NCBI GenBank assembly: GCA_902796855.1
Contig: CADBQN010000014.1
Span: 1 to 33,560, forward strand
Direction of reading: 5' to 3'
DNA length: 33,560 nt
DNA from: an uncultured Bacillota bacterium
Lineage (GTDB): Bacteria > Bacillota > Dehalobacteriia > UBA7702
Of this stretch, positions 1-33,560 are shown piece by piece. Below the pieces are notes generated by a model, which was not told the DNA's origin, ran no database searches, and saw only the letters and a program-made list of their open reading frames with translations. How positions within the stretch are numbered: position 1 is the first letter of the stretch; every line of letters starts with the position of its first letter. A program made the translations under genes and the position numbers.

Positions 1-147
1 ACAGAGAGCGAGGACGGCGCAGACGGGGCAATCCTCCCCGGAGCAGTAGTGACCGGACTCAAGAAGGATATAACCGCTGGAAAAGGCCAAAAAAAGCAGG
101 AGCGTCACGATGAGCAGCGCGGCGCGGAAACGGCGATGTCCGAGCAT
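1..147 (-). CDS. Small Cys-rich membrane protein, 5' part only
   Basis: Only the first 49 codons are inside the window; the gene runs off the left edge. The start is the ATG at 147-145, preceded by a good Shine-Dalgarno sequence (AAAGGAGG). The N-terminus is basic (MLGHRRFR), then comes one hydrophobic helix at about residues 9-28, then a non-cytoplasmic segment with His and Cys in a tight pattern: HYC, then GEDCPVC, then a further Cys at residue 49. The His/Cys cluster suggests metal or redox binding. I do not recognise a named family. The upstream Fur-family-like operator (218-232) and promoter fit a small protein of a metal-uptake or metal-stress operon, but no transporter is visible here, so function remains open. 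Confidence 0.6.
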   Translation of the reverse strand, partial: MLGHRRFRAALLIVTLLLFLAFSSGYILLESGHYCSGEDCPVCAVLALC

Positions 148-217
148 GGGTTCCTCCTTTCCTCCGGAACAAAGGTTAAAACGCATAAGAAAAGCGGCGT
201 TCGACACCGCTCAAATT

Positions 218-232
218 TGAGAATGATTCTTA
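218..232 (-). promoter_or_regulatory. Fur/Zur/PerR-type operator (7-1-7 box)
   Basis: TGAGAATGATTCTTA is an imperfect 7-1-7 inverted repeat (one arm mismatch). It matches the Fur consensus TGATAATNATTATCA at 11 of 14 fixed positions. It lies just downstream of the -10 of the minus-strand promoter at 237-266, so it covers the expected transcription start, a classic repressor position. Which family member binds (Fur, Zur, PerR) cannot be told from the box alone. Confidence 0.55.
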
Positions 233-236
233 AATC

Positions 237-266
237 AGTATACCACACCTCCCCCGCCGATTGCAA
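237..266 (-). promoter_or_regulatory. Sigma-A-type promoter for the Cys-rich membrane protein
   Basis: On the minus strand, TTGCAA (266-261) and TATACT (242-237) are separated by 18 bp. The predicted start near position 230 falls inside the Fur-like box and leaves a leader of roughly 80 nt before the ATG at 147. Confidence 0.55.
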
Positions 267-297
267 CCACAACTTTTGCGGGAGACCGCTCCGCCCC

Positions 298-337
298 CAA
301 AACAAACGCCGCGGCCGGGAAACCCCGGCCGCGGCCT
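298..337 (-). terminator. Rho-independent terminator of argF
   Basis: A perfect 12-bp GC stem (308-319 with 324-335, 4-nt loop) is followed on the minus strand by a T-rich stretch (GTTTGTTTT). It lies about 15 nt past the argF stop codon and separates argF from the promoter of the next minus-strand gene. Confidence 0.8.
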
Positions 338-349
338 CATTGTCATAAT

Positions 350-1339
350 TCAAATCATGGCGCAGAGCACGGCTTTGATGGTATGCATGCGGTTTTCCGC
401 CTCGTCGAAGACGACGGAGTGTTTGCTGCGGAACACCTCGTCGGTGACTTCCCGGATGTCATAGCCTTTTTCCTTCCATTCCTTGGCCATCGTCGTCTCA
501 AAATCGTGGAACGACGGCAGACAGTGGAGGAAGAGCACCTCGGGATTGCCGGTGGCGTTCAGCAGATCCATCGTCACCTTATAGGGAGTGAGCAGCTTCA
601 CCCGCTCGGGAATCTGATCTTCCTCGCCCATGGAGGCCCAGATATCGCTGTAAATGACGTCGGCGCCCTCCACAGCGGCGATGTCATCGGAGACCTCGAT
701 GGAAGCGCCGGTCTCCGCCGCCACGGCCCGCGCCGCGGCGAGGACCTCGGGATCGACGGTGAGGGAAGAGGGGCCGTAGGCCACAAAGGTCATGCCCATC
801 TTCGCGCAGCCATACATCCAGGCGTAACACATATTATTGCGGATATCGCCGCAAAAGACGACTTTCACTTTATGAAGGGGCTTCGCGCAGTGCTCCTCGA
901 TGGTGAGCATGTCGGCGAGGATCTGGGTGGGATGGTCGACGTCGGTGAGGCCGTTGAAGACGGGTACGCCGGAATATTTCGCCAGGTCTTCCACGACGCT
1001 CTGCTCAAAACCGCGGTACTCGATGCCGTCGAAAAAGCGGCCGAGGACTTTGGCCGTGTCCTCCAGCGATTCCTTTTTCCCCATCTGGGAGCTCTTGGAA
1101 TCGAGGAAAGTGACGTGAGCGCCCTCGTCGTGACAGGCCGTCTCAAAGGCGCACCGTGTCCGCGTGGAGGTCTTTTCAAAGAGCAGCACGATATTTTTTC
1201 CTTTAAGCAGCGGTTCATTGTAAATCCCCGCCTTCTTTTTGGCTTTCAGCGCCGCCGCCAGATCCAGCAGAAAGCGGATCTCCTCGGGGCTGAAATCCAT
1301 CAGCGTCAGAAAACTTCTGCCTTTTAAATTGATTGCCAT
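350..1339 (-). CDS. argF: Ornithine carbamoyltransferase
   Basis: Cytoplasmic enzyme that joins carbamoyl phosphate and ornithine to citrulline, or runs in reverse in the arginine deiminase pathway. The 329-aa protein has the carbamoyl-phosphate motif STRTR (58-62), HPTQ (136-139), the ornithine-binding SMG motif (236-238) and HCLP (272-275) followed by SFHD. This HCLPxFHD form is shared by catabolic ArcB proteins and by E. coli ArgF/ArgI. The ATG at 1339 is chosen because AAAGGAGG sits just before it and the protein then begins [10 protein letters not shown] as in the family; the frame stays open 44 codons further upstream without support. No arcA, arcC or other arg genes are adjacent, so anabolic versus catabolic use is undecided; arcB is an equally possible name. 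Confidence 0.93.
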
Positions 1340-1412
1340 TTTGTATATCCTCCTTTTGGTTCCGTTTCCCTGATTGCTTCGGCGGTTTCGCCGCGCCGAA
1401 AGCGTATGGTTG

Positions 1413-1441
1413 ATTATACCACATTTCTGCATGATTATAAA
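1413..1441 (-). promoter_or_regulatory. Promoter of argF
   Basis: On the minus strand, TTTATA (1441-1436) and a perfect TATAAT (1418-1413) are separated by 17 bp. The leader to the ATG at 1339 is about 65-70 nt. I looked for an ArgR-type box and could not support one. Confidence 0.5.
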
Positions 1442-1479
1442 GGGGAAAATTTTTTCCGCCGCTTGAGCCAAAAAACGCC

Positions 1480-1508
1480 TTGCGAAAACCGCCGTTCCCT
1501 GCTATACT
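1480..1508 (+). promoter_or_regulatory. Promoter of the 94-aa gene, directly abutting its ATG
   Basis: TTGCGA (1480-1485) and TATACT (1503-1508) are separated by 17 bp. Only six bases lie between the -10 and the ATG at 1515, so the predicted transcription start coincides with the A of the start codon. This predicts a leaderless mRNA. Confidence 0.55.
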
Positions 1509-1514
1509 TGAACC

Positions 1515-1799
1515 ATGAATATCACGACCGTTATGAAAAAAATCGAATCCTACCTCGACGGCAGCATCAGCGCCGAGGATTTTTCCTACGATTTCCCGGT
1601 GACCTACTCCTTCTACTGTCACAACCTCGATAAGGAGAACCCCGCCTTTTCGGAGCTGATGGAAAAGAGAGTCAAGGCGCTCTGCCGCGCCTACGATCCC
1701 TTCGATTACTACAACATGAAGGAAGAAAAGATCTTCTCCGAGGAGGATTTCCGCCGGGCCGTCGCCGAAGCCTACGAGGAAGCGAAAAAGCTGATCTGA
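1515..1799 (+). CDS. Small acidic protein of unknown function (94 aa)
   Basis: A soluble, acidic, probably helical 94-aa protein that begins MNITTVMKKIESYLDG and ends in a Glu/Lys-rich helix. No signal peptide or membrane segment is seen. The SAEDFSYDFP stretch is loosely reminiscent of small immunity-type proteins of the colicin-immunity kind, but I do not assign it. There is no Shine-Dalgarno sequence before the ATG at 1515 or before the in-frame ATG at 1533; the promoter -10 ends at 1508, so leaderless translation from 1515 is the simplest reading. It is monocistronic, divergent from argF, and closed by a strong terminator at 1842-1875. Confidence 0.7.
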   Translation: MNITTVMKKIESYLDGSISAEDFSYDFPVTYSFYCHNLDKENPAFSELMEKRVKALCRAYDPFDYYNMKEEKIFSEEDFRRAVAEAYEEAKKLI

Positions 1800-1841
1800 C
1801 CGGCTTCACCGCCGCGAGCGTCAATCAAAAAGAGCTGTAAC

Positions 1842-1875
1842 AGAACCTTCAAAGCGAAGGTTCTTTTTCTTTTTC
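1842..1875 (+). terminator. Rho-independent terminator after the 94-aa gene
   Basis: A perfect 9-bp stem (AGAACCTTC / GAAGGTTCT, 5-nt loop) is followed directly by a T-rich run. It lies 43 nt past the stop codon at 1799. Confidence 0.88.
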
Positions 1876-1925
1876 CCAAGCACATAGAATAGAGAGCGAT
1901 CCTCCTCCGAAAAGGAGCGAATGAC

Positions 1926-3521
1926 ATGACCGAAAACGAACCGGCGCTGTACCGTCAGTGGCTCGATAACGCCGACGGTGAACTGCGGCAAGCGATTCTG
2001 TCCCTGAGCGAAGAGGAAGCCGCCGAGACTTTTGCCGACCCCATCTCCTTCGGCACCGGCGGCATCCGCCGGAAGGAAGGCGTCGGCCCCGGCCGGATCA
2101 ACGACGTCACTGTCGCCTGGGCCGCGGCGGCCCTCGCCGAAACGCTGCGCCGGGAGCCCGAAGCGATCCGAAGCGGCGGCGGTAAAGAGGTGCTGATTTT
2201 CCGGGACACCCGCCAAAATTCCCTGCGCTACGCGCGGCTCACCGCCGCCGTCCTCAAGGAAAAACGGATCCCCGCGGTACTCCTCGACACACCCGCTCCG
2301 GTGCCGATGCTCTCCTTCGCGCTGAAAAGCGGCGGGTACCGCTGCGGCGTCATGATCACCGCCAGCCACAACCCCGCCGCCTACAACGGGATGAAACTCT
2401 ACAACGGCCTTGGCGGTCAGCTGACCCCCGCCGCCACCGCCGCCGTGGAACGCCGACTAAAAGCCGTTTCCCCCTTCGATTTGCTCAAAAACGCCCGGGA
2501 GCGCATGATAAAGCCGCGCTTCTGCCGCGCCGACGGGGACCGGCTCCGCCGCGCCTATCTCGACGCCGTCACCTCCCTCCCCGAAGACGGTATCACACTG
2601 AAAGCGGCGGCGACTCCTCTTTACGGCGCCGCGGGGACCCTCCTCAGGGAGGCGCTGAGCCGCCGCGGCCATACGGTCTTCACCGTTCCGGAACAGGAGC
2701 GCCCCGATCCGCTTTTCGGCGGCGTCGCCGCGCCGAACCCGGAGGACCCCGCCGTTTTTGACCTGATCCGCCCCGTCGGCGAGGCCAACGGCGCCGATCT
2801 CCTCCTCGCCGTCGACGGCGACGGCGACCGCTGCGGCTGTTTCGTCCGGGAGGGAGAGCGTTACACCGCCCTCTCCGGCAACGACATCGCCGCCGTGCTC
2901 CTTCATCACCTGTGCGAGACCGTGCCGATCCCCGATCGGGGCTATATCGTCCGCACCGCTGTCAGCGGCGGTCTCGGCGAAAAAGTCGCCGCCGCCTACG
3001 GCCTGCGCGCCTTCGTCACGCCGACGGGCTTTAAATACATCGGCGAAGCCCTGGCCGACGACGATAACGGCGTTTTCTTCGCCGGCTACGAGGAAAGCGG
3101 CGGCTTTCTTTGGGGCTCCCACGCCGCCGACAAAGACGGCATCGCCGCGGCGGTGCTCCTCTGCGCCGCCGCGGCCAGACAAAAACGCGCCGGGAAAACG
3201 CTCCTCTCCGATTTAAGGGAGCTCCGCACCGCCTGCGGCGAAGAGACCGCGCGGACGGAGCGGTTCGCCTTTCCCGGCCTTAGCGGCAGACGGCGAATGG
3301 AGGCGTGCCTTTCCTATTTTAAAACCAACCCCTTCCCCGACGGTGACCTTTCCGTCCGCGGCGACACCCTGACGTTCCGCTTTCCCGGAGAAAGAAAAGC
3401 GGCTCTGCGCCCGTCGGGCACGGAGCCGTATTTGAAGCTTTATTGTTTCGCCGCCGCTCCCGGCGGCGCGGAAACACTGCCGAACCGCTTTCGCCCGGTC
3501 ATCGAGTCGTTTCGCCGCTGA
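1926..3521 (+). CDS. Phosphoglucomutase/phosphomannomutase family protein
   Basis: Cytoplasmic alpha-D-phosphohexomutase that moves phosphate between C1 and C6 of a hexose, most likely glucose, supplying glucose-1-phosphate for envelope sugars. The 531-aa protein has the family order: N-terminal FGTGGIR (42-48), the phosphoserine loop TASHNP (145-150, catalytic Ser147), the metal loop DGDGDR, the sugar-binding motif GYEESGG, and C-terminal RPSGTEPYLKLY for phosphate binding. It is somewhat shorter than PgcA-type enzymes (about 560-580 aa) but keeps all four active-site loops. The ATG at 1926 follows AAAAGGAG. It is separate from glmM at 6549-7886, which belongs to another branch of the superfamily. 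Glucose versus mannose specificity cannot be read from the motifs. Confidence 0.9.
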   Translation: MTENEPALYRQWLDNADGELRQAILSLSEEEAAETFADPISFGTGGIRRKEGVGPGRINDVTVAWAAAALAETLRREPEAIRSGGGKEVLIFRDTRQNSLRYARLTAAVLKEKRIPAVLLDTPAPVPMLSFALKSGGYRCGVMITASHNPAAYNGMKLYNGLGGQLTPAATAAVERRLKAVSPFDLLKNARERMIKPRFCRADGDRLRRAYLDAVTSLPEDGITLKAAATPLYGAAGTLLREALSRRGHTVFTVPEQERPDPLFGGVAAPNPEDPAVFDLIRPVGEANGADLLLAVDGDGDRCGCFVREGERYTALSGNDIAAVLLHHLCETVPIPDRGYIVRTAVSGGLGEKVAAAYGLRAFVTPTGFKYIGEALADDDNGVFFAGYEESGGFLWGSHAADKDGIAAAVLLCAAAARQKRAGKTLLSDLRELRTACGEETARTERFAFPGLSGRRRMEACLSYFKTNPFPDGDLSVRGDTLTFRFPGERKAALRPSGTEPYLKLYCFAAAPGGAETLPNRFRPVIESFRR

Positions 3522-3540
3522 GACGGATCAGCCGTCTTTC
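3521..3540. terminator. Short shared hairpin between convergent genes
   Basis: A 6-bp stem (AGACGG / CCGTCT, 5-nt loop) spans the junction of the convergent phosphohexomutase and phosphatase-fold genes, and the stop codons of both genes touch it. The T-run is very short on either strand, so termination strength is doubtful. Confidence 0.25.
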
Positions 3541-4613
3541 AGACGAAAGCGCAGGACGACGGGATTATGATCGGAAAAAGTGAAGCCCTCATCGATGTTG
3601 GCCACGGAAACGGCCTCGACGTTATCGGAAAGAAGGAAACCGTCGACGATGATGACAAAGGTATCCTCATCATAGGGAATGTCGCAGTTGCGGCACGTCG
3701 GGATCAGGGGATCCGCGTCGTAGCCGAGACAGCGGGAGATTCCCTCGGGGAGCAGATCGGCGGGGAAGGGCTGCGCCCAGCCGAATTCCGTCGCGCCGAC
3801 GGCGTTAAAGTACGACGTGGAATCGCCGCTGAAATCGTGGTTGAAATCACCGCCGCAGACGCAGTAATTTCCTTTTTCGTACTCGCCGCGCATATCCTCA
3901 AAGACCATCGTCATCTGAGCGGCGCGGAGCTCGTCGCTGCCGCCGTAGGCTGACAGATGGACGTTGTAGAGCACCAGCTCCCCGCCGCCGGAGACGGGGA
4001 TCCGGGAGACGGAATAACAGCGGTCCAGATCGAGGAATTTCGACACCGTCTCGGAAATGGGCAGACTGCGCCGGAGGGCCGAGGCGACGGGATGGCGGCT
4101 CAGCGTCAGCAGGCCGCTGTTGGAACGGCCGTGAGGCTTCGTCAGGGGATACATCAGGTAGGCCGAATGGTAGTTGACGGCGAAGACGCTTTGATCCTCG
4201 GGGAAAAGCGCCGTCAGCATCGACGCTTCGTCCAGATGGAAGCTGCGGGTGGAATCGGTGTCGATCTCCTGGAAGAGGACAAAGTCGGGGTCAAAAGAGG
4301 CCACGTTGGCGGCAAGCCCTTCGATGCACGTCTTCACGCTCTCGGCGCTTTCGGCCCGGGAGCTTTCGCCGCCGTCCATGAAGAAGGTAAAATCCGCGGT
4401 ATACGCCCCAAAGCCGGCGTTCTGGGTCACAACGGTATACGTCTCCCCGATGACGGGAGCGTCCGCCGCGGCGGCACCCTCCACGGTCAGCGGCTGCCGA
4501 TCCTCGACGCGGTCATAGGAAAGAAAGACATAGCCGACGTAGCCGCCGACGATCACGGCGGCGAGGATCACGAGGGCGAGGAGACCTTTTAAAAATTTTT
4601 TTACGTATTTCAT
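3528..4613 (-). CDS. Membrane-anchored endonuclease/exonuclease/phosphatase-fold protein
   Basis: A single N-terminal signal-anchor (MKYVKKFLKG plus a hydrophobic helix to about residue 32) is followed by an extracytoplasmic DNase I-like domain. Visible motifs are an N in VTQNAGFG, the metal-binding Glu in LFQEID, NVHLSAYGG, the GGDFNHDF strand, and C-terminal SDHNPV with the catalytic Asp-His. Family members cleave phosphodiesters or phosphomonoesters in nucleic acids, inositol phosphates or sphingolipids; substrate is unknown here. The start is uncertain: ATG 4613 gives a canonical anchor but has no Shine-Dalgarno. An in-frame TTG at 4640 has GGGAGG 8 nt upstream, and an ATG at 4664 has none. 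The gene's 5' end overlaps a terminator-like hairpin that follows glmS. Confidence 0.85.
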   Translation of the reverse strand: MKYVKKFLKGLLALVILAAVIVGGYVGYVFLSYDRVEDRQPLTVEGAAAADAPVIGETYTVVTQNAGFGAYTADFTFFMDGGESSRAESAESVKTCIEGLAANVASFDPDFVLFQEIDTDSTRSFHLDEASMLTALFPEDQSVFAVNYHSAYLMYPLTKPHGRSNSGLLTLSRHPVASALRRSLPISETVSKFLDLDRCYSVSRIPVSGGGELVLYNVHLSAYGGSDELRAAQMTMVFEDMRGEYEKGNYCVCGGDFNHDFSGDSTSYFNAVGATEFGWAQPFPADLLPEGISRCLGYDADPLIPTCRNCDIPYDEDTFVIIVDGFLLSDNVEAVSVANIDEGFTFSDHNPVVLRFRLKDG

Positions 4614-4653
4614 AAAAAAACCAATCGGAGGACCGCCCAAAAGACGGTCCTCC
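4614..4653 (-). terminator. Terminator-like hairpin after glmS, overlapping the next gene's 5' end
   Basis: A 9-bp stem (GGAGGACCG / CGGTCCTCC at 4627-4635 and 4645-4653) is followed on the minus strand by six bases and then seven T. The gap before the T-run may weaken it. The T-run runs directly into the ATG at 4613 of the downstream gene, and the stem contains the best Shine-Dalgarno-like sequence available to that gene. Confidence 0.6.
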
Positions 4654-4669
4654 CTCCTTTTCATTTCAA

Positions 4670-6499
4670 TTATTCCACGGTGACGCTCTTTGCCAGGTTC
4701 CGCGGTTTATCGACGTCGGCGCCGCGCTTGACCGAAGCGTAATAGGCGATGAGCTGCAGCGGGATCACCGTGAGGATCGGCGCCAGCAGATCGTTGGTCT
4801 TCGGCAGATAGCAGACGTGATCCGCCACGGAAGAAATGACGGGATCTCCCTCAAAGGCAATGGCAAAGATCTGACCATCCCTGGTCTGGGCTTCCTTGAT
4901 GTTGCTGATCATCTTTTCTTCCAGGATCTTCTGGGTGCAGACGCTGATGACCGGCACCTGATCGACGATGAGCGCCAGCGTCCCGTGTTTCAGCTCACCG
5001 GCGGCGTAGGCCTCGGCGTGGATGTAGGAGATTTCTTTCAGTTTCAGCGCGCCTTCAAGGGCGACGACGTAGTCGAGGTCGCGGCCGATGAAGAACGCGT
5101 CTTCGTGATCGGCGATCTTTTCCGCCATCGCCTTGATGGTGTCGAGCTGATCGTCAAAGATCTTCTGGACTTTATCGGGCAGGCGGTACAGTTCGTTGAT
5201 GATCGTCTGAATTTCCCGGCGGATCATCTTGCCCTTTAACTCCGCCATGTAGAGACCGAGGAGGTAGATGGCAAGGACCTGGGTGGTATAGGCCTTGGTC
5301 GAGGCCACGGCGATTTCCAGACCGGCTCTGGTGTAGATTACGTCGTGGGCCTCCCGGGCGATGGAGCTTTCCCAAACGTTGGTAATCGCCAGGATATGGC
5401 TGCCCTTCCGCTTCGCTTCGGCCAGCGCCGCCAGGGTGTCGGCGGTCTCGCCGCTCTGGGAGACGACGATGGTCAGCGTCTTTTCATCGAGGATCGGGTC
5501 GCGGTAGCGGAATTCCGAGGCGATTTCCACCTCCACCGGGATCCGGAGCATCTTTTCATAGATGTAGCGCCCGACATAGCAGGCGTGATAGGCCGTGCCG
5601 CAGGCCACCATCACGATTTTGTTGATTTTTTCCATTTTCGCCGCGTTCAGCTTCAGCTCGCCGAGGTCGACGACGTGCTTGCCGTAGGAGATGCGGCCGG
5701 AGAGGCAGTCTTTCAGCGCCCGGGGCTGCTCGATGATCTCTTTGAGCATGAAATGCTCGTAGCCGCCCTTTTCCGCGGCGTCGAGGTCCATCGTCAGCGC
5801 TTCCACTTCGGGCTCAACGGCGCTGCCGTCCACGTAAATGGTGACGCCTTCCTTCGTCATCACCGCCGTTTCGCCGTTTTTCAGCACCGTATAGCTTTTC
5901 ACGTAGCCGATCAGCGCTGGGATATCGGAGGCGAAATAGTTGCCGTCGTCGCCGTAGCCGATGATCAGCGGGCTGTCCTGGCGGATGCCGATGAGGCGGC
6001 CGGGGTCGTCCTGGCTCATGCAGACCGCGGCGTAGGAGCCGCGGAGCCGGGCTTTCGCCTCCTCAACGGCGGCGAGGAGATCCCCTTTAAAGCAGTCGGC
6101 GATGAGATTGGGGATGACTTCGGTATCGGTCTCCGAAGTAAACGTATAGCCTTTATCCTCCAGTTCTCCCCTGAGCTCCAGATAATTCTCAATGATCCCG
6201 TTGTGAACGACGGCGATGTGGCCGTCGGTATCGCGGTGGGGGTGGGAATTGCGGTTGGAAGGAACGCCGTGGGTGGCCCAGCGGGTGTGGGCGATGCCCT
6301 GGGTCCCCTCGATGGTCTGCCCGGCGATGGAGCGTTCTAATTCAGCGATTTTCCCCGTCTGACGGCGCACCTCGATGCGCCCTTCGTGATAAATCGCGAT
6401 CCCGGCGGAGTCATACCCCCGGTATTCCAGTTTTTTCAATCCGTTGATCAAAAACGGCAGTGCCTGTTTTTCACCGATGTAGCCGGCGATCCCGCACAT
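4670..6499 (-). CDS. glmS: Glutamine--fructose-6-phosphate aminotransferase (isomerizing)
   Basis: Makes glucosamine-6-phosphate from fructose-6-phosphate and glutamine, the first committed step to UDP-GlcNAc for wall synthesis. The 609-aa protein starts MCGIAGYIG, so the nucleophile of the glutaminase domain is Cys2, exposed after Met removal; that fixes the start at ATG 6499, three codons inside the open frame, with GGAG nine bases upstream. The N-terminal Ntn glutaminase carries HTRWATHG and NGIIENY; the C-terminal half has two SIS domains (SQSGETADT, ASTKAYTTQ) and ends in the conserved KSVTVE. It is the last gene of the cdaA-glmM-glmS operon, about 50 nt after glmM. That gap is too short for a glmS ribozyme. 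Confidence 0.97.
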   Translation of the reverse strand: MCGIAGYIGEKQALPFLINGLKKLEYRGYDSAGIAIYHEGRIEVRRQTGKIAELERSIAGQTIEGTQGIAHTRWATHGVPSNRNSHPHRDTDGHIAVVHNGIIENYLELRGELEDKGYTFTSETDTEVIPNLIADCFKGDLLAAVEEAKARLRGSYAAVCMSQDDPGRLIGIRQDSPLIIGYGDDGNYFASDIPALIGYVKSYTVLKNGETAVMTKEGVTIYVDGSAVEPEVEALTMDLDAAEKGGYEHFMLKEIIEQPRALKDCLSGRISYGKHVVDLGELKLNAAKMEKINKIVMVACGTAYHACYVGRYIYEKMLRIPVEVEIASEFRYRDPILDEKTLTIVVSQSGETADTLAALAEAKRKGSHILAITNVWESSIAREAHDVIYTRAGLEIAVASTKAYTTQVLAIYLLGLYMAELKGKMIRREIQTIINELYRLPDKVQKIFDDQLDTIKAMAEKIADHEDAFFIGRDLDYVVALEGALKLKEISYIHAEAYAAGELKHGTLALIVDQVPVISVCTQKILEEKMISNIKEAQTRDGQIFAIAFEGDPVISSVADHVCYLPKTNDLLAPILTVIPLQLIAYYASVKRGADVDKPRNLAKSVTVE

Positions 6500-6548
6500 A
6501 ATGACCAACTCCTTTCACCTTTTATATATTGTATTTATTCAGATTGAT

Positions 6549-7886
6549 TCAGTTCAGTTCCTGTTCCATCACGGCGAGGATCCCTTTTAAGATGGTGTCG
6601 AGCTCTTCCTCGTCGGGGCCTTCCCCCATGACGCGGAGGAGCGGCTCCGTCCCCGAGGGACGGATCAGGATGCGCCCGCGGCCGCTGAGGGCCGCTTCCG
6701 CCTCGGCGACGCTCTTCATGACGGCCTCGTTTTCCGACCATTCATCCCGGCGGCCGACGGTGATATTGTAAAGCCGCTGGGGCAGGGCGGTCATCACCGA
6801 CGCCAATTCTTTCAGGCTTTTTCCCGTTTCACTGATGATTTTCAGGATCATCAGCGAGGAAAGGATGCCGTCGCCGGTGGGGTTATATTGAGAGAGGATC
6901 AAATGACCGGACTGCTCGCCGCCGAGAACGGCACCGGCGCGGTCCATTTCCGCCATGACGTTCTTATCGCCGACCGATGTTTCGCTCAGGACGATCCCGG
7001 CCTTTTCCATGGCCAGCTTCAAACCGAGATTGCTCATGACGGTGACGACGAGGCGGTCACCGGCAAGCTCCCCTTTTTCCTTGAGATACGTCGCCATCAC
7101 CGCCATGGCCTTGTCGCCGTCGACGATGGTGCCCTCATGGTCGGCCATGATCAGACGGTCGCCGTCGCCGTCGTAGGCGATGCCGACGTCGGCGCCGGTA
7201 TCCAGCACCTTGCGGGTCATCGCTTCGGGCTTGGTGGAACCGCAGTGATCGTTGATGTTGACGCCGTCGTAATCAGTGTTCATGGCGATGACCTCGGCGC
7301 CGAGATCACGGAGAAGCGACGGAGCAAAATCCGAGGTAGAACCGTTGGCCGTATCGACGACGAGACGGAAACCGCTGAGATCCAGCGGGAAGAATTTCTT
7401 TAAACGATCCAGGTAATCCCGGCCGCCGGCGGGGTTGTCCCGGACATAGCCGATCTTTTCCCCGCGGCAGGCCGGGGGGAGTTCTTCGGCGGCGAGGAGC
7501 GTTTCGATCTCGTCCTCACTGCGGTCGGGAAATTTGCGGCCGTCGGCGCCGAAGATCTTGATGCCGTTGTCCCAAAACGGGTTATGAGAAGCGGAGATCA
7601 CGACACCGGCGTCGGCGCCGCACTCACGGACAAAACAGGACACCGCCGGCGTGGGGATGATCCCCAATTTCAGCAGGATGCCGCCGTAAGCGGCGACACC
7701 GGCGGCGAGAGCGCCCTCCAGCATGTCGCCGGAAAGGCGGGTATCCCGTCCCACGACGATCAGCGGCCGTTCCGTTTCTTTTTTCAGAATCAGCGTCAGC
7801 GCCGCGCCGACGCGATAGGCCAGGGCCGGCGTCAGTTTGTCGTTGGCTTCACCGCGGACGCCGTCGGTACCGAATTGTTTTTTCAT
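6549..7886 (-). CDS. glmM: Phosphoglucosamine mutase
   Basis: Converts glucosamine-6-phosphate, the product of GlmS, to glucosamine-1-phosphate. The 445-aa protein has the family start MKKQFGTDGVRG, the phosphoserine loop SASHNP with Ser100, the metal loop DGDGDR and the C-terminal RPSGTEPLLRVM phosphate site. ATG 7886 is preferred over the ATG 21 bases upstream because only it gives the family N-terminus, with GAAAGGATG before it. It follows the CdaR-like micropeptide, whose TGA overlaps that upstream ATG, so the two may be translationally coupled. In other Bacillota the c-di-AMP cyclase CdaA binds GlmM and is inhibited by it, consistent with the co-transcription here. Confidence 0.97.
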   Translation of the reverse strand: MKKQFGTDGVRGEANDKLTPALAYRVGAALTLILKKETERPLIVVGRDTRLSGDMLEGALAAGVAAYGGILLKLGIIPTPAVSCFVRECGADAGVVISASHNPFWDNGIKIFGADGRKFPDRSEDEIETLLAAEELPPACRGEKIGYVRDNPAGGRDYLDRLKKFFPLDLSGFRLVVDTANGSTSDFAPSLLRDLGAEVIAMNTDYDGVNINDHCGSTKPEAMTRKVLDTGADVGIAYDGDGDRLIMADHEGTIVDGDKAMAVMATYLKEKGELAGDRLVVTVMSNLGLKLAMEKAGIVLSETSVGDKNVMAEMDRAGAVLGGEQSGHLILSQYNPTGDGILSSLMILKIISETGKSLKELASVMTALPQRLYNITVGRRDEWSENEAVMKSVAEAEAALSGRGRILIRPSGTEPLLRVMGEGPDEEELDTILKGILAVMEQELN

Positions 7887-7903
7887 GTTTTCATCATCCT
7901 TTC

Positions 7904-8014
7904 TCATTTAAAAGGGGTCGTAATCGTCAGCCAAAGGAAGAGAGCCAGCGCCAGGGACACCGCTTTATACAGCAGATTGTATTTGACGCAAAAATCCTTG
8001 ATTTTTTGGATCAT
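7904..8014 (-). CDS. 36-aa membrane micropeptide in the cdaR position
   Basis: A 36-codon frame lies between cdaA and glmM, where other Bacillota carry cdaR (ybbR). The peptide starts MIQKIKDFCVKYNLLYK, has one hydrophobic helix (about residues 18-31, ending ALFLWLTI), and stops after TPFK. This matches the N-terminal anchor of CdaR proteins (basic start, helix ending in an LLW-like motif) but all extracytoplasmic YbbR repeats are absent. Its ATG overlaps the cdaA stop as ATGA (8014-8011), and its TGA overlaps a following ATG (7907), so reading through a coupled operon is plausible. It could be a functional mini-anchor for CdaA or the stub of a decayed cdaR; no remnant of YbbR domains is left in the 17 bases before glmM. 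Confidence 0.65.
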   Translation of the reverse strand: MIQKIKDFCVKYNLLYKAVSLALALFLWLTITTPFK

Positions 8015-8802
8015 GACTTTTTCCTCCGTTCCTTCGCGATCTTTTTCCGCCGGTCGCCGCTGTAGAAGTCCCGCAGGATCCGTTCGACGGCGGCGGGGGT
8101 AAGCCGATGATAGAACTGGCCGCCCCGGGCGGCGGAGATGCGGCCGCTCTCCTCGGAAACGACGAGGGAAAGGCCGTCACATACTTCGGAAATGCCGATG
8201 GCCGCGCGATGGCGCGTTCCAAAGGAGGGGTCGATCTCGGTGCTGGCCGACAGCGGCACGATGCAGCCGGCGGCGGCGACGCGGTTGCCGCGGATGATTA
8301 CGGCGCCGTCGTGGAGCGGCGCGTTCTTAAAGAAGAGATTGCCCAGCAGCTCACTGCTGACACCGGCGTCGATGACGGTGCCGGTGTTGATGTATTCTTT
8401 CAGCCCCGTTTTTCCTTCCAAAACGAGGAGCATTCCCGTTTTCGAGGCGGAAGCCGCCGTCAGCGATTTGACGATCTCACCGATGAGGCGCTCCTTCGGC
8501 TGGTTCCTCCCGGCGCCGCCGATGGTGCCTTTGCCGCCGAGGCGTTCCAGCAGGCTCCGCAGCTCCGGCTGGAACACGACGAGGAGCATCAGCAGAACGA
8601 CGCTCCAGCTCTGCCCCAGCAGGAAATGAACGGTATCCATATGGAACCAGCCGCTGATGTAGTAGACGATCAGCAGCAAAATCACGCCTTTCACGAGCTG
8701 CATCGCGCGGTTATCCTTTAAAAAGATCAGCACCTTGTATATGACAAAGGCCATGATCAGAATATCCGCGGCGTTGGCCAGGATTTTCAGGGCAAGAGCC
8801 AT
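8011..8802 (-). CDS. cdaA: Diadenylate cyclase CdaA (c-di-AMP synthase)
   Basis: Integral membrane enzyme that condenses two ATP to cyclic di-AMP, which governs potassium/osmolyte balance and wall homeostasis. The 263-aa protein has three N-terminal membrane helices (about 7-27, 37-52, 63-78), the conserved FQPELR after them, and a cytoplasmic DAC domain with the catalytic DGA (165-167) and RHR (197-199). It starts at ATG 8802 with a modest GGAAAG upstream. First gene of cdaA - micropeptide - glmM - glmS, driven by the promoter at 8871-8899. A normal CdaR regulator is missing; only the anchor-like micropeptide follows. The C-terminus is basic (RRKKIAKERRKKS). Confidence 0.97.
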   Translation of the reverse strand: MALALKILANAADILIMAFVIYKVLIFLKDNRAMQLVKGVILLLIVYYISGWFHMDTVHFLLGQSWSVVLLMLLVVFQPELRSLLERLGGKGTIGGAGRNQPKERLIGEIVKSLTAASASKTGMLLVLEGKTGLKEYINTGTVIDAGVSSELLGNLFFKNAPLHDGAVIIRGNRVAAAGCIVPLSASTEIDPSFGTRHRAAIGISEVCDGLSLVVSEESGRISAARGGQFYHRLTPAAVERILRDFYSGDRRKKIAKERRKKS

Positions 8803-8870
8803 AGGGGGACACTTCTTTCCGCCGGCAGGGGCAACAGTCAGATCTTAAAACATTATAAATAGACATTGTT

Positions 8871-8899
8871 ATTTTATCATCATTCGGCGCATATTGCAA
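8871..8899 (-). promoter_or_regulatory. Promoter of the cdaA-glmM-glmS operon
   Basis: On the minus strand, TTGCAA (8899-8894) and TAAAAT (8876-8871) are separated by 17 bp. It lies between the sigE terminator and cdaA. A second TATAAT-like box sits nearer the gene but lacks a convincing -35. Confidence 0.5.
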
Positions 8900-8910
8900 A
8901 TATTTCTCAC

Positions 8911-8955
8911 TTTTATAAGGAAAAGACAAACCGCCGCTGAACGCGGCGGTTTGTC
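8911..8955 (-). terminator. Rho-independent terminator of spoIIGA-sigE
   Basis: A perfect 13-bp stem (8925-8937 with 8943-8955, 5-nt loop) is followed on the minus strand by a T-rich tail. The stem starts within the sigE stop codon. It insulates the sporulation genes from the cdaA operon. Confidence 0.88.
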
Positions 8956-9673
8956 ACAGCGATTTTTGGATCTCCTTTCTCAGCTGACCGATGATGCGTT
9001 TCTCCAGCCGGGAGATGTAGGACTGGGAGATGCCAAGGACATCGGCGACTTCCTTTTGGGTCTTCTCCTCGCCGTCGGCGGTGAGGCCGTAGCGCAGTTT
9101 GATGATGGTTCGTTCCCGCTCCGGCAGCTTTTCCAGGGCCGCCCGGAGCAGGGCACGGTCCACCTCCTCCTCAATACCGCGGGAGCAGAGATCCGGCTCG
9201 GTGCCCATAATGTCCGAAAGCAGCAGCTCGTTGCCGTCCCAGTCGACATTGAGCGGCTCGTCAAAGGAGATTTCCCCCCTCGTCTTGCCGTTGCGGCGGA
9301 GGAACATCAGGATCTCGTTTTCAATGCAGCGCGAGGCGTACGTCGCCAATTTGATCTTTTTCGTCACGTCAAAGGTGTTGACGGCCTTGATCAGACCGAT
9401 GGTGCCGATGGAGACGAGGTCCTCTATGTTGACGCCGGTATTCTCAAAGCGCCGCGCGATGTAGACGACGAGACGCAGGTTGTGCTCAATCAGCGCCGCC
9501 CGGGCGCTCTCGTCCCGCTCCGTCAGGCGCAGGAGCATCTCCCGTTCTTCCGTCGGGGAGAACGGCGCCGGCAGGACATCGGAACCGCCGACATAGAGAA
9601 TGACGCGGCTCCGCTCCTTCTCAAAGCAGCCCAGGGCAAAAACAGAGTGCAGTTTTTCCAATATTCTTTCCAT
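8954..9673 (-). CDS. sigE: RNA polymerase sporulation sigma factor SigE
   Basis: Mother-cell-specific sigma-70 factor of early engulfment, made as an inactive membrane-bound precursor. The 239-aa protein has a hydrophobic/basic pro-sequence of about 25 residues ([20 protein letters not shown]), then the family signature [14 protein letters not shown] where processing occurs nearby, region 2 ([46 protein letters not shown]), and region 4 with a C-terminal helix-turn-helix ([21 protein letters not shown]). ATG 9673 is chosen over the GTG just before it because AAGGAGG is better spaced to it. It follows the gene for its activating protease SpoIIGA by 15 bases. The SigE-like promoter found for spoIIID upstream fits its regulon. 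Confidence 0.96.
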
Positions 9674-9688
9674 CACGACCTCCTTTAT

Positions 9689-10576
9689 TTATATCATATC
9701 GAGGATGGCCGGGTTGACGATACAGCGGCAGTTCATTCGGGTTCGCATCGTCCCCCGGTAAAAACAGATCACAACATCTTTCGCTTCTTTCTTTCCGCGC
9801 TGGGGAAAACAGAGCTTATCGGGACGGAGCCCCAGCATCATCCCGTTGCTCCGGCCGATGGAGGAAAAGGGGATCAGCCGCAGCCGCGGCGACAGAGGCG
9901 AAGCGCTCAGCGCCGAAAAGGCCCTGTCCGCTTCGGGAAAGCGGAGGAAGGAGGCTTTAAAATCCGGCGGCAGCAGCGAAGAGACGGCGTCGAACTCAAC
10001 GATCACCACGGGCAGACCGGTCACGGGATCCCTGAGCTCGTTGCCGGTATCAAAAAGCGCCGTCAGCTCCGTTTTTTTGCCGTTGAGCCAGAGAATCACC
10101 GGCTCCGTCGCTTCGTTGAAACGCAGGTTCCGGCGAACATAGCCCCGGCCCCAGCGGGAAAGGGCCAGCGCCGCGACGGCGGCGGCGGAGAGCCCCATCG
10201 CCGTGTAGGAAAAGGACGCCTCAAACCAGCCGCTCCGCCGGAAGAACCAGGAGAGGCAGAGCACCGCCCCGGCCATGACGAAGCCGACGACGTAAAAATA
10301 GAGATAGGCCGAAAAGAACTGCTTCAGCGTCAGCCGGGGGAACGCCAGCCAGACCATGAAGAGCGAAAACAGCGCCTTGCCGTACCAGAGCCGCAGAAAA
10401 ACACCGGCAGCGGTCAGCGAGACAAGGCTGTAGACGCCGCCGCAGGACGCCGCCAGCACCAAAAAAACGGGACGGGTCTTAAAGCCGCCAAAGCGCTCCA
10501 CGGCGAAAAGCAGCGTCAGATCCATCAGAAAATCCGTAAAAAAGAGCAGGTCCCCATAGACGGTACAAAGGGTCAT
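9689..10576 (-). CDS. spoIIGA: Sporulation sigma-E processing peptidase SpoIIGA
   Basis: Membrane-embedded aspartic protease that removes the SigE pro-sequence after a forespore signal. The 295-aa protein has five or so hydrophobic helices in the first 140 residues and a C-terminal protease domain with the active-site LFDTGNELRDP (Asp176). The start is ATG 10576, preceded by GGGAGG; the protein then begins MTLCTVYGDLLFFTDFLMD as in the family. The frame extends 31 codons upstream without support. Length is close to the usual 300-310 aa. In Bacillota SpoIIGA pairs with SigE and is activated by SpoIIR; no spoIIR or sigG is in this window. Confidence 0.94.
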   Translation of the reverse strand: MTLCTVYGDLLFFTDFLMDLTLLFAVERFGGFKTRPVFLVLAASCGGVYSLVSLTAAGVFLRLWYGKALFSLFMVWLAFPRLTLKQFFSAYLYFYVVGFVMAGAVLCLSWFFRRSGWFEASFSYTAMGLSAAAVAALALSRWGRGYVRRNLRFNEATEPVILWLNGKKTELTALFDTGNELRDPVTGLPVVIVEFDAVSSLLPPDFKASFLRFPEADRAFSALSASPLSPRLRLIPFSSIGRSNGMMLGLRPDKLCFPQRGKKEAKDVVICFYRGTMRTRMNCRCIVNPAILDMI

Positions 10577-10594
10577 CGCATCCCTCCCGTTCCC

Positions 10595-10628
10595 ATTATA
10601 GGACGGAACGGGAAAAAACATTGTCGCC
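10595..10628 (-). promoter_or_regulatory. Candidate spoIIG promoter with a Spo0A-like box
   Basis: On the minus strand a perfect TATAAT (10600-10595) lies 18 nt before the spoIIGA ATG. There is no good -35 at 17 bp. Instead an ATTGTCGCC (plus strand 10620-10628), matching the Spo0A box TTTGTCGAA at 6 of 9 bases, lies 19 bp away. The B. subtilis spoIIG promoter also has an over-long spacer and Spo0A boxes near the -35. The Spo0A match is weak. Confidence 0.35.
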
Positions 10629-10643
10629 TTCGGGAGGAGAGCG

Positions 10644-10682
10644 CAACAAAAATACCGACAGGAAATCACGTTCCCGTCGGTA
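10644..10682 (-). terminator. Rho-independent terminator after spoIIID
   Basis: A 12-bp stem with one G-T wobble (10671-10682 with 10653-10664) is followed on the minus strand by a T-rich run (TTTTTG). It lies 100 nt past spoIIID and before the spoIIG promoter, so the two units are separately transcribed. Confidence 0.8.
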
Positions 10683-10783
10683 TACCCTGAAATTTCTTTT
10701 TCGGTCCCTCCCTTCTCCCCAAAAGCGGAGCGCGCCGTTCCGTCCGCCGCGGCGCGGGACGGCGCGGCAGCGAAAAGACCCGT

Positions 10784-11056
10784 TCACGTTTCTTCTTCCT
10801 CCTCTTTGGCGAGACCGCGGTATTTCCGCTTGGTCGCCTCGCCGCCGCGAATGTGCCGTTCCGCCTTGTTCACTTCCAAAATCTCCCGGACGCGGCCGGC
10901 AATGGCCTCGTTGAGCAGCGGCAGCCGTTCCGTCAGGTCTTTATGAACCGTCGATTTGCTGACGCCGAAAACGGAAGCCGTCTGCCGCACCGTTCCTCTG
11001 GATTCCAGCATATAGCGGGAGATCTCCATCACCCGCCGGGCGATATAGTCCTGCAT
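10784..11056 (-). CDS. spoIIID: Sporulation transcriptional regulator SpoIIID
   Basis: Mother-cell DNA-binding protein that activates and represses members of the SigE regulon. The 90-aa protein starts MQDYIARRVMEISRYM, contains the helix-turn-helix RQTASVFGVSKSTVHKDLTERLP (written here as RQTASVFGVS and KSTVHKDLTERLP), and has the family signature HIRGGEATKRKY, then an acidic tail. The start ATG 11056 has a GGGGGT upstream, a modest ribosome site. A SigE-like promoter precedes it at 11087-11114, in line with SigE control known for spoIIID. Its placement directly upstream of spoIIGA-sigE, rather than near mreB/mbl, is noteworthy. Confidence 0.94.
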   Translation of the reverse strand: MQDYIARRVMEISRYMLESRGTVRQTASVFGVSKSTVHKDLTERLPLLNEAIAGRVREILEVNKAERHIRGGEATKRKYRGLAKEEEEET

Positions 11057-11086
11057 GGCAAGACCCCCAAACTCATTCTTTTTATC

Positions 11087-11114
11087 AATATATGGCGCGG
11101 AAAGGGCGATATGA
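11087..11114 (-). promoter_or_regulatory. Candidate SigE-dependent promoter of spoIIID
   Basis: On the minus strand TCATATC (11114-11108) matches the SigE -35 KMATATT at 6 of 7, and CATATATT (11094-11087) matches the -10 CATACAHT at 7 of 8. The spacer is 13 bp, one shorter than the usual 14-15. It lies about 30 nt before the spoIIID start. Confidence 0.45.
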
Positions 11115-11219
11115 CCGGCGGATTACAGCGTTTTTCAGGGAGTTATAGGAGTTTTTTCACTTTTTCGCACCGATTTTTCCATTTTTTTAAAAAATTTTTT
11201 CAACATTTCGCAAACATTC

Positions 11220-11249
11220 TTGACAATTCAGTGTAATTATGGTTATAAT
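11220..11249 (+). promoter_or_regulatory. Full-consensus sigma-A promoter of the APH-fold gene
   Basis: TTGACA (11220-11225) and TATAAT (11244-11249) are both perfect, with an 18-bp spacer. The preceding 50 bases are A/T-tract-rich (runs of T and A at about 11175-11205), resembling an UP element. No obvious operator overlaps it, which suggests strong, constitutive expression. Confidence 0.8.
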
Positions 11250-11271
11250 ATCTACAGGAATATGATAGGAA

Positions 11272-11302
11272 GTGTTGCGAATTTTCAAAAAAAATGCAAC
11301 AC
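11272..11302 (+). promoter_or_regulatory. 5' leader stem-loop before the ribosome binding site
   Basis: A perfect 7-bp stem, GTGTTGC with GCAACAC, encloses a 17-nt A-rich loop. It ends a few bases before the AAGGAGG that serves the ATG at 11325. The hairpin leaves the ribosome site open, so it may stabilise the message rather than block it. Confidence 0.5.
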
Positions 11303-11324
11303 AAATGAAGGAGGGTATTTCCAA

Positions 11325-12470
11325 ATGATTGATCCTACCGGGAAAGAATTGTTGGCACAGGACAGCTACGAATTTGAGACCATCAAAGGCCTCGTGGAAG
11401 ACACCTGCAAACTTGGGAAGCTCGAAAAGGTCTATGAAATTTTCGGCGGCTATGTCAACCGAAGCTTCGGCATCGAAATGACCGGCAACGACGGCGAACC
11501 CATCGACTACTTCGTTCGCAGATACCGTTCCACCCAGTCCGAAGCGGACATCATCGCCGAACATGAGCTCATCGACTATTGCTACAGCAAAGGACTCGAC
11601 ATCGCCGCTTACCTCATCAAAATGCCCGATGACAAAACCTTTACCTGGATCAAGAACGAACAGGACGGAGAAAATTATCCCTGGGCCGTTTACAGATACC
11701 TCTATGGTGAAGACCCCTATGATTGGCTGAACACCAACATGGAACCGGAAAAGGACTACAACTTCGGCGCGCTCCAGTCCCGTCTCCACAACAGCGCTTA
11801 CGGATTCACCGGCGGCGAAAAGGAAGAACCGCCGATTTATGAATTCCTCTCCGCCAGAAAAGATTATTTCGCTCACTGCGCCGACGGAAAAGACATCCCC
11901 GAAAGAGACCGTTATCTCCTCTGCTACAACGAATTCATCGGTGAAATCCTCGAAAACTGCGACAAAGCCAAAAAAGGCCTGGAAGATTCCGGTATGCTGG
12001 AAGAAGGCAAAGGCTACAAATCCGTCTGCCACTGCGACTACCATCCCGCCAACGTCAAATGGGACGGCGATGAATGCATCGGCATCTTTGACTTTGACTG
12101 GTCCAAAGTCGACTATCGTCTCTTCGACATCTGCTTCGGCATGGTCTACACCCACGTCGCCTGGGAATGCATGATCGACGGTCAGCTCCACATGGACCGC
12201 GCCAAGATCTTCATCAAAGGCTACAACGACTATTCCAAAGAAAAAGGCGTTCTGCCTCCCTTCACCGAAGAAGAAAAGAAAGCCTTCCCCTATATGTTCT
12301 TGGCCGCCATTATTTATCTGTTCAACTGGTCCACGGACTATTTCAACTTCCCGGATGAATATGATGAATATGAATGGTACTACTATCTTGGCCATATCAT
12401 CAGAGCGATGCGCTTCACCACCGAACATCTCGACGACCTCTACAAAATGGTCTGCGAAGCCTGCGAATAA
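11325..12470 (+). CDS. APH/choline-kinase-fold phosphotransferase, likely highly expressed
   Basis: A soluble 381-aa kinase-fold protein. The Brenner motif CHCDYHPANV (235-244, catalytic Asp238) and the metal-binding IFDFDW (254-259) place it among aminoglycoside-phosphotransferase/choline-kinase-like enzymes, which phosphorylate small hydroxylated molecules such as choline, ethanolamine, homoserine or methylthioribose. Substrate cannot be read. The start at ATG 11325 follows AAGGAGG. Codon use is strongly skewed (Lys nearly all AAA, Glu nearly all GAA, many AAC/TTC/GAC), unlike the GC-richer neighbours. With the perfect promoter, leader hairpin and strong terminator this indicates a highly expressed single-gene unit. 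Spore-coat CotS-type kinases share the fold, but expression from a sigma-A promoter argues against a purely sporulation role. Confidence 0.8.
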   Translation: MIDPTGKELLAQDSYEFETIKGLVEDTCKLGKLEKVYEIFGGYVNRSFGIEMTGNDGEPIDYFVRRYRSTQSEADIIAEHELIDYCYSKGLDIAAYLIKMPDDKTFTWIKNEQDGENYPWAVYRYLYGEDPYDWLNTNMEPEKDYNFGALQSRLHNSAYGFTGGEKEEPPIYEFLSARKDYFAHCADGKDIPERDRYLLCYNEFIGEILENCDKAKKGLEDSGMLEEGKGYKSVCHCDYHPANVKWDGDECIGIFDFDWSKVDYRLFDICFGMVYTHVAWECMIDGQLHMDRAKIFIKGYNDYSKEKGVLPPFTEEEKKAFPYMFLAAIIYLFNWSTDYFNFPDEYDEYEWYYYLGHIIRAMRFTTEHLDDLYKMVCEACE

Positions 12471-12493
12471 GAAACAGGAAGCAACGCGAAACC

Positions 12494-12530
12494 GCGGCCC
12501 CCGATACACCATCGGGGGCCGCTTTTTTTC
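12494..12530 (+). terminator. Strong rho-independent terminator after the APH-fold gene
   Basis: A perfect 12-bp GC-rich stem (12494-12505 with 12511-12522, 5-nt loop) is followed immediately by seven T. It starts 23 nt past the stop codon. Confidence 0.92.
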
Positions 12531-12616
12531 GGTTCAGGATTCACTTTTGTTTTTCCCCGTCAAAAATGGGGCTTTTTCATTTTTTCGGGGTCACCAGCGG
12601 ATCGGGGAAACGGCTG

Positions 12617-15283
12617 TCACGACGCGCCGCGCTTCTTCCGTTTCACCATCGCCGTGATTTCCTCCACCTTAAGGAGGAAACAGCCGGCAACAAAGAGAAC
12701 CATGGCCGCGGCGCCGATGAAGAGCCCCTTCGCTGCCAGCATCAGCTTGCCGTCGCCATCGAGGATCAGCAGATCCCGCAGGAACCACGATGCGGCGCCG
12801 ATGACGAGGGAGAGAAGAAACGACTTCACAATGGGCTCAAAGCGGAGGATCCCCCGCCCTTCTCTGCCGCGGAAGACGACAGCGATGGTGATGACGGCGC
12901 CGACGGTCATCGCCGCGGCGGTACTCAGCGCCAGCAGAGAACTGTTCAGCGCGAAAATATGGTCGAGAACGGCGTTGAAGGCGATGACAAAAAGGCTGAT
13001 TAAAAACGGCGCCAGCAGTTTATTCATCGTAAAGAACGCCTTGTTCAGCAGGTCGATCACGCTGAAACCGGCCATGCCCACGGCGTACATCATAAAGATG
13101 GCCGTCGTCGCCGCGGTGGATTCCGCCGTGAAATTGCCGCTTTCAAAGAGCACCTTCACCATGGGGCCGCCGAGGACGATGAGAATGGCGGAAACGGGGA
13201 AAACGGCAATGAGCGTCCGGGACGTAATGGTCCAGACATAGCCGAGGTATTCCCGGTGATCCGTCTTCAGGTAGTGACGGTTGAGTTTGGGAAAGAGCAC
13301 AACGCTGATGCTGTAGATAAAAGTCGTCGTCAGCGGCGTGAAGATCTTGTCGGCGTAGTAAAAGGCCGTCGTGACGCCGGGGCCGATGCCCTCGGCGGCG
13401 GAAGCGTCGATGAGGTAGCAAAAGAGATACGCCGACGTCGTCACGATGGTGACGATGACTGTTTTCAGGAAGAACCGCAGGTAATCGGCGCGGAGATCGA
13501 GGCGGACGCGATAGAGGTAACGCTCTTTTAAGGCGTAGGGAACCGTCATCGCGAACTGGAGCAGCCAGGCGACGGAAACGGCGGCCACGTAGATCAAAAT
13601 CGCCTCACGCTCGGCGAAAAAGATCAGAAAAAGGATGAGGAACACCGAATAAGGCAGGCTCATGCTGCCCTGCAGGGTGAAGTAATCCATCGACTGAAAA
13701 ACGGCGACGAGGAGATAGGTCACGACGATGACCGGCAGCGTCAGCGCCATGAGCCGCATAAACGAGAGCATCGCCGGATCCCCGGCGGGCCAGAGCCAGC
13801 CGGCGAAGGGATTCACGGTCAAAAGCTCCCAGATGGCGAGACAAATAAAGCTCAGCAGCAGGCCGAAGGTAATGACGTTATTCGCGACGCTTTCGCCCTC
13901 TTCGCGCCCTTTCGTCATGGCCTTGGTGATGATGGGCACGGCGGCGACGCACATGGCGTAGGCGATGGTCGTAAAGAGGTAGATTGTCTTGTTATACGAG
14001 GCGTAAAAGGCGTCGACGGCGCCGAAGACATTGGCCTGGAGGGATTCCCGCAGGATCCCCAAAAGCTTCGCGGCGACGGTGACCAGCATCACTCCGCCGA
14101 TGGCCGTGAGGACGCCGCCTTTTTTTCGGGTCTTCGCCGGCGGCGCTTCCGTCGTCAGCGGCGGTTCGCTTTGGGCGGGAGCGGTGTTTTCCTCAATGAC
14201 GTGTTTGATCTTTTTATCGTACGTTTCCAGCCGGGCTTTCAGCTTTTTCACTTCCGCTCCGGTGGACGCGGTGATTTCCTCGCCATGGGCAACGGTTTCG
14301 GCAAAGACTTCCTCAAATCTCCCGGCGGTAAAGGTCTCCGTATCGGCGGCGCACCGCTGCCCGACGGAAGCCATGAAGGCGTCGACCTTGGGGTCGTAAG
14401 AAACGCCGATCATCGGCACGCCCATGATGGCGGCGAAAATCAGCGAATGGAGACGCACGCCGACGAGGCAGTCGAGATTGCCGATGATGGACAGCATCTC
14501 GTCGCTGAGATACTTCTCGGTGATGCAGAAAACCCCCTCGCCGAGGCGGTCACGGAGCGCTTCGGCGACGGCGGCGTCCTGTTCGTAGTGAAAGGGGATC
14601 AGCACCGAATCAACGCGGTGGGTCTCGCTGAGCCAGCGGATGGAAGCGGCGACCTCATCGAGGAACTTCTCGTCGCCGTCGGCGGCTTTGATGGCCCAGC
14701 CGACGATCAGACGGTCCTCCCTCTTTTTCAGGCCGAGGCTTTCCAAAATGGCCCGGCCCTTCTCAGGGCCGGCTTTGCGCATGCCCATCACCGGGTCGGC
14801 GGTGACGAACACTTTTTCCGACGGGACGCCGATTTCCCGGAGCAGCGCGGCGGACTCGTCGTCGCGGACGGCGATTTCCTCCACCCCCCGCAGAGTGCCG
14901 GCGGTCAGAAGGCGGTTCCATTTGCCGCGGATCGGGCCGATGCCCTGGGAATAGAGCAGCACCTTCTTTTTGAAAAACCGGGCGGTGCGGATAATGAACA
15001 GATAGTAGAGCAGGCTCGCGGTGGAGGTGGCGTCCTGGAGAAGGCTGCCGCCGCCGAATACGAGCATATCACAGCCGCGGATGGCCCGGACGATCTTGGA
15101 GATCTTCATCCGCTCCACGGCGTGGACGCCGTATTTCTCCGCGGTGTCGGCGGGATTCTGGGAAAGGACCGTTAAATCGACGTCCCCCAGCTCCGACCGG
15201 AGATTATCGATGACGGTGCGCAGGATTGACTCGTCGCCGATGTTATTGAATCCATAATATCCGGAGATCAGGATCTTATACAT
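12617..15283 (-). CDS. CsaB polysaccharide pyruvyl transferase fused to MurJ flippase
   Basis: An 888-aa two-enzyme polypeptide. Residues 1-363 are a complete CsaB-type pyruvyl transferase: GYYGFNNIGDE (8-18), FGGGSLLQD (76-84), VRDDES (139-144), RLHS (277-280) and YDPK (296-299). CsaB adds ketal pyruvate to secondary cell-wall polysaccharide, the anchor for S-layer-homology proteins. A basic/Pro linker (about 364-388) leads to residues 389-885, a MurJ/MviN-type multi-spanning flippase (start VMLVTVAAKLLGILRES) expected to move lipid-linked wall precursors. The frame is continuous with no sign of a sequencing join. The start at ATG 15283 has AGAGGA upstream, 36 nt after the DUF5693 gene. It ends an operon. 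Whether the flippase half handles lipid II or a lipid-linked polysaccharide is unknown. Confidence 0.9.
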   Translation of the reverse strand: MYKILISGYYGFNNIGDESILRTVIDNLRSELGDVDLTVLSQNPADTAEKYGVHAVERMKISKIVRAIRGCDMLVFGGGSLLQDATSTASLLYYLFIIRTARFFKKKVLLYSQGIGPIRGKWNRLLTAGTLRGVEEIAVRDDESAALLREIGVPSEKVFVTADPVMGMRKAGPEKGRAILESLGLKKREDRLIVGWAIKAADGDEKFLDEVAASIRWLSETHRVDSVLIPFHYEQDAAVAEALRDRLGEGVFCITEKYLSDEMLSIIGNLDCLVGVRLHSLIFAAIMGVPMIGVSYDPKVDAFMASVGQRCAADTETFTAGRFEEVFAETVAHGEEITASTGAEVKKLKARLETYDKKIKHVIEENTAPAQSEPPLTTEAPPAKTRKKGGVLTAIGGVMLVTVAAKLLGILRESLQANVFGAVDAFYASYNKTIYLFTTIAYAMCVAAVPIITKAMTKGREEGESVANNVITFGLLLSFICLAIWELLTVNPFAGWLWPAGDPAMLSFMRLMALTLPVIVVTYLLVAVFQSMDYFTLQGSMSLPYSVFLILFLIFFAEREAILIYVAAVSVAWLLQFAMTVPYALKERYLYRVRLDLRADYLRFFLKTVIVTIVTTSAYLFCYLIDASAAEGIGPGVTTAFYYADKIFTPLTTTFIYSISVVLFPKLNRHYLKTDHREYLGYVWTITSRTLIAVFPVSAILIVLGGPMVKVLFESGNFTAESTAATTAIFMMYAVGMAGFSVIDLLNKAFFTMNKLLAPFLISLFVIAFNAVLDHIFALNSSLLALSTAAAMTVGAVITIAVVFRGREGRGILRFEPIVKSFLLSLVIGAASWFLRDLLILDGDGKLMLAAKGLFIGAAAMVLFVAGCFLLKVEEITAMVKRKKRGAS

Positions 15284-15319
15284 AAACAGGTATTCCTCTC
15301 ATCATACCGACAGCGCGGT

Positions 15320-17473
15320 TCATCTCGACAGAACGCCGGTCCTGCGGACGGCGCGGTAAATCAGCTCCGCGGCGCAGACGGCGGCGGCGGCGAAGACGAG
15401 ACCGATGCCGAGACCGATGAGCACCCGGCAGAGGCTCAGGGCCACACCGGTGCGGATGTGCAGGAACGTGTTGACAATGCTGGTCAGACCGATGACCATC
15501 CCGGCGCCAAAGACCACAGGCAGGCCGGGAACGCGGCGGCGGAGAGCCCAGACGAACAGGGCCATGCAGGGATAGCCGATGAGGAATTCTTTTGTCCGGG
15601 GACGGGCAATGAACGTTTCCTCCATCCAGTTGCGGGTGGTGATTTCCAGCGTGGGAACCATATCCTGAGTGATGTTGCCGGTGCGGATGATGTAGTAGAC
15701 GCCGAGGAGGGCGATGAAACAGACCACCGCGCCGCCGAGGATCATGTGATAAACGCCGCGGCGGCGGACCGACGTATCGAGATAACCGTTCCAGGCGGCT
15801 TTTCTTTCGCCGCGGCTCAGCGACGCGCCGCCGTATACACAGCGTTCAAAGAAGAAAATCTGCAAATAGCTGACGATGAAAACGACGAGGGGCAGCAGCT
15901 GCATCACTTTGACGCCGCGATAGAGCCGCATTTCCAGAATATAGGCCGAATCCGACAGCGACGACGCCACAAAGAGGGAGCCGCAGAAGGCCACGGCGAA
16001 GAGAACGAGGAGGACAGCGAGGATCTCGCCCAAAAGGCGGCCGAAAGACGGCTCTTTCGCCTCTGTCTCCCGCATATACCGATTCAGTCCCGTCGCCGCC
16101 AGGCATGGCATCAGCGCGCCGCCGGCGATGGACAGCAGGATCCGCGAGGTATTGGGCATCACGAAGAGCGCGGCGGCGACACAGAGGAAACCCAGCGCCG
16201 TCAAAATCACCATCGTCTTCCGTTTCAGCTGTCCGAACCGCGTCAGCAGCAGCACCGCCGCGGCGGTTTCGCCGACGCCGAGGAGGAAACAGAGGAGGGC
16301 CGAGGGATGATTGGGACGCAGCGGCTCAACAGTGCCGAAAGAATAGCCGTATTTCGCCATGCGGTCCTCCAGCCCCGTCACCAGCGCGCCGTAGGCTTTG
16401 GGATCGGTCACGTAAACCGAGGGGGAGCCGTCGTCCTTCGTTTTTTCGTCGTTGATGATCGCCTTTAAAAAGATGACGTCACAGTTGCGCTCATAAATGG
16501 CGCGGTAAAGGGAATTGATGATTTCTTCCGGCCCCTCATAGTCGTAGGCCTGATAGCGCCGCATGACAAAATCCCAGGCGTTGAAAACGCGGACGGCGTT
16601 ATAATCCACGCTCTGGACAAAGGCTTGGAACCCGGGCCACTGAATATTCCCCTGTTCCGTCGAGGTCTCGGTAACGGCCACGGCGCCGCCGGTCGCTTTC
16701 AGATATTTCGCCAGCGGTTTCGCCCAGTTGTCATCGTCGGCGCCGACGACGCCGTCGCCGCTGTTCATAAAGTACGGCGACTGATAGGGCGCGAAGGTCT
16801 TAAAGACGTCGGCGGCGAATTTGGCGCCGTTGACGCCGTCTCTCGTCTTTGTCCGGGGGATGACCTGACAGCCGCTTTCCTCGATGACGCGGACCTGTTC
16901 GGGCCAGAGCCCCAGGCTGAATTCGGCCCACTGTTCGCCGGTCATGCCGTTTTCACAGCCGTAGATCCAGAGATAGCCGGTATCGCCGTCGGTGACGGTG
17001 CGATAGTGAATCGCTTCCGCCCGGCGGTCGAGGGCGTCGGTGATCCATTGAAACTCCGCCGGTTCCCCGCAGACCACCAGCAGGTCGCTGCGGTATTCCG
17101 ACTGTTCCACCAGGGAGACGACGTCCGCGGGGAAACGGTCGCGCCAATCGGCCTCGGCGGTGAGATCCTCGGTGAAATAGCGCCAGATCTCTTCTTTCGG
17201 GTTGGAGGCCAGAGCCTCAATGTTCGTCTCAAAGAGCGCCACCTTGGTCACGCCCCGTTTTGACAGATAACCGAGCCATTCGGAAATATTGTGCTCCGAC
17301 TGGTAGGACATCTGAGAAAAATCGCTGAAATCCACAACGATATCGTAATTTTTGCTCTCCGCCTCGACGCTCCAGCGGTGACCGGCGATGAAAACGGCGG
17401 TCACCAAACCAACGGCGAGAAGGATCCATAATACTGCTTCAAATCGTTTCGGTTTTTTCGTCATTCTTTTCAC
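15320..17473 (-). CDS. DUF5693 family polytopic membrane protein
   Basis: A 717-aa membrane protein of the DUF5693 family, which in Bacillota often neighbours csaB; its biochemical role is not established. One N-terminal helix (about 13-30) is followed by a large extracytoplasmic domain to about residue 385 (with VVDFSDFSQMSYQSE, a repeated VALFETNIEALA-type region and VYVTDPKAYGALVTGLEDRM) and then about ten hydrophobic helices to the C-terminus. The GTG at 17473 overlaps the upstream gene's stop as GTGA and has AAAGGG 8 nt before it; ATG 17464 is an alternative. Coupling to the surface-protein gene before and CsaB-MurJ after points to a role in exporting or assembling wall polysaccharide. 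Confidence 0.82.
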   Translation of the reverse strand: MKRMTKKPKRFEAVLWILLAVGLVTAVFIAGHRWSVEAESKNYDIVVDFSDFSQMSYQSEHNISEWLGYLSKRGVTKVALFETNIEALASNPKEEIWRYFTEDLTAEADWRDRFPADVVSLVEQSEYRSDLLVVCGEPAEFQWITDALDRRAEAIHYRTVTDGDTGYLWIYGCENGMTGEQWAEFSLGLWPEQVRVIEESGCQVIPRTKTRDGVNGAKFAADVFKTFAPYQSPYFMNSGDGVVGADDDNWAKPLAKYLKATGGAVAVTETSTEQGNIQWPGFQAFVQSVDYNAVRVFNAWDFVMRRYQAYDYEGPEEIINSLYRAIYERNCDVIFLKAIINDEKTKDDGSPSVYVTDPKAYGALVTGLEDRMAKYGYSFGTVEPLRPNHPSALLCFLLGVGETAAAVLLLTRFGQLKRKTMVILTALGFLCVAAALFVMPNTSRILLSIAGGALMPCLAATGLNRYMRETEAKEPSFGRLLGEILAVLLVLFAVAFCGSLFVASSLSDSAYILEMRLYRGVKVMQLLPLVVFIVSYLQIFFFERCVYGGASLSRGERKAAWNGYLDTSVRRRGVYHMILGGAVVCFIALLGVYYIIRTGNITQDMVPTLEITTRNWMEETFIARPRTKEFLIGYPCMALFVWALRRRVPGLPVVFGAGMVIGLTSIVNTFLHIRTGVALSLCRVLIGLGIGLVFAAAAVCAAELIYRAVRRTGVLSR

Positions 17474-20049
17474 CCGTTTTCCCTTTGCTGTCCTGTTCGT
17501 TCGTTTTCAGCCGTTTCCGTTTCGGCGGCCGGCGGCGCGGCCTCTCTGCGCCACGGCGGCATAAAGCTCTCATCGTTCCGTCTGACTTTCGTCGGTGCCG
17601 TCGGTGCCATCGGTGCCATCGGTTCCGTTATCTCCGCCGCGTCCGTCGGTTCCTCCGCCGCTGTTTCCGCCGGAAGTTCCGGCTCCGGCTCATCATCGTC
17701 GGGCAAAAGGAGGTCTTCCTCGGCTTCACCGCCGGTCAGGCGGTCTTTTGGCGTCAGGCCGCCGCTCCGTCGATAGAGGACAGCGCCGGCCGAAGCCAAA
17801 AGCAGCACCGCCTCGACAATGAGACCGAAGAGGATGAACCCGGTATTGGTACGATCGGCGAAGAGCGTGTCCGCGCCGGTATATTCGGCGATGAAGTAAT
17901 CGGAGCAGTGCTCAATTTCAAAGGAGAAGCGCCCCTGCTCCACGTCGATGGGGCAGGTGTACGCCGCGGAATGCGTTTCCGGGTCAAAGAGGAACAGCCC
18001 CCGCTCGACGCTGTCATCGAGGTTGGCGTAAAAGGAGACGGAAGCCTTGCCGGGAAGGGCGCCCTCCTGTTCAAAATGAAGAATCAGCGGGCTTTCCGCC
18101 ATGGTGGAAATATCGTCCCAATGGTCGGTCTCCTCGGTGATCCGCATATCAAAATCCATCGGCGTCTCAATCCCGTCCGCCGGGAAGAGGATCTCATAGC
18201 GGACACCGCGGTCGGTCCGGCCGTTTAAAATGACGTCGGTATCGTCGGCGGCGGCTTCCTCAAAGACCAAGGCGGGAACAAGACCGTTCACCGTTTCGTC
18301 GAGGGAGACGTTTTTCGTCGGCGCTTTCGCCGTTTCCGCCGAGAGGAAGTAATCGCCGCCCTCGGCCAGGGTGAACACGGCGACGCCGTTGGTCACCGAC
18401 AGATCGGTGATGAGTGCCGCTTCGTCGGCATTGGGATCGTAGCGATAGAGATGATACGTCCCGTCGGCCAGCGCCACGGTCACCATGGCCTCGGCCCTGC
18501 CGGGGAAGGCGTCCCGATGCTCAAAAGAAATGACTTCACCGTCGGAGACCATGGCGGAAATCTTTTCGGGATAGGCGCTCTCGCCGCTGATGACGGCGTT
18601 GAAATCCATCGGGGAGGTAATGTCGGTCCCGGTGAAGGAGATCGTATAGCGTTCGCCGTCGTTCCAGGTCCCCTCATAGACAAAAACGTCGTTCTTGCCC
18701 CGGATCCCCTCAAAGACCGACTGCGCCACCGTCGTTCCCTGGGCGGCGTTCTGGGTCGTCGTCACACCGGCGGCGCCGGCGTTGGCGGCGACGCTGCCCG
18801 CGGCGGCGGTATTCCCGCCGGAAGTGCTGCCGGAGCCGCTCCGGTTCGCGGTACTGCCGCCGGAAGAGCGGGTGTTGGCGGAACGGTTGGCCGCGGATGA
18901 GGATGAGGATGATGATGAGGAGGAAGAGGAATTCTTCGCTTTTGACGAACTCTGAGCGGAGGAAGACTTCCCGGCGCTGCCGCTGTCCTTTTTCGCCGCG
19001 GCGGGCAGAGAGACGACGGCGGGAGCGTGATGCTTCACCCCGGAGAAATCATAGAACACGTCGCCGTTCTGGAAAACGGCATAGGCCACCAGCGCGACCC
19101 GGGCCACGGAAGTCGTCGCCGAAGAGGACGCGCCCCCGGCGGCGGAGCCGAAACCGCCGTCGCTGTTTTGGAACCGCAGCAGCCCGGCGTAGGCGTCACC
19201 ATGAAGAAACGTGTTGTCGGCGGGGTCCAGCCCGACGGCGCAGAGTCCCGTCACCACCGCCGCCGTGGCGGCGCAGCTGTTCTGGAACGCGCCGGAGCCG
19301 TTCTGCACGGCGGCGAGTTTTGTCAGCAGGGCGGACACGGCTTTCACCGCGCCGGGTTCCCCGGCTTTGTAATAGGGCGCCAGGGCGGACAGAACGAGAC
19401 CGGCGGTATGAACGTCGGGGGATGCCTGACCGCTCAGCGTCTCCGCGGACTCACAGAGCGCGGCTTTCAGATCCTGCCGCGTCACCGAGGAACCGGCGGC
19501 GCGGGCCGCGGCGTCGCTGACGCCGTTGGCGTCGAGGGCCAGCAGAGCGTAGGCCACGGTGCGGGTCCCCTCTTTTTTCAGCGAGGCGAGACTGCGGGAA
19601 TAAAGCCCCTTATAGAGCAGGTCGACCCGGTTGCGGTTGTCATCAACGCCGACGGAGGAGGGATCCTTCCCGGCGGCGCCGCAGGCCAGAGCCGCCCGGA
19701 GGAAGTCCGACACGGTATAGGAGGCGTTGCCGCTCTTCAAACGGGCGTTGACGTAACCGAGATATTTGCTGAAATCCTCGTCGCTGACGGCGGTCTGCGC
19801 CGTATCCCGTCCGGCGGCCATGATCAACAGGTCGTACCGTTCCGTTATGGCCTGGGAGAGCTTCTCGTCGGTCATCACGGCGCTGCCGCCGCCTTTTTCG
19901 TATTCATAGGTCTGATTGATATCGCTCCGCGGCGACGCGCTGACGCCGGCGGCGAACGCCGAAAAACAAAGGGCGGCGGCACAGACGGCGGCGGCGAAGC
20001 GGCGGAAAGACCTTTTTTCAGTTCCTGATCTCTGTTTTCTCATTTTCAT
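17470..20049 (-). CDS. Large Ser-rich surface protein with terpenoid-cyclase-like repeats and membrane anchor
   Basis: An 859-aa predicted surface protein. A signal peptide (1-38) precedes alpha-helical repeats of the prenyltransferase/squalene-oxidase type (about 45-335; note AVQNGSGAFQN and LLRFQNSDGGFGS), a Ser/Gly/Asn linker with 12 consecutive Ser (374-385), two tandem homologous beta-rich domains (about 455-570 and 604-720), one membrane helix (about 737-758), and an acidic Pro/Glu cytoplasmic tail. The two domains share TSPMDF/ETPMDF, ISFEHRDAFPG/LHFEQEGALPG and GGDYFLS/CSDYFIA at matching places, so one arose by duplication. No enzymatic acid motif of true cyclases was seen; the repeat domain may bind ligand. 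The start at ATG 20049 has AAGGA upstream. Couples by GTGA overlap to DUF5693. Confidence 0.8.
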   Translation of the reverse strand: MKMRKQRSGTEKRSFRRFAAAVCAAALCFSAFAAGVSASPRSDINQTYEYEKGGGSAVMTDEKLSQAITERYDLLIMAAGRDTAQTAVSDEDFSKYLGYVNARLKSGNASYTVSDFLRAALACGAAGKDPSSVGVDDNRNRVDLLYKGLYSRSLASLKKEGTRTVAYALLALDANGVSDAAARAAGSSVTRQDLKAALCESAETLSGQASPDVHTAGLVLSALAPYYKAGEPGAVKAVSALLTKLAAVQNGSGAFQNSCAATAAVVTGLCAVGLDPADNTFLHGDAYAGLLRFQNSDGGFGSAAGGASSSATTSVARVALVAYAVFQNGDVFYDFSGVKHHAPAVVSLPAAAKKDSGSAGKSSSAQSSSKAKNSSSSSSSSSSSSAANRSANTRSSGGSTANRSGSGSTSGGNTAAAGSVAANAGAAGVTTTQNAAQGTTVAQSVFEGIRGKNDVFVYEGTWNDGERYTISFTGTDITSPMDFNAVISGESAYPEKISAMVSDGEVISFEHRDAFPGRAEAMVTVALADGTYHLYRYDPNADEAALITDLSVTNGVAVFTLAEGGDYFLSAETAKAPTKNVSLDETVNGLVPALVFEEAAADDTDVILNGRTDRGVRYEILFPADGIETPMDFDMRITEETDHWDDISTMAESPLILHFEQEGALPGKASVSFYANLDDSVERGLFLFDPETHSAAYTCPIDVEQGRFSFEIEHCSDYFIAEYTGADTLFADRTNTGFILFGLIVEAVLLLASAGAVLYRRSGGLTPKDRLTGGEAEEDLLLPDDDEPEPELPAETAAEEPTDAAEITEPMAPMAPTAPTKVRRNDESFMPPWRREAAPPAAETETAENERTGQQRENG
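18895..18930 (-). repeat. Poly-serine tract (12 consecutive Ser codons)
   Basis: A TCN-type trinucleotide run encodes Ser374-385 of the surface protein, within a longer low-complexity linker. Such a tract can change length by whole codons without shifting frame. Confidence 0.8.
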
Positions 20050-20123
20050 TCGTTCCTTTTTTTTAGCGCCGGCGCGCGCTTACGCCGCGTCCGGCTTTGG
20101 CTCTTTCCCCGGAACAGGATCGT

Positions 20124-20477
20124 TTAAGCGGAAGTGGAGGCGATCATATCCACGCCGGTGCCGCAGATATCGGCGACAATGACGCTGCCCGCGGCGACAG
20201 GCGCCGTGACGACAACGCCTTTCAGCACTTCCATACAGTGAAAGACCGCGTCTTTCGGCAGGGGTTCCCGGGAGCGCACCGGCAGCGGCGCGCCGTTGGA
20301 CACCCGCACCGTCGTCGTCAGCATACGGGTCGGATGCACGCATTCCATTTTGGCGTATTCCTCGCCGCGGCGGCAGAGGTTGCCCTCCACTTTCGTGACG
20401 GCGCCGTCGGTGAGCTCCACCGTCAGCAGGCAGCCCATCGGACAGCGGATGCAGGTGATTTGTCTCGTTTCTTTCAT
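20124..20477 (-). CDS. DUF1667 Cys-rich protein
   Basis: A 117-aa cytoplasmic protein of the DUF1667 family. The N-terminus TCIRCPMGC (Cys9, Cys12, Cys16), Cys35 in NLCRRGEEYA and Cys46 in MECVHPTRML form a likely iron-sulfur or metal site resembling the N-terminal cluster motifs of molybdopterin oxidoreductases. It starts at ATG 20477, overlapping the upstream oxidoreductase stop as ATGA. DUF1667 genes commonly follow a GlpA-like dehydrogenase and an FAD/NAD oxidoreductase, exactly as here, suggesting the third subunit or electron-transfer partner of that complex. The next gene starts 74 bases later with no terminator or promoter that I can support in between. Confidence 0.88.
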   Translation of the reverse strand: MKETRQITCIRCPMGCLLTVELTDGAVTKVEGNLCRRGEEYAKMECVHPTRMLTTTVRVSNGAPLPVRSREPLPKDAVFHCMEVLKGVVVTAPVAAGSVIVADICGTGVDMIASTSA

Positions 20478-21742
20478 GATTTCAGCCCCACTTCAATCGT
20501 GATATCGCCGTGAACACGGCGGAGTTCTTCTTCTTTCAGCACAATGGACTCCATTTCACCGGGGGTGACAATGCGCCGGTTCCGCACCCGCAGGAGCTCG
20601 CCGCCGGAGGAAACGGAGATCATCGCGCCGCGGCAGACCTGATCGGGGCGGAAGAAGAGACGCAGTTCCTCACCGCCGCCGGAGATCCGCTGGGGGACGA
20701 CGTAACGAACGCCGTTCCCGGCCCGGGCGGCCACGGTCTGCCGCCGGGGGAGTTCCCCCTTGAGATAGAGGGCGGCGGATTCCCCGGCGATCTCCGCTTC
20801 TTCCGAAACGTAATCGACGAGGTCGTGGACGTGGAGGACGTTGCCGCAGGAAAAGATCCCGCCGACGGAGGTCTCCCGATGCTCATCGACGACGGCGCCG
20901 CCGGTGACGGGGTCCAGCTCCACGCCGGCGGCGCGGGCCAGTTCGTTTTCGGGGATGAGCCCCACGGAAAGGAGCAACGTGTCACAGTCGATGAATTCCT
21001 TTGTTTCCTCGATGGGACGGAGGTTTTCGTCCACCCGGGCGATGGTGACGCCGGTGAGACGGTTCTCGCCGTGGATCTCCGTGACGGTATGGCTCAGCAA
21101 AAGGGGGATATCAAAATCTTCCAGACATTGGACGATGTTCCGTTTCAGGCCACCGGAATAGGGCATCAGCTCCAAAACGGCTTTGACTTCGGCGCCTTCC
21201 AGCCGCATCCGCCGGGCCATGATGAGGCCGATATCGCCGCTGCCGAGGACGACGACGCGTTTTCCCGGCATATAGCCTTTGAGATTGACAAAGAGCTGGG
21301 CCGTGCCGGCGGTGTAGACCCCGGCGGGACGGGTGCCGGGGATGCGCACCGCGCCGCGGCTGCGCTCGCGGCAGCCCATGGCCAGAATGACGGCGCCGGC
21401 CTTGATCCGCGTGAGGCCGTGTTCCTCGCTGACGCAGGTCACGACGTGATCGGCGCTGATATCCGTCACCATCGTATCGCACCGATAGGGGATCCCCAGC
21501 TCCCTGACGCGGTCGATGTAGCGGTCGGCGTATTCAGGACCGGTCAGTTCCTCGTTGAACTTGTGGACGCCGAACCCGCTGTGGACGCACTGGCGGAGGA
21601 TGCCGCCGAGACGGGGGCCGCGTTCCAAAATCAATAGATCCTCGATCCCCTGTTCCCTGCAGCGGATCGCCGCGGCGAGACCGGCCGGGCCGCCGCCGAC
21701 GACAACGAGAGACACATGGATCGTTCTGTTTTCTCTTTTCAT
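20474..21742 (-). CDS. FAD-dependent pyridine nucleotide-disulfide oxidoreductase-like protein
   Basis: A 422-aa flavoprotein with an N-terminal FAD-binding fold (VVVGGGPAGLAAAIRC), a single Cys in the LRQCVHSGFG segment, and a second Rossmann motif VVLGSGDIGLIMARRM for NAD(P)H. Late in the chain FSCGNVLHVHDLVDYV contacts FAD. It belongs to the group encoded beside GlpA-like dehydrogenases and DUF1667 and probably passes electrons between that dehydrogenase and NAD or another carrier. ATG 21742 is chosen because AAGGAG lies nine bases upstream; the frame extends three codons to a TTG. It is 13 nt after the GlpA-like gene and overlaps DUF1667 by 4 bases. Confidence 0.87.
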   Translation of the reverse strand: MKRENRTIHVSLVVVGGGPAGLAAAIRCREQGIEDLLILERGPRLGGILRQCVHSGFGVHKFNEELTGPEYADRYIDRVRELGIPYRCDTMVTDISADHVVTCVSEEHGLTRIKAGAVILAMGCRERSRGAVRIPGTRPAGVYTAGTAQLFVNLKGYMPGKRVVVLGSGDIGLIMARRMRLEGAEVKAVLELMPYSGGLKRNIVQCLEDFDIPLLLSHTVTEIHGENRLTGVTIARVDENLRPIEETKEFIDCDTLLLSVGLIPENELARAAGVELDPVTGGAVVDEHRETSVGGIFSCGNVLHVHDLVDYVSEEAEIAGESAALYLKGELPRRQTVAARAGNGVRYVVPQRISGGGEELRLFFRPDQVCRGAMISVSSGGELLRVRNRRIVTPGEMESIVLKEEELRRVHGDITIEVGLKS

Positions 21743-21755
21743 ATCGTCCAACTCC

Positions 21756-23189
21756 TTACTTCACCGGGCCGCTGAGGATTTCCGAACCGGGCCCGCGCTT
21801 TGTCACCTGATCCATCGGGATCCCCAGCTCGGCGCTGAGGAGCTCCGTGACAAGAGGCAGGCAGAAACCGCCCTGACAGCGCCCCATGCCGGCACGGACG
21901 CGGCGCTTTACGCCGTCGGTGTCGGCGGCGGGGGGATTGCGGCGGATGGCGTCGCGGATCTCCCCTTCGCTGATCTCCTCACAGCGGCAGACGATCCTGC
22001 CGTAGGCCGGGTCGTGGGCGATGAGGGAGTAACGCTCGTCCTCTCCCATTTTGCCGGGACAGGGGATCGGCGCGCGGTAAGGGTTGAACTCGCGCCGCTT
22101 GTGGGTCAGTACGCCCATCCCCTGAAGCATCGCTTCGACATAGGCGGCGATGGCGGGGGATGAGGCCAGCCCCGGCGATTCGATGGCGGCCGCGTGAATG
22201 AGGCGGGGATGAGTCGGCGACTGGGTGATGATGAAATCGCCGGTGCTGCCGACGGCCCTGAGGCCGGTAAAAGCGGTGATCACACCGTTGAGCGGCAGAC
22301 CGGGGACGCTCTTTGCGGCGGCCAGGGTCATCTTTTCCAGCCCCGCCGCCGTCGTCTTTTTATCCTCTTTATCGTCGATATCCTCGGCGGTGGGGCCGAT
22401 CAGCAGATTGCCGTGGGCCGTCGGCGTCACGAGCACGCCTTTGCCCATGGCCGTCGGCGCCTGGAACACCGTCTGCCGCACCACGTTGCCGATCGACCGG
22501 TCAAAGAGGTAATATTCCCCGCGCCGCGGCCGGATGGTGAAAAAGCCGTCGCCGACCATGGCGGCGACGCGGTCCGCGTAGAGACCGGCGGCGTTGATGA
22601 CGAAAGCGGCCTCGACCGTTTCGCCGGGGGAGGAAATCTCAAAGGACGCTCCCCGATCCGCCAGGGACATCACGGGGAAATTCCGTTTCAGCTCCACGCC
22701 GTTGTCCATGGCGTTGCCCATGGCGGCGATCGTCAGCGAATAAGGGCAGACGATGCCGGCGTCCGGGGCGTACAGCGCGCCGACGGCGGCGGGAGAGAGA
22801 TGGGGTTCCAGGGAGAAGAGCTGTTCCCGACCGAGAACATAGAGATGTTCCACGCCGTTGAGCCGGCCTCTGGCATACAGTTCCTGCACGGCGGCCATCT
22901 CCTCGTCGCAGAAGGCGACGACGAGGGAGCCGTTCTGACGATAGGGAACGCCCAGTTCCGAGGCGACTTTCGGCATCATGGCGCAGCCGGCGACGTTGAG
23001 CCGGGCCTTGAGCGTGCCCGGGCGGGCGTCGTAACCGGCGTGGACGATGCCGCTGTTCGCCTTGGAACTGCCCATGGCGACATCGTTTTCTTTTTCCAGA
23101 ACGACGACGGAGAGGTTGTATTTCGCCAATTCCCTGGCGATCATCGAGCCGGTCACGCCGGCGCCGATGACGGCAATATCATAGCGCAT
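21756..23189 (-). CDS. GlpA/LhgO-like FAD dehydrogenase with BFD-like [2Fe-2S] domain
   Basis: A 477-aa flavoprotein of the DAO superfamily. It has the FAD-binding start YDIAVIGAGVTGSMIARELA, the family motif SSKANSGIVHAGYDARPG, and a C-terminal bacterioferritin-associated-ferredoxin-like domain with CRCEE and later CQGGFC, four Cys for a [2Fe-2S] cluster. Glycerol-3-phosphate and L-2-hydroxyglutarate are the known substrates of close families; the three-gene context with the NAD/FAD oxidoreductase and DUF1667 favours an anaerobic glycerol-3-phosphate-type dehydrogenase. No glpK or glpF is nearby. It is the first gene of its unit, behind a strong promoter with a perfect palindrome at 23243-23265. 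Confidence 0.87.
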   Translation of the reverse strand: MRYDIAVIGAGVTGSMIARELAKYNLSVVVLEKENDVAMGSSKANSGIVHAGYDARPGTLKARLNVAGCAMMPKVASELGVPYRQNGSLVVAFCDEEMAAVQELYARGRLNGVEHLYVLGREQLFSLEPHLSPAAVGALYAPDAGIVCPYSLTIAAMGNAMDNGVELKRNFPVMSLADRGASFEISSPGETVEAAFVINAAGLYADRVAAMVGDGFFTIRPRRGEYYLFDRSIGNVVRQTVFQAPTAMGKGVLVTPTAHGNLLIGPTAEDIDDKEDKKTTAAGLEKMTLAAAKSVPGLPLNGVITAFTGLRAVGSTGDFIITQSPTHPRLIHAAAIESPGLASSPAIAAYVEAMLQGMGVLTHKRREFNPYRAPIPCPGKMGEDERYSLIAHDPAYGRIVCRCEEISEGEIRDAIRRNPPAADTDGVKRRVRAGMGRCQGGFCLPLVTELLSAELGIPMDQVTKRGPGSEILSGPVK

Positions 23190-23242
23190 GAAACGGTGTT
23201 CTCCCTTCGTATAAGCGAAAAAAAAGTCTATTTATCGCATCA

Positions 23243-23265
23243 TATAATTATACATCATAATTATA
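23243..23265. promoter_or_regulatory. Perfect 9-5-9 palindrome, candidate operator
   Basis: Arms TATAATTAT (23243-23251) and ATAATTATA (23257-23265) are exact inverted complements around ACATC. The palindrome covers the -10 and the predicted transcription start of the GlpA-like operon. That is a typical repressor site. The regulator is not encoded in the window and I do not recognise the box. Confidence 0.55.
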
Positions 23266-23287
23266 CCTCTTCCAGCGGTGATGTCAA
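23260..23287 (-). promoter_or_regulatory. Promoter of the GlpA-like / surface-protein / CsaB-MurJ transcription unit
   Basis: On the minus strand TTGACA (23287-23282) and TATAAT (23265-23260) are both perfect with a 16-bp spacer. No other promoter is seen before csaB-murJ, so it could drive all six genes down to 12617. Confidence 0.7.
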
Positions 23288-23319
23288 GGCGAAAGGGACG
23301 AATTTAAGAAAATGATCAT

Positions 23320-23365
23320 AAAAAAAGCGCGGACCGCCGCCGCGCCATGCGGCATTGGTCCGCGC
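23320..23365 (-). terminator. Rho-independent terminator after the SH3 protein gene
   Basis: A 9-bp outer stem (GCGCGGACC at 23327-23335 with GGTCCGCGC at 23357-23365) encloses a second inverted repeat and is followed on the minus strand by seven T. It lies 15 nt past the stop and ends the second envelope operon. Confidence 0.85.
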
Positions 23366-23379
23366 CGTCGTTTCAGCGC

Positions 23380-24228
23380 TTATTCATCTTCTTCGTTTTC
23401 TGCGTCGTCAGCGGCGGAATCGCCGGAACCGTTGTTCAGCCGTGTATAATCCATGCTGACATAGCCCTCGGTGCCGTCTTCGGTCTTCACCTTATAGAAA
23501 CCGTCTTCCTCACCGAGATACTCGGCGGTTTCCCCCTGATTCAGGGAACCGAGTTTTTCCGAATCGACGGAAGCCTCGGCGCGGAGGTTGACGAATTTAT
23601 TAACGACTTCCACATAGGCGGAATCCGGGTCGTAGGTGGTCGTCTCGATATCCGAGGCGATGACGTAGCCTTCCTCTCCGTCCAGCGTCTTCACTTTGGA
23701 CCAGTCCTCGCCCTTGGAGATCAGTTCCAGCACGGCACCGTATTCCACCGTCGCCACGATGTCGCTCTCGTTGGACTCCGAGGCGTAGATATCGAGGACA
23801 TTGACGGAAGGCGTCACATACGTCGTCTTTTCTTCTTCCTGCTCCACGGCTTTCGGTTCCGCGTCGGAAACGGCGGCGTAGCCTTCGGCCAGGGTGAACA
23901 GCTTCGTATGGGCGTAGCCGTAAACGCCCTCAATGATTTCCAGTTTCAGCCAGGTATCGCCCTCTTTGACGCAGGTGGCGGTCTCACCGGGATTCATCGA
24001 GTAGATTACTTTCGATTTAGCGTCGGGCTTTTCATAGACGTTGGCGGTGTTTTCGCCGACGGTGACGACCTGTCCCGTCATGGAGCTCTCCGCGTCCGCC
24101 GATTCCCCGGTGCGGATGAAGGAAAACAAGCCGCTGACGCCGCCGTTCTGCACGATCATCCCGACGAAAAAGCCGATGATCAGGCTCAGCAGGACAGCGA
24201 GGACGCCGATTAAAATTTTCTTTTTCAC
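23380..24228 (-). CDS. Membrane-anchored protein with three bacterial SH3 domains
   Basis: A 282-aa protein with a short basic start (MKKKILIG), one hydrophobic anchor helix (to about residue 28), and three extracytoplasmic SH3b domains at roughly 55-120, 135-200 and 205-270, each ending in a GYx motif (GVYGYAHTK, GEEGYVIAS, GTEGYVSMD). Bacterial SH3 domains usually bind peptidoglycan or wall polymers. The tail is acidic (DDAENEEDE). The start is a GTG at 24228, with GGAG ten bases upstream; the open frame continues further but would place charged residues before the anchor. It is last in the csaB-like, murJ, tagO operon, so a wall-associated accessory role is likely. Confidence 0.82.
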   Translation of the reverse strand: MKKKILIGVLAVLLSLIIGFFVGMIVQNGGVSGLFSFIRTGESADAESSMTGQVVTVGENTANVYEKPDAKSKVIYSMNPGETATCVKEGDTWLKLEIIEGVYGYAHTKLFTLAEGYAAVSDAEPKAVEQEEEKTTYVTPSVNVLDIYASESNESDIVATVEYGAVLELISKGEDWSKVKTLDGEEGYVIASDIETTTYDPDSAYVEVVNKFVNLRAEASVDSEKLGSLNQGETAEYLGEEDGFYKVKTEDGTEGYVSMDYTRLNNGSGDSAADDAENEEDE

Positions 24229-24329
24229 AGTTTTTTCACTCCTTACGATCTCATCTTTTTTTATTGAGAGAAGAGGCCTGAAACGCCTCAAATCGCAAAC
24301 AAAACAGTTTCCGCGCGCCGGCTCATTCT

Positions 24330-25349
24330 TCAATCGTCGGACATATCAAGGATCCCCAACTTCAGCGCGCCGGCAAAGATCAGCATCACCGCCATCAGCG
24401 AAGCCAGAATACTGTAGGCCGTCGGCAGCAGTGAGATCAGCACGGCGATGGTGCCGAAGAGGAACGTCACGGCGTAAATGAACAGCACCGTGTCCCTGTG
24501 GCTGAGCCCCTTTTTCAGCAGGCGGTGGTGGAAATGGCCCTTATCGGCCTGAAAGATTGGTTTGCCGCTGCGATGGCGGCGCACGATGGCGAAGAGCGTG
24601 TCGAGGATCGGCAGCCCCAGAATGAGGATGGGAACGGAAAGGCCGATCAGCGTCGCCCCTTCGGAAACGCTCATCAGCGAATAGACCGCCAGGAGAAAGC
24701 CGAGGAACAGCGAACCGCAGTCCCCCATAAAGAGCTTCGCCGGGTGGAAATTGGATTTCAGGAACCCGAAGATGCTGCCGACGAGGATGATGCAGAGCGC
24801 CGTAACGCTGTTGAGGCCGCTGGAATAGGCCACCACGCCGATGCTCATCGCCGCGATGCCGGAAACGCCGGCGGCGAGGCCGTCGAGGCCGTCGATGAGG
24901 TTCACGGCGTTGCAGACGCCGACAACCCAGAGCAGGCTTAAAGGATAGCCCCAAATGCCCACGTCGATGATGGAATCGGTAAAGGGAATGGTCAGAAATT
25001 CCAGGTGGACGCCGAAAATCAGCAGAATCGCGGCGGCGATGATCTGACCGAGGAGTTTTAATTTCGGGGAAATATCGCGGATGTCGTCGTAGAGGCCCAC
25101 CACCGTGATGAAACTGGCGCTGAGGAGCAGGCCGAGAAAAGGCCTGGTAAAATTACCGTAAACCAAAAAGCCGCAGAGAAAACCGGCGTATATGCCGATG
25201 CCGCCCATTCGGGTCATCAGCCCCTTATGGACTTTCCGGCTGTCGGGTTCATCGTAGACCCCCAGCCTCATGGCGAGTTTTTTCGTTTGCGGCGTCACCA
25301 GCAGCGCCACGGCGACGGCGACGATAAACGCGAGAATGACTTTCAGCAT
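24330..25349 (-). CDS. TagO/WecA-type undecaprenyl-phosphate HexNAc-1-phosphate transferase
   Basis: Polytopic inner-membrane enzyme that transfers HexNAc-1-phosphate from a UDP-sugar to undecaprenyl phosphate, starting a wall teichoic acid or secondary wall polysaccharide. The 339-aa protein has about ten membrane helices, DSRKVHKGLMTRMGG, the metal-binding LYDDIRD, NLIDGLDGLAAG, the LFMGDCGS catalytic loop, and the terminal HFHHRLL motif. ATG 25349 is preferred because GGGAGG sits four bases upstream; a TTG lies four codons earlier. It sits between murJ and the SH3 gene. Together with CsaB it would supply the polymer that is then pyruvylated. Confidence 0.92.
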   Translation of the reverse strand: MLKVILAFIVAVAVALLVTPQTKKLAMRLGVYDEPDSRKVHKGLMTRMGGIGIYAGFLCGFLVYGNFTRPFLGLLLSASFITVVGLYDDIRDISPKLKLLGQIIAAAILLIFGVHLEFLTIPFTDSIIDVGIWGYPLSLLWVVGVCNAVNLIDGLDGLAAGVSGIAAMSIGVVAYSSGLNSVTALCIILVGSIFGFLKSNFHPAKLFMGDCGSLFLGFLLAVYSLMSVSEGATLIGLSVPILILGLPILDTLFAIVRRHRSGKPIFQADKGHFHHRLLKKGLSHRDTVLFIYAVTFLFGTIAVLISLLPTAYSILASLMAVMLIFAGALKLGILDMSDD

Positions 25350-25380
25350 AAGACCTCCCAAAGAAGGGAACGGCTCCGTT

Positions 25381-26946
25381 TTATCCCTTCGCGGAGCGAG
25401 CGAACCTGTTTTTGACCATTTCCCAGAGCCAGGCGCCCTCCCGGATCCTCAGCGCGGCGGCGAGGAGGAGATAGACGGCGACGGCGACGGTGATGGCGAC
25501 ACAGAGCAGCGCCAGATCGCCCCATCCCGAACACAGCGCCCGCGTCAGCGCCACGGCGATCCCCATCACGGCGGAAGCAAAAAAGATCTTGCCGCAGGAG
25601 ATCAGCAGCGGACGAAAGGCCATGTCCGGCAGGTGTTTTCTGACGTAGAGGAAAAAGATCAGCATATTGGCGGCGCTGGCCAGCGTTGTCGCCAGGGCGA
25701 GGCCGTTGTGACCCATGCCGCCGATGGTCAGCAGGCTCACCGCGATGTTGACGGCGATGCCGCCGATCCCGGCGATGACGGGGACTTTCACGTCGGAGAA
25801 AGCGAAGAAAACGCGGAGCAGCAGCATGACCAGGGAATGGGCGATGATGCCGCCGGCGTAAAAGAGCAGCGCCGAGGAGGTCATCAGCGTATCGTCGGCG
25901 GTGAAAGCGCCGTGCTCAAAGAGCAGGCGCACAATGGGCACGCGGAGGATCATCAGACCCACCGCCGCGGGCACCGCCAGCAACAGGATGACGCCGACGC
26001 CCCGTTCCAGCGCCTCCCGGCAGCGAACGAGGTCGCCGCGGATGGCGTATTCCGACAGCAGCGGATAGATGGCCACGGCGATGGCGGAAACGAAGATTCC
26101 CGAGGGGAGCTGGGCCAGTCTCGCGCCGTAATTCAGCGAGGAGATGCTGCCCTCCGCCAGCCCCGAGGCGAAAAAGCGGTTCAAAATATAGTAGACCTGA
26201 TTCACCGACATCCCCAGAATGATGGGGACGAGGGAGACCAGCGCCGCGCGGATCTCATCGTTATGACGGGAAACGCGGAAGCGGTAGCGCCAGCCCGCCG
26301 CGAAGGACGACGGCAGCTGAATCAGGAAAAAGCCGATGAAAGAAACGAGGGTACCGGCGGCCAGGCCCCAGATCCCCAGCGAATCACCGGTGAGCAGGAC
26401 GAAAAGAATGATGATGATGCTGGAAAAAGCGGGGGCGAAAGCGGCGATGGTAAAGCGGCGGTTGGCGTTGAGGATCCCCGTCAGCGTCATGCCGAGGCAG
26501 AAAAAGATGACCGTGGGGAACATCAGCCGCGTCAGCCGCACAGCCAAAAGCGCCGTCGACGCGGCGAGATTCGGCGCCGTGATCCGGACGAGGAGCGGCG
26601 CGGCGGCGACGCCGATGAGGGCCACGGCGGCCATCAGCAGCGCCGAACTGTTGAGAAAGCTGTTGGCGGCGAGATTCGCCTCTCCCCGGTTGTCGTCGAC
26701 GATGTACTTCGTCAGCAGCGGCACCGTCACGAAAACGATGGCGTTGCCGATGACCTGCTGAACCGAGTAAGGCAGCGTATAGGCGACGACATAGGCGTCG
26801 GTATACATCGTCGCGCCGAAGGCCCGGGCGATGACGATTTCACGGACGAAGCCCAAAAGCTTCGTCACGATATTCATCAGCAGAATGATCACCGCGGCGG
26901 CGGTGACGTTCCGTTTTAAGTTTTCCGACGGCTTCTGAGAAGTCAC
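25381..26946 (-). CDS. murJ: MurJ lipid II flippase, stand-alone copy
   Basis: A 521-aa multi-spanning membrane protein of the MurJ/MviN family (MOP superfamily) that flips lipid-linked peptidoglycan precursor. Features are the N-terminal LLMNIVTKLLGFVREIVIARAFGA, FPTVIFFCLGMTLTGILNANRRF, and about 14 helices to the end. It begins at a GTG (26946) with AAGGAA upstream, only 4 nt after the CsaB-like gene, and is followed by tagO. It is the closer match to canonical MurJ; the second copy in this window is fused to CsaB. Its order with the CsaB-like gene is the same as in the fusion. Confidence 0.92.
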   Translation of the reverse strand: MTSQKPSENLKRNVTAAAVIILLMNIVTKLLGFVREIVIARAFGATMYTDAYVVAYTLPYSVQQVIGNAIVFVTVPLLTKYIVDDNRGEANLAANSFLNSSALLMAAVALIGVAAAPLLVRITAPNLAASTALLAVRLTRLMFPTVIFFCLGMTLTGILNANRRFTIAAFAPAFSSIIIILFVLLTGDSLGIWGLAAGTLVSFIGFFLIQLPSSFAAGWRYRFRVSRHNDEIRAALVSLVPIILGMSVNQVYYILNRFFASGLAEGSISSLNYGARLAQLPSGIFVSAIAVAIYPLLSEYAIRGDLVRCREALERGVGVILLLAVPAAVGLMILRVPIVRLLFEHGAFTADDTLMTSSALLFYAGGIIAHSLVMLLLRVFFAFSDVKVPVIAGIGGIAVNIAVSLLTIGGMGHNGLALATTLASAANMLIFFLYVRKHLPDMAFRPLLISCGKIFFASAVMGIAVALTRALCSGWGDLALLCVAITVAVAVYLLLAAALRIREGAWLWEMVKNRFARSAKG

Positions 26947-26950
26947 GGGA

Positions 26951-28690
26951 TTATTCTTCCTTCCCCTCGGAAAGCGTTTCTTCGCTGTCGGCGGTCTCGG
27001 CGGCAGCGTCTTCGGGTTCGGTCACAGCGCCGTCTTCGGCGGCGGCTTCGATGGCCGCGGCGGTTTCCTCCGCCTCGGCGGCTTCACCGTTGTAAAGGGT
27101 GCCGCCGGCGTCGTTGCCGTCGACGCGGTCGGCCTTCCCCTCTTTGGAGAAGAAGCCCTTGATCGTGTCGATGATCTTCGTAAAATCAAAATGAGCGGAG
27201 GAAGCGGCGCCGGCGGAGGCGCTCCGCTGCGACTTTCCGGAACGGGCGTTGGCCCGGCGAATCTGGGCGAAAATCAGCTCCAGCTGTTCGTCGGTATACG
27301 ACGCCTTTTCCCTGAGGTCGTCAAAGTTTTCCTCAATGGAGGCGACGATGGCGGCGGGGTCGTTGACGGCGGCCTTGAAATTGCGGATGAACGCTTCGCT
27401 GTCGTAATCGAGGAGGTTCCCCGTGGGCGTCAGCCCCAGGGCGGAAATGAAGGCGATGTCCCGGCGGGTGCAGCAGAGGGAAGCCAGGGGCTTCCGGCAG
27501 ATCGCCGCGAGGATCATCGGGCAGAGATCCGAGGAGAAGACGAAATCGACGGTGTCGATGGCGGTGCAGAGAGACCGCGGCGTCAGTTTGCCGTCGACCT
27601 CGTAACCTTCGTTCTTCATCATTTTAAGGATCTCTTTGCCGAGACGGGCGTCGTCGGGATAGTTCACCGGAATGAAAACGACGTGATAGCCGTTGTCGAT
27701 CATATAATCGGCCATGGCCGTGATCTGCGAGACCGGCAGATCCGTTTTGGGGGAGAAGAGGAAAGCGGCGAATTTCTCACCGGGCTTTTTCCAGACCGGC
27801 GGCGCCACGACGCCGAGGTCGTGGGGACGGGTCGGCGTTTTCCGCGCCGGTTTCGCGGCGGGTTTTTCCTCCGTTTGGGCCGGCGGTTCCACCATGGCGA
27901 TCTCACCGGTGGAAGCGAGTTCCACCGTATCTGTCGTGGGAGCCGCGCCTTCGGGAACGACACGGATCTCAATTTCCACTTCTTTGCCTTCGTAGTCAAT
28001 CGGTTCCGCCGCGGCGGGAGACGTTTCCACCTCGATGGTGATCTTTTCGTTCTCGATGGCCTCAAGATCTCTTTCCGCCAGTTCCGCCGGAGTCGGTTTT
28101 GCGGCGGGTTCTTCCGCGGCGGGCTCTTCCGCGGCGGGTTCCAGCAGGTTCGTCTGGATCAGCCGCCATTCCTTTTCCACATCACCGAGGGCCAGCAAGG
28201 GATCGACGGCGAGATGAATGCGGCCGCGGCGGATGCCCATGCCGTGGAGCACCTCGACGCTGTTCTGATCGGCGACGGAGATCTTCCGCACCTTTTTCAT
28301 CACCCGGCCGACCATGGCTTTGGCCCGGGCGCCCTCATAGGCGGGAATGACCTGATTGAAGATGTAGACTTCCGTCTTACCGCGGAGGGCGGCGCTGATC
28401 ACTTTCAGGTAATATTTCAGCTCGGAGAGATCCGCCGTTTCCTTCAGCAGCTCGCCGCCGCCGCTGATCAGCAGATCCGCCGATTTTACTTCCCGTTTGA
28501 CGCGGTCCCATTGATCGCTCTTTACGGCGGTGACGTCAAAATCCTCTTCGGTCTGTTCCGGATCGGCGGAAAAGACGACGATCTCCATGGTTTCATCCAA
28601 ACGGCGCAGGATATCGATGAGGCTCAGCAGCATCAGTTCCTTATCGGCGCTACCGTGACCGTAATACCCGGAAATACATACCTTTGCCAT
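26951..28690 (-). CDS. Degenerate CsaB-like pyruvyl transferase homologue with inserted low-complexity segment
   Basis: A 579-aa protein with the CsaB fold but altered active-site motifs. The start (MAKVCISGYYGHGSADKE) and ISGGGELL (75-82) are retained. VRDDES of CsaB is VADQNS at the same residues (139-144), and the RLHS and YDPK motifs are replaced by SDLCP and CCTRRD. A Pro/Ala/Glu-rich insert of about 115 residues (184-300) splits the fold, and an acidic Ala/Glu tail (about 485-579) is added. It is probably inactive as a pyruvyl transferase and may act as a scaffold or regulator. The start at ATG 28690 follows GAAGGA. It heads the operon with murJ, tagO and the SH3 gene. Confidence 0.78.
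   Translation of the reverse strand: MAKVCISGYYGHGSADKELMLLSLIDILRRLDETMEIVVFSADPEQTEEDFDVTAVKSDQWDRVKREVKSADLLISGGGELLKETADLSELKYYLKVISAALRGKTEVYIFNQVIPAYEGARAKAMVGRVMKKVRKISVADQNSVEVLHGMGIRRGRIHLAVDPLLALGDVEKEWRLIQTNLLEPAAEEPAAEEPAAKPTPAELAERDLEAIENEKITIEVETSPAAAEPIDYEGKEVEIEIRVVPEGAAPTTDTVELASTGEIAMVEPPAQTEEKPAAKPARKTPTRPHDLGVVAPPVWKKPGEKFAAFLFSPKTDLPVSQITAMADYMIDNGYHVVFIPVNYPDDARLGKEILKMMKNEGYEVDGKLTPRSLCTAIDTVDFVFSSDLCPMILAAICRKPLASLCCTRRDIAFISALGLTPTGNLLDYDSEAFIRNFKAAVNDPAAIVASIEENFDDLREKASYTDEQLELIFAQIRRANARSGKSQRSASAGAASSAHFDFTKIIDTIKGFFSKEGKADRVDGNDAGGTLYNGEAAEAEETAAAIEAAAEDGAVTEPEDAAAETADSEETLSEGKEE
28101..28142 (-). repeat. 15-bp tandem repeat encoding EPAAE units
   Basis: Two 15-bp units, differing at one base, and a 12-bp partial unit lie in tandem within the insert of the CsaB-like gene. 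They encode repeated Glu-Glu-Pro-Ala-Ala. Copy number could vary in whole-codon steps. Confidence 0.75.
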
Positions 28691-28875
28691 GCTTTTTATC
28701 CTTCTTCCCTTTTTATTTGATAAAATCTCAGAACACTCCGAACAACGGACAAAGACCACCCTCAAAGGGGAACGCGCCGCGCCGGGCGGCGAAAAACAAC
28801 GCAGAAAGGGGATTTTAAAAGAAGAACGCGTCTTTGCCGTTATTCTGAATTATACGTAGCCTTAGTCTACACTAT

Positions 28876-28904
28876 ATTGTACCTAAAATAAGAGCGTTCA
28901 TCAA
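28876..28904 (-). promoter_or_regulatory. Promoter of the CsaB-like / murJ / tagO / SH3 operon
   Basis: On the minus strand TTGATG (28904-28899) and TACAAT (28881-28876) are separated by 17 bp. The predicted leader to the ATG at 28690 is about 180 nt, unusually long for this window. Confidence 0.55.
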
Positions 28905-29038
28905 GTTTTTTCTGAAAAAAAGTTAAAAATTCCACAAATACAGGGCGAAAACAGAAAACGCGCCGGGGGAGAACGGCGCGGCGGCGCGAAAATAAAGCGA
29001 AAAGCGACGGGTTCCGCGTACCGCCGCGGCGGTTTCTG

Positions 29039-29047
29039 TGGTATAAT
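29039..29047 (+). promoter_or_regulatory. Extended -10 promoter of the VWA-LRR-MoxR operon
   Basis: TGGTATAAT is a perfect extended -10 (TGNTATAAT). No good -35 lies upstream, as is usual for extended -10 promoters. The ATG is at 29076, preceded by AAAGGAGG. Confidence 0.5.
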
Positions 29048-29075
29048 GGAACCAGCAAAGGAAAGGAGGCGCGCC

Positions 29076-30431
29076 ATGAACGGAAGCGATGAGATCCGCC
29101 GCGCGGAACAGCTCGCTTCGGACCTGCTGAAACTGGCCCGAAGCGAGATCGCCGCCGCGCTGCGGTTTTTGGACACGGCGCTGTTCCGCCTGAAAGACGA
29201 GGAAAGCGACGTGAGCCGCTTTGAGGTGGACGGGGAAAAGATCCGCTACAGCACCGCTCACGTCCTCCGCCTCGCCGCCGAGGAAGAGGAACTGCTCCCC
29301 AGGGATCTCCTGCACATGCTCTTCCACTGCCTCTTTTCCCACCCCTTCCGCGGCGGCAGGGTCGACCCCCTCCGCTACGATCTGGCCTGCGACATCGCCG
29401 CGGAAAACACCATCAACGAATTGGAGCTCCCCTTTTTGACCTGCAGGCGCCAGTACCGCCAGGACAAAGTCATCGAGGAGATCAAAAAGCGCGTCGCCCC
29501 GGTAACGGCGGAAAAAGTCTATCGGCTGCTGCTCCAAAGCCCTCTCAGCGACGGGGAGCTTTTGGCGATCCGGGAGGATTTTGAGGCCGATGACCACGAC
29601 GGCTGGTACGAACCGGCGCTCACCGCCGCCGACGGCGTCCCCGGCCGGGACGGCGGCGAGGAAAAAGACCGCCGCCGTCTGCAGGAGCGTCCCTCCGCCG
29701 GCCGCTGGCTGGAAACGGGCCGCGCCGTCGCCCTCGATATGGAGCTCTTTTCCGCGGACTGGGGCACCAAAGCGGGGACGCTCCGCCGCACCCTGGCGTC
29801 GCTGCGCCGGGAAACGGTGAGCTTTCGTGATTTTCTCCGCCGCTTCGCCGTCAGCGACGAGAGCCTTTCCGTCAGTGACGACGAGTTCGATTATATCTTC
29901 TACACCTACGGCCTGTCGCTCTACGGCAACATGCCCCTGATCGAGCCGCTGGAATACCGGGAAGAACCGAAAATCGGCGACATCGTCCTTGCCGTCGATA
30001 CCTCGGCGTCGATTTCTCCCGGCCTCGCCCGGCAGTTCCTCGAATACGTCTTCGGCATCCTCTTTGAGGAAAAAATCTTTGCCGCTTCCTTCCGCCTCCT
30101 CCTCATCGAGTGCGACACCGAGATCCGCGCCGAGACCTTTTTCACCTCCAAAGCGGAGCTGACCGCCGCGGCGGAAAAGATGACCTGGATCGGAGGGGGC
30201 GGCACCGATTTTCGCCCCGTTTTCGGCCGGGTCAACGAGCTCCTCGCCGAGGGCGCTTTCACCGACCTGCGGGGGCTGCTCTATTTTACCGACGGCCGCG
30301 GCGTCTTCCCGGCGGAAAAGCCCGGTTACGACACGGCGTTTATCCTCGTCGAAAGCGAAGCCGCGCCGCCGGCGGTGCCGCCCTGGGCCATGAAGGTCGT
30401 CATCGACGAAAAGGAGGTGCGCGTCGTTTGA
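29076..30431 (+). CDS. Metallopeptidase-like (DUF2201-type) protein with C-terminal VWA domain
   Basis: A 451-aa cytoplasmic protein. The N-terminal half resembles putative metallopeptidases usually paired with MoxR ATPases and keeps three His in the spacing of HExxHxxxxH (His80, His84, His89), but the catalytic Glu position 81 is Met. The C-terminal half is a VWA-like domain with an intact MIDAS: DTSAS (308-312), Thr377 in GGGTDF and Asp406 in FTDGRG. The start at ATG 29076 follows AAAGGAGG. Its stop overlaps the LRR gene start as TTGA. By analogy with MoxR-VWA pairs, the VWA domain probably recruits the MoxR ATPase encoded third in the operon. Target unknown. Confidence 0.82.
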   Translation: MNGSDEIRRAEQLASDLLKLARSEIAAALRFLDTALFRLKDEESDVSRFEVDGEKIRYSTAHVLRLAAEEEELLPRDLLHMLFHCLFSHPFRGGRVDPLRYDLACDIAAENTINELELPFLTCRRQYRQDKVIEEIKKRVAPVTAEKVYRLLLQSPLSDGELLAIREDFEADDHDGWYEPALTAADGVPGRDGGEEKDRRRLQERPSAGRWLETGRAVALDMELFSADWGTKAGTLRRTLASLRRETVSFRDFLRRFAVSDESLSVSDDEFDYIFYTYGLSLYGNMPLIEPLEYREEPKIGDIVLAVDTSASISPGLARQFLEYVFGILFEEKIFAASFRLLLIECDTEIRAETFFTSKAELTAAAEKMTWIGGGGTDFRPVFGRVNELLAEGAFTDLRGLLYFTDGRGVFPAEKPGYDTAFILVESEAAPPAVPPWAMKVVIDEKEVRVV

Positions 30432-31450
30432 CTTTATCCTACGGTTACGAAAAAAACGATACGGGCGTCACCCTGACCGACCGCTACGGAGAGGCCGAAG
30501 GCGTCGTCGAAGTCCCCGGGGAATGGAAGGGGAAGACCGTCACCGCCATCGGCGAGGAACTGTTCCGGGGCGAAAAGAAGCTCACCGCCGTGATCCTGCC
30601 GCCGACCGTCGTTTCCATCGGCTGGTGGGCGCTGCGGGACTGCGTCTCCCTGAAGGAGATCCGGGCGGAAGGCCCCTTAAAGGAGATCGGCTACAGGGCG
30701 TTCAGCGGCTGTACGTCGCTGACCTCCGTCGACCTGCCGGAAACGGTGGAGCACATCGGCGAGGCCGCCTTTTGGGGCTGTTCCGCCCTGAAACGGATCC
30801 GCCTGCCCGAAAAGATACGGGTGCTGCGCAACCGCACCTTTTACGGCTGCCGCCACCTTACCGACGTGGAACTGCCGCCAAACCTCCGCGCCATCGAGTG
30901 GGGCGCCTTTGAGCACTGCGCCGGTCTGCGCTCCCTGACGGTGCCGGAAAGCGTGACCAAGATCGGCAGCAATGCGCTGCGGGAATGCGGCGGCCTAAAG
31001 GAACTGAACCTCGCCGACGGCACCGAAGCTATTTCCGAGCACCTCTTTGGCCACAGAAAACTGCCGCCGCTGGAGCGGGGCTACATTCCCAACGCGGTCA
31101 TCGACCGCTGGGAGGAGGACGCCGCCGTCATCCTCTCCCTCTGCTATCTGACGACAATGGAGCGGCACAGCGAAGATGAGCGGGCGATGTACGAGGACTA
31201 CATTTTCAGCCGCGCCGATTCGATCCTCACCGCCGCCGTGGAGACCGCCAATCTCCCGGCGCTGGAGGGGCTGTATCACCTGGGCCTGCCCGGGGAAAGC
31301 GACATCGACGGCTGGATCGACCGGGCCAACGACCTCCGCTGCCGCGACGTCGTCGTCTCCCTGTTGGCCTACAAGCACCGCCGTTTCGGCCGGCGCTCCG
31401 CCGCCGACAGCGTCGCCGCCGTCTTCGCCCTTGGCGATTTTGAACTTTAA
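30428..31450 (+). CDS. BspA-type leucine-rich-repeat protein
   Basis: A 340-aa protein of LRR_5 (BspA-like) repeats. After a short lead it carries about six repeats of the form FxGCxxLxxVxLPxxVxxIGxxAF (for example AFSGCTSLTSVDLPETVEHI and TFYGCRHLTDVELP) to about residue 200, then a helical C-terminal region with an Arg-rich stretch near the end. No signal peptide is seen, so unlike classic BspA proteins it is likely cytoplasmic. The start is a TTG at 30428 overlapping the VWA stop (TTGA), with AAGGAGGT about ten bases upstream. Its place between VWA and MoxR genes suggests it supplies target recognition to that machine. This is inference. Confidence 0.8.
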   Translation: MTLSYGYEKNDTGVTLTDRYGEAEGVVEVPGEWKGKTVTAIGEELFRGEKKLTAVILPPTVVSIGWWALRDCVSLKEIRAEGPLKEIGYRAFSGCTSLTSVDLPETVEHIGEAAFWGCSALKRIRLPEKIRVLRNRTFYGCRHLTDVELPPNLRAIEWGAFEHCAGLRSLTVPESVTKIGSNALRECGGLKELNLADGTEAISEHLFGHRKLPPLERGYIPNAVIDRWEEDAAVILSLCYLTTMERHSEDERAMYEDYIFSRADSILTAAVETANLPALEGLYHLGLPGESDIDGWIDRANDLRCRDVVVSLLAYKHRRFGRRSAADSVAAVFALGDFEL

Positions 31451-31466
31451 CGAGAGAAGGAGAACC

Positions 31467-32972
31467 ATGAATATCCGGGAAGCGAAAGAACAGATCAAAA
31501 ACACGGTCACGGCCTATCTGCGCAAAGACGGGCGCGGACAATATCTGATGGAGGCGAAGCGCCAGCGGCCGGTCTTTCTCACCGGCGCGCCGGGGATCGG
31601 CAAGACCGCCATCATGGAACAGATCGCCGGCGAGCTCAACATCGGTCTCGTCTCCTACTCCATGATCCACCACACCCGTCAGAGCGCCCTGGGGCTCCCC
31701 TACATCGTCGAGAAGACCTACGGCGGGAACCGCGTTTCCGTCTCCGAATACACGATGAGCGAGATCATCGCCGCCGTTTACGACCTGATGGCCGATACCG
31801 GCGTCAGCGAGGGAATCCTCTTCCTCGACGAGGTCAACTGCGTCTCCGAGACGCTGGCCCCGGCGATGCTCCAGTTTTTGCAGTTCAAGACCTTCGGCCG
31901 CCACGCCCTCCCCGAGGGCTGGATCGTGGTGACGGCGGGGAACCCGCCGGAATACAACCGCGCCGCCCGCCGCTTTGATATCGTCACCCTGGACCGCCTC
32001 AAAGTCATGGAGGTGGAGCCGGATCTCCCCGCCTGGAAGGAATACGCCTACGAACGCGGGGCCCATCCGGCGGTCACCGCCTATCTCGACGTCCGCCGGG
32101 AGGATTTCTGCCGCGTGGAGACCACCGTCGACGGCGTCTCCTTCGTCACGCCCCGGGGCTGGGACGATCTCTCGGAAATGATGAAGGAATACGACCTCTG
32201 CGGCATCCCCGTCGACGCGGCGCTCATCGGCCAATACCTCCGCGACCGCCGCGTCGCCAAGGACTTTTTCGCCTATTACGAGCTCTACCGCAAATACGAA
32301 AAGGATTACAGCGTCGCCGCCATTCCCGCCGGGACGGCTTCGGCGGAGATGATCGCCAAAGCCAAAGAAGCCGGTTTTGACGAGCGGCTGAGCCTCGTCA
32401 GCCTCGTCATCGCCGCCCTCCACGCCGAAACCGGCGCCGTCGCCGACGGCGAGACGGCACTGCTGCTCCGCCGGGACGCCCTCCGCCGGATCGGGGCCGG
32501 GCGAAAAGAGGGCAAAACCACCGCCGCCCTGCTGACCTCGGAACGGGAAGCGGCGGCGAAACGGCTCCGCTCGGCGAAAGCCGCCTCCTCGCTGACGAAA
32601 CGGGACCGCGCCGCCCTGACGGAAGCCGCGGAACGCTGGCGGGACTGCCTGGCGGACGAGACCTTTGCCGCCGCCGGCGACGAAGAACAGTTCCGGCGTC
32701 TTCGGGACGGCTACGAAGAGGACGTCGCCGCCCTCACCGCCCGGGTCGAGCAGACCCGGGATTCCCTGGACAACGCCTTTTCCTTTATGGAGCGGGCCTT
32801 CGGCGACGGCAGCGAGATGCTGATCTTCGTCACGGAACTGACCATCCACCGGGACACCGTGGCCTTTATCAGCCGCTACGGCTGCGACAAATACTTTGAA
32901 CACGATCAAAAGCTCCTCTTTTACGACAGAAAAACGGAGCTGCGGGAGGCCCTCGCCGCGCTGGAAGAGTGA
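31467..32972 (+). CDS. MoxR-family AAA+ ATPase
   Basis: A 501-aa cytoplasmic ATPase. It has Walker A GAPGIGKT (40-47), Walker B ILFLDEVN (117-124), and a sensor-1 region VVTAGNPPEYNRAARRFD (written as VVTAGNPPEYN). The long C-terminal part after about residue 270 is alpha-helical, charged and probably coiled-coil, longer than the usual 320-350 aa MoxR. The start at ATG 31467 has AAGGAG four bases upstream, 16 nt after the LRR gene. MoxR ATPases typically remodel or insert cofactors into targets together with VWA proteins, matching the first gene of this operon. Confidence 0.9.
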   Translation: MNIREAKEQIKNTVTAYLRKDGRGQYLMEAKRQRPVFLTGAPGIGKTAIMEQIAGELNIGLVSYSMIHHTRQSALGLPYIVEKTYGGNRVSVSEYTMSEIIAAVYDLMADTGVSEGILFLDEVNCVSETLAPAMLQFLQFKTFGRHALPEGWIVVTAGNPPEYNRAARRFDIVTLDRLKVMEVEPDLPAWKEYAYERGAHPAVTAYLDVRREDFCRVETTVDGVSFVTPRGWDDLSEMMKEYDLCGIPVDAALIGQYLRDRRVAKDFFAYYELYRKYEKDYSVAAIPAGTASAEMIAKAKEAGFDERLSLVSLVIAALHAETGAVADGETALLLRRDALRRIGAGRKEGKTTAALLTSEREAAAKRLRSAKAASSLTKRDRAALTEAAERWRDCLADETFAAAGDEEQFRRLRDGYEEDVAALTARVEQTRDSLDNAFSFMERAFGDGSEMLIFVTELTIHRDTVAFISRYGCDKYFEHDQKLLFYDRKTELREALAALEE

Positions 32973-33012
32973 CAAAGCGCGCAATATTTTTCAATACAGC
33001 GGCTCCCGAATC

Positions 33013-33021
33013 TGATACAAT
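33013..33021 (+). promoter_or_regulatory. Extended -10 promoter of the cupin gene
   Basis: TGATACAAT fits an extended -10 (TGN plus TACAAT). No clear -35 is present. It lies 24 nt before the ATG at 33045, with AAAGGAGG between. Confidence 0.4.
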
Positions 33022-33044
33022 CGGGAAAAAGGAGGAAAAAAGCA

Positions 33045-33437
33045 ATGGACAACAAAGCGTTTTACGAGTTATTTGAAAAGGGGAAACTGGTCCTGCCCGA
33101 AGGAGAAAAGAACTTTGCCGACCTCCCCTGGAATCCCCATAAAAAATTCGAGGGCGTGGAGCTGAAACACATCGTCACCTCGGAAGATACCGGCGGCGCC
33201 TACAGTTATCACCTGATCCGCGTCGCTCCCGGCAAGAGCATCGGGGAGCACAGCCACCACAACCAGGTGGAGACCCACGAGGTCATCGCCGGCAAAGGCA
33301 CCTGTATCAACGGCGGCGCCGAATACGAGTACGAACCCGGCTGCGTCACGATCTTTCGGGCGGACACGGTCCATCAGGTCATCGCCGGGGACGAAGGCGT
33401 GATGGTCTTCGCCAAATTCTTCCCCGCCCTGAAATAA
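33045..33437 (+). CDS. Small cupin-domain protein
   Basis: A 130-aa single-domain cupin (cupin_2 type). The metal site is visible as GEHSHHNQVETHEV in the first motif (His residues and Glu) and HQVIAGDEG in the second, with GKGTCINGG between them. Such proteins bind a divalent metal and are isomerases, dioxygenases or small-molecule sensors; substrate cannot be inferred. The ATG at 33045 follows AAAGGAGG. It stands alone after the MoxR gene, 72 bases away and with its own promoter, and is followed by an insertion sequence. Confidence 0.87.
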   Translation: MDNKAFYELFEKGKLVLPEGEKNFADLPWNPHKKFEGVELKHIVTSEDTGGAYSYHLIRVAPGKSIGEHSHHNQVETHEVIAGKGTCINGGAEYEYEPGCVTIFRADTVHQVIAGDEGVMVFAKFFPALK

Positions 33438-33475
33438 AAGAACCACAAAACAAACAGACCCCTGTTTCCGTATTT

Positions 33476-33560
33476 TGAACTGCACCCCATTTGTTAGACA
33501 AGTATGGTATACTACTAACAAGTGGGGTGTTGTTATATGCCAAAAGGAATATCAAACAAG
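33476..33560 (+). mobile_element. Left end of an IS3-like insertion sequence (partial)
   Basis: TGAACTGCACCCC (33476-33488) followed by ATTTGTTAGAC resembles the terminal inverted repeat of IS3-family (IS150-group) elements. An extended -10 (TGGTATACT) and a start codon follow within 60 bases, the usual compact layout of these elements. Base composition drops relative to the flank. The right end is outside the window, so the family is inferred from the end and layout only. Confidence 0.55.
33537..33560 (+). CDS. Transposase orfA, first eight codons
   Basis: ATG at 33537 begins MPKGISNK and runs off the right edge of the window. A GGGGTG lies upstream. Position just inside the IS terminal repeat suggests the helix-turn-helix transposase subunit; eight residues cannot prove it. 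Confidence 0.4.

Follow-up and report, generated by a model that had tools for sequence, protein, structure and literature searches.

A rare, conserved fusion of a putative CsaB ketalpyruvyltransferase with a MurJ-family protein in an uncultured Bacillota bacterium

We analysed a stretch of 33,560 nucleotides from an uncultured Bacillota bacterium (contig CADBQN010000014.1), hereafter the window. It contains a single gene whose product combines a CsaB-type and a MurJ-type domain, accompanied by further genes of likely wall-polymer synthesis:

12617 to 15283, minus strand: CsaB::MurJ fusion gene, 888 amino acids, PF04230 and PF03023 in a single frame
14189 to 15283, minus strand: CsaB half, residues 1-365 (TIGR03609, 283 bits, and alignment)
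14114 to 14185, minus strand: linker, residues 367-390, predicted disordered (pLDDT <50), rich in Pro, Thr and Glu
12620 to 14113, minus strand: MurJ-fold half, residues 391-888, about 14 membrane helices (PF03023, Foldseek)
15320 to 17473, minus strand: DUF5693 membrane protein, next gene upstream, 36 nt from the fusion (PF18949, 413 bits)
17470 to 20049, minus strand: predicted secreted protein, 859 amino acids, overlapping DUF5693 by 4 nt (synteny)
24330 to 25349, minus strand: TagO/WecA-type sugar-1-phosphate transferase (PF00953, 145 bits)
25381 to 26946, minus strand: MurJw, a second, unfused MurJ-family protein (TIGR01695, 340 bits; tree)
26951 to 28690, minus strand: pseudo-CsaB with catalytic residues lost and a long acidic insert (alignment, motif positions)

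The fusion gene begins with an ATG at 15283, downstream of an AGAGGA-like ribosome site, and ends at 12617. Pfam places a polysaccharide pyruvyl transferase domain (PF04230) at residues 14-298 (149 bits) and PF03023 at residues 422-828 (148 bits) of the 888-residue product, which carries the CsaB motifs GYYGF (8-12), GGGS (77-80), VRDDES (139-144), RLHS (277-280) and YDPK (296-299). These positions confirm the claim of an earlier, sequence-only reading that one 888-residue frame, here on the minus strand, contains all CsaB motifs followed by a MurJ membrane domain. The 25-residue linker of that reading was right as well: the AlphaFold model consists of two confident domains (mean pLDDT 86.5) with a disordered stretch of about 24 residues, 367-390, between them. 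Both the sequence and the length of the linker differ between fused homologues. An internal start yielding a free MurJ is improbable, the linker being devoid of ATG; GTG or ATG codons within the first membrane helix might conceivably act as one.

The fusion is real, rare and conserved. The same continuous fused frame was found in five other genomes (L011, L012, L013, L014 and L017), and a congener carries it in two pieces cut by contig ends (L010 and L036), with 67% identity to the window's fusion in CsaB and 72-81% in MurJ. Relative to this congener, dN/dS was about 0.11 for the CsaB half and 0.08-0.09 for the MurJ half, rough values with dS near saturation; both halves are under purifying selection. 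Although the window genome is fragmented (84 contigs), an assembly or sequencing error that joined two genes is a negligible prospect in view of the unbroken frame in five other genomes and the two-piece version in the congener. Because the fused frame recurs in independent genomes and dN/dS is low, we reject an assembly artefact, chance or a misread stop alike, and a stop or frameshift between the halves, on which the sequence-only reading would have given up its fusion, is countered by the same recurrence. In a phylum sample of 398 genomes, an unbroken match across both halves appeared only in the window genome; the fusion was present in 3 of 87 genomes of the family of L011 and in 1 of 150 of the family of L014, where there is also one contig-cut candidate (G802). 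Among the best matches, about a dozen genomes of the phylum have csaB and murJ adjoining with stops between them. The fusion-bearing genomes form a small set, mostly rumen-derived. Our literature search found no paper that describes CsaB and MurJ in one protein. The earlier statement that the two are known as separate proteins calls for some qualification, since in this small set of genomes they recur as one; the fusion did not prove to be something common and already characterised.

The CsaB half scores 283.1 bits against the TIGR03609 equivalog, above the cut-off of 213.1, and shares full-length homology with the ketalpyruvyltransferases of P. alvei and B. anthracis. In P. alvei CsaB, docking and mutagenesis have implicated R148, R306, H308 and K328 in binding PEP, Y14 and F16 in binding the acceptor, and a loop residue, R207 (PMC10435577). 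By motif and alignment, the PEP-site residues are kept in the fusion as R140, R277, H279 and K299, and other PEP- or acceptor-site residues as Y9, Y10, F12 and S80; equivalents of P. alvei Y13, Y14, F16, S88, R148, R306, H308 and K328 are all kept. The fused CsaB differs from that of P. alvei in being joined to a flippase and in having Lys (K199) at the loop-1 place of R207, as in most of its clade; the sole substitution tried at R207 was R207D (PMC10435577). Foldseek also matched stretches of about 360-370 residues to UDP-GlcNAc 2-epimerases and to glycosyltransferases of the GT-B fold, in keeping with the N-terminal half. We therefore regard the CsaB half, by homology, as a putative ketalpyruvyltransferase.

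A second CsaB in the window, starting with an ATG at 28690, is apparently a pseudoenzyme, having VAD instead of VRD, SSDLCPM instead of the RLH motif, CTRRD instead of YDPK, and an acidic, Pro/Ala-rich insert of about 100 residues. It is kept beside MurJw and TagO in G001, G002 and G003, with a dN/dS of about 0.14 against G001, and might perhaps serve as a regulator or scaffold. Since this strong match has lost its site, no clear CsaB of the genome other than the fused copy retains an intact active site; one more CsaB-type match, the third, on contig C51, is weak.

The MurJ half resembles the lipid II flippase MurJ/MviN in fold and in its roughly 14 helices. Its best Foldseek matches are E. 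coli MurJ structures (7waw, TM 0.86 by target), above WzxE and MATE transporters. In contrast to MurJ/MviN, it reaches only 190.5 bits against the TIGR01695 equivalog, below the cut-off of 235.55, bears an N-terminal enzyme and is linked to wall-polymer genes. Every tested member of the fused MurJ clade also falls below the cut-off (185-217 bits), whereas the canonical MurJ of the window genome scores 395. E. coli MurJ requires R18, R24 and R270, and R52 and D39 have also been reported essential (PMC4790310, PMC9973255). At the places of R18, R24 and R270 the fused half has Lys, Arg and Lys, which keeps the charge but departs from the three arginines expected of a lipid II flippase; D39 has its equivalent, and R52 is replaced by Phe. 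In the 21 sequences of the fused clade and related unfused proteins, R18 is Lys or Arg, R24 is Arg, D39 is Asp in 20 and R270 is Lys in all, whereas R18, R24, D39 and R270 are retained in 10 of 10 stand-alone canonical MurJs from the class.

One such canonical MurJ, with R18, R24, D39 and R270 present, is encoded on contig C79 of the window genome, and on this ground we rejected the fused half as the only lipid II flippase of that genome. All eight class genomes examined have one stand-alone canonical MurJ plus at least one CsaB-linked MurJ, a division that favours, without proving, a cargo specific to the latter and distinct from lipid II. In the tree, MurJw corresponds to the CsaB-linked MurJ found in the class. 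As both MurJw and the CsaB-linked MurJ of Formimonas exceed the TIGR01695 cut-off, the score alone does not follow CsaB linkage. In four fusion-bearing genomes (G425-G428) no PF03023 protein stronger than the fused half was found, and Amj, an alternative lipid II flippase, was absent from all 14 genomes searched; lipid II may be flipped in G425-G428 by divergent MOP proteins.

The surroundings of the fusion point to wall-polymer synthesis. In most of the retrieved loci whose flanks were long enough, DUF5693 adjoins CsaB, and the grouping of CsaB, DUF5693 and a MurJ is conserved across Clostridia-like lineages; DUF5693, for which our literature search found no paper, is a candidate for a missing step in wall-polymer synthesis. 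The 859-residue protein, which has no Pfam match, shows in its translation a stretch rich in Ser and, at the C-terminus, a membrane helix, and its homologues in G001 and G002 mark the same syntenic place. The TagO/WecA-type transferase, whose best NCBIfam match (TIGR02380) is below cut-off, is the probable start of a lipid-linked pathway. Between the two groups of wall-polymer genes, at 20124-23189 on the minus strand, translations reveal a three-gene cassette resembling FAD oxidoreductase and glycerol-3-phosphate dehydrogenase. SLH domains bind pyruvylated wall polymer (PMC6030368), and at least 96 SLH matches were counted in the window genome. Despite these matches, the TagO-like gene and CsaB, the WecG/TagA family is absent from the 98% complete genome, and the acceptor may thus differ from ManNAc-GlcNAc-PP.

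CsaB is also joined to another kind of partner. Fusions of a GT4 glycosyltransferase with CsaB, mostly of 730-1000 residues, are common in another Clostridia-like order, where they are apparently the commonest form of CsaB, and occur in family f3 and in G002 and G003 of the window's class; examples are L120 (14247-16484), L122 (3283-5523), L215 and L216, and in the variant L209 the glycosyltransferase lies at the C-terminus. Frames of 730-1000 residues in the order of G425 resembled further CsaB::MurJ fusions, but the five checked by Pfam are CsaB plus GT4. In both architectures CsaB is joined to what is likely a neighbouring step of its pathway, but the GT4 join is unrelated, its partner being a glycosyltransferase that is usually N-terminal. 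GT4 likely represents the step preceding CsaB and MurJ the one following it, and the two sorts of fusion lend Rosetta-stone support to a single pathway.

The probable source of the fusion is an operon of the Oscillospiraceae type. In Oscillospiraceae (e.g., Colidextribacter, L028) homologous genes stand in the same order, DUF5693, csaB, murJ, but encode CsaB and MurJ as two proteins. Among 11 unfused pairs whose spacing was measured (L027, L028 and L039 were left out), a murJ GTG start overlaps the csaB stop by 4 nt (at -3) in six, begins within a few nt of it in one, and lies about 40-210 nt downstream in four. Because the unfused genes adjoin and often overlap, the fused state is a short step away, and it would have arisen by joining of these two neighbours. 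The MurJ trees unite the fused halves from the window, the congener, L011, L012, L013 and L017 in one clade (100/99), which stands beside Oscillospiraceae MurJ within a larger clade; a single origin of all fusions, L014 included, has a support of only 72/0. The CsaB tree agrees (support 99), these being quick trees with long branches. The csaB-murJ pairs of the class relatives fall elsewhere, their counterpart in the window being MurJw next to the pseudo-CsaB. As both halves group with Oscillospiraceae-type genes in these quick, long-branched trees, vertical inheritance from the class's own pair is disfavoured, and the lineage of the window probably acquired the fused operon horizontally, while its own, older csaB would have decayed to a pseudoenzyme. 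At the same syntenic place, between the 859-residue gene and an APH-family gene, the congener G002 has a GT4::CsaB fusion and a separate MurJ, and G003, of the same family, has a similar pair.

Taken together, we consider it reasonably probable (about 0.68) that a membrane-tethered CsaB pyruvylates, and the MurJ half then flips, the lipid-linked repeat of a secondary wall polymer. In the proposed route, a TagO-type enzyme would put a sugar phosphate on the lipid, and a glycosyltransferase would lengthen the lipid-linked sugar. The N-terminal CsaB half would transfer pyruvate from PEP to a sugar of the undecaprenyl-diphosphate-linked repeat, and the C-terminal half would turn the pyruvylated repeat outward, to join the polymer gripped by SLH-domain proteins. 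Because the N-terminus of E. coli MurJ is cytoplasmic (PMC4790310), the CsaB half would sit in the cytoplasm with PEP and an inner-leaflet substrate. P. alvei CsaB works on a lipid-linked disaccharide (PMC6030368). Together with CsaB-MurJ adjacency, the separate canonical MurJ and the distinct fused clade, this supports action of both halves on one lipid-linked unit, and the join may speed export or restrict it to pyruvylated units. The sequence-only reading had proposed that the fusion would couple pyruvylation to flipping. The conserved neighbours and P. alvei CsaB make a shared lipid-linked unit probable; the two activities may be mechanically coupled or simply tethered.

Three other readings deserve weighing against tethered pyruvylation and export. 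The most serious, although itself unlikely, overlaps with the one we prefer: both activities would be real and belong to one pathway, but the joining would have changed nothing, with the linker replacing translational coupling. The frequent 4-nt overlap of unfused orthologues and the sporadic, rare occurrence of the fusion fit such neutrality, but the fused state has been kept across a well-supported clade of six, and dN/dS is low on either side of the junction. It is rather improbable that lipid II is the cargo of the MurJ half, whether by itself or in addition to wall polymer, pyruvylation being tied to the export of peptidoglycan precursors by position only. This account can draw on a fold closer to E. 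coli MurJ than to WzxE, on the kept R24 and D39 with charge-preserving Lys for Arg, and on G425-G428, with no stronger PF03023 protein and no Amj; it must contend with the canonical stand-alone MurJ of the window genome (R18, R24, D39 and R270), the sub-cut-off equivalog scores of the fused clade and its company of wall-polymer genes. Slimmer still is the chance that the MurJ half chiefly anchors CsaB in the membrane and docks it near lipid-linked substrates, with export left to another flippase such as the neighbouring MurJw. P. alvei CsaB is soluble and its natural acceptor lipid-linked, and MurJw does lie beside TagO in the same window; a mere anchor, however, would not require the cavity Lys, Arg and Asp positions that are kept clade-wide, and the strong purifying selection on the MurJ half (dN/dS about 0.1) and the fact that its unfused orthologues are free-standing MurJ-family proteins likewise count against this account.

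The stronger proposition, that the fused MurJ defines a branch with pyruvylated secondary-wall-polymer cargo instead of lipid II, we put forward as doubtful. The sequence-only reading had taken the fusion to imply such a cargo for the MurJ half; the separate canonical MurJ and the distinct clade are in its favour, and the four other genomes in which no PF03023 protein outscores the fused half are against it. A MurJ-family role in wall polymers is not new, given that the C. difficile MurJ homologue MviN (CD2781) is the proposed flippase of PSII (PMC5065235, PMC4973711). By description, MviN likewise belongs to the MurJ family, is encoded alongside wall-glycopolymer genes and is thus far proposed as the flippase of the polymer's unit; it differs in being unfused, and PSII anchors CWB2 and not SLH proteins. 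What appears to be new is the covalent CsaB-MurJ link. The polymerisation and export route of pyruvylated secondary wall polymers has been described as open, the B. anthracis model naming a MATE-like candidate flippase (PMC6030368). The natural joining of CsaB to a flippase suggests that a MurJ-family protein may flip the pyruvylated unit of the polymer that holds S-layer proteins, implies that pyruvylation would precede flipping, and would allow both steps to be assayed on one protein. At one further locus, L220 (3354-6571, in G347), DUF5693 has a fused-type MurJ (41%) as its neighbour, with no adjacent CsaB.
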